Source: an uncultured Pseudohongiella sp. (GTDB taxonomy: Bacteria > Pseudomonadota > Gammaproteobacteria > Pseudomonadales > Pseudohongiellaceae). From it: a stretch of 64,000 nt of DNA. This document shows, piece after piece, positions 1 through 64,000 of this stretch. The translations under genes and the position numbers were made by a program. Every line of letters begins with the position of its first letter. Position 1 is the first letter of the stretch. Under the pieces are notes generated by a model. The model was not told where the DNA came from, made no database searches, and saw nothing but the letters and a program-made list of their open reading frames with translations. The DNA lies in contig OX638323.1 in the NCBI GenBank assembly GCA_951812715.1, forward strand, positions 682,001-746,000, read 5' to 3'.

Positions 1-108
1 TTCTCGGGAGTCGAGAATCCGCTGTTCTTCGCCGACAATACGAAAATGCTGTTCGGCGACGGCCAGAAGGCAGCCAATGAACTGATCCAGGCAGTCAAGG
101 AACTGTAA
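1..108 (+). CDS. pntB: NAD(P) transhydrogenase subunit beta, C-terminal end (partial)
   Basis: Only the last 35 codons are present, entering from the left edge and ending in TAA. The residues GVENPLFFADNTKMLFGD match the extreme C-terminus of the proton-translocating transhydrogenase beta subunit (E. coli PntB has GVQNPLFFKENTHMLFGD), which belongs to the NADP(H)-binding domain III. The enzyme sits in the inner membrane and couples hydride transfer between NADH and NADP+ to proton movement. The alpha subunit genes should lie just outside the window. The identification rests on one short but very characteristic motif. Confidence 0.9.
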   Translation, partial: FSGVENPLFFADNTKMLFGDGQKAANELIQAVKEL

Positions 109-135
109 GGTTTCGACTACCCCGGCGCTACTAGT

Positions 136-156
136 GTCATTCTGCGCGAAGCGAAG
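136..156 (+). repeat. Half copy of REP-like palindromic unit
   Basis: These 21 bases are identical to positions 33685-33705, where they form the left arm and loop of an ATTCTGCG/CGCAGAAT stem-loop. Here the right arm has decayed. It lies 28 bp after the pntB stop codon. It belongs to a second, smaller repeat family than the gene-end element described elsewhere in this window. Confidence 0.6.
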
Positions 157-181
157 TGACTCGGAGCATCCATGCCCCTCG

Positions 182-232
182 CCCCTGCGGGGCGGCGTTA
201 CACGCCGTCCAAAATGGCAATCCTGCCATTTT
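182..232. terminator. Cluster of three hairpins between pntB and the RDD gene
   Basis: Three adjacent stem-loops occur: CCCC/GGGG at 182-192, CGGCG/CGCCG at 193-207 and a nine-pair stem AAAATGGCA/TGCCATTTT at 211-232. The last ends in four T on the plus strand and starts with four A, so it could end transcription in either direction, although there is no longer T tract. It probably separates pntB from the RDD gene. The terminator role is inferred. Confidence 0.5.
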
Positions 233-270
233 GTCACAGAGTCTCCCGAACGCGACCGGGTTAGCATCCC

Positions 271-750
271 TTGGACGAGAATTTGAAAGTCGCCGCGGAT
301 TTACCCACCGCCGGATTGATCCGGCGGCTCGCCGCCCTGCTCTACGACGCCTTTCTCGTGCTGGCGATCTGGATGGCGCTGGGCTTCGCCGCGCAATTGA
401 TCGCCGGCCCCGAAACCAATCAGGTAATCGACGGCCGCGTACAGACCAATCCCGCATTCGGCCTGCTGCTGTTCGCGCTCATGTGCGCCAGCGCCGCGGC
501 CTTCTATGTGTGGTTCTGGACTCGCGGCGGCCAGACCCTCGGCATGCTCGCCTGGCGCATCAGGGCGCAATCCCGCGACGGCAGCCCGATGTCAATCCGT
601 CAGTCCTTGCTTCGCTTCCTGTGCGCCTGGCCGTCCTTCTTCCTTTTCGGACTCGGCTATCTCTGGCTCTACTTCGATCCAAACGGCGACGCCGCCCACG
701 ACCGTTTGTCGGGAACTCGAGTCGTAGCTCTTCCACGCCGTCAGCGCTGA
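271..750 (+). CDS. RDD family membrane protein
   Basis: A 159-residue predicted membrane protein with an N-terminal RDD signature: IRRLAALLYD, with the arginine and aspartate of the family, at about residues 17-26. Hydrophobic segments lie at about 25-45, 72-90 and 112-130. RDD proteins are small polytopic membrane proteins; some have been linked to ion transport, most have no known role. The start is a TTG at 271; no in-frame ATG gives the full first helix and the ribosome site is weak. A perfect 32-bp palindrome follows the stop by 50 bp. Family assignment is confident, function unknown. Confidence 0.75.
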   Translation: MDENLKVAADLPTAGLIRRLAALLYDAFLVLAIWMALGFAAQLIAGPETNQVIDGRVQTNPAFGLLLFALMCASAAAFYVWFWTRGGQTLGMLAWRIRAQSRDGSPMSIRQSLLRFLCAWPSFFLFGLGYLWLYFDPNGDAAHDRLSGTRVVALPRRQR

Positions 751-799
751 TGTGGCCAGTCCGACGAGGGCGAGCATGCCTGCGGCCCGTCCACCGCCA

Positions 800-851
800 C
801 CTTCGGCGCCCGAGGCCTCGGGCGCCGAAGGCTGGACCCTCCCGTGGGTCC
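800..851. repeat. Perfect 32-bp palindrome plus second hairpin downstream of the RDD gene
   Basis: Positions 800-831 read identically on both strands (arm CCTTCGGCGCCCGAGG). It is followed directly by GGCTGGACC and a second stem GGACCC/GGGTCC (834-851). The order hairpin then GGCTGGACC resembles hairpin 2 of the gene-end repeat element (for example 8251-8267 and 43938-43958), so this may be a diverged copy lying 3' of the RDD gene. No T tract follows, so a simple intrinsic terminator is doubtful. The rest of 751-1010 holds no convincing gene. Confidence 0.6.
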
Positions 852-1010
852 GGATGTGGGATTCAATCTAACAGACTATTAACAGACAAGGCATGCCACG
901 CCCCTACAACTCTGCTGTACCGCATTGAAATGGCAAATGCGTCCACTACCGTATTTGGTTGAATTCGAAAACAGACTGTCCCTTAATTTCCCTACTACCG
1001 GCGAAAGCCG

Positions 1011-1376
1011 TCAGGCGAAGGAAACCAGTTTCGATTGCCGGATTTGCTTGTCGCGCGTAAGCAAGGGGACACGGTGCACGATGCTGGTTGCCGCGATCAA
1101 CTCATCTGCCGGGTCGCCGCGAAAATCCAGTTGCGTGGACGCCAGCGACACCTCGATATCGATCGGCCAGACATGGATACTGGACAGGGCGACTTCCACG
1201 GCGGGATCGGAGAAATCGAGCGAGACCCTGCCAAGTTGACTCAGTTTTGCCAGTTCCCATAGCACTATGGCGGAGATGCCCCAGCGATTTTCCCGCAGCA
1301 GCGTTCGCTCCCCGGAGCGAATCCGGTCTTGCAGCGCATGCACCAAAATATGGGTGTCAAGATTGATCAATCGCAT
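1011..1376 (-). CDS. vapC: PIN-domain toxin, VapC-like ribonuclease
   Basis: A 121-residue protein with a PIN-domain layout: NLDTHILVHAL at the N-terminus gives the first acidic residue, a central ISAIVLWELAKL gives the conserved glutamate, DPADELIAATSIVH gives a third acidic cluster and LLTRDKQIR the fourth. PIN toxins are Mg-dependent RNases that cut tRNA or rRNA when released from their antitoxin. Its start overlaps the end of the upstream Phd-like antitoxin gene by 20 bp, the usual toxin-antitoxin coupling. The substrate cannot be read from sequence. The symbol denotes the family, not a proven orthologue. Confidence 0.85.
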   Translation of the reverse strand: MRLINLDTHILVHALQDRIRSGERTLLRENRWGISAIVLWELAKLSQLGRVSLDFSDPAVEVALSSIHVWPIDIEVSLASTQLDFRGDPADELIAATSIVHRVPLLTRDKQIRQSKLVSFA

Positions 1377-1590
1377 CCCAGCTCAGCCCGGTTGAAAGCA
1401 AGTCTCCATTGACGGAAATCTTTCCTTTCAGACATCCGATCAGCGCCCCGGGATTGTCGGGATACGGAATGACCCGGGCGACCGGGCGGCCGTGCTTGGT
1501 GATCACCAGCCCCTGGGTGTCCAGACTGTCGAGCAGCGCCAGGCACTGTTCCTTGAATTTGGCGGCGCCGATGATATTGGCGGGCTTCAT
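1357..1590 (-). CDS. Phd/YefM-type antitoxin
   Basis: A 77-residue protein with the Phd/YefM N-terminal fold: GAAKFKEQCLALLD helix, then LVITKHGRPVARVIPY, the strand-turn-strand motif of this family. The C-terminal 30 residues (LKGKISVNGDLLSTGLSW) resemble the tail that binds PIN toxins. Antitoxins of this family neutralise the toxin and, with it, repress their own promoter. It is the first gene of the pair and has a promoter with an overlapping dyad just upstream. The start is the ATG at 1590, beside TATAC and without a good ribosome site. Confidence 0.85.
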   Translation of the reverse strand: MKPANIIGAAKFKEQCLALLDSLDTQGLVITKHGRPVARVIPYPDNPGALIGCLKGKISVNGDLLSTGLSWDAIDQS

Positions 1591-1599
1591 GTATAGTTG

Positions 1600-1651
1600 T
1601 CCAAAATCTGTGACTAGTCACTAATTATGGACATATTTTCCGACCTGTCAA
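1600..1651 (-). promoter_or_regulatory. Promoter and dyad operator of the toxin-antitoxin pair
   Basis: On the minus strand TTGACA (1651-1646) and CATAAT (1629-1624) are 16 bp apart, a near-consensus sigma-70 promoter. A perfect 12-bp palindrome GTGACTAGTCAC lies at 1610-1621, and symmetry extends imperfectly over 1600-1631 with outer arms TCCA/TGGA. The dyad overlaps the -10 and start region, where a Phd antitoxin or toxin-antitoxin complex would bind to repress. Promoter and symmetry are visible directly; the identity of the repressor is inferred. Confidence 0.75.
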
Positions 1652-1670
1652 TGGCCGCGGGTGTCGGCCG

Positions 1671-3158
1671 TCAGCGCTGATCGAGTTGGGTGGCTTCCAT
1701 CATGATGTGGAAGATTACGTTTTGCTCGATCACGCCGCGGACCAGGTCCGAGCCTGGACCTGCGGCATAGACCGGCACGTCCTCCCCGGCGTGGGTCTCC
1801 GAACCGAGCGGCACCAGGGTCTGGGACTGAAAGCTCTCGTCGGTGGTGTCGATGTCGCTCAGGTCCGCGCCCCGGCCTGGATTGGGTCCGTTGATATATC
1901 CCAGGGTCGTATAGGGCATGCCATCGTCGGCCAGAATGAGCCCGGCGCTGTCAGCCGCCTTGCCCAGGATCGGATTGCCGCGGCCCGGATAGCCGGCAAT
2001 GGTGAACACATGGCTGTGGTCGGCGGTAACGATGATAAGCGTCTCGGACATATCCACCATTTCGTAGGCGGTTTGCACCGCGCGCGCGAATTCGATGGTG
2101 TCCACCAGTGCCCGCCGCGGACTGGTGTCATGGTGGGCGTGGTCGATGCGCCCGGCTTCCACGTTCAGATAGTAGCCGTTCGGATTTTTCGACAGGATTT
2201 CGATTGCCTTGGCGGTCATCTCGGACAGGCTGGGCTCGCCTCCCGTATCGTTTTCGCGGTCGAGTTCGTATTCCATGTGCGAGGATTCGAACAGGCCCAG
2301 CAGATGGGAAACTTCGCTGGCGTCTGTCGCGGCGAATTGCGCGGCGTTCCAGACATAGGCCGCATCATCATGGCGTTCGACCCATTCCCGGGTTAAATCC
2401 CTGCCGTCGAGGCGGTCGCCGGCCACGCCGTCCTCGAGGTCGGCGCCGTCGCGGGCGGGCAAAAACGCGGCGCGGCCGCCGCCCAGCGCGACTTCCAAAC
2501 CATCGGATCCTGCCACATTGCCGGCGAACTCGATCAGTTGCCGGGCGATATCCACGCAATCGCCGTTATTCCGCAGGTCCTCCGCATCGGCGTCCGACTC
2601 GAAATTGCGCTCCATGGAGTGGGCGTAATTCGCCGCTGGCGTGGCATGGGTCAAGCGCGCCGTGCTGACGACGCCGGTCGCCAGCCCGCGCATTTCAGCG
2701 CGTTCCAGGAAAGTGAGCAATTCCGTTCCCTGCTGGGAGGCGCAATCGCCACGGGTGGCCGCATCGCTGACGCTGATCACCCCCTGCAGGGTTTTCACGC
2801 CGGTGGCCATGGCGGTCATGGTTCCCGCCGAATCGGGCACCTGGGCGTCGGTGTTATAGGTTTTGGCCAACGCCAAATTGGGGAAGGTCTCGAAGAACAA
2901 CTCGTTCTCCTCGCCGGTCTCGCCGCGCAATTGTCCTTCCAGGATGCGGGCAGCGGTGACGGTAGATACACCCATGCCGTCGCCGACGAACAAAATCACG
3001 TTTTTCGCCATGGCGGGCGATGCCGCGCGTTGGGCGAGACTGCTTTCGACCGCGGCGCGGCCCTCAGCGAACCAGTCTCCGGCGGATTGCTGGGAATGGA
3101 CGGAAAGCGGCGCTAACAACAGGTTTAATGCAAGGGCAAAACACGAAATGCGATTCAT
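1671..3158 (-). CDS. phoA: Alkaline phosphatase, PhoA superfamily, secreted
   Basis: A 495-residue periplasmic phosphomonoesterase. The first 22 residues (ALALNLLLAPLSVHSQQ) form a signal peptide. Family landmarks are in order: NVILFVGDGMG with metal-binding Asp60, VPDSAGTMTAMATG with the catalytic serine at about 110, AGRIDHAHHDTSPRRA, TADHSHVF and SETHAGEDVPVYAAGPG, which supply zinc-binding Asp and His residues. I prefer the ATG at 3158; a TTG at 3176 is in frame but would add six residues before the signal peptide. It stands alone between the toxin-antitoxin pair and a thioesterase gene. No clear Pho box was seen. Confidence 0.9.
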   Translation of the reverse strand: MNRISCFALALNLLLAPLSVHSQQSAGDWFAEGRAAVESSLAQRAASPAMAKNVILFVGDGMGVSTVTAARILEGQLRGETGEENELFFETFPNLALAKTYNTDAQVPDSAGTMTAMATGVKTLQGVISVSDAATRGDCASQQGTELLTFLERAEMRGLATGVVSTARLTHATPAANYAHSMERNFESDADAEDLRNNGDCVDIARQLIEFAGNVAGSDGLEVALGGGRAAFLPARDGADLEDGVAGDRLDGRDLTREWVERHDDAAYVWNAAQFAATDASEVSHLLGLFESSHMEYELDRENDTGGEPSLSEMTAKAIEILSKNPNGYYLNVEAGRIDHAHHDTSPRRALVDTIEFARAVQTAYEMVDMSETLIIVTADHSHVFTIAGYPGRGNPILGKAADSAGLILADDGMPYTTLGYINGPNPGRGADLSDIDTTDESFQSQTLVPLGSETHAGEDVPVYAAGPGSDLVRGVIEQNVIFHIMMEATQLDQR

Positions 3159-3239
3159 GGGAAAATTCCGGGACAAACCAGTTCAAGGCGCAGATTAACG
3201 CCGGAATATTACAGCGAAATGAAGTCGGGTTCGCGAAGT

Positions 3240-3683
3240 TCAGGCGACCCGGGTTTCCGCGGGCTGCACCAATTGCTTGAATTGCCGGGGCACGGCAACC
3301 ATCTGGTGCTTGTCGAAATCGAACAGCACGACGCCCATCTTGGCGACGCAGACGACCGAATCGAGCGCGCTGTTGGTGACCCGCAGGCAGATATCGAGAC
3401 CATAGCGATTTACCTTGCCGACGCCGACATCGATGATCAGCACGTCGTTGGCAAAGGACTCGGAGCGGAAATCCACCGCCAGATCGGTCATTACCATGCC
3501 CAGACCGAAAATGTTTTCCTCGGTGAATCCCAGGCTTGCCAGGTATTGCAGCCGCGCCTCATGGAGCAGCTTCACCATTGACAAGCTGTCGAGGTGATTC
3601 GCGTAATTCAGGTCGCTGAGACCTACGCTGCGTTCCATTCTGAAGGTAAATTCTTCCGGCAGGCTAAGCTTGATACGAGGCAT
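3240..3683 (-). CDS. Hotdog-fold acyl-CoA thioesterase (4HBT/FadM-like)
   Basis: A 147-residue single-domain protein of the 4-hydroxybenzoyl-CoA thioesterase type. The N-terminal DLNYANHLDSLSMVKLLHEAR carries the Asp/His and long helix typical of the family, followed by beta strands (VMTDLAVDFRSESFANDVLIIDVGV) of the hotdog sheet. Such enzymes hydrolyse fatty acyl- or aryl-CoA esters in the cytoplasm. It is divergently transcribed from pepA across a 183-bp region and is monocistronic. The substrate cannot be predicted. Confidence 0.8.
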   Translation of the reverse strand: MPRIKLSLPEEFTFRMERSVGLSDLNYANHLDSLSMVKLLHEARLQYLASLGFTEENIFGLGMVMTDLAVDFRSESFANDVLIIDVGVGKVNRYGLDICLRVTNSALDSVVCVAKMGVVLFDFDKHQMVAVPRQFKQLVQPAETRVA

Positions 3684-3866
3684 GATGACGACTCCTTAGC
3701 TCTCGCGGCTCTTGTTCTTGGGTGAACCGCTCCATATGAGACAAAGCACGGCCGAATTGGTTCAATCATTCGCCGAATTGTGGTCTTCCGGTTGCCTGAC
3801 AACCGCAATGTACTTAGCATTACGCCCCTGCGTCAATATTCAACAAATCTGGAGGGAAATGAGGCC

Positions 3867-5351
3867 ATGCAATACCTGGTCACGCCGGAATCCACGGCGG
3901 AAATAGCGGCAGACTGTCTGGTTGCGCCAGTCTGGAAAGAAGGCAGGCTGAGCGAAGACGCCAGCGCCCTGGACAAGGCCGTAAGCGGTGCATTGAGCCA
4001 TATCGCCGCCAGCGGCGACTATCTCTGGAATGTCGGCGACAAGCACTTGCTGCATGGACCTTCGGGTTGCGCGGCCGCCCGCATTTTGCTGGCGGGCGCT
4101 GGCGACCCGAACGAGTTCGGCGCCATGGAAGCCGCGAAATTTCTTTCCGGCAGCGTCCAGTCCGCGCTCGCCGGCAATATGCCGCATGTTCATTTCGCGC
4201 TTTCGGATCTGGCGGTTGACGGCCGCGCTCCGGACTGGCTTGCCGCCAGGCTCGCCCAGGAAGCGGAAGTTGCCTCTTATCGCTATGAAACCACCAAGGC
4301 AAACACGAAACGAGAAGCCGTGCTCGACCGATTGACGGTCCCGGCGCTGGGGGAAAATCCCGGCCAGGCGCTGCGCCGGGGCGCAGCTATCGGCAAGGGC
4401 ATGAACCGCGCGCGCCAACTGGGCAATTTGCCCGGCAATATTTGCACGCCTGAATTTCTGGCCGAGCATGCGCGAGAGTTGGCGGATGACTTCGCGGCTG
4501 TCAGCGTCGAAGTGCTCGACGAAGCGCAAATGAAGAAATTGCAAATGGACTGTCTGCTTTCGGTCGCCGCCGGTTCAGTTGAAGAGGCCCGCCTAATCGT
4601 ATTGCGCTATGGCGGCGCGGCGGACGACCGCAAGCCCGTGGTGCTAGTCGGCAAGGGCATCACCTTCGACACCGGCGGCATCAGCCTGAAACCGGGGTTG
4701 ACAATGGACGAAATGAAGTTCGACATGTGCGGGGCCGCCAGCGTGCTCGGCACGGTCGCCGCCGCGGCCGAATTGCAATTGCCCATCAATCTGATCGGCA
4801 TGGTGGCCGCGGCGGAAAACATGCCCGGCGGCAAGGCCACCAAACCGGGCGACATCGTCACCACCATGTCCGGCAAGACCGTGGAAATTCTCAATACCGA
4901 TGCCGAAGGCCGGCTGGTGTTATGTGACGCGCTGACCTACGCCGAACGCTTCGATCCGGCCTGTGTGATCGACATCGCCACCTTGACCGGCGCGGCCGTC
5001 GCCACATTCGGCCATCATGCCAATGTAGTACTCGGCAATGACCAGGAACTGATAGACAGTCTGCTGCAATGCGGCCGAAACAGCCTCGACCGGGCCTGGC
5101 AGCTTCCGCTTTGGGACGATTACCAGAAACAGCTCGACAGCAATTTCGCCGACATGGCCAATATCGGCGGCAAGCGGGCAGGCACGATTACCGCCGCCTG
5201 TTTCCTTTCGCGTTATACGGAAAAGTTCACCTGGGCGCATCTCGATATTGCCGGCAGCGCCTGGCATTCCGAGGCCGCCAGCAAAGGCGCCACCGGCCGG
5301 CCCGTGCCCCTGCTGATGGAATATCTGCTGCACCTCACCGACAAGGATTGA
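3867..5351 (+). CDS. pepA: Cytosol (leucyl) aminopeptidase, M17 family
   Basis: A 494-residue M17 aminopeptidase. The catalytic C-terminal domain has [16 protein letters not shown] (metal-binding lysine and aspartate), [11 protein letters not shown] and the family signature [10 protein letters not shown] at about residues 343-350 with the catalytic arginine. The N-terminal domain (1-160) is the usual less conserved hexamer-forming part. I chose the ATG at 3867, preceded by GGAGGG and GAGG; a longer frame starts at 3780 but lacks homology-like sequence. It removes N-terminal residues from peptides and, in E. coli, also binds DNA. Its stop lies 1 bp before valS; the usual intervening holC is absent. 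Confidence 0.93.
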
Positions 5352-5352
5352 A

Positions 5353-8148
5353 ATGGACAAGACCTACCAGCCGCGGGACATAGAGGACCGCTGGTACCGC
5401 ACTTGGGAAGACGCCGGCTATTTCGCGCCGCGGGAAGGCGGCGAAGCCTACAGCATCGCCATTCCACCGCCGAACGTGACCGGCCGGCTGCACATGGGCC
5501 ACGGCTTCCAGCTCGCCATCATGGACGCCTTGATTCGCTATCACCGCATGCTTGGCCGCGACACGCTGTGGCAGGTAGGTAGCGACCATGCCGGAATCGC
5601 CACGCAAATGGTCGTCGAACGGCAACTGAACGCCGCAGGCATCGCCCGGGAAGAGATCGGCCGCGAGCGCTTCGTCGAGCGTGTCTGGCAATGGAAAGAG
5701 GAATACGGCGGCATTATCACGCGGCAATTGCGCCGCATGGGCTCTTCGCTGGACTGGTCGCGCGAGCGCTTCACCATGGACCCGGAACTGTCCGCCCTGG
5801 TCGAGCGCGTCTTCATCGAATTATACCGGGAAGGATTGATCTATCGCGGACGGCGTCTGGTGAACTGGGATCCGGAACTGCTGACCGCGATCTCGGACCT
5901 GGAAGTCATTTCGGAAGAGGAAACCGGCTCTCTATGGCATTTGCGCTATCCGCTCGTCAACGGCGATACCGGCGACATGAGCCATGTAACGGTCGCCACG
6001 ACGCGTCCGGAAACCATGCTCGGCGATACGGCGGTGGCGGTGCATCCGGACGACCCGCGCTATCGGGGTCTGGTCGGCAAGATGCTGGAACTGCCGCTAT
6101 GCGACCGGCAGGTCCCGATCATCGCCGATACCTATGTCGATCCGGAATTCGGCAGCGGCTGCGTCAAGATCACTCCGGCTCACGATTTCAACGACTATGA
6201 AATCGGCCTGCGTCACGACCTGCCGATGATCAATGTCCTGACCCGCGACGCGCGCATCAGCGACGATGCGCCAGAGCGCTATCGAGGCATGGACCGATTC
6301 GCGGCGCGCAAGCTGATAGTCGAGGATCTCGAGCGGGCCGACCTGGTCGAGAAAATCGAAGCGCGCCAGATGAAAGTGCCCCGGGGAGACCGCAGCGGCG
6401 TCATCATTGAGCCGTTCCTGACCCACCAATGGTATGTGGCGGTCGACGCCCTGGCCGAGCCCGCTATCAAGGCGGTGGAAGACGGCGAGATCGAATTTGT
6501 GCCGCGTAACTGGGAGAACACCTACTTCGCCTGGATGCGCAATATCCAGGACTGGTGCATCAGCCGCCAACTCTGGTGGGGCCACCGGATTCCAGCCTGG
6601 TACGACGATCAAGGCAATATCTATGTCGGCGCCGGCGAAGCCGAAGTCCGGCGCGAGCATGGACTGCCGGACGATCTCGCCCTGCGTCGGGACGAAGATG
6701 TGCTCGACACCTGGTTTTCCTCGGCGCTGTGGACTTTTTCCACCCTGGGCTGGTCGCCGGACATCAAGCACGAGCAGCGCGAGTATTTCGATCGTTTCCA
6801 CCCCACCAGCGTGCTCGTTACCGGCTTTGACATCATATTTTTCTGGGTCGCCCGCATGATCATGATGACCCTGAAATTCACCGGCGAAATTCCGTTCCGG
6901 AAGGTATATATCACCGGCCTCGTGCGTGACGAACACGGCCGCAAGATGTCCAAGTCCAAGGGCAATATCCTGGACCCTATCGACCTCATCGACGGCATTT
7001 CCCTGCCTGATCTCATCGCCAAGCGCACCGACGGGATGATGCAGCCGCACTTGCGCGAGCAGGTCGAGCGCTTCACCCGTGAATCCTTCCCCAACGGCAT
7101 AACCGGCTATGGCACGGATTCCCTGCGCTTCACTTTCTATTCGCTGGCCTCCACGGGCCGTGACATCAAGTTCGACATCGGCCGCATGGAAGGCTTCCGC
7201 AACTTCTGCAACAAGATCTGGAACGCCGCCCGCTATGCGTTGATGAATACCGAAGGCAAACCGGTGGCGCAAGCGATCACGCCCGCCAATTGCACGGTGG
7301 CCGACCGCTGGATCATGGACCGGTTCGAGGCCGCGGCCGAAGATATCTGTCAGGCCATGGACCAGTGCCGCTTCGACAATGCCTCGCGCTGCCTCTATGA
7401 ATTTGTCTGGAATGAGTTCTGCGACTGGTATGTGGAACTGTCGAAGCCGATACTATGGAACGAGGATGAGAATCCGGCCGCCGCCGCCGCTTCCCGGCGC
7501 GTATTGCTGACCGTGCTCGAACGCTCGCTGCGGCTGCTGCATCCCTTCATGCCTTTCATTACCGAGGAAATCTGGCAGCGCGTCGCGCCCCTGCTCGAAA
7601 TCCGGGGCGACAGCATCATGATGCAGCCCTATCCCGAACCCGCGGGCGCGGCGCCGGACGCGGAAGCGGCGGCGGACATCGAATGGCTAAGGCGGATTGT
7701 CACCGCGGTGCGCAACATCCGCGGTGAAATGGATATTTCCCCGGCCCGGCGGATTGCGGTGCTGCTGCGCTGTCAGCAGCCGGAAGACGAAGCGGCGGGT
7801 AAGACGCGACTCGCGCGATATCGCCCTTATCTGACGCAACTGGCGAAACTCGAATCGATCGAATGGCTGCAAGCGGAGGCGCCGATGGCGGCCACCTCGA
7901 TCCAGGCCGGTACGGAAGTGCTCGTGCCTTTGGCCGGATTGATTGATGTCAATGCGGAGAAATCGCGGCTCGACCGGGAAATCGAAAAACTCGAAAAGGG
8001 ACTGCGCTCAGTTCAGGCCAAGCTTGGTAATCCCCGTTTCGTCGCCAACGCTCCCGAACAGGTGGTGGCGGAAGTGCGTGAACGCGAAGCGCAAATGTCG
8101 TCTTCCATTGCCGCGTTGCGGGCAAAAAGATCGGACTTGCAGCCCTAA
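5353..8148 (+). CDS. valS: Valyl-tRNA synthetase
   Basis: A 931-residue class I synthetase charging tRNA-Val. The HIGH motif is present as HMGH at residues 47-50 after PPPNVTGRL, and KMSKS at 531-535 ([10 protein letters not shown]). Between them lies the editing domain ([19 protein letters not shown]) that hydrolyses Thr-tRNA-Val. The last 65 residues form the coiled-coil arm seen in ValRS. It is translationally coupled to pepA (1-bp gap). Downstream it converges with ispH, with a gene-end repeat element between them. Length and motifs are complete. Confidence 0.97.
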
Positions 8149-8184
8149 CCGCGGATTCCGCGACTCCGCTTCACGCGTTCTGTT

Positions 8185-8370
8185 GGATCGGTCGTGCCGA
8201 TCATGGCGCGATTACGGCGGTTTCGCCAGTTCCCTGTCGTCGGTCCAGCCACCGGGCGTTGCCCGGTGTCGTTGGGTCCGCGCACGAAGCTGCGCTTGGT
8301 AAACGCTTGCTCTCGCTGGCGAGCCGTCCGGGCCTCAAAGCGTTGCTTCATCGGCTGCGCCGAGCGGCCC
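8185..8370 (-). repeat. Gene-end structured repeat element, copy A
   Basis: This copy lies on the minus strand and starts just after the ispH stop codon (8371). It opens with TCGGC-gca-GCCGA (8363-8351), then AAGC/GCTT, a long middle block with AAGC/GCTT, and hairpin 2 as CCGGGC-gtt-GCCCGG (8252-8266). Next come GGTGGCTGGACCG and GGCGAAACC, and it ends near CGCGCCATGATCGGCA. It aligns block by block with copies B and C. It fills most of the convergent valS/ispH gap. A further hairpin CGCGG/CCGCG follows valS at 8150-8162. Confidence 0.8.
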
Positions 8371-9375
8371 TCACTCGCGCAGGCCGGCGGGCATGCTGAA
8401 GGAGACTTCTTCCCTGACGCCGTCGAGTTCTTCCACTCGGGAGGCTCCGCGCTCGCGCAGAAAAAGGACGACTTCCCGCACCAGCAATTCCGGCGCCGAG
8501 GCGCCGGCGGTCACGCCGATGCGGGTTTTGCCTTCCAGCCAACCCGGATCAATGGCGGCGGCGTCCTGGATCAGATAGGCTTCGCAGCCAAGCCGTTCGG
8601 CCAATTCACGCAGGCGGCTGGAGTTTGAACTGTTGCGGGCGCCGACCACCAGGATCAAGTCGCATTCGAGCGCCATCTGCTTGACCGCGTCCTGCCGGTT
8701 CTGCGTGGCGTAGCAGATATCGCTCTTGCGCGGCCCCTTGATCCGGGGAAAGCGCATTCGCAGGGTCTCGATGATCCGCTCGCAATCGTCAACCGACAAG
8801 GTGGTCTGGGTAACATAGCTAAGCCGCGCGGGGTTTCTCACTCGCAATGCAAGCGCGTCCTCCAGGGTTTCGACCAGATAGATGCCGCCGCCGGCGCTGG
8901 CGTCGAAATTGCCTATCGTGCCTTGCACTTCCGGATGGTTGGCATGACCGATCAAGATACATTCTTCCCCCTTGCGGCCGGACCTGGCGACTTCCATATG
9001 CACCTTCGTCACCAGCGGACAGGTTGCGTCGAACACCTGGAAGCCGCGCTCGGCGGCGTCTCTGCGAATCTGTCTGGCGACGCCATGGGCGCTGAATATG
9101 ACGATAGGAGCGCGGCCGGTGGCATCGGAGTCGGGAATTTCCTCCAGTTCCTCGACGAAAATGGCGCCCTGTTCCCTGAGTTCTCCGACCACGTGGCGGT
9201 TATGCACGATTTCATGGCGTACGTAGACCGGCGCGCCGAATAGCTCAATCGCCCGTTTGACCACGTCGATGGCGCGATCTACCCCGGCGCAGAATCCCCG
9301 CGGATTGGCCAGCTTGATGTCACTGCCGGACGCGGCGGCGGAATCGGGGCCTATGGTTGATGCCGATATGTCCAT
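8371..9375 (-). CDS. ispH: 4-hydroxy-3-methylbut-2-enyl diphosphate reductase
   Basis: A 334-residue iron-sulfur enzyme carrying out the last step of the MEP isoprenoid pathway, making IPP and DMAPP. The three cluster-binding cysteines appear in [25 protein letters not shown] and [16 protein letters not shown] and the serine-asparagine stretch [11 protein letters not shown] are also diagnostic. The first 20 residues before KLANPRG are an extension without family counterparts, but the ATG at 9375 is the only good start. It is the last gene of the ribF-ileS-fkpB-ispH block, four bases after fkpB. Confidence 0.96.
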
Positions 9376-9379
9376 AGCG

Positions 9380-9850
9380 CTACTCCAGCTTCAGTTTCCG
9401 AGTATCGGGCGCGAGTACCGAGACGATCGCGGCGCGGAAGACGACCTCCTTTCCCGCGAGCGGATGATTGAAGTCTACCTCAACTTCGGCTTCGCCGATG
9501 CCCCGGATCACTCCAGGCCGGTCGAAGCCGCCGACGTCCTTGAACATGACTACGCTGCCCGGCTGCAACGGGACCAGCTCGTCCTGTAGCAGGGAACTGA
9601 AATTCGCCAGCGGGAAACGATGCAGGTTGGCGGGATTTACCGCGCCGAATGCGCTCCGCGCTGGGATGGTTCGCTCGATCTCATCGCCGGGCCCTAATCC
9701 AAGCAGCGAGTGTTCGAACGCGGACGGCAGATTGCCGTCGCCGAGAATGAATGTCGCCGGCTTGCCGGCAAAATTAGAATCGACGATGGACCCATCGCAC
9801 AGGGCCAGCGAAAAATGCAGGGTAACGGTAGCGCCGCTCTCGACCTTCAT
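9380..9850 (-). CDS. fkpB: FKBP-type peptidyl-prolyl isomerase, SlpA/FkpB type
   Basis: A 156-residue protein with the FKBP-SlyD fold: [19 protein letters not shown], an [21 protein letters not shown] flap region, and [13 protein letters not shown] at the C-terminal half. It catalyses prolyl isomerisation and acts as a cytoplasmic chaperone. The correct start is the ATG at 9850 ([12 protein letters not shown]); the open frame extends upstream into ileS but that part is antisense-like sequence. It follows ileS by 28 bp, where lspA is expected in this conserved gene order, and precedes ispH. Confidence 0.9.
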
Positions 9851-9878
9851 CGCTGGTATTCGCTGTACAAGAATCGGA

Positions 9879-12710
9879 TCAAGCGAACAACCGCCTTTCG
9901 CCTTCGCCCTCGATATTGCCGATGCAGCGCGCACACAGAGCGGGATGCTTTTCCACCGCGCCGGTATCGGGGCGATGGTGCCAGCAGCGCTCGCATTTGG
10001 CATGGGGGGAGGCGGACACGCTGATGCGCAAGTCCGCCGTATCCGTTGCCACGCTGTCCGCGCCCGCTTTACCAATTGGATGCGCATCGGCGCGGGAAAC
10101 GATCAGGGCGAAGCGAAGTTCATCGCCCAGTTCCCGCAATTGCGACAGCAATTCGCCGCCTGCGTACATATCGACTTCCGCGCTCAGGCTCGAACCCAGG
10201 GTCTTGTCGGCCCGCTTCGCCTCCAGTTCCCGGTTCAACGCCGACTTGACCGCCATGATTCGGTCCCAGAAAGCATCGCCAAACCTGCCCTCCTCGTCGA
10301 ACCCCGGTCCTGCCGCGCGCATATCGGTCAACAGCACCGACTCGGCCCGCTCGCCGGGGGTGTTTTCCCAGATCTCGTCGGCGGTGAAACTGAGAATAGG
10401 CGCCAGCATCGGACTCAGCATTTCGAGGATGTGAAACATGGCGGTCTGGGTCGATCTGCGCGCCAGACCATGGGTTGGGGTGGTGTATTGCCGGTCCTTG
10501 ATGATGTCGAGATAGAAACCGCCAAGTTCGACCACGCAGAAATGATGAATCTGCTGGTAAATCGCCAGGAAATTGTATTCGTGATATTGCTCGATCACCC
10601 GCGCCAGCAGTTGACCGGTACGGCGCACGATCCAATGGTCGAGAGCGATCATTTCCGCCGGTGCGACCAAATCACTGCCAGGATTGAATCCGTTCAGATT
10701 GGCCAGCATGAAACGCGCGGTATTGCGGATGCGCCGGTAGGTATCGGCGACTTGGCCGAATATCTCGTCGGAAACCGCCATTTCGCCGCGATAATCGGTG
10801 GCCGCGACCCACAACCGCAGAATGTCGGCGCCGTATTTGCGGAAAATCTTGTCTGGCGCGACGGTGTTGCCCAGCGACTTGGACATCTTGCGCCCTTCGG
10901 CGTCGACGAAAAACCCATGGGTAAGCACTTCCCGGTAGGGCGCGCTGCCGTGCATGGCGATTGCGGTCTTGAGCGAGGACTGAAACCAGCCCCGGTGCTG
11001 ATCCGAACCTTCCAGGTACAAATCGGCCGGATAGCGCAAATGCCCGCGCCGGCTGAGCACGGAAAAATGCGTGACGCCGGAATCGAACCAGACATCCAGC
11101 GTGTCGGTAACCTTGCGGTAGTGTTCCGCGTCGGCGCCAAGCAGTTCTTCGGCGTCGAGTTCATGCCAGGCGTCGATGCCGTTTTGCTCGATCTTCCGCG
11201 CGACCTGTTCGAACAGTTCTTGCGTGTCGGGATGCAATGCGCCGGTATCCCGGTGCATGAACAAGGTGATCGGCACGCCCCAGGTGCGCTGCCGGGAAAT
11301 GCACCAGTCCGGGCTGCCGCGTAACATCAATTCCATACGCGCCCGGCCCCAGCCGGGAAACCACTTGATGCCTTCCACCGCCTCGAGCGCCGAGTCGAGC
11401 AGGCCGCCTTCGCTCATGCTGATGAACCATTGCGGCGTGGCGCGATAGATCAGCGGGGTCTTGGTGCGCCAGCAATGGGCGTAACTATGGGTGATGCGAT
11501 CCTCGTTTACGAGTCGCCCGTGCTCCTTCAGCGCTTCGACAATGTCGGCGTCGACCTTGTAGACATGGGCGCCGGCGAAACGGCCCGCGGCTTCGCGAAA
11601 TACGCCGTGATCGTCGATCAGATCGAGCGTCCCGAGACCGTACTCGCGGCCGGTGTTGAAATCGTCCACGCCGTGATCGGGCGCGGTATGCACCGCTCCG
11701 GTGCCGCTTTCGGTGGTGACATGCGCACCGAGCACGACGGGAACTTCGCGTTCGTACAGTGGATGGCGCAAGCGCTGTGACTCCAGCCGCGAACCCTTGC
11801 ACGAAGCGAGCGCTTCAAATCGTTCGCAGCCGAATCGCTGCATGACTGCCGCGACCATTTCTTCGGCGATGACGAGCAATTCGGGCCCGGCTTCGAGTTC
11901 GCAACGGACCAGGGCGTATTCGAGCCCGGCATTGAGGCAGACTGCCTGGTTCGCGGGCAGCGTCCAGGGCGTGGTGGTCCAGATCACGACGGAGACGGGC
12001 AATTCGGGAGCCGACGCCGTCGCCGCTGCTTCGAAGCAGGCCAGCAAGGCGGCGCGGTCAACCGCGGCGAATCGGACATCGATCGAATACGAAGTCTTGT
12101 CCTGGAATTCGACTTCGGCCTCGGCCAGGGCCGAAGCGCCTACCACGCTCCAGTATACCGGTTTGTAGCCGCGCACCAGGTGACCGTTGGCGACGATCCG
12201 GGCCAGGGCGCGAACGATGTCGGCTTCGGTCTTGAAATGCATGGTGAGATAAGGATTGTCCCAATCCCCGAGCACTCCCATGCGGATGAAACCCGCCTTC
12301 TGCCGTTCGATTTGGCGGGCGGCGTATTCACGGCAGGCCCGGCGGAACTCGGCGTGGCTGATCTTCTGCCCCGCCTTGCCCATTTTCTTTTCGACCTGGT
12401 GCTCGATCGGCAGGCCGTGGCAGTCCCAGCCGGGAACGTAAGGCGCATCGAAACCCGTCATCGCCCGCGACTTTACGACGATGTCCTTGAGCGTCTTGTT
12501 GATGGCGTGGCCGAGATGCAGCTCGCCGTTGGCGTAAGGCGGCCCGTCGTGCAATACGAAACGCGGCCGGCCGGCGTTCTTTTCACAGATGGCGCGATAC
12601 AGGTCGAGTTCCCGCCATTTGCGCAGGCGCGCGGGTTCGCGATTGGCGAGATCGGCCCGCATCGGGAACTCCGTGTGCGGCAGATTCAAGGTGTCCTTGT
12701 ATTGGCTCAT
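9879..12710 (-). CDS. ileS: Isoleucyl-tRNA synthetase
   Basis: A 943-residue class I synthetase. HIGH is HLGH at residues 65-68 within [13 protein letters not shown], and KMSKS is at 608-612 in [12 protein letters not shown]. The editing domain ([12 protein letters not shown]) lies between them. The C-terminus carries the zinc-binding cysteines CERCWHH and CARCIGNI of the bacterial type 1 enzyme. It follows ribF by 22 bp and precedes fkpB by 28 bp. Complete in length, with no anomalies. Confidence 0.97.
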
Positions 12711-12732
12711 GTCTGTATATTCGGCAGTTTTG

Positions 12733-13674
12733 CTAATTCGCCGCGCCTGTCAAAATGCGCCTCGCCTGTTTCGCATCAGCGCCGATCTGCTGCTTTAATT
12801 CTTCCAGCGAGGCGAATTTTTCCTCGCCACGGATTTTTTGCCGGAAAATCACTTCGATCGTCTTGCCGTAAAGCACACCGTCGAAATCCAGCAGATGCGC
12901 TTCCAGCACCGGCTTGCCGGCGTCGGTTACCGTGGGCCGATAACCGATGCTAACCGCCGCCGGGTAGGTATCGCCATCCATGTTCACTTCGCAAGCATAG
13001 ATTCCGTGCAGGGGAATCCGGTGACGCCGCAGTTCGATATTGCAGGTCGGATAGCCCAATCTGGCGCCAAGTTGCTCTCCCCTCGCCACCGTGCCGCGAA
13101 TCGCGTACGGCCGTCCCAGTAGACGTTCCGCCATCGCGAAATCGCCATGCGCCAAATTCTGCCGCAGCAAAGTGCTGCTTACCCGATTCCCTTCAAGTTC
13201 CCGCACCAGAGTCCGGTGGACGGCAAAGCCGAATTCCCTGCCCTTCCGCTCAAGCAAGGCGAAGTCGCCCGCCCGCCGATAGCCGAAGCGGAAGTCGTCG
13301 CCGATTATCAGCGCTGCCACATCCAGGCCCTCGACGAGGATGCTCCGGATATATTCTTCCGCCGATGTGCGGCTCATTTGCTCATCGAAGCGCAGCACCA
13401 GGCAATAATCGACGCCGTACTCGCCCAGCAGGCGCAGTTTTTCCCGCCGGTCCATCAGCCGCGCCGGACAATCTCCGTCCGGTCCAGCGAAAAACTCTTC
13501 CGGGTGCGGCTCGATCACCACCACTAGCGCCGGCAGCTTCAATTCCCGGGCCTGCGCCCTGAGTTGTTCGAGTATGAGCTGGTGGCCAAGATGAACGCCG
13601 TCGAACTTGCCGATCGTGGCCACGCATCTGCCGTAGGTTGGCGAAAAGCTGCTGGCGTTTTCAATAACGATCAC
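12733..13674 (-). CDS. ribF: Bifunctional riboflavin kinase/FAD synthetase
   Basis: A 313-residue enzyme converting riboflavin to FMN and then FAD. The N-terminal nucleotidyltransferase domain has [12 protein letters not shown] (the GxFDGxHxGH motif) and [14 protein letters not shown]; the C-terminal kinase domain has GYPTCNIEL and GIYACEV. The start appears to be GTG at 13674, placing the FDG motif at the usual distance. A good -10 box (TATAAT) lies 30 bp upstream. It is first in the ribF-ileS-fkpB-ispH group. Confidence 0.94.
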
Positions 13675-13705
13675 GGCGCGAGCCCGGCCTGCGCAAAAGG
13701 CAGGG

Positions 13706-13711
13706 ATTATA
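13706..13711 (-). promoter_or_regulatory. -10 box upstream of ribF
   Basis: A perfect TATAAT on the minus strand, about 30 bp before the ribF GTG. The -35 position at 17 bp spacing reads GTCCCT, a poor match that falls within a fragment resembling the tail of the gene-end repeat. The box suggests the start point of the ribF-ileS-fkpB-ispH transcript, but the promoter is only half supported. Confidence 0.45.
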
Positions 13712-13724
13712 CTCTCTTTCCGGA

Positions 13725-13747
13725 CGCCAGGGACGGCATGTGCAATC
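13725..13747 (+). repeat. Isolated tail fragment of the gene-end repeat
   Basis: The 23 bases starting CGCCAGGGACGGCATG match the tail of copy E (23434-23456) with two differences. No hairpin blocks are found upstream. It lies between ribF and the 74-residue membrane protein gene, overlapping the putative ribF -35 region. It may be a decayed copy or a chance remnant. Confidence 0.45.
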
Positions 13748-13769
13748 CAGCAAAATCCACCGAGAGAAG

Positions 13770-13994
13770 CTACTTTTCTTCCGTGGCGCGCAGCCCGGCC
13801 AGACCGCGCCGGACCAGATACCTGGCGATGGCGAGCAGGCAGGCAATGAGAACAATCCTTCCGACCAGCAGATTCACCACTGAAATGGTGTCTGGCATAC
13901 TCGCATTGATTGCCATATCCACGATGACCAGGGCGGCCAGTCCGGTCAACGCCAGAGCGCCCAGGATTTGCAGCAGGGCCAGCAGTTTCTTCAT
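13770..13994 (-). CDS. Small membrane protein of unknown function
   Basis: A 74-residue protein starting at the ATG at 13994 (MKKLLALLQ). Two hydrophobic segments are visible: LLALLQILGALALTGLAALV and VVNLLVGRIVLIACLLAIA, the second followed by basic residues (RYLVRRGL) expected to stay in the cytoplasm. The longer open frame beginning at 14102 overlaps the acyltransferase gene and is not needed. It follows that gene by 58 bp on the same strand and may be co-transcribed with it. I recognise no family. Confidence 0.55.
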   Translation of the reverse strand: MKKLLALLQILGALALTGLAALVIVDMAINASMPDTISVVNLLVGRIVLIACLLAIARYLVRRGLAGLRATEEK

Positions 13995-14052
13995 TCCGAT
14001 CAATCTCTCAGAGCAAACGCCGATTTGGAGCAAGTGACCTTTACGTCCAGCC

Positions 14053-15798
14053 TCAGGCGAGTTCGGCCAGTTTGTGGCAGGAGTAGAATTTGTGGTAGCC
14101 ATCGGCGCCCATGAAGCGCGTCAGCGTCTTGGGATCGGTTTGGCGCGCATCGACGATGATCAGACCCTCCAGCGAATTATTGAAATCCGAATGGATGTTG
14201 AAGCAGACCATGCGGCCTTTCAGCGACAGATAGTGCCGCAGCAATACCGGCACCGCCTTGCCCGGATCGCAGCGGCCAATCAGTTTGCCAAGCATCTTTA
14301 TATTCACCAGTTCCCTGAGCATGTCTTCGGACCAGACCCGGTGGGAAATCCGGTGCGGCGTCAGAGGCTTGACCAGCGGCACGAATTCGCTGGCCTTGAA
14401 ATTGGTGAGCAAGGTATCGGCAATCAGCGCCCGGGCAAGATCGCTGTATTCGCGGGATATACTGACCGAACCGAACAGCGTGTGGTATTGAGGCCGCGCG
14501 ACCAACACCTGGCCGATCCCGCGCCAGAGCAAGGTGAGTGAATCCGGCCGCCGCTGATAATCCGGATGGATGAAGGAACGGCCCATTTCAATGGCCGAGC
14601 CAAGCTGCTTGATGAAGGTCTTGTCGTAGCGGTACAGCGAACGGCTATACAGGCCTTTTACGCCATGCTTGCCGATGATTTCATCGACCAGCCCGACGCG
14701 GTAGGCGCCGGCGATGCGGTCGTGCTTCTTGTCCCAGAGGAACAGATGCAGGTAATGCGAATCGAACTGGTCCGAATCGCGGGTAAGGCCGGTGCCTTCT
14801 CCCACCGCACGGAAAGTGATTTCCCTGGCGATGGCGATCATTTCCATGATTATGCCAAGGCGTTCATATGGAGCGCAGTAGACATCGAATTCATCGTGCT
14901 CGATCAACCGGAACTGTTCGAGATCGGCCAGCGCGGCGGAAACTTTTTCACCGCTTACTTGCGGACAGATTTCCTCGACCAGCCGCTCGAACTTGGTCGG
15001 CGCCGGCCGCAGACGTTTCGCCAAGGCTTCGGTGCTCACGCGAAGATATTCGGTAATGGCCTCGGGTTTCTTCAGCAAGCGCAGTTCCTGGGCGAACACC
15101 GGATTACCAAAAGTCAGTTCCAGGGTAAATCCCTTCTTGTTGGCCAGTTGCCGCGGCAGCAGCAAAGTGCGCAGCCGTGGATGAATCAGACCCGCGAGGT
15201 AGAAGTATGCGCTGTTGTATCCGTTTACATGCACCGGCAGGCAGGCGCAGCCGTAGCGCTTGATCAACTGCCCGGCCAATCGACTCCACTTTCGGTCCTG
15301 GATGCGCCGCTCGCGCAACTCGATGGCTGACACCATGCCGGCCGGAAACAGCAGCACCGCTCCGCCGCCGCGCAGATGCTTGTGCACTTGCTTGACGCCC
15401 TTGACGTTGCCGCCAGCCGCATCGGCAGATAGCACATCGACGCCGATGAACAGCGGCGCCAGTTCGGGTATGCGGCGCAGCAATTCATTGGTCAGCACTT
15501 GCAGATCAGGTCGTATCCCGAGCAATATCCTGGCAAGGGCGATGCCTTCAAGGCCGCCCAGCGGATGATTGGCGACAATCAGCAACGGACCGTCGCGCGG
15601 AATCTGCTCCAGGTTCTGTTCGTTATTGCTCTTGAGGCTTACGCCGAGAGAATTCAGGATATATTGCAGGAAATCTTCCGGATCGAGTCCTGCCGGTCGG
15701 GCATGGTAAATATCCCCCAATTGGTCGAGCCCCAGCATTTTTTCGACGAGCGCGGCCAGCAACCGCGGTTGGAATGTCACACGGCAGGGATTAGTCAT
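14053..15798 (-). CDS. olsF: Fused PlsC-like acyltransferase / OlsB-like GNAT acyltransferase (OlsF type)
   Basis: A 581-residue two-domain protein. Residues 1-270 resemble lysophospholipid acyltransferases: IVANHPLGGLEG is the acyltransferase motif I (histidine with a downstream acidic residue), and LLFPAGMVSAIELRERRI a motif III-like block. Residues 300-575 resemble the hemolysin/OlsB GNAT family, with AYRVGLVDEI and AIEMGRSFIHPDYQRRPDSL. OlsF fusions make ornithine lipids: the GNAT half N-acylates ornithine, the other half adds the second acyl chain. The upstream ATP-grasp gene overlaps it by 8 bp. Ornithine as acceptor is inferred from the family; another amino acid is possible. Confidence 0.75.
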   Translation of the reverse strand: MTNPCRVTFQPRLLAALVEKMLGLDQLGDIYHARPAGLDPEDFLQYILNSLGVSLKSNNEQNLEQIPRDGPLLIVANHPLGGLEGIALARILLGIRPDLQVLTNELLRRIPELAPLFIGVDVLSADAAGGNVKGVKQVHKHLRGGGAVLLFPAGMVSAIELRERRIQDRKWSRLAGQLIKRYGCACLPVHVNGYNSAYFYLAGLIHPRLRTLLLPRQLANKKGFTLELTFGNPVFAQELRLLKKPEAITEYLRVSTEALAKRLRPAPTKFERLVEEICPQVSGEKVSAALADLEQFRLIEHDEFDVYCAPYERLGIIMEMIAIAREITFRAVGEGTGLTRDSDQFDSHYLHLFLWDKKHDRIAGAYRVGLVDEIIGKHGVKGLYSRSLYRYDKTFIKQLGSAIEMGRSFIHPDYQRRPDSLTLLWRGIGQVLVARPQYHTLFGSVSISREYSDLARALIADTLLTNFKASEFVPLVKPLTPHRISHRVWSEDMLRELVNIKMLGKLIGRCDPGKAVPVLLRHYLSLKGRMVCFNIHSDFNNSLEGLIIVDARQTDPKTLTRFMGADGYHKFYSCHKLAELA

Positions 15799-16960
15799 TG
15801 GCGGGATACCGCTTCACCAGTTGCAACTCGTAGCGCCAGGCTTTGAACAGCGGCCACAGTCCGGGCGGCTTGCAGCCGCGCTTGCTGTGCGCGTTGCCCA
15901 GTTTAAATAGGGTTCGGTATTGCTGCAATAGCGTATTGACCGCATCGACAAATCCGGTCCGCCGATCCCAGATGTGAATCGATTCGGAACTCGCTCCGTT
16001 GATCTCGACAATCTGCAGATCTCGCCCCGCCCGCAGGCTGTCCACGTCGCGGAATTTGATATCGAGACGACCGTAGTAGAAACCCGGAATATCATCGAAA
16101 ATCCGATCCAGCGCCCGGGTCAACTCCGCGCTGATGAGATGGCCGCCATCGCGAAAAACCGCGCCGCGGCAATGACTGGCTGAGAACACCAGGCGGAACG
16201 GGCTGCCGACGGGAATTACCTCGCGCCACCAGGCGGCATTGCGTTCTTGGTAGAGATGCAACAAGCCGCCCGCCCGGGGATCGGCCGCCACGAGTTCGGC
16301 CAGGGTATGAACTCCGTCGCCAACGACATAGGGCGTATACTTGAGCGTCAGGGACGTGATTTTGCCTTGCTCGGTCATGGGATCGCGCACATAGAACACA
16401 CCGGCCTCGGCTTCCCAGTCGCTCAACCGCTGCAACATCAGCGAACCGCCGGGCGGATACCGCTCCAGGCAGGATTCCAGCGCCGCGCTGTCGCGTAACA
16501 ACTTGACGCCGACGCCGCGGCAGCCGATGTCCGGCTTGCCGACCACGGGAAAGCTCAATCCGGCCGCGGCCATGGCGGCTTCCGCGCGCTCGCGCCGCAA
16601 GGCCGGCGAGTCCGCGGGGGCGACGTACGCTTCGCCCGCGCCCTGGGGGGGCTCGAAATCAGCGCCGGGCTCGACCACGATCCAGGGCAGAATCGACTGC
16701 TTTGCGGTTTCCCCGGCAAGTTTCAGAATTGCCGACTTGGGCACGCCGACCATGCCCGACAAGGGAACTTCCGGATTAGCGATCAGCGGCAGGCTCAGAC
16801 TGCGGTAGCGCAGCGCCAGCAGCAGCCACAACCCGGCCACGGGGGCATACATCAGCCAGGACGGCCAGAACTCGAAAAAGGAATAGGCGCGGCCGCCGAG
16901 ATCAAGCGCCGGCATGCCGTCCGCTACATAGGCGGCCTGTTCGGACGATGACTGTTTCAA
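15791..16960 (-). CDS. ATP-grasp domain protein with N-terminal membrane segment
   Basis: A 389-residue protein. Residues about 25-50 (WPSWLMYAPVAGLWLLLAL) are hydrophobic; the rest resembles ATP-grasp ligases: FPVVGKPDIGCRGVGVKLL (lysine and glycine-rich loop), GDGVHTLAELV, GRLDIKFRD and a late IVEINGASSE (metal-binding glutamate and asparagine). Such enzymes join a carboxylate to an amine through an acyl phosphate. It overlaps the OlsF-like gene by 8 bp, suggesting a shared pathway, perhaps modification of an aminolipid. The start is TTG at 16960; an ATG at 16915 is equally possible. Substrates unknown. Confidence 0.6.
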   Translation of the reverse strand: MKQSSSEQAAYVADGMPALDLGGRAYSFFEFWPSWLMYAPVAGLWLLLALRYRSLSLPLIANPEVPLSGMVGVPKSAILKLAGETAKQSILPWIVVEPGADFEPPQGAGEAYVAPADSPALRRERAEAAMAAAGLSFPVVGKPDIGCRGVGVKLLRDSAALESCLERYPPGGSLMLQRLSDWEAEAGVFYVRDPMTEQGKITSLTLKYTPYVVGDGVHTLAELVAADPRAGGLLHLYQERNAAWWREVIPVGSPFRLVFSASHCRGAVFRDGGHLISAELTRALDRIFDDIPGFYYGRLDIKFRDVDSLRAGRDLQIVEINGASSESIHIWDRRTGFVDAVNTLLQQYRTLFKLGNAHSKRGCKPPGLWPLFKAWRYELQLVKRYPAND

Positions 16961-17070
16961 ATCCCGTGCCCGCGGATGCCTGATTTGCCGGGCTCGACTG
17001 CCGCCCTTGAGAGAACCGCGATTATCTCATTCGCATCGGGAGGATCAAAGGGGTCAATGAAATCCGGCCC

Positions 17071-18603
17071 CTACTTCGATTCGCGGATTGCATGGCGCAG
17101 ATAATCCACGGCTTCGCTGACGGGGCGACCTTCGACGTCGACTATGCGGTTGGCTTCACGCATGACTTCATCGGGGATGCGGCCTACGAGATCGGCCAGG
17201 GCGGCGACGAAGTCGGGGTTTCGCGCGGCGCCTGCCGATGCCAGCAGAAAACCGTCATAAGGCAGCAGGGCGTTGCGGGGGTCTTCGAGCACGAGCAAGT
17301 CGAAATGGGCGATTCTGCCGTCGCTGGTATAGGCGGTGATCAGATCCACCTGGCGTTCGTCGACGGCGGTGTACATCAAGGTGGTGTCGAAAGTGAGCTT
17401 CCGGTCGAAATCGATGCCATAGGTATCGCGCACCGAGATCCATTCGGGACGGCCAAAGAACTCCAGATCGCCGCCGGCCACGAGTCTCTGCGCGACGGGA
17501 ATCAGGTCTTCGATGGAACTCACGCCGAGTTCGGCCGCCCGATCCTTGCGCATGGCGAGGGCGTACAGGTTCTGGAAGCCGAATTCGCCGATTACGGTCA
17601 TGCCATGGGTTGTTTCGACGAAGTCGATAACTTCGGCCAGCACTTCGGCTCGGCCCGGATTGTCGTCCCGATTCATTATATTGGCCCAGACCGTACCGCT
17701 ATATTCGAGATAGGCGTCGATGGCGCCGTTGGCCGTGGCTTCGTAGATTACCTGGGTGCCGAGTCCGAGCCGCTGGTCGACGCTAAAGCCCGCTTCTTCA
17801 AGCTCCGCCGCCAGCAGTCCGGCCATGATGTGCTGCTCGGTGAATCCCTTGCCGCCAACTACGTAGTCCACTTGCGCTTCAGGCAGCAGACTCCACGCGG
17901 ATATGCCGGCGCCCAGCAATATCGCACCGGTAACAGCGGCAAATACCTGGCGGTAGCGGCCGGCGATCTCCGCGTTATTGCGGTTTTCCGCGAGCCACTG
18001 GATGCCGCCGATAATGGCGTCGAGAACTACCGCCATGACTGCGGCGGCGATGCTGCCCACGGTTACCGCGACAAGGTTGCGCGTCTGCAGACCGGTAAAA
18101 ATGTAATTGCCGAGGCTGGTGGCGCCGACCAGGGTGGACAAAGTGGCCAATCCCACCGTCCATACGGCGGCGGTGCGGATTCCGGCGATGATCATGGGTA
18201 GCGCCAGCGGCAGGCGCACGCGCAGCAGAATCTGGGTCCGCGACATGCCGATGCCGCGGGCGGCTTCGACCACATCCTCGGCGACGGTTTCCAGCCCGGT
18301 AACGGTATTGCGCACGATCGGCAACATGCTGTAAAGCAACAGGGCGATCAGCGCCGGCAGCAGGCCGATGCGCCCGCCGAGAGCGGCGACGGTCAAGGCC
18401 AGGATGGCGAGGCTGGGAATGGTCTGCAAAATGCTGACGGAAATCAGCAGCGGACGTTTCAGCGCCGGCTGCTGATTGGCGAGGATGCCGAGCGGCACGC
18501 TGACCGCGATGCCCAGACTCAGGGCGAAAAGGGTCAACAGCAAATGCCCTTCCAGGTATGCCGGCAGCAGCAGCAATTGTTCGCGCAGATTATCGCTGAT
18601 CAT
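17071..18603 (-). CDS. ABC transporter permease fused to substrate-binding protein (osmoprotectant/OpuC-EgtU type)
   Basis: A 510-residue fusion. Residues 1-210 are a ProW/OpuCB-like permease with the EAA loop EAARGIGMSRTQILLRVRLP. A further helix near 220-240 precedes an OpuAC-type binding domain (GGKGFTEQHIMAGLLAAELE, then YLEYSGTVWANIM and TSDGRIAHFDLLVLEDP). Members import glycine betaine, choline, carnitine or, in EgtU, ergothioneine; the ligand is not decidable here. It overlaps the upstream ATPase gene by 4 bp (ATGA). The partner ATPase is frameshifted, so the transporter may be off. Confidence 0.85.
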   Translation of the reverse strand: MISDNLREQLLLLPAYLEGHLLLTLFALSLGIAVSVPLGILANQQPALKRPLLISVSILQTIPSLAILALTVAALGGRIGLLPALIALLLYSMLPIVRNTVTGLETVAEDVVEAARGIGMSRTQILLRVRLPLALPMIIAGIRTAAVWTVGLATLSTLVGATSLGNYIFTGLQTRNLVAVTVGSIAAAVMAVVLDAIIGGIQWLAENRNNAEIAGRYRQVFAAVTGAILLGAGISAWSLLPEAQVDYVVGGKGFTEQHIMAGLLAAELEEAGFSVDQRLGLGTQVIYEATANGAIDAYLEYSGTVWANIMNRDDNPGRAEVLAEVIDFVETTHGMTVIGEFGFQNLYALAMRKDRAAELGVSSIEDLIPVAQRLVAGGDLEFFGRPEWISVRDTYGIDFDRKLTFDTTLMYTAVDERQVDLITAYTSDGRIAHFDLLVLEDPRNALLPYDGFLLASAGAARNPDFVAALADLVGRIPDEVMREANRIVDVEGRPVSEAVDYLRHAIRESK

Positions 18604-19392
18604 GTCCGGGCGCTCTCCTGCCGGATCAGTCGATCGAGCCGAACCGCCTCCTGCCGCGGCATTTCCACCATTTCGCTGACATATTCGTGTTCCGACTCCT
18701 TCAGCAATTCATGGGGCGTGCCGACTTGCAGTACTTCTCCGTCCTTCATTACCGCGATGCGATCCGCGAGCAGCAGGGCTTCCATCATGTCGTGGGTGAC
18801 GATGATTACCGTCAGGCCGAGCGTTTGCTGGATTGTCTTGAATTCATCCCGGAGCTGGCTCCGGGTTACCGGATCGAGGGCGCCGAACGGTTCATCCATC
18901 AGCATTACATCGGGAGACGCCGCGAGGGCGCGCGCTACGCCGACCCGTTGCTGTTGCCCGCCGGACAATTGTCCCGGATTGCGTTCGCCGTATTCGTTCG
19001 CCGTATTCGTTCGCCGGCAGACCGACGAGTTCGAGCGCCTCGCGGCAACGGCGGCCGGTCTTATCATCGTTCCATTGCAGCAGCCGCGGCACGGCCGCGA
19101 CGTTTTGCATGACGGTATAGTGGGGAAACAAACCGATGCCTTGAAAGACATAGCCGATATTGCGGCGCAAGACCTGGGGATCGCGTTCCATGACATCGCG
19201 GCCGCCGACCAGAACCTGCCCCTCGTCAGGTTCTTCGAGCCGATTGATCATCTTGAGAGTGGTGGTCTTGCCGCAGCCGGATTCGCCGATCAGGCCGAGC
19301 AGTTCGCCTTTTTCGATCTTCAGACTGACACCGGCGACCGCGAAGGTCGCGCCCTTGTCATAGCTCTTGCTAACGTTCCTTAATTCAATCAT
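18600..19392 (-). pseudogene. ABC transporter ATP-binding protein (OpuA/OsmV type), broken by 13-bp duplication
   Basis: The 5' frame (from ATG 19392) has Walker A GESGCGKT and Q-loop VFQGIGLFPHYTV. The 3' frame has the signature LSGGQQQRV, Walker B VMLMDEPFGALD and the H-loop THDMMEALLLADRIAVM. The frames switch at 18984-19016, where 13 bases are duplicated in tandem. Removing one unit gives an uninterrupted 259-residue protein reading ANEYGERNPGQLSGG across the join. As sequenced it would stop soon after the Q-loop domain. It could be a fresh mutation, a reversible repeat switch or an assembly error. Confidence 0.85.
18984..19016. repeat. 13-bp tandem repeat inside the ABC ATPase gene
   Basis: The unit TTCGCCGTATTCG occurs at 18984-18996 and 18997-19009, followed by seven bases of a third unit (19010-19016). 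Thirteen is not a multiple of three, so one extra unit shifts the frame. Loss of one unit restores the gene; slipped-strand mispairing could do this. The repeat is visible directly; reversibility is inferred. Confidence 0.9.
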
Positions 19393-19491
19393 CAGGGGCC
19401 GCGGCGGCTACCGGCCCATCTGGAAAAGTGGTGATGCTATCAGATTCTCCGTTGCAGTTTCGAGCATCCGCCGCGCCGCCGGCGAGTGGGA

Positions 19492-20064
19492 CTACTGGCA
19501 ATCCCCATTCCGCGCATCCTCTTGCTCCTGGTATTCCGAAAGCGCCTCGATATCGAAGCGGCGGCCGAGAGCGCTGATGTCGTCGAAACTGATGTTGCCG
19601 GCGATATTCGCGAGCACCATTTCGCCATCATCGGAAACGATCATAACGGCAATGCCGTACACGATGTCGTCATCCTCGGAAACGCGCAGGAATATGTCGA
19701 CCTGGTCGTCGTCTTCGCGGATCCGGACCACCCGCTCCCAGCCCTCTCTGTCGAGATCCGCGGCGATGCCGTCCATATTGTCCGCCACTTGCCGCACGTT
19801 GCCGCCGATGTCCTCATAGACATGCAGGCGCACGTTCAGCAGCCGCGAGACGAAATTGACCGCTTCCTCGTCGTCTACCGGAATAGTCTCGGTGATAAGC
19901 CGGAGCAAAGGCTCCCGCAAGGTGACCTCGACTACCGGTTCGGTGTTTACCAGGCCGCGCAATCCGGAGAAATCCACATATCCCGGATGGTTATCCGCGG
20001 CCGCGGCAATGGCGCACCAGGCGGTCAGGGCGCCGATCGTAATGATTTGCTGTATCGGTTTCAT
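19492..20064 (-). CDS. DUF4252 family exported protein
   Basis: A 190-residue protein with a signal peptide (IITIGALTAWCAIAAAA) and a body typical of DUF4252: HPGYVDFSGL near the N-terminus, VEVTLREPLLRLI, then VSRLLNVRLHVYE and a C-terminal MIVSDDGEMVLANIAGNI. The family function is unknown; DUF4252 genes often accompany ECF sigma/anti-sigma pairs, as here. It is the third gene of the sigma/anti-sigma/DUF4252 group, 33 bp after the anti-sigma gene. The C-terminus is acidic (EYQEQEDARNGD). Confidence 0.8.
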   Translation of the reverse strand: MKPIQQIITIGALTAWCAIAAAADNHPGYVDFSGLRGLVNTEPVVEVTLREPLLRLITETIPVDDEEAVNFVSRLLNVRLHVYEDIGGNVRQVADNMDGIAADLDREGWERVVRIREDDDQVDIFLRVSEDDDIVYGIAVMIVSDDGEMVLANIAGNISFDDISALGRRFDIEALSEYQEQEDARNGDCQ

Positions 20065-20097
20065 TGTTTCACTCCTTGCTGAGTTGAAGCGCTGGCG

Positions 20098-20682
20098 TCA
20101 GATCGGATCATTCGCGCCGGGGGCGGTCGCGCCGCCGTCTGGCTGGCCGATCGACAACGCCGGCAAGCTGAGTACCGGCAGGCTGACCATCCTGTCGCCA
20201 AGCCGGGACCGCATGGATACGGTAATTTCATTCAAAGTCTGGATTGTGGTGTTCAAATCTTCGATCGCCACCACCAGTTCTTCGCGCGTGTATTGATCCT
20301 CCAGCGCAACCTGCTGCTCCGCCGGCGAGGGCGCGTCGAGTTGCAACCAGACCGCAACCGCCGCAAACGCGGCGAAGGCCGGAACCGCCAATCGCAGCCA
20401 GGGGCCGGCGGCGAGCGCTCGAACCCGGTCGGACAGCGAAACAGGCTCTTGCGCTGCCTGCTGGAACACTTTGGCCAGCAATGCCGGCGGCAGTTCCGGC
20501 CCAGGCATGTCCAACATGGCGTCGCGCATCGAACGCGCGAGCAGATATTCACTGGCGCAGTCCGGGCAGGATCGGATATGGTCGAGCGCCGGCCGCTGCT
20601 GATTCGGATCGAGCTCGTTGTCGAGCAGACCGTCGATCTGCAATTGAACGATGCCGCATTCTGTGCTGTTACTCTTGCTCAT
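20098..20682 (-). CDS. Anti-sigma factor with zinc-finger (zf-HC2) domain
   Basis: A 194-residue membrane protein. The N-terminus holds a zinc-binding anti-sigma motif: CGIVQLQIDGLLDNELDP followed by DHIRSCPDC, giving the His-Cys-Cys triad. A single membrane helix (LAVPAFAAFAAVAVWLQL) lies at about 105-123, and a short outer-facing domain follows with a helix (VAIEDLNTTIQTLNEIT). It should hold the ECF sigma factor encoded 177 bp upstream until a signal arrives. The signal is unknown. Family assignment is good. Confidence 0.75.
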   Translation of the reverse strand: MSKSNSTECGIVQLQIDGLLDNELDPNQQRPALDHIRSCPDCASEYLLARSMRDAMLDMPGPELPPALLAKVFQQAAQEPVSLSDRVRALAAGPWLRLAVPAFAAFAAVAVWLQLDAPSPAEQQVALEDQYTREELVVAIEDLNTTIQTLNEITVSMRSRLGDRMVSLPVLSLPALSIGQPDGGATAPGANDPI

Positions 20683-20859
20683 AATTTCCTACCTGCTGTT
20701 TTCGGCTCGCGCCGTCTACAATGATTCTCTGAATAATTCCATCCATGAAATTATTTGTTGCCGCAAAACGAGCGTTGTTTGGTTTTGCTTACGAGTTCAA
20801 TGGTTAGCGCCATCGAACTCGGCGACGCCTCCGTGCGCCGCGCCGAAGTTCTGAATTAG

Positions 20860-21414
20860 TCAGAGCTTCCGCAGTGAAACCAGATTCTCCTCTCCTGTTC
20901 CGCGCATTTCGGCGAACGCGTGGCGCAAGCCTTTATCTTCACGCAGTTTGCGTCTGCCCCGGTGTAAATACACCTTTACCTGGCTTTCGCTCAATTCCAG
21001 CGCGCCTTGTATGTCCGCGTAACTCATTCCCTGGATATCGCGCATGATCAGTAACGAGCGGAACGGCTCATCGAGCGCCTGGATCGATTCGAGTAGCATT
21101 TCCCGCAGCCGTTCGCGATCCCGGGCCTCGCCTTGACCTTCCGTTGCGGCCTGCGCTTCCGGCTCGATGCGGTCATCAAACCGGGAATCCGCCAGTTGCC
21201 GCTTGCGGATATGATCCACTACCGCGTTGCGCGTCACACGCATCAGCCAGGCCATGATCTTCTCCGGGTCGACCGTTCGCCAGTGTCTCCACAGCTTGAT
21301 CAGCACCTCCTGGGTGACGTCGTCCGCGTCCTGTTTGCTGCGCAAGCTATAACAGGCAAAGGCGTAGACCTTCTGTCCGTACTGTTCCACCGCTCGCCTG
21401 TAGTCGGAATTCAT
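20860..21414 (-). CDS. ECF-family RNA polymerase sigma factor
   Basis: A 184-residue sigma-70 factor with region 2 (DADDVTQEVLIKLWRHWRTVDPEK then AWLMRVTRNAVVDHIRKR) and region 4 (MSYADIQGALELSESQVKVYLHRGRRKL). No region 3 is present, as expected for ECF factors. I use the ATG at 21414 behind GGCGGGAA; the upstream frame to 21447 adds eleven residues with no homology. It heads the sigma/anti-sigma/DUF4252 group. Its regulon cannot be read; no clear autoregulatory -35/-10 pair was found upstream. Confidence 0.9.
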   Translation of the reverse strand: MNSDYRRAVEQYGQKVYAFACYSLRSKQDADDVTQEVLIKLWRHWRTVDPEKIMAWLMRVTRNAVVDHIRKRQLADSRFDDRIEPEAQAATEGQGEARDRERLREMLLESIQALDEPFRSLLIMRDIQGMSYADIQGALELSESQVKVYLHRGRRKLREDKGLRHAFAEMRGTGEENLVSLRKL

Positions 21415-21591
21415 GTTCCCGCCGGCGGCCGTCCGCGCCGCTGCCATCTTGGTCCGCTATCGCGGATCATATGTGCCGATAGACGAAATTGCGCGGCAAA
21501 GGTTACCCCGAAGTGGCCCGATACTGCATCCGAACCGCTTGACCGGCGCCGGCCCCGCGGTGGAGTACGCGGTTTTTGCGAATAACGCTGA

Positions 21592-21999
<408 letters not shown>

Positions 22000-22010
22000 G
22001 TATCCAAATC

Positions 22011-23321
22011 ATGAAATCGAAATCCTTGCCTGCCATCAGTCCTGCCGCGCTGGCGCTGGCCTTGGCGCTGTTTCCCGGTCTGGCGCTGGCCCAGAACGGC
22101 CTGAACGGCGCCAATACTTCCTGGATTCTGACCTCAACCGCCCTCGTACTGTTCATGACCTTGCCGGGCCTGTCACTGTTCTATGCTGGACTGGTACGCG
22201 CCAAGAACGTCCTGTCGGTGCTGATGCAATGTTTCTCCATTGCTGTCGTCATTTCCATCGTCTGGCTGCTGGTCGGCTACAGCATCGCCTTCGGTCCGTC
22301 CGAATCCGCCTGGTGGGGCGGCCTCGGCAAGGCCTTCTTCAGCGGAGTCGGCGTGGATTCGCTTGCCGGGGATATCCCAGAAACCGTTTTCGCCGCGTTC
22401 CAGATGACATTCGCCATCATCACCCCGGCGCTGATCGTCGGCGCTTTCGTCGAACGCATCAAATTTTGTTCCATGCTTGCCTTTACCGTGTTGTGGGCTC
22501 TGCTGGTGTACTTTCCGGTGGCCAACTGGGTCTGGGGCGGCGGCTGGCTAGGCCAGATGGGGCTGATCGATTTCGCCGGCGGCACGGTAGTGCATCTGAC
22601 GGCCGGCGTGGCGGCGCTGGTGCTGGCGCTCGAACTCGGCAAGCGTGACGGTTTCCTCACTTCTTCGGTAGTGCCGCATAACCTGACCATGAGCTTTACC
22701 GGCGCCGCCATGTTGTGGGTGGGCTGGTTCGGCTTCAATGCCGGCAGCGCGCTGGCCGCCGACGGCGCCGCGGGCATGGCGCTATATGTCACGCATACCT
22801 CCGCCGCGGCGGGTGCGCTGACCTGGATGGCGCTGGACTGGTTCAAGTTCGGCAAGGCCAGCGGCCTTGGGGCGATCACCGGCATGGTGGCGGGCCTGGC
22901 GACGATCACTCCCGCGGCTGGTTCGGTCGGCCCAATGGGCGGCCTGCTATTGGGACTGATCGGCGGCGTGATCTGCTATTTCGTCACCATCTACATGAAG
23001 CAGCGCCTGAAAATAGACGACTCCCTTGATGTATTCCCGGTGCATGGCATCGGCGGCCTGACCGGTACGCTGCTCGCCGCGGTGCTGGTGTCCGGCGGCC
23101 TGGGCGTGTTCAGCGGCGCCGGCATGCCCGATGGCATGACCATGGGTTCCCAGTTCGTCGTCCAGCTTATCGGCGTGGTCTCGATCGGTCTCTATACCGG
23201 TGTCCTGACCTGGATCATCGTCAAGATCGTCTCGGCGGTCATGGGGCTGCGCATCAGCGCCGACGAGGAACAGGTCGGACTCGACATCACCGAGCACGAC
23301 GAGAAAGGTTATTCGATGTAG
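22011..23321 (+). CDS. amtB: Ammonium transporter
   Basis: A 436-residue Amt/Rh protein with a cleavable signal peptide (AALALALALFPGLALAQ) and eleven membrane segments. Conserved blocks include MTLPGLSLFYAGLVRAKN, DFAGGTVVHLTAG (first channel histidine), FGFNAGSALAADG and DVFPVHGIGGLTGTLL (second histidine). It conducts ammonium across the inner membrane as a trimer. The C-terminal LRISADEEQVGLDITEHDEKGYS tail binds GlnK. It is co-transcribed with glnK; copy E of the gene-end repeat follows the stop by 20 bp. Confidence 0.96.
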   Translation: MKSKSLPAISPAALALALALFPGLALAQNGLNGANTSWILTSTALVLFMTLPGLSLFYAGLVRAKNVLSVLMQCFSIAVVISIVWLLVGYSIAFGPSESAWWGGLGKAFFSGVGVDSLAGDIPETVFAAFQMTFAIITPALIVGAFVERIKFCSMLAFTVLWALLVYFPVANWVWGGGWLGQMGLIDFAGGTVVHLTAGVAALVLALELGKRDGFLTSSVVPHNLTMSFTGAAMLWVGWFGFNAGSALAADGAAGMALYVTHTSAAAGALTWMALDWFKFGKASGLGAITGMVAGLATITPAAGSVGPMGGLLLGLIGGVICYFVTIYMKQRLKIDDSLDVFPVHGIGGLTGTLLAAVLVSGGLGVFSGAGMPDGMTMGSQFVVQLIGVVSIGLYTGVLTWIIVKIVSAVMGLRISADEEQVGLDITEHDEKGYSM

Positions 23322-23341
23322 GTTAAGGGAGGTGAGGTCCG

Positions 23342-23454
23342 GTCGGCGAAGCCGACAAAAAGCTCAGCTTTTTGAGGGCCGAGCGGCTTGCCAGGAATGG
23401 CAAGCCCGGGGGTTGGAGAAATCACAAAAGTCGCGCCAAGGACGGCATGCGCAA
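23342..23454 (+). repeat. Gene-end structured repeat element, copy E (short form)
   Basis: The element starts 20 bp after the amtB stop with GTCGGC-gaa-GCCGAC (23342-23356). Hairpin 1 is AAAAAGCT/AGCTTTTT (23357-23373), which with its T run could end transcription. Hairpin 2 is CTTGCC/GGCAAG (23387-23404). It then has a GGTTGGAG block and a tail CGCCAAGGACGGCATG. The middle block of copies A-C is missing. The tail reaches the convergent TonB receptor stop codon at 23456. Confidence 0.8.
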
Positions 23455-23455
23455 T

Positions 23456-26346
23456 CTAATAGGTATAGGTGAATTCCACACCGTAAAGACGTGGCACGGT
23501 GGTAGTTGCATTGTGGCGGAAGAATTCAGCTTCTCCCTGGCGCAGGATCTGCAGATTTGCTACCTCATTGAAGACATTATTGACAAAACCGCTGACCACC
23601 CAGTTGCTGTTCGATGAAGTCCATGTGGCTCGCAGGTCTGTGCGACTGTAAGCTTCAGCCTTCTCCGCCTCAGACTGAAAGGGCGAAAAATAGACTTCAT
23701 CAGTCCAGCTATAGATACCGAACAGTTCAACTTGAGAACCGCCGGAGAGCGGGAGCAGATAGCCGCCCCAGAGAGTCGTCTTTCCTTCCGGCACCTGCAA
23801 GAGTTGATTCCCTTTGATGTCCTGAGTCAGGGTTTCGAACTCCGGGTACAGGGAACCCGGCACATCGACATTACTGGCGTCACTGATCAACAAGGTCTCT
23901 GTGTATTCACTGGGCGTGAAACTGAAATTGCCACCGAGAGTAAGATAGTCGTTCACCAACCAGATTGCCTCTGATTCGACGCCAAAAACCCTGGCTCCGG
24001 GAGCTTCAAGCACCGAAGTGGTGGTTCCGCCGATCGATGTTACTTCGGTGCCGACCGTATGGATGTTGTCGTAGTCGTAAAGATAAAACGATCCGTTTAT
24101 CCGCAAAGTATTATTGAGAAAATCGGTCTTGTAGCCAATCTCGTAGGCGACCAACTCTTCGGGATCATAGGTCGGTGTGTTGCTGAAGAAAACCAGATTA
24201 TATCCACCGGAGCGATAACCCGAAGTCGCGGAAAAATAAACCAGTGCCGAATCGGTTACATTCCAATCGAGATTGACACGTCCGGTGGTTTTTCTATCGG
24301 TTCTGATAAACGGCCGGTACACACTCAAAGCGAAGGGAATGCCTCCGTTGGTTACCTTTTCGGTCGGAACGATCAAATTGCCATCGGCATCCGCCACCAG
24401 GCCGCCATTGACGCGATTGACCGCGGCCAGGCCACCGTATAGCGCGAGGAATGAGTTGGCGCCGGTTTCCGAGTAGCGAAACAGATTTTCCTCCGCCGCT
24501 ACCTGATCTTCCGCGTAACGCACACCAAGGGTCAGAGAAAAAGTATCGTTAATGTCCCATACTCCCTGGGTATATGCGGCGAAGGCTTCCCGTTTCGTCT
24601 GTGTAGTGTAGCGTAGAGCAAATCCGTAGCAGACGTTGCCGGACCGTTCGTCACGTTCAGGGCGGGATTCGTGCCGTCGTCGCCATACCAGGCAGAGGTT
24701 TGCAAATTATTGCCGCCACCGTTGCGCTGGCAGGTATCGGCCGGGCTTGCCACGTTACAGGAATCCTTGGCGCTGAACAGATTTACCATTGGCGCGCCCC
24801 CGAATGCCAGAGTGGATGCGCTGATGCCGGCAAGGCTCGGGGCGCCAATGAGGGCCGCGGCCCCCGGGCTCAAGGCCGTGTTGTCTTCATAGGGGTTGGT
24901 CATTCGCGCTTCACCCACGGCAGAATAAAAATCGCCGCGTTGATCGATGGTCGCATCGTAAACAAAGTAACCGGAGGTGATGGATACGGACTCGCCAATG
25001 TCGTAAAAGGCCTGAATCTCGTGCGAGGTATAGTCGGCTTCGTGATTTACGTAAAACTGACGGTCATGGAACATGCTCGCCGTATTGTCGTCATCGGTGG
25101 TGCGTTTATAAGTGAGCTTGTTGAATCCCCACAGGTACTTGAGTTCTAGCCGGTCATTGACATCCCAGGATGCGCTGAGCTGTGTACCCTGTTGTTCAAA
25201 GACTTCCCTGTTCAATCCATTTGTTGCCGCACATAGATCGTCCCCATCTATTTCCCCCGGGAAAACGCATGCATTGTATCTTGCCGCGGATGCGGGAGAA
25301 GTGTTATTGAATCCGTCCAGGGACGCCGCCGCGTTCTGAAAACCGTCAAAGTCTCCGAAGTCTATTCCAGGGCGGTTGCGCTGAGCCTGATCGATACTAC
25401 CGGTGGTGGGGTTGACGAAAGTCAATATTGGCTGGCTCTGGTCGTACCAGTCGTTGCTATCGTAGTTAGCCATGTCGGTGTTATCGGTATTGATAAAGCG
25501 AAACCCAGGCACCAGTGAATCAGTATTGCGATACGGATTTCCGTCTTCGTTCAACACCACTAGCCCGCCACCATTGGCGCCGCCGAATGAGCGATCGATC
25601 GTCATGAAATTCTGTCGTACATTAACCTCTACAGCATCGCTTGGCGTCCACCTGAACTGGCCGGCTACATTTTCAGTGCCAAGGCCGTCGATATTTTCGC
25701 CACTTCCAATATCCTCCACGATGCCATCGCGGTCGCGGAGACTGAAATTCACGCGAGCAGACAGTGTGTCTTCGATCAGGGGAGTGTTAACCATCCCATA
25801 CCATTCGTTTGTACCGAAATTTCCCAGAACGGATTTGAATGAATAATCCAGTTCTTCTTCAGGCGGTTTGTAAAGCACATTGATGGCGCCGCCTACGGCG
25901 TTACGACCATATAGCGTGCCCTGAGGCCCACGCAATATTTCAATTCTCTCTACATCCCAGAACGTGGCGGCAGTGGCTGTTAACAAATCCTCTGAATAAA
26001 TGCCGTTCATATATGTGGCGACACCAGGATCACCCCCGAGGGCCCGAAAATTTCGACCTACGCCTCGAATGGTTGAATCGTAGGGTTGAATGGTTGTTGC
26101 CGGTATGAAGTTTTGCAAATCTTCCTGATTTCGAATTCCAAAATCGTCAAGTGACTCAGCGGTAAGTGCGGTAATCGATATGGATGTGTCTTGAATCGAT
26201 GCTTCCCTGCGCTCCGCGGTCACCATCACTTCTTCAATTTGCCTGACGCCATCGTCCTGAGCGAACACCGCCAGTGGTGCGCAAGCCGCATAAAATAGCG
26301 CCACTGCGCCCATAAGCGCGCCAATTTTCCTCGCAGGAAATTTCAT
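23456..26346 (-). pseudogene. TonB-dependent outer membrane receptor, frameshifted
   Basis: From ATG 26346 (preceded by GGGGGAG) the product has a signal peptide (GAVALFYAACAPLAVFAQ), a TonB-box-like EEVMVTAERR, the plug (SISITALTAESLDDFGIRN, then IEILRGPQGTLYGRNAVGGAIN) and the beta barrel. Near 24600-24620 the frame changes by one base: the 5' frame stops at 24532, while the other frame continues with QTKREAFAAYTQGVWDIND to a barrel end FTYTY at 23456. The barrel type resembles receptors for large organic ligands, but the ligand is unknown. It lies 153 bp downstream of a metallohydrolase gene on the same strand. The lesion is a one-base loss or an error. Confidence 0.85.
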
Positions 26347-26416
26347 TTCCATCTCCCCCGTTCCCAAAAAATATGCTTCCTGATCTTTGATTGATCCGCA
26401 AGCAATCGTGAAGTCC

Positions 26417-26445
26417 AGCATAGTGGTGCCGCGAACAACTGTCAA
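26417..26445 (-). promoter_or_regulatory. Sigma-70 promoter of the TonB receptor
   Basis: TTGACA (26445-26440) and TATGCT (26422-26417) on the minus strand are separated by exactly 17 bp. The predicted start is about 60-65 bp before the chosen ATG at 26346. No Fur-like or other operator is evident. This promoter argues that the receptor is transcribed independently of the upstream metallohydrolase gene. Confidence 0.65.
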
Positions 26446-26499
26446 AAGAGTTTTTGACGCCTGAACCTGGGAGCGACCTGGTCAACATTTCATTAGAAA

Positions 26500-27561
26500 C
26501 TACCTGTTCTCCAGCAACTGGTAGATGCGGTTGATTGCCCTTGGGTCGGCGCCTGGGCCCTGGATTTGGGGGAAGTTGTCGGCGTGAGCGGTCATGTCGA
26601 TTGTGGCCGCTGCCTCTTCCATCGGGATTCCCTCTGCATACATTTCGGCGACCGCGGGCCAGAAGTCGTTCAGATAAGCCTGAAAATTGTCGATCATCTC
26701 GCGCGAACGCATTACCGGGCCGTGGCCGGGCAGCCAGATGTCGAAGTCGAGGTTCTTGAGTCCGTCGAGCGCGGCCGGCCATTCGTCGACATGGCCATCG
26801 CCCATGTAGGCAAGTCCGGGCAGCATCATGTCTCCGGTGAATACAATTTTTTCCTGGGGCAGGAAGATCACCACGTCACCGCCGGTATGGGCGCGGCCGA
26901 AGTGGTGTAGCTGGATTTCCCGGCTGCCGTCGGCCACTGCCTGAAACAAGGTCATCTTGCGCTCGAGAGTGATATTAGGCGGAGTGGGCACGACTTCCTG
27001 AATCGCATCCATGTAATCGCTTTGCACCCGGTGCCGCTGTTCCAGTTCGGCCCGCCGGCGCGGATCGTTCTCGTTCGCGGCCTGTTCCGCAAGCTGCGCG
27101 ACCATGGTGGGCACGGGATCGGAAAAACTGCGGAAAGTGTTCTCTTCCAGCACGTTGCCGAGGTCGCCGTTGAGCTTGGCGCGGGTGAATTCGTGACCGA
27201 TGATTTCGACGCCTTCGGGAAAAGCCTGGTTGCCGTGGGCATGGTCGAAATGATAGTGACTGTTGACGAGATAGCGCACCGGCTTGTCGGTGACCGCGGG
27301 GATAGAGTCGATCAGCGCGCGGGCGGCGGCGGGGGTTACATGGGAATCGACCACGAGAGAATCGAATTCACCAACCAGCACCATCGCATTGCTCATGGTA
27401 TGCACCGCGCCGGTGCCGGACACGTGCCAAACGCCTTCGGCGACTTCCTCGAAACGATGGGTGTCCGATTCCACCACCCGTTCCTGGGCGTTAAGTTGTC
27501 CGGCGGCAAGGGCCGCGAGCAGCAGGCTTAGATAGCGCATTCCACGTAGCGTCGTTTTCAT
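26500..27561 (-). CDS. Secreted metallo-beta-lactamase-fold hydrolase
   Basis: A 353-residue protein with a signal peptide (YLSLLLAALAAGQLNAQ) and the MBL motif NSHYHFDHAHGN (HxHxDH) at about 110-121. Further metal ligands are in GRAHTGGDVVIF, FTGDMMLPG and LPGHGPV. A helical insertion lies at about 150-195 (PTMVAQLAEQAANENDPRRRAELEQ). Such periplasmic MBL enzymes hydrolyse lactones, esters or beta-lactams; the substrate here is unknown. The TonB receptor follows on the same strand. The ATG at 27561 or a second one seven codons later could be used. Confidence 0.8.
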   Translation of the reverse strand: MKTTLRGMRYLSLLLAALAAGQLNAQERVVESDTHRFEEVAEGVWHVSGTGAVHTMSNAMVLVGEFDSLVVDSHVTPAAARALIDSIPAVTDKPVRYLVNSHYHFDHAHGNQAFPEGVEIIGHEFTRAKLNGDLGNVLEENTFRSFSDPVPTMVAQLAEQAANENDPRRRAELEQRHRVQSDYMDAIQEVVPTPPNITLERKMTLFQAVADGSREIQLHHFGRAHTGGDVVIFLPQEKIVFTGDMMLPGLAYMGDGHVDEWPAALDGLKNLDFDIWLPGHGPVMRSREMIDNFQAYLNDFWPAVAEMYAEGIPMEEAAATIDMTAHADNFPQIQGPGADPRAINRIYQLLENR

Positions 27562-27783
27562 CGGTACTCCCCGTTGGTAAAGACTGGATGCCTGCCGGCA
27601 ACATTAGCCCAGGAGCTGGTATGTGTAAAGCGTGGAGAATTTTCGCCGGAAGTTGGCGAATTTAACCTCTCGCGTTGCGCAAAAACACCGAATTGTCAAG
27701 TCAACAGGTTGATTTTGCGAAGAAAAACAGAACTGGCAAGCAAATTGCACCGTACTGGCTGAAGACACAAACCGGAGCGGGAA

Positions 27784-27936
27784 ATGATCAAGATGCGAAA
27801 CCACAATGCCAGACTGTTTCTCGGCGTGTTGCTCGCGGCCGCCATGTTTAGCTACGTGCATTTCCAGATGGGCGCCACCGCCGGCGCCGAAGCAGCCTCG
27901 CGGGCCCCCGCCGAGACTGCCGTGCTGCGAGGCTGA
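27784..27936 (+). CDS. Small single-span membrane peptide (50 aa)
   Basis: A 50-codon frame runs from ATG 27784 to TGA 27936, with GGAG and CGGGAA just upstream. The product starts with basic residues (MIKMRNHNARLF), then a hydrophobic stretch LFLGVLLAAAMFSYVHFQMG, then an Ala/Glu-rich tail. It could be a one-helix membrane peptide or a secreted peptide. It ends 7 bp before the convergent acyl-CoA ligase stop and is divergent from the metallohydrolase gene across 222 bp. No family recognised; the ribosome site and hydrophobic pattern make it better than random. Confidence 0.5.
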   Translation: MIKMRNHNARLFLGVLLAAAMFSYVHFQMGATAGAEAASRAPAETAVLRG

Positions 27937-27943
27937 TGCGCGC

Positions 27944-29587
27944 CTAGCGCTTGATGTATGCGGCGGTTTTTGCCTGTTCGCGCAGCAGATATTTCTGCAC
28001 CTTACCGGTGGAAGTCTTTTTGATCGGCCCCCAAACGACTTTCTTCGGCATTTTGAAACCGGCGAGTTCCGAGCGGCAATAGGCGACGAATTCCTGCTCG
28101 GTCATTTCTTCGCCGTCTTTCAGGCAAACGAAGGCGCAGGGGACTTCGCCCCATTTTTCATCGGGCGCGGCCACGATCGCGGCTTCGAGAATTTTCGGAT
28201 GGCGAAACATTACCGATTCCAGTTCCAGCGACGAAATGTTCTCGCCGCCGGAGATAATGATGTCCTTCGCGCGGTCCTTGATCTGGCAGTAACCGTCCTC
28301 GTACCACACCGCGAGATCGCCGGAATGGAACCAGCCGCCGTTGAACGAAGCCTCGGTGGTGCGCGGGTTTTTCAGATAGCCCTTCATTACCAGATTGCCG
28401 CGCATGAAGATCTCGCCCATGGTTTTGCCGTCTTTCGGCGCCGGTTCCATCGTTTCCGGGTCGGCCACCATGAGTTCGTCCTGCAGCGGCGCGCGCACTC
28501 CCTGACGCGCGAGCATTTCCGCGCGTCCGTAGACGTCGAGTTCGGCCCATTCTTCCTGTGGTTCACAAACCACGCAGGGGCCGTAGGTTTCGGTCAGGCC
28601 ATAGGCGTGAACCACTTCGAATCCCATGTTTTCCATGCCGGCTATGACCGCGGCCGGCGGCGCGGCGCCGGCGGTCATGGCGCTGACCTTGTGGCCGATG
28701 CCCTGACGCAATTCCTCGCGGGCGTTGATCAGCGTATTGAGTACTACCGGCGCACCGCAGAAATGGCTGACCTTGTGGCGTTTGATGGCGTCGAACATGG
28801 CTTCGTCCCTGACATGGCGCAGACAGACGTTTACCCCGGCGACCACCGCCAGGCTCCAGGGGAAGCACCAGCCGTTGCAATGGAACATGGGCAGCGTCCA
28901 GAGATAGACCGGATGCGCGGTCATTTTCCAGCACAGCACATTGGAAACCGCGTTCAGATAGGCGCCGCGATGATGGAACACGACGCCCTTGGGATCGCCG
29001 GTGGTGCCCGAGGTGTAATTGAGTGTGATCGCCTGCCATTCGTCCTCTATCTGGAAGCAGCGATAGTTCGGATCGCCGGTCTGGATGAACTTTTCGTAAT
29101 CCTGCTCGCCGAGCAGTTCGCCGCCTTCGAAATAGGGGTCGTCGATATCGATTACGAGAATTTCCTGTTCCACGAGTTCCAGCGCCGCCTTGATGGTGGC
29201 GCTATGCTCCCGGTCAGTGAACAGTACCCTGGTTTCGGCGTGCCCGAGGATGAAGGCGATAGCCTTGGCGTCCAGTCGCGTGTTCAACGCGTTCAACACG
29301 GCGCCGATCATGGGCACGCCAAAATGCGCTTCGAAAGTTTCCGGCGTATTGGCGCCCATGAAGGAGACCGTATCGCCCTTGCCGATACCGATTCGCGCGA
29401 GAGCCGAGGCCAGCAGGCAGCAGCGGGAATAGGTTTGCGACCAGGTATGGCGCGTATCGCCATGAATGATCGAAGTCCGGTCCGGATACACGCTGGCGCA
29501 GCGCTCGATGAAGCTCAATGGCGTCAGGTGCGCGAAATTGGCGGCATTGCGATCGAGCGACCGCTCGTAAATATTGTGGTTGTTCAT
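27944..29587 (-). CDS. Acyl-CoA ligase, DmdB-like (AMP-forming)
   Basis: A 547-residue ANL-family enzyme. The AMP-binding signature NYTSGTTGDPKGVVF, the motif AYGLTETYGP, FHSGDLAVWYEDGYCQIKDR with the hinge after it, and the C-terminal KKTSTGKVQKYLLR with the adenylation lysine are all present. The extra WTLPMFHCNGWCFPW block is typical of the DmdB/medium-chain ligase group, which in marine bacteria activates methylmercaptopropionate in DMSP breakdown. That substrate is suggested only by family likeness; a fatty acid ligase is possible. The gene stands alone, 40 bp downstream of the methyltransferase/GNAT gene on the same strand. Confidence 0.82.
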   Translation of the reverse strand: MNNHNIYERSLDRNAANFAHLTPLSFIERCASVYPDRTSIIHGDTRHTWSQTYSRCCLLASALARIGIGKGDTVSFMGANTPETFEAHFGVPMIGAVLNALNTRLDAKAIAFILGHAETRVLFTDREHSATIKAALELVEQEILVIDIDDPYFEGGELLGEQDYEKFIQTGDPNYRCFQIEDEWQAITLNYTSGTTGDPKGVVFHHRGAYLNAVSNVLCWKMTAHPVYLWTLPMFHCNGWCFPWSLAVVAGVNVCLRHVRDEAMFDAIKRHKVSHFCGAPVVLNTLINAREELRQGIGHKVSAMTAGAAPPAAVIAGMENMGFEVVHAYGLTETYGPCVVCEPQEEWAELDVYGRAEMLARQGVRAPLQDELMVADPETMEPAPKDGKTMGEIFMRGNLVMKGYLKNPRTTEASFNGGWFHSGDLAVWYEDGYCQIKDRAKDIIISGGENISSLELESVMFRHPKILEAAIVAAPDEKWGEVPCAFVCLKDGEEMTEQEFVAYCRSELAGFKMPKKVVWGPIKKTSTGKVQKYLLREQAKTAAYIKR

Positions 29588-29627
29588 AGGTTCCGAGTTC
29601 CTTGAATGGTCCGGCCTGACCGATGGT

Positions 29628-31304
29628 TTACATGAAGTCCATGTCCCCCGCGGTCAACCACCACGCCCCATGGGGAAGCGTCGAATCCGGGCCGGGATTC
29701 CAGGCGTTAAAGGGTATCTCAATCCCCAATTTCTTCTCAACGCGATCCTGCCAACAAAGGCGCTCCACCCAGGCATTGGTGAGCCACATCCTCAGCGCCC
29801 CGGGTTCCTCGCGGGAATCGGCACGGGAATCAAGCCAGCGCCGCAACGCCGCGATGACATCGTTCATGCGCGCAAGTGGCGCCACGCAATCCATCAGCAG
29901 CCATTGTTCCTCGTGACGCTTGAGTACGGCCACGGCAAAGGCTTCACTTTCGTGCGTCAACAACAAGGGGATATAAGCGCCCGCGTTCGGATGTTGAAAA
30001 TAGCGGTAGTTCAGATAGTCGCCATGCCGCTTGCCGATCACGCCAGCGCCGAAGTCCTTTCGCATGACCCGCCATAGTTCGTCGACCGATTTCCTGTGCC
30101 GCGGATTTTGCAATTGCAGCGCCTCTGCCCGGATATCCGAGTCGGGTTCGGGAAAATCGCTGAACGCAAGTTCGACATAGTCATCGACCTTGCCGTATAG
30201 CCCGAGCCTGACCGCGGTTTTCATGACGGGCTTGTTGGGAAAGCCAAAGCCGAGCACGTGGTCGACGGTGTAGCCGATTTCGCGCTCGAACAAGGTCGCG
30301 GTCATATGAAAATACAGGCTGTTGTGGCCGTATTGCTTGCGCATCGCCGGCTTGACCATGACGTCGCAGCCCTGGAAGGCCAATTGGTCCGCGCCGAAAT
30401 AGTCAATCTCTCGTGCGACGCCGCCGTAATGAGCGATTACCGGTCCGCCGGGCTCGGTCCGGGCCACGATGCAAGTACCCTTCCCCGCGCCGTATTTCCA
30501 GCGCCATAGCGCCGGGTCGAATTTCGTCCCGAAACTCTCCTCGAAGATTCCGGCAACTTCTTCGGGTTCGAAAGATTCGATGTCGCCCAGCGCCAGCTCG
30601 CTCCAGGGGCCGCCGGCCGCGCTATCGAGCTCGAACACAAAACACTCGAAGCGGTGATGTCCGGCGTCGAACTCCGCGGCTAACGCGTCGAGCTCGCGCG
30701 CAAGCTCGCGGACCTTGCCAGCCGATGCCCTGTCGCGGCTTCCAGTTATGCTGGTAAGCAACGAACGCAACCAGTTGGCCGGAGGCGGCATGGCTTGATG
30801 TAAGCGCTCGGCAAGCAGCGCCTGCGCGTCCGCGAGGGACTGCCGCGCGTTGTCGGTCCAGTCGATCGCTTCCAGTTTGCAAAAACCCAGCCGCGACGCG
30901 AGTTGCAGCAGGGAATATTCGGTCGGCAGGCTGGATTTCATGATCGACTCGACGTCGCGCAGATATTCACCGGCCAATATGAGTTTGCCTCGATCTTTGA
31001 GCAATCCGCGCGCCTGACATAGTTGCTGCATCTGTTCCTTATGGTGCATGGTTCCCGCGACAAGTATGCAGTCCCAGTCCGCTTTCGCGCCTTCCACCTC
31101 ACGACTTGCCGCAGTTCTCAGCACCTTCGATCCCGGCGCTGTCCAATGATTCAGCAGATCTTCAAACGCTTGCTCACTGTCATTCTCCCCCTTGCGCAGA
31201 TACTCGGGACCATCCGTTTTTCGGGCGCGGCGAGAAGCGGCGGCGGGCGAGCGCATCAAGCGCCGCAGAAGATTCCCGGATTCCCCGGTCAATCCAAAAG
31301 TCAT
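29628..31304 (-). CDS. GNAT-family acyltransferase with N-terminal methyltransferase remnant
   Basis: A 558-residue protein. Residues about 70-160 (WDCILVAGTMHHKEQMQQLCQARGLLKDRGKLILAGEYL) look like the second half of a Rossmann methyltransferase, but the glycine-rich SAM-binding motif is missing, so this part is probably inactive. Residues about 245-520 resemble GNAT proteins acting on lipids or polysaccharides: FGTKFDPALWRWKYG, GPVIAHYGGVAREI, DVMVKPAMRKQYGHNSLY and LGFGFPNKPVMKTA. It may modify a surface glycan or peptide. The 43-bp tandem repeat lies upstream, between it and regB. Confidence 0.6.
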   Translation of the reverse strand: MTFGLTGESGNLLRRLMRSPAAASRRARKTDGPEYLRKGENDSEQAFEDLLNHWTAPGSKVLRTAASREVEGAKADWDCILVAGTMHHKEQMQQLCQARGLLKDRGKLILAGEYLRDVESIMKSSLPTEYSLLQLASRLGFCKLEAIDWTDNARQSLADAQALLAERLHQAMPPPANWLRSLLTSITGSRDRASAGKVRELARELDALAAEFDAGHHRFECFVFELDSAAGGPWSELALGDIESFEPEEVAGIFEESFGTKFDPALWRWKYGAGKGTCIVARTEPGGPVIAHYGGVAREIDYFGADQLAFQGCDVMVKPAMRKQYGHNSLYFHMTATLFEREIGYTVDHVLGFGFPNKPVMKTAVRLGLYGKVDDYVELAFSDFPEPDSDIRAEALQLQNPRHRKSVDELWRVMRKDFGAGVIGKRHGDYLNYRYFQHPNAGAYIPLLLTHESEAFAVAVLKRHEEQWLLMDCVAPLARMNDVIAALRRWLDSRADSREEPGALRMWLTNAWVERLCWQDRVEKKLGIEIPFNAWNPGPDSTLPHGAWWLTAGDMDFM

Positions 31305-31391
31305 GAGTTACCAGCAAAGCAGATCAAGGCGAGGCAATATAGCTTGCGAGGCGATTTTTTCCTAGTTCGGCCAGTCTTGTCCTGCCAGAAT

Positions 31392-31582
31392 CATGGGTGT
31401 CCCATCATCTTCTCGTGGATGTCCCATCGTCTTCCATGGGTGTCCCATTATCTTCTCGTGGATGTTCCATCGTCTCCCATGGGTGTCCCATCGTCTCCAC
31501 TCGTGGGTGTCCCATCGTCTGCCATCGTCTTGAGCCCTCGTCTCCGTCTTGGTGTTTCATCCTGGATATCCCAACGTCTTGC
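31392..31582. repeat. 43-bp tandem repeat made of alternating 23- and 20-bp subunits
   Basis: Three units begin at 31392, 31435 and 31478, each made of CATGGGTGTCCCATC plus TTCTC and GTGGATGTCCCATCGTCT-type halves. A degenerate fourth copy extends to about 31582. ATGGG-tgt-CCCAT is itself a small hairpin and occurs in each unit, so a transcript could fold in alternative registers. It occupies the divergent 415-bp gap between the GNAT gene and regB, where no other gene is seen. The period is not a multiple of three, so a repeated peptide is unlikely. Confidence 0.85.
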
Positions 31583-31719
31583 CGGCCAGTTCCAATCACT
31601 GCCGCCCGCTCTCCTTGCCGCTATCGGATCCAGGTTCGTCCATATCACGATTTGGCGGCGAACCGGCCCATCGCGCTCCGGACGGAGCGCAGCCGATCGA
31701 GACAAGGTAAACTATTCGG

Positions 31720-33060
31720 ATGCGTCAGCTATCCGGTTTCAACAAGCTCGCGGCTTCGCTGATTCCCGTACAAGCGGGCGGCAGCAGTCTGACCCGACAG
31801 GGTTTGCAGCGATTGCTGCTGTTACGGGCATTTGTTACCGGCGCCAGTTGCATCGGCCTGTTCGTCCTGCGGTTCTTTTCCGAGTTGCCGATTCCAGCCG
31901 TATTCATCGCTAGTCTGGTCGTGGCGATCATGGTTTCCATCCTGCTTGGTTACTGGCGTCTGCGGCTGAGCCGGCCCATCGGCAATACCGAGCTGTTCCT
32001 GCACATTCTGGCAGATGCGATCTTCCTGGTATTGCTGCTGCTTTATACCGGCGGCGTCGGCAATCCGCTGATTTCCTATCTGCTGGTGCTGCTCGCGGTA
32101 ACCGCCACCTTGCTGCCGCGAAGCTATGTGCACTTCTTCGCCATCGGCAGCATTGTCATTTACACGTTTTTCCTGCTGCTCGACCTCTCCTTGGAACAGG
32201 ACATGATGGGCATGACCGGCAGCGCCCAGTCCATGTTCGAACTGCATCTGGTCGGCATGTGGGTAATTTTCGTCGTCAGCGCGATCCTGATTACGGTTTT
32301 CATCAGCGCCATGGCCACGGCCGTGCGCGAACGCGAACTGCATCTCGCCGAAGCGCGCGAAAACGAGATGCGCAACGAACAGCTCGTCGCCATCGGCACA
32401 CTTGCCGCCGGCACCGCCCACGCGCTCGGCACGCCGCTTTCCACCATGTCGGTCATCCTCGATGATCTGGATGACATTGACGATGCGAACAAGCTCGAAG
32501 GCAAGGCGGTCAAGCAGGACATCGGCCTGTTGCGCGATCAGGTCAGCCGCTGCAAGCATTCCATCAACCAGTTGATCCGCTACTACCACAAGGACGATCC
32601 CGGCGCCCATGAGCAACTCAATCTCGAACGCTTCGTCGCGGATATCCAGGATTACATCGTCAACGTCCATCCCGCGGCAACAATCGAATACAAAATGGAA
32701 GCCGAGCCTGACACTCCCCTGAACGTCGAACCCAGCCTGCGTCACGCGGTGATCAATATCATCGAGAACGGCATCAAGGCCGCGCGGGAAAAAGTCGATG
32801 TCAGCTATGGCCTGAATCGGGAGGATCCGGGATATCTCCTGATCAGCGTTGCCGACGACGGCCCGGGAATTCCGGAGGAAGTGCTTGAGCGCATCGGAGA
32901 ACCGTTCGTTTCGCGGCGCAAGGACAGCATGGGACTCGGCATCTTCCTCGCCAACGCCGCCCTGCGCCGGGCCGGCGGCAGCATCGAAATGTTCAACCGG
33001 CAAGCCGGCGGCGCAATGACACTGATCCGCCTGCCGTTGTCTGGAGCGGCCCGAACATGA
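31720..33060 (+). CDS. regB: RegB/PrrB-type redox sensor histidine kinase
   Basis: A 446-residue kinase with six membrane helices (about 35-195). The motif GGVGNPL (111-117) matches the quinone-sensing GGxxNPF motif of RegB. The H-box GTAHALGTPLSTM places the phospho-accepting histidine at 234. Cys278 in LRDQVSRCKHSINQL corresponds to the redox-active cysteine of RegB. ATPase motifs NIIENGIKAA, VADDGPGIP and SMGLGIFLANAALRRAGG are intact. It senses respiratory redox state and phosphorylates RegA, encoded in a 4-bp overlap. Upstream lies the 43-bp tandem repeat. Confidence 0.9.
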   Translation: MRQLSGFNKLAASLIPVQAGGSSLTRQGLQRLLLLRAFVTGASCIGLFVLRFFSELPIPAVFIASLVVAIMVSILLGYWRLRLSRPIGNTELFLHILADAIFLVLLLLYTGGVGNPLISYLLVLLAVTATLLPRSYVHFFAIGSIVIYTFFLLLDLSLEQDMMGMTGSAQSMFELHLVGMWVIFVVSAILITVFISAMATAVRERELHLAEARENEMRNEQLVAIGTLAAGTAHALGTPLSTMSVILDDLDDIDDANKLEGKAVKQDIGLLRDQVSRCKHSINQLIRYYHKDDPGAHEQLNLERFVADIQDYIVNVHPAATIEYKMEAEPDTPLNVEPSLRHAVINIIENGIKAAREKVDVSYGLNREDPGYLLISVADDGPGIPEEVLERIGEPFVSRRKDSMGLGIFLANAALRRAGGSIEMFNRQAGGAMTLIRLPLSGAART

Positions 33061-33581
33061 ACGAAGATCGGCTGCTATTGGTGGAAGACGACGAGGCCTT
33101 TGCCTGGGCCGCGGGCCGGGCGTTGGGCCGCAGGGGCTATGAAGTGTTCCACGCCAATGAGTTCGAACAGGCGCGGAAACTCGTCGAGGAAAAAGAATTC
33201 GACTATGCCGTGCTAGATCTGAATCTCGGCAACCGCACATCGCTCGACCTGATTCTGCCTTTGCGCGAGCGGAATCCCGAAATGCGCATCCTGATGCTTA
33301 CCGGCTATGCGAGCATTGCCACGGCGGTGCGCGCGATCAAGCTCGGCGCGGACAATTATCTCGCCAAACCGGCGGATACCGACCAAATATTGACCGCGTT
33401 GCTAACCGATTCGGATGCGGACGCCGAGTTGCAACCCATGTCGGTGCGCCGGCTGGAATGGGAACATATCCAGAACGTGCTGGAACAGAACAGCGGTAAC
33501 ATCTCCGCTACGGCCCGCCAACTCAACATGCATCGCCGCACCTTGCAGCGTAAACTCCAGAAGCGGCCGGTTCAGCGTTAA
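33057..33581 (+). CDS. regA: RegA/PrrA/ActR-type response regulator
   Basis: A 174-residue regulator. The receiver has the acidic pair in VEDDEAF, phospho-acceptor Asp54 (VLDLNLGNRTSLDLI), T/S in MLTGYAS and K in NYLAKPAD. After a proline-poor linker, a Fis-type helix-turn-helix follows with the family signature VRRLEWEHIQNVLEQNSGNISATARQLNMHRRTLQRKL in register (residues about 133-170). RegA controls respiration, carbon and nitrogen genes by oxygen tension in proteobacteria. Its start overlaps regB by 4 bp. Confidence 0.93.
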   Translation: MNEDRLLLVEDDEAFAWAAGRALGRRGYEVFHANEFEQARKLVEEKEFDYAVLDLNLGNRTSLDLILPLRERNPEMRILMLTGYASIATAVRAIKLGADNYLAKPADTDQILTALLTDSDADAELQPMSVRRLEWEHIQNVLEQNSGNISATARQLNMHRRTLQRKLQKRPVQR

Positions 33582-33613
33582 TTTGTTGCCTGAACCGCAA
33601 CTTATAACGATGG

Positions 33614-33719
33614 ATTCCGCGAGTGCGCGCGGAATGACGACTTGTTACCACTGACTGCGCGTGGAATGACAACTTATCATCACTGTCATTCTGCGCGAAG
33701 CGAAGCGTAGTCGCAGAAT
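33614..33719 (+). repeat. REP-like tandem repeats upstream of the ALDH gene
   Basis: A stem ATTCCGCG/CGCGGAAT (33614-33635) is followed by two 32-bp tandem units sharing TGCGCG-GGAATGAC-ACTT, then a second stem ATTCTGCG/CGCAGAAT (33688-33719). The first 21 bases of this last unit are identical to 136-156. The array fills the regA/ALDH gap and ends 17 bp before the ALDH start, just before its ribosome site GGAGG. It looks like a REP-type palindrome family, distinct from the gene-end element. Confidence 0.7.
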
Positions 33720-33736
33720 CTGGTTGGAGGAATGCC

Positions 33737-35239
33737 ATGACTCACGAAAAAATTCTCGCTGCCGCGGGCCTAGGAGCCGCTGAATTGACCGGCGGCGCGC
33801 TGACCGTGCGATCGCCCATCGACGGCGCCGAGGTTGCCCGCGTACGGGAAACAGAACCTGCCAAAATTCCGGCGATCACTGCCAGCGCCCGAAGCGCTTT
33901 TTTGGCCTGGCGCGAGGTTCCCGCGCCCAGGCGCGGCGAACTCGTGCGCCTGCTCGGGGAGGAATTGCGCGCCGGCAAGGAACGGCTGGGCGCGGTAGTG
34001 ACGCTTGAAGCCGGCAAGATCATTTACGAGGGTCTTGGCGAAGTGCAGGAAATGATCGACATCTGCGACTTCGCCGTCGGCCTTTCCCGCCAGTTGTACG
34101 GCAAATCCATCGCTTCCGAACGCCCCGGCCACAGGATGACCGAAAGCTGGCATCCGCTCGGGCCCTGCGGCGTCATCACGGCATTCAATTTTCCGGTAGC
34201 GGTATGGTCCTGGAATGCCGCGCTGGCGTTGGTTTGCGGCAATCCCGTAATCTGGAAACCATCGGAAAATGCGCCCTTGACCGCGATGGCGACGATGAAA
34301 ATTCTGCGGCGTGCGATCGAGAGATTCGGCAGCGACGCCCCCGAGGGGCTGGCGCAACTCGTCATCGGCGATGCGAAAGTCGGCGACGCGCTGGTGGCGT
34401 CCCGGGACGTGCCGATCATTTCGGCGACCGGCTCGACCCGCATGGGCGCTGTGGTCGGGCCGAAAGTTCTGTCTCGATTCGGCCGGCCGATTCTCGAACT
34501 CGGCGGCAACAACGCAATGATCGTCGCCCCGTCCGCCGATCTCGCCCTGGCCGTGCGAGCGATCGTCTTTTCGGCCGTGGGAACCGCGGGGCAACGTTGC
34601 ACTTCGCTGCGGCGGCTGATCGTACACCGATCGATCAAGGACGAACTTGTCGCTCAGGTCGCGAAGGCATATTCAGGGCTGAAGGTAGGCGACCCGCGAG
34701 ATGCGGGCGTACTGGTCGGCCCGCTGATCGATGAGCGGGCCCGGGACAGCATGATGGCGGCCCTCGCCAGGGCCCGCGGCGAAGGCGGCAAGGTGATCGG
34801 CGGCGAGACGGTAAGCGCGGGCGTGCCTGCCGGCGGCGCTTATGTGAGCCCGGCCATTGTCGAAATGCCGGCGCAGACCGAAATAGTGCGAACCGAAACC
34901 TTTGCGCCGATCCTCTACGTCATGGAGTACGAGACCCTCAATGAGGCCATCGCCATGCATAACGATGTGCCCCAGGGACTTTCCTCCTGCATTTTCACGC
35001 TCGACGTGCGCGAGGCCGAGTCTTTCCTGTCCGCCACCGGCTCCGATTGCGGCATCGCCAATGTCAACATCGGCCCGTCCGGGGCGGAAATCGGCGGCGC
35101 TTTCGGCGGCGAAAAGGAAACCGGCGGCGGCCGCGAATCGGGCTCGGACGCATGGCAAGGATACATGCGCCGCCAGACTTGTACGGTGAACTATTCGACT
35201 ACGCTGCCGCTGGCCCAGGGCGTGAAATTCGACGTGTGA
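33737..35239 (+). CDS. ALDH7-family aldehyde dehydrogenase (piperideine-6-carboxylate/aminoadipate semialdehyde type)
   Basis: A 500-residue NAD-dependent dehydrogenase. ALDH motifs: PSENAPLTA, ATGSTRMG (NAD-binding glycines), LELGGNNAMIV with the general-base glutamate and GTAGQRCTSLRRL with catalytic Cys288. The C-terminal NIGPSGAEIGGAFGGEKE and NYSTTLPLAQGVKF are typical of family 7 (antiquitin/AmaB), which oxidises alpha-aminoadipate semialdehyde in lysine breakdown. Ribosome site GGAGG precedes the ATG. It follows a REP-like array and is convergent with an SDR gene; no lysine-pathway neighbours support the substrate. Confidence 0.85.
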   Translation: MTHEKILAAAGLGAAELTGGALTVRSPIDGAEVARVRETEPAKIPAITASARSAFLAWREVPAPRRGELVRLLGEELRAGKERLGAVVTLEAGKIIYEGLGEVQEMIDICDFAVGLSRQLYGKSIASERPGHRMTESWHPLGPCGVITAFNFPVAVWSWNAALALVCGNPVIWKPSENAPLTAMATMKILRRAIERFGSDAPEGLAQLVIGDAKVGDALVASRDVPIISATGSTRMGAVVGPKVLSRFGRPILELGGNNAMIVAPSADLALAVRAIVFSAVGTAGQRCTSLRRLIVHRSIKDELVAQVAKAYSGLKVGDPRDAGVLVGPLIDERARDSMMAALARARGEGGKVIGGETVSAGVPAGGAYVSPAIVEMPAQTEIVRTETFAPILYVMEYETLNEAIAMHNDVPQGLSSCIFTLDVREAESFLSATGSDCGIANVNIGPSGAEIGGAFGGEKETGGGRESGSDAWQGYMRRQTCTVNYSTTLPLAQGVKFDV

Positions 35240-35272
35240 GGTTCAAACGACAGACGAGTCATACCCGTAAGA

Positions 35273-36064
35273 TCAGCGCCGGACCAGGCTTGCCCGGGTC
35301 AGATGAAGTCCGCCGTCCACGATCAGGGTCTGGCCGGTGATCGCTGGCGAGCCGGTAATGAATTGAAGGATTGCTTCCGCGACGGATTCCGCGGTCGCGG
35401 TTTGGTGCAGTGGTGTATTTTTCAATTGCCGGTCGAGTGTTGCCTCATAAGCCTTGTCGCCTAAACCCTTGCGCAGCCAATCCCCCTGGATGAAGCCCGG
35501 ACAGATCGTGTTTACGCGTATCTTCGGCCCAAGCGCACGGGCCAACGACAGACCCATGGTCACGAGCGCACCCTTGGAAGCGGCATAGGCGATGCTGCTG
35601 CCGATGCCGTCGATGCCGGCGGTCGAGGCCACATTGACGACGTTACCGCCTTTATCTTGCGATTCCATCGCAGATCTGACCGCCCGAATCATCTGGTAAG
35701 GACCGATCAGATTGACACCATATATGTTCTGGAAATCCTCGCCGTCAAGGCCATCGAGATCGTCATGGGCGACAAATTTGGTCGCGCCCGCATTGTTAAC
35801 GAGGATATCGATCCGCCCCCAGCGCTCGCGCGCCGTCTCGGCCATTGCCACGCATGCCGCGTCATCGGCCACCGAGCCGCCGAAAACCAGAGCGTCCACT
35901 CCAGTGGCGCGGCACTCCTCCGCCACTGCCTCCCCGCCGCCCGAATTCGAGTTGTAGTTCACCAGCACATTGCAGCCTAGCGAGGCCAGCAGCTTCGCCG
36001 TGGCAGCCCCGACTCCGCTGCTCGAACCGGTCACGATGGCGGCTTTGTCTTGCAGATTTTTCAT
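35273..36064 (-). CDS. Short-chain dehydrogenase/reductase
   Basis: A 263-residue classical SDR. TGSSSGVGAATAKLLAS is the nucleotide-binding TGxxxGxG motif, LVNNAGATKF the NNAG motif, and SIAYAASKGALVTM gives the YxxxK pair with an upstream serine (VASTAGIDG). The C-terminus (GSPAITGQTLIVDGGLH) is family-typical. It reduces or oxidises an alcohol or ketone with NAD(P)H in the cytoplasm; the substrate is not predictable. It converges with the ALDH gene 33 bp away and lies after the AAA ATPase gene on the same strand. Confidence 0.85.
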   Translation of the reverse strand: MKNLQDKAAIVTGSSSGVGAATAKLLASLGCNVLVNYNSNSGGGEAVAEECRATGVDALVFGGSVADDAACVAMAETARERWGRIDILVNNAGATKFVAHDDLDGLDGEDFQNIYGVNLIGPYQMIRAVRSAMESQDKGGNVVNVASTAGIDGIGSSIAYAASKGALVTMGLSLARALGPKIRVNTICPGFIQGDWLRKGLGDKAYEATLDRQLKNTPLHQTATAESVAEAILQFITGSPAITGQTLIVDGGLHLTRASLVRR

Positions 36065-36188
36065 AGTCCAGTCCCCTGCCCTAACCGATATCAGCGTTCA
36101 TTCGCGCCGGATGATATACGGAATTCCAACGCTCGTCCTTGCCCCAACTTGCGCTTTCGCGCCTGATCGACGTAGGGTCGGCAAGGCT

Positions 36189-37499
36189 TTACAACTCACC
36201 GAGATATTGCGCGTAGTACAGGGGCCAGACCAGGTTCGGACCGTCATCGGGCCACTTGCCGGCCTTTCCCGATAGGATGACCGTATGCTCGGGCGCATAG
36301 CGCTCGACGTAGGCGCGGAGGCTTCGGGCCTTGGTCCTGGAACCGCTCTTGACTTCCACCGGGATAATCTCGCCGTTCCGGCATCTGTGCAGGAACTCGA
36401 TTTCACTGCGTCCCTCCGCCCAGGACCAGGTCGGATTTTGCACTCGCGAGCGCAATTCGTTCTGGACGAAATTTTCCGCGATGAATCCCTTGTATGACGC
36501 GGCCTGGGCGCGCTGATCCGAATACTCCATATTGAGCATATGGCCGAGCAGGCCGATGTCGAACAGAAAAAGCTTGAAAATATTGTCCTTGGTCAGCGCC
36601 TCCAGCGGCGCCACCGGCCGGCAGTCCACCGGAAAGCATTTCGAGGCCAGTTTTGCCTGCACCAGCCAGTTTATCGGGCCTCGCAGTTCCTGATAGCGAC
36701 TCTTGTTCTCGACGACGCCCTTGAAAACGAAGCGTTTCACTGAATCATCCATGACCTTGGCCAACTGACCGGGAATGTTCCGAAAGACGGCCTCGATATG
36801 CCCCGCATTCAGTTTTCCGCCGTATTTGCCGAAATCCCGCTGGTAGCCGGCAAACAGATCCCGGTGAATTTTCTTTACCAGTTCGCTTCTTTCAAACGGC
36901 GAACCTTCGCTGTTGAACCAGGCTTGTACCGCTTCCGGCAATCCACCCACGAAATAGTAGTCAAGCAGCAACGACCACAGCTCTCCATGTATCGTTTGCC
37001 CCCTGTGCCGTTCCTTGAAGGCTTCGTGCAGCAGCCGGTTCTCCGACGCCATGACGAACTCCTCGAAACACATCGGGAACAATTCCAGGAGTTCCACCTT
37101 GCCTACCGGAAACGAGCCCAGCAGCCCGATGTTCGAGCCGGTAGCGCAGATATAGGCGTGCGGCATGCGTTCGGCGAAGTATTTCAGCGAGTCAATGGCT
37201 TGCTGACATTCGCCGACTTCATCGAAAAGGATGAGATCGGTGTCGAGGCTGATTTTCCTCCCGCGCGCAATTTCGAGATTGGCTATGATCCGATCCGGCT
37301 CCAACCCATCGTCGAAGATGCCCGCGATGTTCGGCTCGGCGAGGAAATCCACCAAGTGTACCGCCGGGAAATTCCTTTTTCCGAAAATGCGCTCCACAAG
37401 CCAGGTTTTGCCGACCTGGCGGGCGCCGTCCAGCAGCAGCGGTTTACGCTGTTTCCGATTCTTCCAGTCGAGAAGTTGTTCTGTCGCGAGCCGTTCCAT
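36189..37499 (-). CDS. AAA_14/DUF4143 ATP-binding protein
   Basis: A 436-residue protein. The N-terminal P-loop ATPase has Walker A GARQVGKTWLVE at about 23-34 and a Walker B-like DLILFDEVGECQQA with a sensor ATGSN. The C-terminal DUF4143 domain has YFVGGLPEAVQAWF, and the end (WSWAEGRSEIEFLHRCRNGEIIPVEVKSG) resembles a restriction-nuclease-like fold with E and ExK residues. These genes are abundant and mobile in bacteria, of unknown role. Two 24-bp operator-like palindromes lie just upstream. It is divergent from the efflux pair. Confidence 0.8.
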   Translation of the reverse strand: MERLATEQLLDWKNRKQRKPLLLDGARQVGKTWLVERIFGKRNFPAVHLVDFLAEPNIAGIFDDGLEPDRIIANLEIARGRKISLDTDLILFDEVGECQQAIDSLKYFAERMPHAYICATGSNIGLLGSFPVGKVELLELFPMCFEEFVMASENRLLHEAFKERHRGQTIHGELWSLLLDYYFVGGLPEAVQAWFNSEGSPFERSELVKKIHRDLFAGYQRDFGKYGGKLNAGHIEAVFRNIPGQLAKVMDDSVKRFVFKGVVENKSRYQELRGPINWLVQAKLASKCFPVDCRPVAPLEALTKDNIFKLFLFDIGLLGHMLNMEYSDQRAQAASYKGFIAENFVQNELRSRVQNPTWSWAEGRSEIEFLHRCRNGEIIPVEVKSGSRTKARSLRAYVERYAPEHTVILSGKAGKWPDDGPNLVWPLYYAQYLGEL

Positions 37500-37556
37500 C
37501 TTGCGCCCTCGTGATTGGCCCTTCGGAGCAAGTATAGATGAGAACGACCTTTCTTA

Positions 37557-37613
37557 CACTTTTATGGTTATAAAAATGTGGTTTCTCCACACTTTTATGG
37601 ACATAAAAATGTG
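37557..37613. promoter_or_regulatory. Pair of 24-bp AT-rich operator-like repeats
   Basis: CACTTTTATGGTTATAAAAATGTG-type sequence occurs at 37557-37580 and 37590-37613 with two differences, 33 bp (about three helical turns) apart. Each is an imperfect inverted repeat (CACTTTTAT against ATAAAAATGTG). They lie 58 bp before the AAA_14 gene start and are AT-rich in GC-rich surroundings. They probably bind a regulator, perhaps the ATPase protein or a neighbour. The remainder of the 380-bp gap holds the efflux promoter and a CCCGT/ACGGG hairpin near 37811-37824; no gene is seen. Confidence 0.65.
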
Positions 37614-37657
37614 CTGGCAGGCTTTTTGCGATTCTTCCGAGCTCGGCAAGAAACGAA

Positions 37658-37686
37658 TTGGCAGGTGATCCATCGGTGGTTACAAT
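37658..37686 (+). promoter_or_regulatory. Sigma-70 promoter of the RND efflux operon
   Basis: TTGGCA (37658-37663) and TACAAT (37681-37686), each one base from consensus, are 17 bp apart on the plus strand. The leader to the GTG at 37880 would be about 187 bases, long enough for folding or regulation. The AAA_14 operator pair lies 44 bp upstream. Confidence 0.6.
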
Positions 37687-37879
37687 ACGTAACAACTCAT
37701 TTAACGCGCAATCGCATCGTCGCGTTGGACATTAGGTTACACTTCCGGCTTGCAAAGATTTTTGCGGCATACGCTGGCCGAGCGGTAACCAAATGCCCGC
37801 CGGAATCGTTCCCGTATTGACGGGCAAAGTTGCAAATCCTCCGGCGCCACGACACGGGATCAGATAAAGTGAGGTTCGA

Positions 37880-38998
37880 GTGAAGAAACAACAGATCGTG
37901 GCAGTCCTGTTACTACTCGCCCTCTGTGTCTGGCTGTTCGTTCCGCGCCCGGCTGAAAGCGTCGACGAAGACGAACTGGCCGGCGCGGCTGCGGTTACGC
38001 CGATCGTGGCCCTGGCCGAAAACGCGCCCGCCGGAGACGCAACCGATGTCGCCTTCGTTCGCGCCAACCGTATTTCGCCCCAGGTATATACATCGACGGT
38101 ACGCGTGCGCGGGCGCACCGAGGCCTATCGTATCGTCGAAGTTCGCGCCGAACAGGCCGGACGCATCGTCAGCAATCCCGTTCCCCGCGGCGCGCGCGTC
38201 AACGAAGGCGATGTCTTGTGCGAAATCGCCGTCGACACGCGGCAAACCGACCTTGAAGAGACGGTCGCCCGCCGCGAGCAGGCCGAGTTCGAATACGAGG
38301 CCGCGCTCGACCTGCAGCGCCGCGATCTGCAATCGGACGTCGCGGTAGCGCAATACCGGGCCGCGCTCGAGTCCGCCAAAGCCGCGGTCGCACGGGCGGA
38401 ACTCGCGCTCGAAAAAATCAGGATCGTCGCGCCTTTCGACGGCATCGTCGAGACGCGCACGGTCGAGATCGGCGATCTGCTCAATGTCGGCACCGTTTGC
38501 GCCTCCGTGCTCGACGACGATCCCATGCTGCTCGTCGGACTCGTTCCGGAACAGGATGTGGGCCGCATCGAGATCGGCGCCGAAGTCAGCGGCGAACTCG
38601 TCAGCGGCGAAACCATCACCGGTCAGGTCATCTATCTGGCGCGCTCGGCGGACCCGTCCTCCCGCAGTTATCGCATCGAAGTCGAAGTCGATCCCGGCCA
38701 ACTCGCGGTACGTTCAGGCATTACCACCGAAATGCAGGTCAGCGCCTCGCGCATCAGCGCCCACATGATTCCCCCATCCGCCTTGACCCTTGACGATTTC
38801 GGCCTGCTCGGGGTCAAGATCATCAACGAACGCGATATCGTCGAATTCCGCGTTGTGGAAATCGTCGGCGATAACACCGATTTGCTCAATCCGGGCGTAT
38901 GGGTGATCGGCCTTGAGGGTGAAGCGAACCTGATCACCGTCGGCCAGGAGATCGTCTTTCCGGGCCAGACTGTCACCACCGCGGTTACCCGGCTCTGA
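37880..38998 (+). CDS. RND efflux periplasmic adaptor (membrane fusion protein)
   Basis: A 372-residue HlyD-family protein with an N-terminal hydrophobic segment (IVAVLLLLALCVWLFV), a lipoyl half (VEVRAEQAGRIVSNPVPRGARVNEGDVLCEI), a helical hairpin (about 115-165, EFEYEAALDLQRRDLQSDVA), the second lipoyl half (IRIVAPFDGIVETRTVEIGDLLNVG) and a beta-barrel domain. It links the inner-membrane pump to an outer-membrane channel, which is not encoded here. Start is GTG with GAGG 9 bp upstream. The pump gene follows after 19 bp. Confidence 0.88.
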   Translation: MKKQQIVAVLLLLALCVWLFVPRPAESVDEDELAGAAAVTPIVALAENAPAGDATDVAFVRANRISPQVYTSTVRVRGRTEAYRIVEVRAEQAGRIVSNPVPRGARVNEGDVLCEIAVDTRQTDLEETVARREQAEFEYEAALDLQRRDLQSDVAVAQYRAALESAKAAVARAELALEKIRIVAPFDGIVETRTVEIGDLLNVGTVCASVLDDDPMLLVGLVPEQDVGRIEIGAEVSGELVSGETITGQVIYLARSADPSSRSYRIEVEVDPGQLAVRSGITTEMQVSASRISAHMIPPSALTLDDFGLLGVKIINERDIVEFRVVEIVGDNTDLLNPGVWVIGLEGEANLITVGQEIVFPGQTVTTAVTRL

Positions 38999-39017
38999 GC
39001 GCAAGCGGAACGGAATC

Positions 39018-42000
39018 ATGAAATACATCGATGCAGCCGTCGCCAGATCGCGCACCACGCTGACCGCATTCGCGGCGATCATGCTTACCGGGTTCGCCTG
39101 CTATCTGGCGATTCCCGTGGAATTGAACCCGGATGTGCAGGTTCCGATCATCGTCACCACGGTCATACACGAAGGCATTTCGCCGGAAGATTCCGAACGT
39201 CTGATTGCAAAGCCGGTGGAAGTCGAACTCAAGGCGCTCGACGGCATCACCGAGTACACCACGTTCTCAAGCGAGAACGCGGCTACCGTCGTGGCCGAGT
39301 TCGACATCGACATGGATTCACAGGCCGCGCTCAACGAACTGCGCGAGGCCATCGACCGCGCCAAGGTCTGGTTTCCGCCGGATACTGAAGAACCGATCAT
39401 CCAGGAAGTGTCCGCGGCCGGCGTGCCGGCGGTGAACATCGTCATTACCGGCGATGGCGTACCCGAACGGACGCTGTTGCGCATTGCCGAGGAATTGCAG
39501 AGCCGCATCGAAATTCTGCCCGAAGTGCTGGAAGCCCAGATGGTCGGCAACCGGGAAGAATTGATGGAAGCCATCATCGACCCGAACAAGCTGGAGACCT
39601 ACGGTTTTCCCAGCACGATCATCGGCCAGGCAGTACTCGGCAACAACCGCCTGATCCCGGCGGGTCAGGTCGACACCGGCAGCGGCAGTTTCTCGATCAA
39701 GGTGCCGGGCCTGATCGAGGACCCGAATGACCTGTTCGACCTGCCGCTGGTATCCAATGATCTCGGCGTGCTTACCGTGGGCGATGTTGCCAGCGTACGG
39801 CGTACATTCAAGGACGCCACCCGCTTCTCTTACGCCAACGGCTTGCAGTCGATCTCGCTCAACGTAATGAAACGCAAGGGGGCGAACCTGGTCGAGGCGA
39901 TGGCAGCGATCGACGAGGTGGTCGAAGAAATCCGGCCCCAGTTGCCGCCGGCGGTGACGGTCGCCTACATCAACAATACCGCTCCGCTCGTGCTCGAGCA
40001 GAACATGGGACTGCAAGGCAACATGGCAACGGCCATGGCGCTGGTGCTGATCGTGGTGATTGCCGCGGTCGGCGTCCGCTCGGGATTGCTCGTGACCCTG
40101 GCCGTTCCGTTCTCGTTTTTCTTCGCCTTCATCATCATCACCCTTATGGGATTCACCTATAATTTCATGGTGATATTCGGACTGCTGCTCGGACTCGGCA
40201 TGCTAATCGACGGGGCCATCGTGCTCGTGGAATTCGCCGACCGCAAGATGGCCGAGGGTTTGAACAGCCGCGAGGCGTACAAGGCCGCCGTGGAACGCAT
40301 GTTCTGGCCGATCACGGCATCGACGGCAACGACGCTGGCGGCTTTCCTGCCGATCATGTTCTGGCCCGGCGTGTCCGGCCAGTTCATGAGTTATCTGCCG
40401 ATCACAGTGTTCGCGGTGCTGATCGGGTCGCTGTTCTACGCCTTGCTGTTCGCACCGGCCATCGGCGCCCTGATAGGAAGATCGAGCGACGCCGACAAGA
40501 AGTACCTGCGCGCGCTGGAGTCGGGCGACCCGAGCGAGACCGGTGGCGTCACCGCCCTGTACGCGAAACTGCTCGGCTTGGCCGTGCGCTTCCCGGCCAC
40601 CGTATTCGTAATCAGCATCGTTACGCTGTTTACCATCGTGGGTTCCTATCTCAACTTCGGCCGAGGCGTGGAGTTTTTCACCGAAACCGAGCCCAATCAG
40701 ACTACGGTCCAGGTATTTGCCCGGGGCAATTACTCGCCGGCGGAATTACGCGACATCATGCTCGAAGTCGAAGACCGGCTTCGCGAGGTCGGCTATTTCA
40801 AGGGTATCGTTACCCAGTCCGGCGCCGGCATGCAGATGGGAGGCCCCCAACAGACCGCATCCGATCTCATCGGCTCGATCTATATCGAGATGACCGACCG
40901 CCGGGACCGTGACGTCAACGGCATCGAGCTGGAAAATCTCTATCGTGAGGCGATTACCGATTTGCCCGGCGCCCGCGCCGAAGTCGTGCCGATCGAAAAT
41001 GGCCCACCTGTTGGCAAGGAAATCCAGCTCGAATTCTCCGGCGAAGATCTTGACCTGCTGTTCCTGGAAGCCCGGCGCGTTCGCACTTACATGGAAAATG
41101 TCATGACCGGCCTGATCGACATCGACGACACCGCGCCGGTGCCTGGCATCGAATGGGAAATCACCGTGGATCGCGCCCAGGCGGCCATCATGGGCGCCAG
41201 CATGGCGGAAATCGGTTCCGCCATCCAGATGATGACCAACGGCGTTTTCATGGGCGTGTATCGTCCCGACGATAGCGAAGAGGAAGTCGATATCCGTCTG
41301 CGTTATCCGCGGGAATACCGGGGACTTGACCAGATCGACTCCATCCGTATCGCCACGGTAAACGGGCCGGTGCCCGTCAGCAGTTTCATTACTCGCGAAC
41401 CCAAGCCCAAGGTCAGTTCGATCCAGCGAGTGAACGGCAATCGCGTGGTTTATGTGCGCGCCAATCCCGCTCCGGGGATCGTGGCGGACAACAAGGTGCA
41501 GGAACTCGAGGCCTGGCTTGCGGACAATCCGACCGTGGCGGGAGTGGACTACCAATTCCGAGGCGCCAATGAAGAGCAGGCCGAATCTGCTGCCTTCCTG
41601 ACCCAGGCCTTCTCCCTGGCGATGGCGTTGATGGCGATTCTGCTCATTACCCAGTTCAACAGCTTCTACCAGTCCTTGCTGATCCTCTCATCGATCCTGT
41701 TGTCGACTTCGGGCGTCCTGCTCGGGCTGCTGATCACCGGCCAGACTTTCAGCGTGATTCTGACGGGCATCGGCATCGTCGCGCTGGCGGGCATCATCGT
41801 CAACAACAATATCGTGCTGATCGATACCTTCAATGTCCTGCGCCGAACCCACCAGGAATGGTCGCTGCGCGAAGTGATCGTGCATACCGGCATACAGCGC
41901 CTGCGGCCGGTATTCCTGACCACTTTCACCACCGGATTCGGTCTGCTGCCATTGGCGATGCATGTTTCGGTGGATCTGATCGGCGCCGAGATCGAAGTTG

Positions 42001-42305
42001 GCGGTCCGATCACGTCGCAATGGGTTGCCCTGGCTTCGGCCATCGTATTCGGCTTGTCGTTCGCCACTATCCTGACCCTGATCGTAACCCCGGCGATGCT
42101 CGCTCTCCCGGACAGCCTGCGCCAAATGCGCGACGGCCTGCTACGCCGGATAATCCCAGGCAAACTCCGTTATGAGGGAATGGCCTTCGGCGCGGCCGAC
42201 GAAGCGAAACTTCCGGGACACGAATGGCTCGCCAAGGTGAAAGCAAGCGATTGCGAAGCGCCGGCTTCGGGCGCGGACCGAACGCCGTCGAGCTATGCTC
42301 GGTGA
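39018..42305 (+). CDS. RND family efflux transporter inner-membrane pump
   Basis: A 1095-residue RND transporter with two repeats of TM1 plus a large periplasmic loop plus five or six helices. Helix 4 reads LLLGLGMLIDGAIVLVEFADRK, with one acidic residue where AcrB has two. TM10-11 read GIGIVALAGIIVNNNIVLIDTFN. It drives proton-coupled export with the adaptor encoded upstream; the substrate class is undetermined. The last 40 residues or so (from about 42186) are encoded by copy B of the gene-end repeat and look unrelated to RND proteins: the native end probably lay near LRRIIPGK. Confidence 0.9.
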   Translation: MKYIDAAVARSRTTLTAFAAIMLTGFACYLAIPVELNPDVQVPIIVTTVIHEGISPEDSERLIAKPVEVELKALDGITEYTTFSSENAATVVAEFDIDMDSQAALNELREAIDRAKVWFPPDTEEPIIQEVSAAGVPAVNIVITGDGVPERTLLRIAEELQSRIEILPEVLEAQMVGNREELMEAIIDPNKLETYGFPSTIIGQAVLGNNRLIPAGQVDTGSGSFSIKVPGLIEDPNDLFDLPLVSNDLGVLTVGDVASVRRTFKDATRFSYANGLQSISLNVMKRKGANLVEAMAAIDEVVEEIRPQLPPAVTVAYINNTAPLVLEQNMGLQGNMATAMALVLIVVIAAVGVRSGLLVTLAVPFSFFFAFIIITLMGFTYNFMVIFGLLLGLGMLIDGAIVLVEFADRKMAEGLNSREAYKAAVERMFWPITASTATTLAAFLPIMFWPGVSGQFMSYLPITVFAVLIGSLFYALLFAPAIGALIGRSSDADKKYLRALESGDPSETGGVTALYAKLLGLAVRFPATVFVISIVTLFTIVGSYLNFGRGVEFFTETEPNQTTVQVFARGNYSPAELRDIMLEVEDRLREVGYFKGIVTQSGAGMQMGGPQQTASDLIGSIYIEMTDRRDRDVNGIELENLYREAITDLPGARAEVVPIENGPPVGKEIQLEFSGEDLDLLFLEARRVRTYMENVMTGLIDIDDTAPVPGIEWEITVDRAQAAIMGASMAEIGSAIQMMTNGVFMGVYRPDDSEEEVDIRLRYPREYRGLDQIDSIRIATVNGPVPVSSFITREPKPKVSSIQRVNGNRVVYVRANPAPGIVADNKVQELEAWLADNPTVAGVDYQFRGANEEQAESAAFLTQAFSLAMALMAILLITQFNSFYQSLLILSSILLSTSGVLLGLLITGQTFSVILTGIGIVALAGIIVNNNIVLIDTFNVLRRTHQEWSLREVIVHTGIQRLRPVFLTTFTTGFGLLPLAMHVSVDLIGAEIEVGGPITSQWVALASAIVFGLSFATILTLIVTPAMLALPDSLRQMRDGLLRRIIPGKLRYEGMAFGAADEAKLPGHEWLAKVKASDCEAPASGADRTPSSYAR

Positions 42306-42367
42306 CCGGGCCGGCGAGACTGGAGGTCGGCGAAACCAATATGTCGCCGCGCCATGGATGGCATGAC
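42186..42367 (+). repeat. Gene-end structured repeat element, copy B
   Basis: This copy overlaps the 3' end of the RND gene and supplies its stop codon (42303-42305). Blocks: TCGGC-gcg-GCCGA (42187-42199), GAAG/CTTC (42201-42213), CGAAGC/GCTTCG in the middle block, hairpin 2 as GAGC-tat-GCTC (42290-42300), GGTGACCGGGCCGG, GGCGAAACC, and tail CGCGCCATGGATGGCATG. Copy C follows in direct orientation at a period of about 225 bp. Confidence 0.85.
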
Positions 42368-42411
42368 AGATTTCTTAAAATACCACTCAAGCCAATGGGA
42401 AAATGCCGTTT

Positions 42412-42588
42412 GGCTCAGCCGGCGAAGCAAAGCTTCCGAGGCGCCAACGGCTCGCCAAGGATGAGAGCAAACATTTGCGAAGCGCCAGCTTCCTGCGCGG
42501 ACCGAATGCCGCCGAGCCATGCTCGACGGCCGGGCCGGCGAGACTGGAGGTCGGCGAAACCAATGTCGCCGCGCCATGGCCGGCATGA
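42412..42588 (+). repeat. Gene-end structured repeat element, copy C
   Basis: A second long-form copy, in tandem after copy B. It starts with a weaker GGC/GCC hairpin (42412-42420), then GAAGC-aaa-GCTTC (42424-42436), GAAGC/GCTTC (42479-42492) and hairpin 2 as GAGC-cat-GCTC (42514-42524). GGAGGTCGGCGAAACC and the tail CGCGCCATGGCCGGCATG follow. A further TCCGCT/AGCGGA inverted repeat lies at about 42603-42624. Together B and C fill the RND/DUF21 gap; nothing else is seen there. Confidence 0.85.
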
Positions 42589-42746
42589 ACGAATTCAACG
42601 GATTCCGCTCTAGCAATCTAGCGGAGCACTCGGTGGCAAGAATGCGCCCGCCTAAGCGCAATCACTAGACGTTCCTTTGGAATTCAAGCTTGTATGCTTT
42701 CGTGGGACTATGTGAGAATCGCGTTTCGGACACTTCGGTAACATTC

Positions 42747-43844
42747 ATGGGCCTTCTGCTCGCCTTCTTTTTCATCAGCCTCTGCTTCTCCTTTCTTTGC
42801 TCCATTCTGGAAGCCGTGCTGCTCAGCGTCACGCCGACCTATGTCGGCGTGCTCGAAAAGCAAGGGTCCCCGGTAGCGCGGGATCTCGCTGGATTCAAGG
42901 AAGATATCGACCGCCCGCTGGCGGCGATCCTGACCTTGAATACCATCGCGCATACAGTCGGCGCCATCGGCGTCGGCGCCCAGGCGACCAAGCTTTTCCC
43001 CAGCGCGGAAATCGTCCTGTTCGGATTTGCCATTGCGACCAACTGGGAAGCGATTATCGCGGTTATCATGACGTTGTCGATCCTGATCTTCTCGGAAGTC
43101 ATCCCCAAGACCATCGGCGCCAACAACTGGGAAGCGCTGGCGCCCGCCGCCGCGCGCACGCTCAAGGCAATGCTGATCGTGCTTTGGCCGCTGGTCTGGC
43201 TGAGCCAATCCATCACCGGCAAGTTGAAAAAGGACAAGGATCGGCCGGTATTGAGCCGTACCGATCTGGCGGTCATGACCGATATCGGCACGGAGACCGG
43301 CGTACTCGAAGAGAGCGAACGCAAGATCATCCACAACCTGCTCGCTTTCCGCGGCATCCAGGCAGCCGATGTGATGACGCCGCGCATCGTCGTGGTGGCC
43401 GCCGGCGAAGATACGAAAATAAGGGAATTTCACGAAAGCCACGACGATTTGCCTTTCTCGCGAATTCCGGTTTACCAGGGCAAGAACGATAACGTTACCG
43501 GTTACGTATTAAGGGATGAAGTGCTGCTCAAGCTTGTGGACGAGCACAATGAATTGATATTGAAGGATTTGCGCCGGGACATTATCGCCGTTCACAAGAC
43601 CGCGACCGTGCCCGACCTGCTCGATACGTTTATTGCCAAGAAGGAGCATATGGCCGTGGTGGTGGACGAATTCGGCGCCATGGAAGGCATCCTGACCATG
43701 GAAGACATCATCGAAACCCTGCTTGGCCTGGAAATCGTCGACGAATCAGACAATACCGAGGACATGCAGGCGCTGGCGCGCGGAAACTGGAAACGGCGCG
43801 CCCAAAAACTCGGCATCATTCCGGGTGAGCATCGCTCGGCGTAG
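42747..43844 (+). CDS. CNNM/CorC-type DUF21-CBS membrane protein
   Basis: A 365-residue protein. Residues 1-190 are a DUF21 (CNNM) membrane domain with four helices (LLLAFFFISLCFSFLCSILEA, then a conserved SEVIPKTIGANNWEALAP). Residues 195-345 hold two CBS domains (VMTPRIVVVAAGEDTKIREF and AVVVDEFGAMEGILTMEDIIETLLG). Members are implicated in Mg or Na transport or tolerance. The C-terminal CorC/HlyC transporter-associated domain is absent, a common short form. I use the ATG at 42747; the frame is open to a TTG at 42690. Its stop codon lies in the loop region of repeat copy D. Confidence 0.85.
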   Translation: MGLLLAFFFISLCFSFLCSILEAVLLSVTPTYVGVLEKQGSPVARDLAGFKEDIDRPLAAILTLNTIAHTVGAIGVGAQATKLFPSAEIVLFGFAIATNWEAIIAVIMTLSILIFSEVIPKTIGANNWEALAPAAARTLKAMLIVLWPLVWLSQSITGKLKKDKDRPVLSRTDLAVMTDIGTETGVLEESERKIIHNLLAFRGIQAADVMTPRIVVVAAGEDTKIREFHESHDDLPFSRIPVYQGKNDNVTGYVLRDEVLLKLVDEHNELILKDLRRDIIAVHKTATVPDLLDTFIAKKEHMAVVVDEFGAMEGILTMEDIIETLLGLEIVDESDNTEDMQALARGNWKRRAQKLGIIPGEHRSA

Positions 43845-44016
43845 CCGATCAAGAGCAAGGCTCTTGCCGGAGCGAAGGCCCCGCCAAAGGTCAGAACAAG
43901 CGTTTTCCATGCATCGGTATAGAGCAAAGTTCGAACGCCACCGGACTGCGTTCGGTGGCTGGACCGGTAGGGCTGGAGGCTGACGAGGCTAATAAATCCG
44001 CGCCTTAGGCGGCATG
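43836..44016 (+). repeat. Gene-end structured repeat element, copy D
   Basis: The opening hairpin TCGGC-gta-GCCGA (43836-43848) contains the stop codon TAG (43842-43844) of the DUF21-CBS gene. Hairpin 1 is CAAGAGC/GCTCTTG (43850-43866), hairpin 2 CCACCG/CGGTGG (43938-43958), then GGCTGGACCGG and a tail CGCGCCTTAGGCGGCATG. The arms differ from those of other copies yet still pair. The rest of the 388-bp gap to the TPR gene contains one more strong hairpin. Confidence 0.8.
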
Positions 44017-44100
44017 CGCCAAGCCGATCAAAGGCGCCTATTGTGATAAATTGTTACCGAAAAAGAATCCTTTCAGCCTCGTGCTAAGATAATTCCCAGT

Positions 44101-44138
44101 TCATCCGCTGTACGCCCCCCCGTATTCAGCGGATGAAT
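44101..44138. other. Strong 11-bp-stem hairpin between copy D and the TPR gene
   Basis: TTCATCCGCTG (44101-44111) pairs perfectly with CAGCGGATGAA (44128-44138) around a 16-base loop containing seven consecutive C. Ten bases downstream on the plus strand lies GGAGGGG. No T tract follows in either direction. It could be a processing signal, small RNA piece or protein-binding dyad between the two convergent genes. Function unknown. Confidence 0.6.
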
Positions 44139-44232
44139 AGCTGAAGGAGGGGCTCGTCAGTTTACTTTCTTTATCGTTCCCCCTAAACGAATGGAATAAC
44201 TGGCGACGCTTCCCTTCAGCGCCCTTAACTTC

Positions 44233-44916
44233 TCACTCCAGACTCGAAAGCAGCCATTCCCTGCGCAACGCCTGCTGACTGCGCAGTTCGTTCCTGTTGC
44301 TGTCGGAATGCAAGATCAAATTCGCTTCGGCGACATGGATGCCTTCCCGCAGTCGGGCGATCTTGCCAACATCCGGGGCTCCCACGAGTCGGGCGAGTTG
44401 CAATCGCGCCTTGAGCAATTTGCGGGCTGACCGCAAGTGGGGGACGGCTCGACCATCGAGGTCCAGGCGAAAGGCGTCCACATGCCATCCCGTGACCTTT
44501 GCCAGACCCTGTTCCAGCCTCTCCGGGTCATCAGCATAAAGATTCTCATACAGGTGCAAAAGCAGCGCGAACAGATCATCGGCCCGCCGCCAGTTCTCTT
44601 GGGCGATCTCGCTGGCGATAAGGCTGTCGAGAATTTCGAGCTGGTTCTCGTGGTACAAGCCCAGGGTCATGCGTGAGGATTGCAGCGCTTCCCGCAAGAT
44701 GGGAATTGCCTGCTCATGATCCGCCTGTTCCTGCAGGAAACGCGCCCGCGCGAGCATGCCGTCCGCTTGGCCGGCCTGGGGCGACAGGCCGCTGCTACTC
44801 GACCGGTCAGTCTGGGACAGGCTTTCAGTGGAGATAAACGCCATAGCGGCGACTACCAGCCAACTTGCCGCAACAGACTTGGATACGGGTGTTTTCCAAC
44901 GGCGTGAGCGGAGCAT
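44233..44916 (-). CDS. Exported TPR-like protein
   Basis: A 227-residue protein with an N-terminal hydrophobic export segment (SVAASWLVVAAMAFISTES) and a body of paired helices: ARARFLQEQADHEQAIPILREAL, LGLYHENQLEILDSLIASEIAQENWRRADDLFALLLHLYE in TPR-like register. ATG 44916 has GGAGGT eight bases upstream, which decides the start. TPRs mediate protein contacts. It is the next gene after the VWA operon on the same strand but separated by a terminator, so it is probably transcribed alone. Confidence 0.65.
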   Translation of the reverse strand: MLRSRRWKTPVSKSVAASWLVVAAMAFISTESLSQTDRSSSSGLSPQAGQADGMLARARFLQEQADHEQAIPILREALQSSRMTLGLYHENQLEILDSLIASEIAQENWRRADDLFALLLHLYENLYADDPERLEQGLAKVTGWHVDAFRLDLDGRAVPHLRSARKLLKARLQLARLVGAPDVGKIARLREGIHVAEANLILHSDSNRNELRSQQALRREWLLSSLE

Positions 44917-45057
44917 GATAAGGACCTCCAATGCAAAAAGGTCTTCGCTTGAATATCGCTCAAATACCGTGTTTTTTCAAGGCGAATGGGTGTTTCTTTT
45001 CACCAGCATTACAGTTATGTGACAATATTTATCGTAACTTATTGTTATATTGAGGCT

Positions 45058-45083
45058 AAAAAAATATTGCACCATTTTGGTGC
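45058..45083 (-). terminator. Intrinsic terminator of the MoxR/VWA operon
   Basis: On the minus strand GCACCA-aaa-TGGTGC-type hairpin (45083-45069) is followed by AATATTTTTTT. The hairpin begins inside the BatA-like gene's stop codon. This is the only textbook stem plus T-run terminator seen in the window and marks the end of the 15-kb operon. Confidence 0.8.
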
Positions 45084-47104
45084 TATCTGTAGGTCCGATT
45101 GGCCAAAACCGATTCCGCCAGCAGAAGCAGCATGGTAAGGCCCAGAATCCACCACCAGACACGTTGTGGCCGTTCGAGTTCCTCTACCAGTTCCGCCATC
45201 TGCGCTTCCCTCGACCGCACGATATCGGTGTCGGGATTGATGATGGCGTCAGTCAGGGCCGCCGCGGCCACGCGCGCGAGGTTCGATTCGGTAGCATCGG
45301 TGTTGACGGCAAAATTCTGTTCGGCGCCGTCAATCTGGGCGCGGATGATTCCCGGCATATCCGCTTCCACGACAAAATTCCCGCCACCGAATTCCAGTGC
45401 TTGCCCGTTCGGTCCTTGTGCGGCGGCAACCGCTCCGGAGCCGTTCAGGTCCAAGGAAAAACGATCTCCCACCTGGTACGAGCGTTGCTTGAACTGCGGC
45501 TGCGCGAGATGACGCAAGGTTTCATGAATGAACGGGAGAAACAGCCCCTGCAGCGGCAGATTGTTCCATTCAAGGTCCATGCTTGACGCGAACAGCAGCA
45601 CCTTGCCTTCGCCAAAATCCTGTTCCACCAGCGCCGGCATGGCATTGTCGAATTGCATCAGTACATCGGCGTCCGCGTTGGGCGCGAGGCGCCAGTGATC
45701 CTGAAACCGCGCCGACCAATCGGTGTCCAGTGAGCGGAACACCGGATGCCGGCGATCGTAATCGGCGATAACGAGATAATCGCCGGCGTCCGCCAGGTCG
45801 GAGCTTGTCAGCGTGGCGGGACTGATTCCGGCAAATTGCCGGTTGAACAATTCCGGGGCGACCTGGTCGCCGGGCGCGATCAGCAAGGCGCCGCCTCCGC
45901 CTACGTACTCGGCAAGGTCATTGGCCTGGCTGTCACTGAGATTGCCTACGTTCAGCAGCACTGTCACGTCGTTCCGCGCGAGCGCCGCCGCGCTCAGTGC
46001 AGCCGGCTCGAGCGCCTGCAAGCGAAACGGCGATTCGCCCGAACCGCCGACCGCCAGACTGAACCAGTGGCCCTCGTCCTCGAACCATTGGCTTGAGGCT
46101 TCGCCATTGACCAGCAGAATGCGGATGCCGGGTAGCACATCGACGGTGAAATTCCAGGAATTGTCGACGTTGAAATTATCTCCGGCGAGTTGAATGCGGC
46201 CAATATGACTGCCTTGCTCGGGAAACCGGGCATTGAAAGCAACCACGCGTTCCGAGCGATCATCAAGTTCTACCGATTGGCTGTCCACGACTTCGCCGTT
46301 CAGTAGCAGGCTGACATCGGCGCGTTCCCGGAACACGGCGCCGGTGGAACGGATCCGGGCCAGAATCTGTTGTTCCAGTTCGTCTTCGAGCAATTGCTCC
46401 GGAGATCGAACATCGGTTAGGGCAAGATTTACCGATTCGGGCATGCCGACGTCGATACCGCTGAATCGGATGCCCGGCGCCAGCTTCCAACCTTCCTCGA
46501 AGCTCGCCATGCCGGCTTCCTGAAAATCGGAAATCAGATGCAGCGCGCGATTCTCGAAGCGGGAAGACTCGAGCAACTGGTTGGCCAGACGCAACGCCGG
46601 CATGTAGCTGGTGGCGCCGTAGCCAGGCTCCGTTTCCCGCAGTAGCGCGCGCACGCTGTCAAGATCGGTATTGAACTCGCGCACCATGCCGACGCTTTCA
46701 TCGAAGGTGACCAGAGCCACTTCATCACCGGCATCAAGATCGTCGATCAGATCAAGCGCCTCGTTTCTGGCGTCCTCGAATACATCCTCATAGCGCATGC
46801 TCATCGAGACATCGAGCAGCAGCACCGCCGATCTCGGATCGGAATCGAGCAGCCGCGCCACCGACTGATTGATCAGTGGCCGGGCAAAGGCAAATACCAG
46901 CAAAGCAATCAGGCCGGCGCGCAAGGCCAGCAGCAGCAACTGCCGCAATTGCTGAAACAACACCAGTTTGCGTGAGGTTTTCTTGAGAAAGCGTACGGTG
47001 CTGAACAGCAGTTTGGGCGGCTTTTCCCGGCGGATGAGATGGATCGCCACGGGAATCGCCGCGGCGAACAGGCCGAGTAGAAACAGGGGCGACAGAAAGA
47101 TCAT
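45083..47104 (-). CDS. BatA-like membrane protein with von Willebrand A domain
   Basis: A 673-residue protein. Two N-terminal helices (FLSPLFLLGLFAAAIPVAIHLI and LLLLALRAGLIALLVFAFARPL) precede a VWA domain with MIDAS motif LLLDVSMSM. A large glutamine-amidotransferase-like region follows (VLLNVGNLSDSQANDLAEYVGGGGALLIAPGD), and a C-terminal membrane anchor (WWWILGLTMLLLLAESVLA). BatA-like proteins are thought to be partners of MoxR chaperones. ATG 47104 overlaps the DUF58 stop by one base; the longer frame to 47179 lies inside DUF58. Last gene of the operon. Confidence 0.85.
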   Translation of the reverse strand: MIFLSPLFLLGLFAAAIPVAIHLIRREKPPKLLFSTVRFLKKTSRKLVLFQQLRQLLLLALRAGLIALLVFAFARPLINQSVARLLDSDPRSAVLLLDVSMSMRYEDVFEDARNEALDLIDDLDAGDEVALVTFDESVGMVREFNTDLDSVRALLRETEPGYGATSYMPALRLANQLLESSRFENRALHLISDFQEAGMASFEEGWKLAPGIRFSGIDVGMPESVNLALTDVRSPEQLLEDELEQQILARIRSTGAVFRERADVSLLLNGEVVDSQSVELDDRSERVVAFNARFPEQGSHIGRIQLAGDNFNVDNSWNFTVDVLPGIRILLVNGEASSQWFEDEGHWFSLAVGGSGESPFRLQALEPAALSAAALARNDVTVLLNVGNLSDSQANDLAEYVGGGGALLIAPGDQVAPELFNRQFAGISPATLTSSDLADAGDYLVIADYDRRHPVFRSLDTDWSARFQDHWRLAPNADADVLMQFDNAMPALVEQDFGEGKVLLFASSMDLEWNNLPLQGLFLPFIHETLRHLAQPQFKQRSYQVGDRFSLDLNGSGAVAAAQGPNGQALEFGGGNFVVEADMPGIIRAQIDGAEQNFAVNTDATESNLARVAAAALTDAIINPDTDIVRSREAQMAELVEELERPQRVWWWILGLTMLLLLAESVLANRTYR

Positions 47105-47997
47105 CAGAAGCTCCTGGCCCGCCGCATCATGTAGGCCGACAGCGCCTGGTCGAGCGGCTGCGCGGTATCCATCAGGCAATAGTCAACTCCGCTGCCCTGA
47201 CACTTCTTGCGGCAATAGTCCAGAAACTCGTTCACGTGCCGCAAATAGGATTCGCGAATTGCAACCGGCGAAGTAATGAAGCTTTCGCTGTTTTCCATGT
47301 CGATGAATTCGGTCGCTTCGGTGAATGGAAACTCGAGTTCGGCGTGATCCATGATCTGGAACGCGATGACGTCATGACCCATGGCGCGCAGATTCCGCAA
47401 GGTGCGGATCACGCGTTTCTCGTCATCGAGCAGGTCGGTAATCAGCACCACGAAGCTCTTCTTGCGCAATGACATGGCGAGATCGGTAAGCGGTTTGACC
47501 ACGTCGGTGCCGGCGCCGTTCTCCACCTTCGCCAGTGTGCGCAATATGCGCATCAAGTGCATCTGCCGGCATTTGGCCGGAATGAATTCGCGAATCTCCT
47601 CGTCAAACACGATCAGGCCCACGGCGTCCCGCTGGCGCATGATGAAATAGGACAGCGCCGAGGCCAGGGTGACGCCATATTGCAACTTGGTGAAAGCGCC
47701 GGTTCCATAGGCCATCGAGGCGCTGCAATCGAGCAGAATGACACAGCGGACATTGGTTTCGTCTTCGTATTGCTTGACATAGAATTTCTCGCTGCGCGCA
47801 TAGAGCCGCCAGTCGACATGGCGCATGTCGTCGCCGGGATAGTAGTGACGGTAGTCGTTGAATTCGACGCTGAAGCCCCGGGCGGGGCTCTTGTGCAACC
47901 CGGACAGAAAACCCTCCACCGCCACCCGGGCGCGCATTTCCAGATTGGAAAGTCCCGCCAGAACGGATGGATCGAGAAAATTGAGGGATTCCGGCAT
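47104..47997 (-). CDS. DUF58 domain protein
   Basis: A 297-residue DUF58 protein with the signature SPARGFSVEFNDYRHYYPGDDMRHVDWRLYAR in order and a VWA-like fold with CVILLDCSASM (MIDAS DxSxS). VLITDLLDD supplies a further metal-site aspartate. DUF58 partners MoxR ATPases genome-wide, perhaps in metal insertion or complex assembly. It starts 5 bp after MoxR and overlaps the BatA-like gene. No membrane segment is present. Confidence 0.9.
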   Translation of the reverse strand: MPESLNFLDPSVLAGLSNLEMRARVAVEGFLSGLHKSPARGFSVEFNDYRHYYPGDDMRHVDWRLYARSEKFYVKQYEDETNVRCVILLDCSASMAYGTGAFTKLQYGVTLASALSYFIMRQRDAVGLIVFDEEIREFIPAKCRQMHLMRILRTLAKVENGAGTDVVKPLTDLAMSLRKKSFVVLITDLLDDEKRVIRTLRNLRAMGHDVIAFQIMDHAELEFPFTEATEFIDMENSESFITSPVAIRESYLRHVNEFLDYCRKKCQGSGVDYCLMDTAQPLDQALSAYMMRRARSF

Positions 47998-48002
47998 GGC
48001 GC

Positions 48003-49034
48003 CTAATCCTCGAGGTCGGCCGCCGGGGCCGGCACCGCCTCGAGCAACATCGAGGTGACCTTGTCGGTGGTCACCCGTTCCGCTTCGGCATGGAAATTGA
48101 GCAAAATCCGGTGCCGCATGATCGACGCCGCCAATGCGCGCACATCGCCATAGGAAACGTTGAAACGGCCGGCAAGCAGAGCTCGCACCTTGCCCGCCAG
48201 GATGAGGTTCTGCGAGGCGCGGATGCCGGCGCCCCAGCTTACCCAGTCCTTGATGAATTGCGGCGAGGATTGCGAATGCGGCCGAGAGGCGTGCACCAGG
48301 CGCACCGCGTAGCGAATAACCGCTTCCGCCGCCGGCACCTTCCGGGCGATTCGTTGAAAATCGAGAATGTCCTCGGCGCCGAGCGGATGCGCCAGAGGAT
48401 TGTCATAAGTCTGCGTGGTCGTGCTGACCACGGTAATCTCGTCCGCTTCCGACAGATAGTCGAGTTCAATCTTGAACATGAACCGGTCGAGTTGAGCCTC
48501 CGGCAAGGGATACGTGCCTTCGAGTTCGATCGGATTCTGGGTCGCGAGCACGAAAAATGGCGCTTCCATCGAATGGGTCCTGCCCGCCGCGGTCACCTGG
48601 CGTTCCTCCATGGCTTCCAGCAGCGCTGACTGCGTCTTGGGTGGAGTGCGATTGATTTCGTCCGCGAGCAGGATATTGGTGAAGATCGGTCCAGCGACAA
48701 ACTTGAGGTTGCGATGGCCTTCCACCTCTTCCACCACTTCGGAACCGACCACATCCGCGGGCATAAGATCCGGGGTGAACTGAATCCGGCTGAACTTGAC
48801 TTGCAGAATGTCCGCCACGGTCTTGATCAGCAAGGTCTTGGCCAACCCCGGCACTCCGGTGACTAGACAATGTCCGCCGGCGAACAGGGCGATCAGCAAC
48901 TCGTCGATGATTTCGTGCTGACCGATGATGACCTTGCGGATTTCCTCCACTATCTGCTCCCTGCCCTCCTGCATGCGCTTTACCAGGCTCAGGTCGTCCT
49001 GACTTTCCATTACCACCGCTTCTGCTTCTGACAT
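48003..49034 (-). CDS. MoxR-family AAA+ ATPase
   Basis: A 343-residue AAA+ protein with Walker A GVPGLAKT, Walker B ILLADEINR, sensor 1 VLATQNPIELEG and arginine-finger region EAQLDRFMF; a C-terminal lid domain follows. MoxR ATPases act as chaperones maturing enzyme complexes with VWA partners, two of which are encoded nearby. I use ATG 49034 (MSEAEAVV) with AAGG upstream; the open frame continues to 49085. A repeat element (copy F) separates it from the DUF4159 gene. Confidence 0.93.
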   Translation of the reverse strand: MSEAEAVVMESQDDLSLVKRMQEGREQIVEEIRKVIIGQHEIIDELLIALFAGGHCLVTGVPGLAKTLLIKTVADILQVKFSRIQFTPDLMPADVVGSEVVEEVEGHRNLKFVAGPIFTNILLADEINRTPPKTQSALLEAMEERQVTAAGRTHSMEAPFFVLATQNPIELEGTYPLPEAQLDRFMFKIELDYLSEADEITVVSTTTQTYDNPLAHPLGAEDILDFQRIARKVPAAEAVIRYAVRLVHASRPHSQSSPQFIKDWVSWGAGIRASQNLILAGKVRALLAGRFNVSYGDVRALAASIMRHRILLNFHAEAERVTTDKVTSMLLEAVPAPAADLED

Positions 49035-49130
49035 GCCTTGTTTCCCGTTGTTGAAGAATGAACTGTTGCGGAATACCAATACCACAATCTCCGGGCGCTT
49101 TCCGCCGCTGACTGGCTACCGCTTGACGCC

Positions 49131-49255
49131 GCATGCGGTATTTGGCGCTGCGTTTGGGGTTTCGCCAATCCCCCGGCCTCGCCGGCCCAGCCACCGGGCA
49201 AAGCCCGACGACATTCGAGCCTTTGAAAGTTTCGCATTTGATCGGCTTCGCCGAC
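49131..49255 (-). repeat. Gene-end structured repeat element, copy F (short form)
   Basis: On the minus strand it starts 16 bp after the DUF4159 stop with GTCGGC-gaa-GCCGAT (49255-49241). Hairpin 2 is CGGGC/GCCCG (49207-49195), then GGTGGCTGGGCCGGCGAGG, GGCGAAACC and a tail ending in GCATGCGG. Hairpin 1 is not clear. It lies inside the long VWA operon, between DUF4159 and MoxR, so it is probably not a strict terminator. Confidence 0.75.
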
Positions 49256-49270
49256 CGATCCTTACCCCAA

Positions 49271-50095
49271 CTAATGACTGAATGCGTAGATCAGGAAATT
49301 TATGCCGATCTTGTAGGCCTCGTTGGTATAACGTGTCGGATAGCCGGCGTAGAACGTGTGCTCCCAGCCGTCGCCGAGATCAGAATTGTAATTCGCCAGC
49401 AACATGATGCGTCCGTCGTCGTCGAGCACGGCGAAGATTTCCGGCGGATAGCCGGGATCGTCAAGGTTCATGTAGCCGCCGAAATCCCAGGTCACCATGC
49501 GTCCGGGTACCTGGGCCACTTCGTCAATATCGAAAAAGATATGGAAAATCTCGTGACTGGTGTCCAGTTTGACGACTTCCCGGTCAGGGAAAATCTTCGC
49601 GATTTCCATGTACATGTCGTCCAGGTGAGGCTGGCCCCAGAAGTCGTCGACCAGGACGAAGCCGCCCCGGAACATGAATTCGCGCAATACCTCGATCTCA
49701 TCGGTCGAAAAATTCGGCCCACTGTAACGGGATCCGATCGGCACCCGCTTCCAGTTCATGTAAAGAAAGATATGTTCAAAGATGCGCGGGTCGGTCAATA
49801 GCAGATAGGTGTGATTGCGGGGATTGGTTTCGATATTGGTATAGCGTTGCACACCACGCAGGAAATTCTCGTCGGAATCCGGATAGTCGGTATCCCACCA
49901 GCCGCCGCGGCGGCGATAGGAGAAGCCGGCGCCGCCGTGATTGGTGTATTGACCTCGCACCCAGGTGAATTCGGTGATTTCGTCGCCATATATCGACGGG
50001 TCTTCCCGATCATCGAAGCGCAGGGATTGCGCCGGCGCCGGCGCCGCGGCGAACAGAAGCAGCGACGCGAATGCCAATGCAGCGGCGGCGCGCAT
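49271..50095 (-). CDS. DUF4159 domain protein, exported
   Basis: A 274-residue protein with signal peptide (LAFASLLLFAAAPAPAQ) and DUF4159 hallmarks: FTWVRGQYTNHGG, RRRGGWWDTDYPDSDENF, LREFMFRGGFVLVDDFWG, GGYMNLDDPGYPPEIFAV and a C-terminal NEAYKIGINFLIYA. DUF4159 has a glutamine-amidotransferase-like fold with no known activity. I start at ATG 50095, which exposes the signal peptide; a GTG at 50242 overlaps the upstream stop by 4 bp but would add 49 low-complexity residues. Confidence 0.8.
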   Translation of the reverse strand: MRAAAALAFASLLLFAAAPAPAQSLRFDDREDPSIYGDEITEFTWVRGQYTNHGGAGFSYRRRGGWWDTDYPDSDENFLRGVQRYTNIETNPRNHTYLLLTDPRIFEHIFLYMNWKRVPIGSRYSGPNFSTDEIEVLREFMFRGGFVLVDDFWGQPHLDDMYMEIAKIFPDREVVKLDTSHEIFHIFFDIDEVAQVPGRMVTWDFGGYMNLDDPGYPPEIFAVLDDDGRIMLLANYNSDLGDGWEHTFYAGYPTRYTNEAYKIGINFLIYAFSH

Positions 50096-50238
50096 GGCAG
50101 CGGTGGCAATCAGGGCAAAATCATTACCGGGGCGGCGACGGCTTGCCGTATGCTGGCGAATTGTCAGCGATGCGCGAGCGAGGCATGCTCCACTCGCACC
50201 GGGGCCATTCCCTGAATTATCGAGGCGCATGGAACGGC

Positions 50239-52932
50239 TCACGGAGGGGGCGTTGCAGCAAGCGATTGCAGCAAGACCTGCTGCGCGCGCAGGTAGCTCG
50301 GAGCGATTTCGAGCGCCCGCAGCACCTGCTGCTTCGCCGCCATGGGTTGCCCGTTGCGCAAATAGGCTTCGGCAAGTCTGGTCCTGGCCTCGACGGGGTC
50401 GCTAATCTCAAGTTGCAGCAGGATTTCGTATTCGATCAAGGCGAGCGCCGAATCGCCGCTTCGGTCGGCCAGCAGGGCGCGCAAGGCGTGTACTTCACTT
50501 TCGTAGGGGTCAACCTGCAGCGCCCGGTCGATGTAGTAATGGGCGCGCTCGAAATCTTCCAGCTCCAGCGCGGCCTCGGCCAGAACCAGAGCGGACCGAT
50601 CGTCGTGCTGGACATTCTCCAACAATATCTCCAGCCATCTGTGCCGCTCTTCGCCGTTGCCTTCGCGATCATGGATCTGGGACAGAACCAGCGCCGGGCT
50701 CGGAAAGCCGGAATAGCTCGGCAGCAGCTCGTGGGCGGTTTCCAGCGACTGTTTCGCTGCAAAATAGCTTTCCTCCTTGAACAGCACGATGCCAAGTTGC
50801 AGGTGCGCCATGAAGTCGCGCGGGTTCTGCTCCAGCCGCGTGCGCATGTATTGCTTCAATGAGGCATTGTTATACAACTCGGAAAGGATCGCGCTGGAGT
50901 TTTCGCGGATGCCGTGGCCATGACCCTCGCCTTCGTCGGGCTGATCTTCCTGGTGCACATAGACATTGATTTCCGTCACGCGCCGCTGAATCCAGTTGCG
51001 AAAGCCGGCGTCGAACTGATTCATCGCTATGTCGAAAACGTCTCGAAAACGCTCGCTGTCATCCTTGATCAGGCCGTATTCCAAGACCAGTTCGCGCAGT
51101 TTTTCGAAACCGTAAGTCTGTTCGATATAGTCCACCACCAGATATGACTGGAAATAGGCGAAACCAAGGTCGGCATTGCTGCGCGCGCCGCTGAACGCCG
51201 CGTTCAGTTCCGTTATGGGCAGAAATTGGTCCTGCTGGGCCGCTCGCACGAGATCAAGCCCCTGGCGGCGGCCCCAATAGGACCGACCTTCCTGTTCTTC
51301 CCAAACCGAAATGCCTTCCGACAGCCACCGCGGTATGCGATTGCCGGTCATTTGCAAGGTGATGACGTGGGAGAACTCGTGCCAGACAATTTCCTGCCAG
51401 TTGGCGCTCAGGGTATCGGGTGAGATCAATGTGATCACCTTGCCGAAGCAGATGCCTACCAGTGGACCGATATCCGGCAATCCCACCGAGCGCACGGCAA
51501 AGTCCTGGGTGTTTTCAAATACCTCGATCAGGACCGGGTATTCGGGTTCGAAGTCCCACTTGGCCACCAGGGTGTCCCAGGCTTCCTCCAGCAGCGGCTC
51601 CAGGTAGGGCCAAAGGATATCCGCGTCGCGCGGCGACATGTGCACGAGAAAATGTTCGCTTTCCAGCGTCGCGTACTCATCCAGCGTATCGAACACGGTC
51701 AGCAGGTTTGACGACAGCGCGTTGAACGGATCGTTCTCGAAACCGATTTCCAGGTTGGCCCGGCCTTCGTCTTCCTCGCCGAGACGGATGAGATTGCTGC
51801 CGAGCAAGGTGTAACCGCGCCAATATCGCGGGTCCGCCGCGATCGCGGCGCGGGCGAATTCCACCGCTTCGGTGAAGCGATAATTGCTGCCGAAATGCTC
51901 GGCGACGTCCGCCAGGAAAACAGGGTTTTCAGGGCTGAAGGCTTCCACCTGGGCAGCGTGCGACTCGTAATCCGCCAGACGCTCTTCCATCGCCGCCTGG
52001 GAGGCCATGGCGCTAAGCACGCCGAGCGCTTCCGGATTCAGGTTCAGCGCGCGGGAAAAATGGCCGGCGGCGGCTTGCGCGCGGCCGGTGCGCTGCAACA
52101 GGCGGCCATAGACTTCCATCGCCGGAACGGAATTTGGATTGATCGCCAGCGCGCGCTGCAAGCTGCGTTCGTCGCCGGAGATTCGGGCCATGCCAACCAG
52201 CGCCGGCGTGTAGCGGCTGTTGATCTCCAATGCGTCCTGGTAGGACTGCTCCGCCTCGCCTTGGTTGTATTTTTCAAGAAACAGATTGCCCCACAGGAAA
52301 TGGGCTTCCAGATTCCGCGGATCCGCCCGAGTCGCTTCCTGGAACAAACTGTTGGCGTCGTGGAAACGATCCAGCATCCAGCTCGCCAGGGCGACCATGG
52401 CTACATCCGGCGAACTGAACGCCAGACCGTTGTTATAGCGGTCAACGACCTCATCGAGCAGTGGCCGGCTTGCCGCCTTGCGGCCGGTAAATTGCAGCAG
52501 GCCGGCATATTGCGTCAGCGTGCGCACCGGTGCGCCTTGCACGCCAAGACCATCGATAACGGACTCCAGAATCGCCAGCGCCTCCGTGGACGCGCCGGTC
52601 ATGCGCTTGACTTCGGCCAACTGGGTGCTGACGAGTGGAAAATCGGCGAAGGCATCGTCGATCAGATTCTCGCAGACGAGCATCGCTTCACGATAATTGC
52701 CCATGCTGGCGAGCGCCCGGCTGGCGCCGATCACGCCCGCTTGGCGATCCAGCCCGTCGGCCCGCTGGAATACTTCGGCGGCTGCCGCGTAGGCGCCGTT
52801 CCGCAACAGTTCCCCGCCGCGGTACAGCGGCGATTCGTTGCCGGCAAGCGGCTCGTCGACCTGGGCCAGCGCGGCGACCGGCAGCATCAGGACCATCGCC
52901 AGCAACATTTTCCCGCGCAGAGTTTTTTTCAT
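50239..52932 (-). CDS. TPR-repeat protein with HExxH metallopeptidase domain
   Basis: An 897-residue exported protein (signal KMLLAMVLMLPVAALAQ). Residues 35-430 are TPR-like repeats (LQRALAINPNSVPAMEVYGRLLQRTGRAQAA). The middle holds a gluzincin-like site WHEFSHVITLQ (HEFSH at 518-522) with a downstream WLSEGISVWEE supplying the third ligand, typical of Peptidase_MA. More TPRs follow (about 700-890). It may process envelope proteins within the MoxR/VWA system. It overlaps the caspase-like gene by 4 bp. Confidence 0.82.
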   Translation of the reverse strand: MKKTLRGKMLLAMVLMLPVAALAQVDEPLAGNESPLYRGGELLRNGAYAAAAEVFQRADGLDRQAGVIGASRALASMGNYREAMLVCENLIDDAFADFPLVSTQLAEVKRMTGASTEALAILESVIDGLGVQGAPVRTLTQYAGLLQFTGRKAASRPLLDEVVDRYNNGLAFSSPDVAMVALASWMLDRFHDANSLFQEATRADPRNLEAHFLWGNLFLEKYNQGEAEQSYQDALEINSRYTPALVGMARISGDERSLQRALAINPNSVPAMEVYGRLLQRTGRAQAAAGHFSRALNLNPEALGVLSAMASQAAMEERLADYESHAAQVEAFSPENPVFLADVAEHFGSNYRFTEAVEFARAAIAADPRYWRGYTLLGSNLIRLGEEDEGRANLEIGFENDPFNALSSNLLTVFDTLDEYATLESEHFLVHMSPRDADILWPYLEPLLEEAWDTLVAKWDFEPEYPVLIEVFENTQDFAVRSVGLPDIGPLVGICFGKVITLISPDTLSANWQEIVWHEFSHVITLQMTGNRIPRWLSEGISVWEEQEGRSYWGRRQGLDLVRAAQQDQFLPITELNAAFSGARSNADLGFAYFQSYLVVDYIEQTYGFEKLRELVLEYGLIKDDSERFRDVFDIAMNQFDAGFRNWIQRRVTEINVYVHQEDQPDEGEGHGHGIRENSSAILSELYNNASLKQYMRTRLEQNPRDFMAHLQLGIVLFKEESYFAAKQSLETAHELLPSYSGFPSPALVLSQIHDREGNGEERHRWLEILLENVQHDDRSALVLAEAALELEDFERAHYYIDRALQVDPYESEVHALRALLADRSGDSALALIEYEILLQLEISDPVEARTRLAEAYLRNGQPMAAKQQVLRALEIAPSYLRAQQVLLQSLAATPPP

Positions 52933-54023
52933 GGGATTAGCTCATTGAATCTTGCCGTGACGCGCGCCAGTTCCACCAGCAATTCCTCCATCCGCAACCA
53001 GTAATCCTGCTCCAGATATTCGGCCTTGCGGCCGCGCAATATGAATACCGAGCGCTCAAGCTGTTGCATGCGGGTTTTCAATTGCAGGGCTTCGCCGCTC
53101 AAATTTTCGATTTCCGCCGCCACGGCATCGATAAAGGCGATTTCCGCCAGACTCCCATCCGCATCGTCCCTGCCGGGCCCGAGACTGAACATCGAATCCC
53201 CGTTATCGTCGAGTCCGGCGTGTTCCGACGCCAACCGCCCCTGATCCTCGTACCATTGCTCTACGTTGGCCTTGGCGTAATTGAAAGCTTCCAGCATGGA
53301 TACCCGATTGTTCTTGTCGAGGTCGCCGGCGCGGCCTTCGAGCGCTTCGATGAAATAGCGCGAAAATACCGGATCGAATCGTTCCGACGGCGAGCGCGTG
53401 GCCGAGATCACTACCCGCCCTTCGTTCGACAAAAAGGTGGAGAAACCGTAACTGGCGCTGGTGGTATTGATCACGATCATATCCTGACGCGCGAACTGGT
53501 CGAGAATGTCACCAAACTCCGGGCCGGTGATATCGGGGCCGATGATGTTGAACTTGGCTTCCGCGCCCGCGCCGGAACCGTGCCCGATCAGATAGACGGT
53601 GATCTGGTCGCCTTCGCCCACCCGGGACAGCAAGGCGGCGAAGGCCGATTCAATGCCCTCGCGGTCGCTGACGCCATCAAGCCGATCGCCGGGATTGGGG
53701 CCGGCTGCGTCCGGGTCGTGCAGCAGCGTTATCGTGTCCGCGGAGTAGCCATAGTCGCTGATGAGGATGTCGTGCAGCGAATAACCCCACTGCCGGAACC
53801 TCGAGACACTGTCGGCTCCGACCGAAGGTCCGATCACGATCACCGCGTATTTGACCGACTCCGGCGCTTCGAGAAAGTAATCGCTTGCCAATGGCAGTTG
53901 CGCCCATGCAGGCCACACGGCCAGGGCCACCAGAAACAAAGCCGCTCGGGGCAGCCGCGCCCGCGCCGGCATCGCGGCGAAGACGCACGGCGGCAATGCG
54001 CGATACCGCGATTCACGGCCCAT
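52929..54023 (-). CDS. Caspase-like (C13-type) fold protein lacking the catalytic cysteine
   Basis: A 364-residue exported protein with an export helix (ALFLVALAVWPAWAQ). The fold is caspase-like: KYAVIVIGPSV, then VYLIGHGSGAG with the His148 of the dyad, and VINTTSASYGF where the cysteine should stand; Ser/Ala occupy the site. DLDKNNRVSMLEAF and LDDNGDSMF resemble EF-hand loops, and a C-terminal coiled coil (IENLSGEALQLKTRMQQLERSVF) closes it. ATG 54023 is 2 bp after the VWA stop; an ATG at 53972 fits a signal peptide better. Confidence 0.7.
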   Translation of the reverse strand: MGRESRYRALPPCVFAAMPARARLPRAALFLVALAVWPAWAQLPLASDYFLEAPESVKYAVIVIGPSVGADSVSRFRQWGYSLHDILISDYGYSADTITLLHDPDAAGPNPGDRLDGVSDREGIESAFAALLSRVGEGDQITVYLIGHGSGAGAEAKFNIIGPDITGPEFGDILDQFARQDMIVINTTSASYGFSTFLSNEGRVVISATRSPSERFDPVFSRYFIEALEGRAGDLDKNNRVSMLEAFNYAKANVEQWYEDQGRLASEHAGLDDNGDSMFSLGPGRDDADGSLAEIAFIDAVAAEIENLSGEALQLKTRMQQLERSVFILRGRKAEYLEQDYWLRMEELLVELARVTARFNELIP

Positions 54024-54025
54024 GC

Positions 54026-56317
54026 TCACGACAGCCCCCGCAGGCGGCGCGTCATCCAGTCCAGGCAAAGCAGGCCGATCAGCAAGGCCAGCAGCCAGGG
54101 CTCGTCCCACAAGTCGATCCGCACATCCCTGGAATAAGCATTGGGCGTGAATTCGATGGAATCGGGTAGCTCCGCGGCGTCGTTCAAATCGAAATAACTG
54201 CCCCCAGCCGCGGCCGCCATGCGGCCAAGCAGGCCGCGGTCCATGCCGGCGTTGTTGTACTCGCGCAAGGACGGCGTGACCACGATCGCCGCCTGTTTTT
54301 CGGATCCTTCCTCGCCGGCGGCGCTGGTTACATCGACCAGCAGGTCGAATACACCTTCCTGGTCCGCGGTGAACGAAGCACGGTAGACGCCGTCCTCATC
54401 GATATTCCATTCCATCGGCTCGTCCGTGACCTCGTCGAGGGGATTGATGGTCTGAATCCACAAGGTAGCGTCGTTGTCGGGTTCGTATTGCTCATCGAGC
54501 ACCCGGGCGGTTACTTGCACTTCGTCGCCGATATTGTAGAACTCGCGATCGAATTCCAGCGTTACCCGGTCTGGCGCGGAAACCGCCAGCCAGCGCAGCA
54601 TCTGGCGCCAAAGCGTTTCATGAGACTGGTTTTCCGAGTGCATCATCATCTGCCAGCGCCAGGTGCTGGCGGTGGTCAGCGCAATCACCCTGCCGCTGCC
54701 GTAACGCTGGGTGACAATTACCGGCAACGCCTGATTCTGAAATTGCAGGGATGGATGTTCCAGCAGCACTTCGGCGCCCGGTTTGATCCGGCCGGTGACA
54801 TAAACGCCTTGCAGATCCGGCAATTGCGACCAGGCAAACAAATTGTCCGAGTCCTCGCCGGCCAACCGCAGCAGCGGTGAAAACTCGCCGTTTCGCGTCA
54901 GCCGGGGGCGGAACAGGCCGCCGGCGGGATGATCGCCGCGGCGAATGCCGCCACGCAATCGCGGCGGCAGAAAATTCTCCTCCACCAGGGTAACCGGAAG
55001 AATATCCACCAGCGGCGTACCGATGAATTCCTCATCGACCATGCCGCTTTTCAGCAGACCGCCGCCGCGTTCGGCGACGAATCCCTCAATCATCCGCAAC
55101 TGATCGTTATTGAAGAATTCCCGTTCGATATCGCCGAGGATGATCGCTTCGTATTCATACAGCAAATCCTTGCTGCGCGGGAAGCCTGCGGCGAGTTCGG
55201 TCGGTGACTTGATGCCCTGGCGATAGTATTTTTCGGGACCGGTCTGCAAATAAGTCGCTAGCCGCAGGGATTCGTCGTCTTCCAGCGCCCGCCGGATGAA
55301 CTTGTACTCATTGCGCGGATGCCCTTCGATATAAAGGATATCGAGTGGCGGTTTGTCGGCATTGTCCACCAGGAAACTGTAGAAATTGTTCTGCTCGATG
55401 ATCTCGCCGGGTTGCACGTCAACCGTCAGATCGTAAACGATGCGTTCAGAGCGCGACGGCGTGACTTCGAGGCTGAAACGCTGGGAGACGCCTTCGGCGC
55501 CGAGGGTGACGACATCGCTGCTGACCGCGGTTTCCCCGTCCAGCACCGCGATTTCGACTTCCTGGCCGGAGTAGCCCTGATGACGCAAGGCCGCGGTCAC
55601 GGTGAATACCGATCCTTCGAGCACCGTGCGGGCGGCGCTGACATCGACAATGCCGATATCCAGCGGAATATCCTCCTGTCCTACGCCAACGGTGAACACC
55701 GGAATCTGACGATTGCCGAATTCCTGGGCCGTGATCAGTGGATCGACGTTGCTGTTATCGGCGCCGTCGCTGACCAGCACGATGCCGCCCAGCGGCAGAC
55801 CGTCCAGTTGGTCCGCCACGGCTTCCAGCGCCTGACCGACGGCGGAACCGGCGCCGGATGCGCCAAGATCGCCGTCGTCGCCGATCCGCCGGGTAGTCTG
55901 ATCGAAGGCGAAAGTTCTGAGCTGGAAGGATTCGGCAAGCTCTTCCACCACGGGTCCGGCGAGAAATTCGGCCGCCGCCGCTTGCCGGCGGGTACGGCCG
56001 TCAACATCGGCGATGGACATGCTCTGGGAGTTATCGAGCACAACGGCGAGGTAGGTGTCCTGTGGCGAAACCTGGCGGGTATTCACCACCGGCCGCAGCA
56101 AACAGAACAGGATCAGCATGAGCACCGCCGAACGCAGGCCGATAAACCAGACCTTCCAGCCGGGCGACAACGGCCGCGTGGTTCGATAGTAGCTCAGCCA
56201 GACCGCGGCGACGATCAGCAATGCGAACAGGCCGAACAATTCAAGGCTGACGCCATAGGCAAAACTCAGCGTGCCCTGTTGTATCGCGGAAAGTAAAGTG
56301 GGCTCGGTTACTTGCAT
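54026..56317 (-). CDS. VWA-domain membrane protein with glutamine-amidotransferase-like domain
   Basis: A 763-residue protein. Two N-terminal helices (LELFGLFALLIVAAVWLSYY and GLRSAVLMLILFCLLRPVV) precede a VWA domain (VVLDNSQSMSIADV MIDAS). A middle amidotransferase-like domain (LDILYIEGHPRNEYKFIRRAL, then YEAIILGDIEREFF) lacks an obvious catalytic cysteine. An immunoglobulin-like region and C-terminal helix (WLLALLIGLLCLDWMTRR) follow. It begins 2 bp after DUF4175. It is probably a membrane-fixed partner of MoxR. Confidence 0.83.
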   Translation of the reverse strand: MQVTEPTLLSAIQQGTLSFAYGVSLELFGLFALLIVAAVWLSYYRTTRPLSPGWKVWFIGLRSAVLMLILFCLLRPVVNTRQVSPQDTYLAVVLDNSQSMSIADVDGRTRRQAAAAEFLAGPVVEELAESFQLRTFAFDQTTRRIGDDGDLGASGAGSAVGQALEAVADQLDGLPLGGIVLVSDGADNSNVDPLITAQEFGNRQIPVFTVGVGQEDIPLDIGIVDVSAARTVLEGSVFTVTAALRHQGYSGQEVEIAVLDGETAVSSDVVTLGAEGVSQRFSLEVTPSRSERIVYDLTVDVQPGEIIEQNNFYSFLVDNADKPPLDILYIEGHPRNEYKFIRRALEDDESLRLATYLQTGPEKYYRQGIKSPTELAAGFPRSKDLLYEYEAIILGDIEREFFNNDQLRMIEGFVAERGGGLLKSGMVDEEFIGTPLVDILPVTLVEENFLPPRLRGGIRRGDHPAGGLFRPRLTRNGEFSPLLRLAGEDSDNLFAWSQLPDLQGVYVTGRIKPGAEVLLEHPSLQFQNQALPVIVTQRYGSGRVIALTTASTWRWQMMMHSENQSHETLWRQMLRWLAVSAPDRVTLEFDREFYNIGDEVQVTARVLDEQYEPDNDATLWIQTINPLDEVTDEPMEWNIDEDGVYRASFTADQEGVFDLLVDVTSAAGEEGSEKQAAIVVTPSLREYNNAGMDRGLLGRMAAAAGGSYFDLNDAAELPDSIEFTPNAYSRDVRIDLWDEPWLLALLIGLLCLDWMTRRLRGLS

Positions 56318-56319
56318 TC

Positions 56320-59300
56320 TCAGCGCGCCGTATCGTCCGAGCCTTGCTGTTCCGATAGTACGCGATAATATTCCTGCACCAGGTCGCGGTATTCGTCCGG
56401 TATGTCTTCCTCGATGGTCGCGTAAAGCCGCTCATTGATCTGCTCGAGTTCGGCCTGGGCGCGCAGCGCGCCTTCGAGTTCGATCACCGGCTCTAGCAAG
56501 GCTCTGAACAACTCCGGCTGATTCAGGAAGTCCTCGATATCCTGGCGGCTTATCTGCCGGGTCACCGAACGCGCATTGCCCCAGGGCAGATTGCCGCCAT
56601 CGGTGCGGATTTCTCCCCCCGAACCGTAGCGGTCGGCGCCGAGTTGGCGCGAACCGCCACGCTGACCGCCCTGCTGGGCGCCACCCTGGGCATTGCCGCC
56701 CTGTTGCGCCTGCTGCTGCATCTGCTGGTTGATCCGCCGCGCCAACTGCCGGGCTTGCTGCAATTGCTCGCGCAATTCACCCACGTTCGGCATGCCCGGT
56801 CCCGGTTGATCGCCGTTTTCGTTGTAAGAAAGAATCTGTCGTTGCAGTTGTTCCAATTGTTCACGCAGTTCCTGGGCGTTGCTGGCGGCCTGCTGCAAGG
56901 GGTCGCCCGCGGCGCTGTCCGGATCGAGCGCCGCCAGACCGCGGGCAAATCCTTCGATCCGATCCTCCAGCGACTGTTCGATATCCACCGCGAGATTGAC
57001 CATGCCGTTGCGCAGAATTCGGTTGCTGGTCTGCATCTCTTCGCGGATGGGACGCAGTTCGCGAGTCGCTTGCTGAGCCTGGGAGAGCAGGCGCTGATCC
57101 TCGTTGCCGCCGCGGGCGATCACCGCCCGCAACATATCCTCGATTTCCTCGACATCCCGCTGCTGGCGCTGCTGCGATTCAATCAGTTCCCCGAGGTCTT
57201 CGTCATCGCGCACCGACTGCCGGGTCTGACCCAGGCCGATCTCGCGGCTCGCCTCTTCCATGGCTTCGCGCAATTCGCGCTGCCGATCGAGTAGTTGCTG
57301 GCCGCGCTGGCCGAGATTGCGCGCCAACTGGTTGACCGAGCGATCGGCCTGCTCGCCGAGTTGCTCCTGCTGGCGGCGCAGGTTTTCCAGAGCTTTCTGG
57401 CTGCGCGCGGCGGCAATCGACGGCGAATCGCTCGCGGCCGCCTCCTGCATCTGCCTGGCCGCCTGTTGCAAGGCCGAAGTTTGCTGGGAATCGCTGCCCG
57501 CGCTTTGCCCGCCCTGCCCTTGCGCGGCGCCGGAACTTTGCTGGCCGCGGGACATCTGCCGCGCCAGTTGCCGCGCTTCCTGGCTCAATTGTTCCTGCTG
57601 GCGCATCAGCCGCTCAAGTTCGCGCCGCTTCTGCTCTTCGGTCAACTGCTCGGCGCGGCGGGCGAGATTGCGCTGGGCGCGGGTCAGCCCTTGCTGGCGC
57701 CGGGCCAGTTCCTCGAGTTTGTTCGCTTCTTGCTGCTGCTGGGCGCTCTGACCGCGGTTGTTGGGATTTTCATATCGGTTTTCAAGTTGCCCCAACTCCA
57801 TTTCGAACAGTTCCCGCAGATCTTCGCGTTCCTGCCTGTCGGCGCCGCCGCCTCCGCCGCCTCCCTGCCGCATGCCGATTTCGGTGCGGTTGATGTTGGC
57901 CTCTGCCTTGAGTATGTATTGCAGCGCGGCCTGTTCGGGCCGCAAGGCGCTGGTAATCTGCAACAGATCAAGCTCCTCGGCGGCCAGGTTCATCTGGTCG
58001 ATGGCCAGCGACAGGTTTGCCACCGCCTGATCGTAGGAATCGTCGGAAAAATTGAGCCGTTCCGCCAGCCGGTCGATGGACCTGCGCGCCCTGCTGGTGG
58101 CTTCCTTCTGGGATTCGGCGATGATTTCGGCGTCCGCGGCAAATTCTTCCGGCGACGCCCGGTCTTGCCGGTTTTTCAGCTTCCAGGTCGCGGCGATAAT
58201 GTCTTTCTGGATGGTGACCAGCGCGCTGCTGTCGCCGCCCTGACCGCCGCCACCGCCACCGCCGCCACCCTGGCCACGGCGAAATTCCTGGTCGGTGGGA
58301 ATCACTTGCAGGAAATAAATGTCGGATATGACCTCGCTGGGACCGTCAAGGCCGTTGTTGTCCGTCAGCGTCAGGTAGTAACTGACGAAGTCCCCGGGTT
58401 CGACCGCGAGATCCTCGAGATAGATCAATTGCTCTCCAGAGACGCTGCGCCCGCGGTCCGCGGGCAGAAAATCGACCACTACCTCGTCCGCGCCCACGAC
58501 GCTGTAATTGAGATCGAATCTGGTGAGACCGTAATCGTCGCTGGCATCGACCTCAAGGATTACTTCTTCGAGGGGCATGACGTCCTGGTCGCGGCCGGGC
58601 CGCCGCAACGCGAGTTCGGGCGGCTGGTCGGCGATGGCCCTGATGTAATAGTCGAGAGGATCAAGGCTCGACAGGCCGGAGTGATCGGTGGCCTGAACCC
58701 GGTACACGCTATCCTGGCTGACCGTAAAAGCAATGCTGCCGACATTGCCGTCGACTTCCAGCGGCAAACCGGGCATGGGCTCGCCTGCCGCGGCCGGATC
58801 GAATTCGAGGCGCGCTTCGGCGATTGCCTTGTTGAAGGTCACGCTGACCGCGACTTCGGTACCGGCCGGCGCGACCAGATCGCCGCCATCCTCTTCGAAC
58901 AAATCTTCCATGCCGGTGTAGTCGGGATAGTCGAAGGCCACATCGATCCGTTCGACTCGTGGCAAATCATAGACGCTGATCCGGTATTGCCGGGAATTGC
59001 GCGCGCCGCCCTGATTGAAGGTCACGTAGTAGACGGTATCCTCCCGCAGGCTCGGGACATAGTAACTGAACGAGGCGCTGTCGCTGCCGCGACCGTCCTG
59101 ACTCATCGCCATATCGCGCCAGTTGACGTTGTCGTCCTGCAAGCGCAAGGTGACCGCCGCCGGGGCCGCTCCGGTCACTCGCGCCGCCACGGCGAGACCG
59201 TCGCCACGCTGCAATTCCACGTCTCCGGGCTCGATGACAATCTCGATATTCGGCGGCAATTCGCCGGCCGCCACGAGTTCGGCGGCGTCGAAGGGCCAGA

Positions 59301-59856
59301 GCAGACCGCTCAGGGAGTCCTTGAGCGATTCCGAAGACGACAGGGTCACGGTAACCACGAGCACGGCGGCCATGCCCGCGACGAATCCCAGCCAGGAGCG
59401 TCCCACCGGCGTAATGGCTTCCATTTCCCGCTGCTGGCGCACCATGTGCCGTTCCGCGTCCTGCCACAATTGGGCGATGAACTGCCGCGACACGCCGCGG
59501 CGGCCGAAGCGCAGTTCGTCCTCGGTGAATTCCAGCGAGGTCAGCAGCCGCTGTTCCAGATCGGGAATACGATCTTCGACATAATGCGCCAGACGGCTGA
59601 AAGTGGCGTGGCGGCGGCGCAACACGCCGAACAGCCGCCAGCATAGCAGCCCGATGCCCGCCAGCAGGATCGCCAGCAGCGGCAGCGTTGCCACCGGCCC
59701 CGGCTGCAGCCAGTTATATAGCAGGGAAAAGCCAAATATCAGCAACGCGCATACGGCAAAAAACAGACTGAGTTGGCGCACGACGAAAAAAGTGCCGCGG
59801 CGGCGGCGAAGTTCGTCAAGCGTGGCGCGCAAACTTTCGAAAGTGGGGTGTGTCAT
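56320..59856 (-). CDS. DUF4175 family protein, large membrane-anchored coiled coil
   Basis: A 1178-residue protein, first of the operon. Two N-terminal helices (FFAVCALLIFGFSLLYNWL and LLAILLAGIGLLCWRLFGV) lead to beta domains in the periplasm (VERIDVAFDYPDYTGM), then a glycine tract (GQGGGGGGGGGQGG, about 530) and a long Gln/Arg/Glu-rich coiled coil (ELERLMRQQEQLSQEARQLARQM). The C-terminus (GGEIRTDGGNLPWGNARSV) is family-typical. DUF4175 proteins belong to MoxR/VWA operons; function unknown. The 239 bp upstream show no clear promoter. Confidence 0.85.
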   Translation of the reverse strand: MTHPTFESLRATLDELRRRRGTFFVVRQLSLFFAVCALLIFGFSLLYNWLQPGPVATLPLLAILLAGIGLLCWRLFGVLRRRHATFSRLAHYVEDRIPDLEQRLLTSLEFTEDELRFGRRGVSRQFIAQLWQDAERHMVRQQREMEAITPVGRSWLGFVAGMAAVLVVTVTLSSSESLKDSLSGLLWPFDAAELVAAGELPPNIEIVIEPGDVELQRGDGLAVAARVTGAAPAAVTLRLQDDNVNWRDMAMSQDGRGSDSASFSYYVPSLREDTVYYVTFNQGGARNSRQYRISVYDLPRVERIDVAFDYPDYTGMEDLFEEDGGDLVAPAGTEVAVSVTFNKAIAEARLEFDPAAAGEPMPGLPLEVDGNVGSIAFTVSQDSVYRVQATDHSGLSSLDPLDYYIRAIADQPPELALRRPGRDQDVMPLEEVILEVDASDDYGLTRFDLNYSVVGADEVVVDFLPADRGRSVSGEQLIYLEDLAVEPGDFVSYYLTLTDNNGLDGPSEVISDIYFLQVIPTDQEFRRGQGGGGGGGGGQGGDSSALVTIQKDIIAATWKLKNRQDRASPEEFAADAEIIAESQKEATSRARRSIDRLAERLNFSDDSYDQAVANLSLAIDQMNLAAEELDLLQITSALRPEQAALQYILKAEANINRTEIGMRQGGGGGGGADRQEREDLRELFEMELGQLENRYENPNNRGQSAQQQQEANKLEELARRQQGLTRAQRNLARRAEQLTEEQKRRELERLMRQQEQLSQEARQLARQMSRGQQSSGAAQGQGGQSAGSDSQQTSALQQAARQMQEAAASDSPSIAAARSQKALENLRRQQEQLGEQADRSVNQLARNLGQRGQQLLDRQRELREAMEEASREIGLGQTRQSVRDDEDLGELIESQQRQQRDVEEIEDMLRAVIARGGNEDQRLLSQAQQATRELRPIREEMQTSNRILRNGMVNLAVDIEQSLEDRIEGFARGLAALDPDSAAGDPLQQAASNAQELREQLEQLQRQILSYNENGDQPGPGMPNVGELREQLQQARQLARRINQQMQQQAQQGGNAQGGAQQGGQRGGSRQLGADRYGSGGEIRTDGGNLPWGNARSVTRQISRQDIEDFLNQPELFRALLEPVIELEGALRAQAELEQINERLYATIEEDIPDEYRDLVQEYYRVLSEQQGSDDTAR

Positions 59857-60095
59857 AAGGAGTCCGTCAATTGATTTTGCCGTTCAGTGACGTCCGTGCC
59901 CGCGGCGGATGAACAGTTCCGGCCAAGCTCAAATATCCCACCATCCCCACAATGAATGCAAGCTCGGATCAGGCTAATTTCCCGTATGACGACGGAATTG
60001 CCGGCCGCCGGAACATGACTCCGGAGCAGGCCGGATCACGAACTTGAGCTGCCGCGGCGACGGATGCACGCCCGCGGCCAAAGTTGCGGCAAAGG

Positions 60096-60680
60096 CTAGC
60101 GGTCGCGGCGGTGGTATTCGGGATTGGGCATCATGTCGACGCCGGTCGCCACGCGGTTCGACATATTGAAAAACCCGGCGGTGTCCGCGATGTCGAAAAT
60201 CTCGTCGTCGCTAAATCCCGCTTCGCGCAAGGCGGCGCGATCCCGATCGTCGACCAGGTTGGGGCTGACGGTAAGCTTGCAGGCGAAATCGAGCATGGCG
60301 CGGCGCCGCGCGGAGAGCTTGGCGACGCGATAATTGATGGCCAGCATCTCTCCCAATTCCGGGTCGCCGGACAGTTTCCGCACCGCCTGGCCATGAGCGA
60401 CGACACAGTAGTAACAGTGATTGGCGGATGAGACGACAACGGCGATCATTTCACGTTCCAGCTTGCTCAAGCCACTCTCGCCCAGCATCAGCTCGTTATA
60501 GAACGAGACAAAATTCTTCAGCTTTTCCGGCCGTGAAGCATAGGCAAGCAGCACATTGGGCACCAGCCCGAGTTTTTCCTCGCAGACCGCGAAATATTTT
60601 TTCATGTCGTCGTCGAGTCGCGCTTCGAGTTGCTGCGCCGACGCCGTTTTCAGCGCCATGATGTGTGAAGGCTGCGGCAT
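60096..60680 (-). CDS. AhpD-like peroxidase-related protein (CMD family)
   Basis: A 194-residue carboxymuconolactone-decarboxylase-fold protein. The redox motif is SSANHCYYCVVAHG: CxxC followed by the conserved histidine, as in AhpD-type peroxidases. FFNMSNRVATGVDMMPNPEY is the typical C-terminus of the peroxidase-related subgroup. It probably removes peroxides with a thiol donor in the cytoplasm. The NUDIX gene precedes it by 18 bp on the same strand, and a GST precedes that, suggesting a stress-related cluster. Confidence 0.85.
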   Translation of the reverse strand: MPQPSHIMALKTASAQQLEARLDDDMKKYFAVCEEKLGLVPNVLLAYASRPEKLKNFVSFYNELMLGESGLSKLEREMIAVVVSSANHCYYCVVAHGQAVRKLSGDPELGEMLAINYRVAKLSARRRAMLDFACKLTVSPNLVDDRDRAALREAGFSDDEIFDIADTAGFFNMSNRVATGVDMMPNPEYHRRDR

Positions 60681-60698
60681 GGTAATTTTCCTCGCGGA

Positions 60699-61313
60699 TC
60701 AGCCGGCGTTTGCCGGACAGCCCATTTCCATGGGACGGTAGTGATCGGAATCGGGAGGAAATACCCGAATCCGAAAATTTCTCAGGCCCCGCTCAAGCTC
60801 ATCCAGATCGTCGTAAACACTGATATCGGACAAGGTGACCCGGGTCGGCCGCGGCAGCACGAATTTTCCCTCGCGGGCGTCCTGTAGCGCCCGCCGCGGC
60901 GAAAGCCAGCGAAAATCACTGATTTCGTCGTGATCGATCTTCACCGCGGCCTGACGATATACCGGACAGACAAAGAACCAGGTGGCGAACCGGCGCGGCA
61001 GGCCCGGCGGCGTGGTCCAATGGCCGACGTGTATCAACCGGTCTTCGTCGATTTCCAGACCGGTCTCTTCGTGAGTTTCGCGCAGGACCGCCTTGCGCGC
61101 GGCCGGGTACTCCCGCCCGGCGCCGGCTTTCTCGAAATCTTCAGCGTCGATACGGCCGCCGGGAAAAACCCAGTGGCCGCCATGAAAGACCAACCGGGCG
61201 TTCCGTTTCAGTAACAGCACTTCAATCCCGCCGCCGGAATCCGCCCGCCGCGCCAGCACCGCGGTCGCGGCCGGAACCGGTTCCTTAACCGGGGCGCTAT
61301 TTTGCCGTTGCAT
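60699..61313 (-). CDS. NUDIX hydrolase
   Basis: A 204-residue protein starting at ATG 61313 (MQRQNSAPV). The Nudix box appears as VFPGGRIDAEDF followed by AVLRETHEETGLEI (REuxEExGu), with an insertion between its halves as in the NUDT7/8/19-like group that cleaves CoA derivatives. It hydrolyses nucleoside-diphosphate-linked compounds; the exact substrate is not known. The frame is open upstream to 61472 but overlaps the GST gene there. It lies between GST and AhpD-like genes on the same strand. Confidence 0.82.
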   Translation of the reverse strand: MQRQNSAPVKEPVPAATAVLARRADSGGGIEVLLLKRNARLVFHGGHWVFPGGRIDAEDFEKAGAGREYPAARKAVLRETHEETGLEIDEDRLIHVGHWTTPPGLPRRFATWFFVCPVYRQAAVKIDHDEISDFRWLSPRRALQDAREGKFVLPRPTRVTLSDISVYDDLDELERGLRNFRIRVFPPDSDHYRPMEMGCPANAG

Positions 61314-61351
61314 GATTTTGCCTTGCGTACTGAACGTGTTTTTCCGGGTTG

Positions 61352-61978
61352 TCAGGCCGCGGCCTGGTCCGCCATCACCCGTTGGATCGTCGGCCGCTGA
61401 TTGAGCAGATCGAGCAGCGCCCGGATATTCGGCACTTCGTTGTAGGCATCCCAGTCCAGAGCCTTGTGGCAAACCACGGTTGCCAGGCCGGCGGTGAACC
61501 GGAAATAAAAATCGGCATACGTGATCTCGCCGCCGGCGAGATAGGGATCGAAGCTGGCCAGGGTTCCCAGGCTGGCGAATCCTCGTTCAAGCAGCTCGCG
61601 CACGGCTGCCTTTTCGTCGGCGGCAGCCGGTCGGTTGAAGAATACGTCTCCATACAGGCGCCGCGCCGGCAATTCGATATATAGCTCAATGTGGCGCATC
61701 AATTCCCGCACCTTGGCCCTGGCGAAAGCGTTTTCGGGATAAAAGCCCGGCCCCTCGCCGAGGTCGTCGAGGTAGTCGATGATGACGCCGGTTTCGGTGA
61801 GGAAACCTTCCCCGGTTTCAATGCAAGGCACCTTGCCCATGGGACTGCGGACCAGATAGTCCGGATCCCGGTTGGGACTGACCGTGATCTCTTCGAAGGC
61901 CATGCCCTTCTCCAGCAGGATCGCTTTCAGGATACAGTAATAATTGCTCAGGTTGATGCCGTAGAGTTTTATGGTCAC
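61352..61978 (-). CDS. Glutathione S-transferase
   Basis: A 208-residue GST. The N-terminal thioredoxin-like domain (KLYGINLSNYYCILKAILLEKGMAFEEI, with VPCIETGEGFLTET and the cis-proline/ES-like contact) binds glutathione; the C-terminal helical domain (about 90-205) has AGGEITYADFYFRF, the conserved aspartate capping motif. It conjugates or reduces electrophiles in the cytoplasm. It lies 38 bp before the NUDIX gene and 64 bp after the MltD-like stop's neighbour region. Class is uncertain. Confidence 0.82.
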   Translation of the reverse strand: MTIKLYGINLSNYYCILKAILLEKGMAFEEITVSPNRDPDYLVRSPMGKVPCIETGEGFLTETGVIIDYLDDLGEGPGFYPENAFARAKVRELMRHIELYIELPARRLYGDVFFNRPAAADEKAAVRELLERGFASLGTLASFDPYLAGGEITYADFYFRFTAGLATVVCHKALDWDAYNEVPNIRALLDLLNQRPTIQRVMADQAAA

Positions 61979-62042
61979 AAAGGTATTCCTGTATTAACGG
62001 GCAGCCGCGGGCGGTGGGAAACCGCCCGGCGCCGCGGATGGA

Positions 62043-64000
62043 TTATTGCACGGGCCGCAGGCGCGGAAAGACGATCTCCTGGCCGATTTGCAGCCGGTTC
62101 AGATCAAGTCCCGGATTGTATTGCCGCAGCAGCCAGATCGGCGTCGAATAGCGATCGCTGGCAAGGGAGCTGATGTTCTCATTACGCTGGACCCGGTGAC
62201 TGACCACGCCTTGAATATGAAAATTGCCGAAGAATTCCCGTTGCAAACCGGAATGGAACTCGCGCCGGGCGCGTTCGAATTCGGCGCTGTTCACGCGCGA
62301 GAAGTCCAGCCGCAAACGTTCGCCGATGATAACCGGATCGCTGAACGCCAAATTATTCAGGCGGCGTATGTCCCAGGCGCGGATTCCCAGCCACTCGGCA
62401 TAATGGCCGAGCGTCTCGGAGGCCTGCACTTCGATGCTGTTATTACTGTCGACGCTATAGTTCGATGGGTCCGCCGCCAATTCCTCGCTGAGCATCCGGT
62501 TGCTCTGGGCCACATCCGCCACGGGATCGATGGCCACCGCCTGCCGTTCCTCGACGGTGACCGGCGCATCCAGTTCCTGATCGTCCGGCAGCACCGCGGC
62601 CGGCGGCAACATCGGCTCACTGGTCACAGTTAGCTCGTCAAGCGGTATAGGCTGGTTGGACTGAATCGAATCATTGCGCGCGAGTGACGCCGCGTCGGAT
62701 TCGGACTCGGGTTCCGGCGCGGATTCGTTGCGGGTCAACCGCGGTGAGGCGCTGTTCCGAGCCGCGCTTGCCGGTTCGGTCACGGCGGCGACTTGCGGCT
62801 GTTCCGGGGCCAGACCGGGAATCCGCAACTCCTGTCCCGGATAGATGAGATCCGGATTGCCGATGCCGTTGGCGCCCAATAGCGCACTTTCGGTTACGCC
62901 GAATCGCGCCGCGATGCGGGACACCGTGTCACCGCGACTAACGCCGTAGACGCCGTTCACCGGCGGCGCTCCGCCGGCCGCGGCCAGACTGTCCTGGGGC
63001 AGCAGCAGGCGCTGGCCGATCCGGATTCGATGGCGGTTGGGCAGTTGATTCAGCGCTACCAGCCTCGCGACGCTGGTATCGAAGCGCTGCGCGATGCGCG
63101 ACAGGCTGTCACCGCGTTCCACCAGGTAATCGACATCGGGGGTCTGCACCGAGAATTTCAGGTCGTTTGGCACCAGCGCGAGCAGGTCGCCGGCGGGAGC
63201 CTGCCCGGCCCTGACCTTGATCGGAAAGCCGCGGGGTATGCGTTTGTTGCCTTCCCATACCGGCGGCCGCAAGGCGGGATTGTCGGCGCTCAATTGCCGC
63301 AGGCTCAAGCCAAGCGCATCGGCCAATACCTGGGCGTCGACGAATCCGTCGATCCGGACTTCACGGAACGCCGGCGCCGGATCCATGGCGACATCGCCAA
63401 AGTAGCGTTCCAGGTCATTTTCGATTTGCAGCACCGCCACGAACTGGGGATAGAAGTTACGCGAAGCGAAACCGAACAACCTGCCGCGATAGTGGGCGAT
63501 TATTTTCTCGATATCGGTAGCGCCGGTCTCGCGCACCGCGCGGCTCATGCCGCCCACGCCATGGTTGTAAGCGGTAAGCGCCAGCGGCCAGGTGCCCAGC
63601 ACGCTGTAATTATATTCAAGCAGGCTCATGGCGGCGTAAGTCGCCAGATACGAGTCCATCCGTTCATCGACGATATGATCGATGCGCATGAAGCGCTGCC
63701 CGGTGGCGCGGCCGAACTGCCACATGCCCGCGGCCGAGGCGCTGGAAACCGCCGCCGGATTGAACGAGGACTCCACGTGAGGAAGAATGCCTAGTTCCGG
63801 CGGCAGACCCTTTTCCTCGATGACGCGGCGGATATGTTCGCGATACGCGCCGGAGCGCCGCAGCCCTGCCAGAAAGCGGTCGGACTGGCCAAGCTGGAAG
63901 CGCACATTGGAGGCGGCGTTGCGCAAGGTTTGGTCGCTGACCGTTGCCGGAAACAGCGCCAGGATTTCCTGCTGGCTTTGGGTCAGCCCGGTGCGCTTGC
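62043..64000 (-). CDS. mltD: MltD-like lytic murein transglycosylase with LysM repeats (5' end outside window)
   Basis: About 651 residues are visible; the frame stays open to the right edge, so the start lies outside. The SLT domain has ELGILPHVESSFNPAAVSSASAAGMWQF with the catalytic glutamate, and ALTAYNHGVGGM. LysM-type repeats follow: YLVERGDSLSRIAQRF, YGVSRGDTVSRIAARF, and two weaker ones near the C-terminus (ASETLGHYAEWLG, HRVQRNENISSLA). It cuts peptidoglycan to anhydromuropeptides at the outer membrane. An internal TTG at 63926 is not the real start. Confidence 0.9.
   Translation of the reverse strand, partial: KRTGLTQSQQEILALFPATVSDQTLRNAASNVRFQLGQSDRFLAGLRRSGAYREHIRRVIEEKGLPPELGILPHVESSFNPAAVSSASAAGMWQFGRATGQRFMRIDHIVDERMDSYLATYAAMSLLEYNYSVLGTWPLALTAYNHGVGGMSRAVRETGATDIEKIIAHYRGRLFGFASRNFYPQFVAVLQIENDLERYFGDVAMDPAPAFREVRIDGFVDAQVLADALGLSLRQLSADNPALRPPVWEGNKRIPRGFPIKVRAGQAPAGDLLALVPNDLKFSVQTPDVDYLVERGDSLSRIAQRFDTSVARLVALNQLPNRHRIRIGQRLLLPQDSLAAAGGAPPVNGVYGVSRGDTVSRIAARFGVTESALLGANGIGNPDLIYPGQELRIPGLAPEQPQVAAVTEPASAARNSASPRLTRNESAPEPESESDAASLARNDSIQSNQPIPLDELTVTSEPMLPPAAVLPDDQELDAPVTVEERQAVAIDPVADVAQSNRMLSEELAADPSNYSVDSNNSIEVQASETLGHYAEWLGIRAWDIRRLNNLAFSDPVIIGERLRLDFSRVNSAEFERARREFHSGLQREFFGNFHIQGVVSHRVQRNENISSLASDRYSTPIWLLRQYNPGLDLNRLQIGQEIVFPRLRPVQ

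Follow-up and report, generated by a model that had tools for sequence, protein, structure and literature searches.

A Modular Hairpin Element at Gene Ends in Pseudohongiella, Probably a Mobile Unit Acting at the DNA Level

Six Copies in the Window

The window, a 64,000-nucleotide stretch of Pseudohongiella contig OX638323.1, contains six copies of an interspersed hairpin element. A cmsearch of the whole window returned exactly these six below E = 0.05, in agreement with a preliminary description of the same DNA, and the block order reported there is common to all of them. The tandem arrangement also stands, although its lettering does not: the tandem pair consists of the copy at 42397 behind the copy at 42174. 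The element has two modules, a unit of ∼122 nt (alpha) and a core of ∼72 nt (beta). Located by cmsearch (copies) or the beta model (cores), the features are as follows.

8190..8376, minus strand: copy A, long form (alpha with nested beta core), cmsearch
8245..8316, minus strand: nested beta core of copy A, beta model
23330..23452, plus strand: copy B, short form (alpha without beta), cmsearch
42174..42368, plus strand: copy C, long form, cmsearch
42237..42309, plus strand: nested beta core of copy C, beta model
42397..42590, plus strand: copy D, long form, in tandem behind copy C, cmsearch
42461..42533, plus strand: nested beta core of copy D, beta model
43823..44019, plus strand: copy E, long form, cmsearch
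43890..43962, plus strand: nested beta core of copy E, beta model
49129..49267, minus strand: copy F, shortened form with a different internal deletion, cmsearch
49187..49251, minus strand: section of copy F matching the beta core model, beta model

In copy A, GAGTGAGG provides the TGA stop of the IspH/LytB gene (8371–9375, minus strand). The RND pump ORF (39018–42305, plus strand) extends 132 nt into copy C, and the CNNM gene, whose end is at 43844 (plus strand), terminates at an in-frame TAG within the first hairpin of copy E. Copy B begins 8 nt past the stop of an ammonium transporter gene (22011–23321, plus strand), and copy F starts 3 nt past the TAG of a DUF4159 gene (49271–50242, minus strand). 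Most of the middle module is missing from both B and F, as the result of different deletions.

Copy Number, Modules, and Lineage Specificity

A covariance model puts the number of full or partial copies in the 3.54-Mb genome at 154 or more, with the best 150 of 3011 candidates scored. In alignments the element begins with a GTGAG head followed by two or more hairpins. The beta core often lies within the loop of the second hairpin of alpha; it is also found alone, including in other hairpins, and many short alphas are matches to the beta model. Tandem and nested arrays are present, and tandem units are near-identical. Alignment A4 comprises 150 of 202 core matches, and window copy B lies outside the 202. 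Seventy stretches (843,170 bases including the window) were selected around matches, so densities in them are not genome averages.

The presence of the element is lineage-specific. Copies C, D, E, and F are missing at orthologous places in L031, L035, and L039, and copies C, D, and E are missing at the orthologous place in L034 too. Other genomes have weaker matches: at least 33, 15, and 11 in G025, G011, and G012, respectively, with at most ∼43 candidates per genome scored. Exact empty sites were sought in relatives at 82–85% identity and none was clean, the intergenic DNA being too diverged; no target-site duplication could be demonstrated for the same reason. No terminal inverted repeat was seen by eye in the alignments.

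Rfam gave no match in the window at gathering thresholds, and at E ≤ 1 the sole match in 42100–44100 was mir-5729, at 23.2 bits against a cut-off of 41. Among the papers that literature searches listed, titles and opening lines of abstracts contain nothing on this family of hairpin elements, which does not prove that it is unpublished.

Placement at Gene Ends and Stop Codons

Context was analyzed for 171 of 179 matches, leaving out eight weak ones; 126 of the 127 resulting clusters have genes on both sides, as predicted by a purpose-written script. The 5′ ends of the element adjoin stop codons in the sense orientation in 57 of 90 clusters, compared with 10 of 59 for the 3′ ends. Moreover, 24 of the 90 clusters share a stop register of exactly −6, whereas every other offset accounts for 1–4, and at 24 sites the TGA or TAA of the element is itself the stop of the preceding predicted gene. 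The preliminary description had named absent covariation, few copies, and random placement as outcomes that would count against it, and none of them occurred.

In the two genes compared with homologues, the stop supplied by the element lies at the native end of the protein or only a few residues from it. Among 14 IspH homologues, nine have the same end residue, one is a residue shorter, and four are longer by 1–4. For RsmB, 15 of the 16 listed orthologues at 68–74% identity have 430 amino acids, as here, and one has 434. NCBIfam profiles were consulted for 10 of the 24 genes that end at the stop of the element. PstB, UbiH, and PPDK extend to the end of the profile; RsmB, DnaJ, and BepA end within five profile positions of it; FadD falls 11 positions short and a NosR-like match 16 short; and in NhaD the profile end is reached 17 residues ahead of the protein end (one profile). 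One of the 10 genes has no NCBIfam family.

Orientation is also biased. Between tandem genes there are 51 sense and 20 antisense clusters (p = 0.0003), and convergent sites outnumber divergent ones by 39 to 16 (p = 0.003). These biases are what would be expected of a structured RNA at mRNA 3′ ends, serving as stabilizer, processing site, or terminator. The rich multi-helix fold also fits such an RNA, as does the annotation of the architecturally similar Escherichia coli RtT repeat as RNA. On the other hand, it is the 5′ end rather than the 3′ end that is fixed at stops, copies C–F are missing in close relatives, and no run of T residues, as expected of a Rho-independent terminator, was seen by eye past the final hairpin of any of the six copies in the window. 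An RNA function is quite unlikely as the general explanation, and the pattern of base changes, considered next, also counts against it.

Pairing at the Level of DNA or RNA

The structure is more extensive than first described. An additional helix, GGCCC/GGGCC, closes the two opening hairpins, and a long-range helix, CTYGMC/GKCRAG (alignment A1, columns 60–65 with 148–153), encloses the middle module. Covariation greatly exceeds that of the controls: across 27 long copies, both-sided changes occur in 20 of 49 pairs, for a total of 66 cells, compared with a mean of 19.8 in shuffled controls and 6–15 for slid structures. In 14 core pairs from 26 sequences of four families, 344 combinations are Watson-Crick, 3 are G-T, and 6 are A-C.

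The kind of mispair bears on whether the pairing acts in DNA or in RNA. In the helices of 150 of the 179 copies, using an alignment fitted to the model, the ratio of G-T to A-C mispairs is 308:325, versus 15:0 in the stems of 11 tRNAs, a small control (Fisher p = 2.5e-5). Because G-T is as common as A-C, an RNA role is not supported. The earlier suggestion of selection on pairing is thus borne out at the level of DNA and not of mRNA, and the pattern of change lends no support to the 3′-end stabilizer or terminator that had been proposed, although single copies may still have such a role. Quasi-palindrome correction could yield part of the covariation without selection. The G·T versus A·C count offers a cheap general test of whether covariation in repeats acts at the DNA or the RNA level.

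The triloop of H1 is purine-N-A in 113 of 126 cases, 91 of these being GNA, the type of loop found in DNA mini-hairpins of very high stability (PMC4686876). Triloops of Hc have the opposite sense, TNY in 80 of 101, and therefore no single strand holds all of the favorable loops.

Junctions with tRNA Genes and Insertion Context

The studied copies in the genome of the window sit at gene ends. Elsewhere in the class, the core lies behind partial tRNA copies that end at GG; next to these are intact tRNA genes, 15 in all, from 12 genomes. The junctions are the D-loop and T-loop of the tRNA, with the tRNA end duplicated, and they recur in distant families. GG precedes the core in 164 of 222 matches when overlapping loci are counted, and in 22 of 41 distinct contexts, the other 19 lacking it. 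Pairing between the two flanks of the core is stronger than in every one of 10000 permutations (mean 4.51 versus 3.74), although an outer stem score of 6 or more is reached in only about a fifth of contexts, versus 5% of crossed pairs.

Outside its own group, the core occurs at 23 overlapping loci that represent 16 distinct places, 12 of them, as a raw count, with a tRNA according to ARAGORN. Some rows lie off both junctions: G011 (tRNA-Leu nucleotide 13), G012 (weak, 11 of 18), G039 (9 of 18), G201 tRNA-Pro (a one-base shift), the D-loop rows of G298 (where the start of the model is displaced), a single reverse match in G409, and later copies from G390 and G079. The loci without a tRNA are those of G023, G055, G003, G048, G002, G416, G320, and G100 and one from G201.

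These junctions bear on the possibility that the element spreads passively, by replication template switching at hairpins and unequal crossing-over, with gene ends as merely tolerated positions. Arrays of near-identical tandem units are what such a process would leave, identity runs of up to 60 nt (the longest length searched) extend into the tRNA flanks, and the convergent-gene excess of pneumococcal BOX, RUP, and SPRITE repeats is taken as tolerance in PMC3049150. Passive spread is nevertheless unlikely, given that dispersed copies have a sharp 5′ boundary and unrelated flanking DNA, 24 clusters share a single exact offset, and the same tRNA-loop junctions appear in distant families.

Candidate Mobilizing Enzymes

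The preliminary description proposed, among other options, a mobile REP/MITE-like unit. Mobility is supported by copy number, lineage specificity, tandem and nested arrays, and the sharp 5′ boundary. Membership in the REP/RAYT system is not, because the Y1 domain (PF01797) is absent from all six genomes with the most copies, that of the window included. Y1 is found in 26 of 31 congeners outside this rich group and in 10 of the 11 genomes elsewhere in the class that carry the core, as well as in G025, G011, and G012, and REPs start with a head similar to GTGAG, namely GT(A/G)G (PMC2817692). The element could thus be a REP/BIME sequence spread by a RAYT (Y1) transposase that was later lost from the rich clade. 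This explanation is doubtful: eight Y1 loci (L263–L270, of which L265, L269, and L270 are from the genus) have no copy of the element, whereas published descriptions place REPs on the flanks of every RAYT gene, and the core of ∼72 nt, with two hairpins, is longer than the REPs tabulated in the same source (PMC2817692). Y1 is at most a candidate for the ancestral mover.

The two other enzymes considered fare no better. Reverse transcriptase (RVT_1, PF00078) is absent in five of the six element-rich genomes, with one weak match in G033. For IS110 (PF01548), G000 has two copies and G018 has a partial match, with none in G021, G022, G030, and G033, so a complete IS110 is present in only one of the six. 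RAYT, reverse transcriptase, and IS110 therefore do not account for the element where it is richest, and an enzyme acting on hairpin loops becomes a concrete search target. A coding mover between the two array groups at 1048.6–1055.3 kb was considered and rejected, as the predicted, unannotated genes read toward the arrays, which lie 3′ of them. Hammerhead-like and integron attC-like readings, considered on the basis of motifs, were also dropped.

Proposed Mechanism

The element is probably a non-autonomous mobile hairpin element that acts at the DNA level and would be moved by a putative recombinase. The unit, which begins with GTGAG, has a predicted fold as single-stranded DNA, and this folded strand may be the moving form, as suggested by covariation almost exclusively from one Watson-Crick pair to another and by the C(GNA)G loops. 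The recombinase would place the unit either behind a GG within the loop of a hairpin or on a stop codon. With a copy of its own target at the end of each unit, tandem arrays would form, and the built-in stop would render landing at a gene end harmless.

It is also possible, more tentatively, that the element defines a new class of DNA-hairpin mobile element: a GTGAG core of ∼72 nt that moves as a folded DNA single strand and lands behind GG within the loops of hairpins (the D- and T-loops of tRNAs, its own second hairpin, and other palindromes) and on stops, with a terminal target copy that leaves the tRNA or gene intact. Its enzyme would belong to a type so far not linked with small repeats, and RtT would be a long-known but unrecognized member. 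If the mobile reading holds, the element would make landing in a gene safe by carrying a stop codon at its 5′ junction with that gene, and would solve the problem of landing in a tRNA gene with a terminal copy of the tRNA end.

Comparison with Known Systems

REPs are extragenic palindromes, often with more than 100 copies and in mosaic arrays (PMC2817692). The element shares these properties, and differs from REP/BIME sequences in its two-hairpin core, nesting, tRNA anchoring, and lack of Y1 in the six richest genomes. A GT(A/G)G head with a single short palindrome typifies a REP, whereas here GTGAG precedes two or more hairpins, and none of the eight Y1 loci shows a transposase flanked by inverted copies of the element. 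In its described features, pneumococcal BOX is similar in being a modular small repeat with stem-loops, a central module that is present or absent, and a convergent-gene excess (PMC3049150). Unlike in BOX, the central module here resembles the core of the outer unit and also occurs alone in other hairpins. Among the papers listed, one concerns E. coli TRIP1 repeats (PMC10888264).

The element joins three kinds of sequence: interspersed repeats at gene ends, tandem repeats at tRNA ends such as E. coli RtT (RF00391), and nested hairpin modules. At the E. coli tyrT locus, inspected by eye, RtT units stand in tandem next to tRNA-Tyr genes, and every unit includes a copied tRNA 3′ end; relatives of the core in other genomes likewise form tandem units with a copy of the end of the neighboring tRNA. 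The RtT core begins at GGGGAAGG^GTGAG or ^ATGAG, the same antisense T-arm position, and has a CGAGCG block as well as hairpins of the form C(GCA)G or C(ACA)G. RtT is ruled out as a detectable homologue, since the beta model gives no match to RtT at tyrT even at E = 10. The RtT covariance model has four matches in E. coli L313 and, at gathering, none in the window and none in seven loci that carry the core.

Integrative elements that target tRNA genes lie between an intact tRNA and a duplicated tRNA end, and the core-bearing units have the same arrangement. Such units differ in being ∼110–200 nt long, with no room for an integrase, and in using the D-loop besides the T-loop.

Copy Number and Distribution

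The hairpin-rich repeat is a real element: abundant, lineage-specific, modular and built of hairpins. The six copies, A to F, of the preliminary description are genuine. R1, a covariance model built on an alignment of 27 long copies (A1), recovers exactly those six at E<0.05 in a search of the window. Three of them are placed as follows:

8190-8376, minus strand: copy A
42174-42368, plus strand: copy C
43823-44019, plus strand: copy E

The source genome (G000; one contig of 3,537,599 bases) contains at least 154 R1 matches, full or partial, and the true number is probably higher because only 150 of 3011 candidates were scored. The window and 70 further stretches picked around matches (843,170 bases in all) hold 179. 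Among 58 genomes, including the window's own, R1 matches are present in 21 and absent from 37. Six genomes of one genus (G000, G018, G021, G022, G030 and G033; the rich genomes) carry at least about 43 matches each, the ceiling on candidates scored per genome. Sparser genomes have 33 weaker matches (G025), 15 (G011), 11 (G012) or at most 7, several of which are the middle module alone. The closest named relatives by CNNM protein are metagenome assemblies of uncultured Pseudohongiella and of other Pseudomonadales or Gammaproteobacteria.

Paired Structure and Modules

The earlier claim that the hairpin arms covary is borne out. Within a 49-pair structure drawn by hand, 20 pairs are changed on both sides, in 66 cells compared with 19.8 after shuffling and 6-15 in a slid-partner control. 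The structure extends beyond the hairpins first described: one helix closes off the opening pair of hairpins, and another, long-range and first proposed by RNAalifold, encloses the middle module. Double changes also affect 10 of the 16 pairs of 26 beta cores (59 cells versus 16.5 shuffled).

Matches take three forms: long (~195 nt), short (~122 nt; alpha) and the middle module by itself (~72-80 nt; beta). A second model, R2, made from an alignment (A3) of 26 beta cores from four families, also hits many short alphas in their 5' domain (E ~1e-6 to 1e-3); window copy B falls below the R2 list of these matches. From this likeness, alpha resembles a beta-like core extended by a 3' tail, and the long form resembles an alpha whose second hairpin loop contains a further core. 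The common frame runs from GTGAG through a stem bearing one or two hairpins, then CGAACG and a second hairpin, to GGCTGG.

Of 222 core matches, 164 have GG ahead of the core, as do 22 of 41 distinct contexts. Pairing between the core's two flanks is better than in every one of 10000 permutations, suggesting that the core tends, if far from always, towards hairpin-loop sites. Some solo betas are arrayed in tandem or sit within other hairpins, as in GAACAATTCC[beta]GGAATTGTTC.

The GAACAATTCC/GGAATTGTTC-armed repeat, apparently another family, bears beta in its loop at four loci (L221:12700, L218:4939, L222:1828 and L216:16129). A GTCATTCTGCGCG..GCAGAATC palindrome occurs in both L198:5082-5159 and L034, with beta in the loop of the L198 copy. 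Locus L226 has a satellite-like array at 1833-2829, in which eight core-like matches recur every 132 nt. A 43-nt direct repeat (CATGGGTGTCCCATCATCTTC...), present three times in tandem at window 31392-31522, has no evident tie to the element.

Probable Folding as DNA

A conserved RNA is expected to tolerate G·U and not A·C pairs. Eleven tRNAs from the fetched loci, used as a control, display 15 G·T versus 0 A·C, whereas the helices of 150 element copies display 308 versus 325. Across families, the core has 3 G·T and 6 A·C beside 344 Watson-Crick pairs.

On the gene-sense strand, most tips of hairpins H1 and Hb read C(GNA)G or, for Hb, C(GNNA)G, and 113 of 126 H1 triloops are purine-N-A; H2 is less strict (77 of 133). 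According to PMC4686876, DNA mini-hairpins that combine a GNA or GNNA loop with two or more G-C pairs are exceptionally stable. Hairpin Hc has loops of the complementary type (TNY in 80 of 101) and therefore would be favored on the opposite strand. The G·T/A·C balance and the loop types support folding at the DNA level, and folded DNA may be the form that moves.

Position at Gene Ends

The upstream gene lies on the same strand in 90 of 126 clusters. Tandem gene pairs hold 51 sense versus 20 antisense clusters (p=0.0003), and convergent sites outnumber divergent ones 39 to 16 (p=0.003). The element's 5' end falls -60 to +15 from the upstream stop in 57 of the 90 clusters, whereas its 3' end falls in that range of an opposing gene's stop in 10 of 59 (Fisher p=1.7e-8). 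In 24 clusters the 5' end lies at precisely -6, each other offset occurring 1-4 times; at -6, the TGA or TAA within a GGGTRAGG block is the gene's stop codon. The 5' boundary is sharp and the 3' boundary fades across ~17 nt.

The genes checked against homologues are not shortened. IspH, at copy A, has the same end residue as 9 of 14 homologues, with one homologue a single residue shorter and four 1-4 residues longer. RsmB has 430 residues, as do 15 of 16 orthologues listed (68-74% identity; the remaining one has 434). An NCBIfam scan of ten proteins ending at the element's stop found that PstB, UbiH and PPDK reach a profile's end. RsmB, DnaJ and BepA end within 5 profile positions of it, NhaD attains one profile's end 17 residues ahead of its own C-terminus, FadD and a NosR-like match fall 11 and 16 positions short, and one protein had no family. 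Relatives lack copies C, D, E and F at the orthologous places.

Copy C alters the C-terminus of an RND efflux pump ORF (window 42172-42305). By eye, the pump ORF in relative L031 ends just beyond the insertion point, and the window ORF continues ~43 codons into copy C.

Relatives at tRNA Genes

The core occurs in 11 of 368 other genomes of the class, with 1-4 matches each (E<=1e-4), and a tRNA gene is present at 19 of the 23 loci, or 12 of 16 distinct places. At tRNA loci, the sequence ahead of GTGAG is a partial tRNA copy stopping at GG. Two junction types, spanning 12 genomes of which three are congeners, were found: a sense copy stopping at nucleotide 19, in the D-loop (five tRNA genes), and an antisense copy at the T-loop edge (ten tRNA genes). 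At both, partial copies match the intact tRNA at 14-18 of 18 nt, and stretches of exact identity, as long as the 60 nt that the test allowed, continue past the tRNA into its flank. One tRNA-Arg in G298 has four units on one end and two on the other.

Loci L150, L151 and L155, from two congeners and G053, a member of another family, share the order tRNA-Phe 5' fragment, core, ~70 nt and intact tRNA-Phe.

Candidate Movers and Known Repeat Families

No match to Y1, the transposase domain of REP-moving RAYT enzymes, was found in the six rich genomes. One or more are present in 26 of the 31 remaining congeners, including G025, G011 and G012, and in 10 of the 11 core-bearing genomes elsewhere in the class; eight fetched Y1 loci contain no element copies. 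Reverse transcriptase is absent from five of the six rich genomes, and IS110 is complete in one of the six.

The element combines DNA-like covariation, a stop-codon register and tRNA-loop relatives. It is most likely a mobile DNA element. The mobile REP/MITE-like unit suggested as one possibility by the preliminary description is supported as to mobility; membership in the REP, MITE, BOX or RtT families is not demonstrated. R2 finds no match at the RtT repeats of the Escherichia coli tyrT locus; by eye, the RtT junction with tRNA-Tyr is the same as the tRNA junction of the core.
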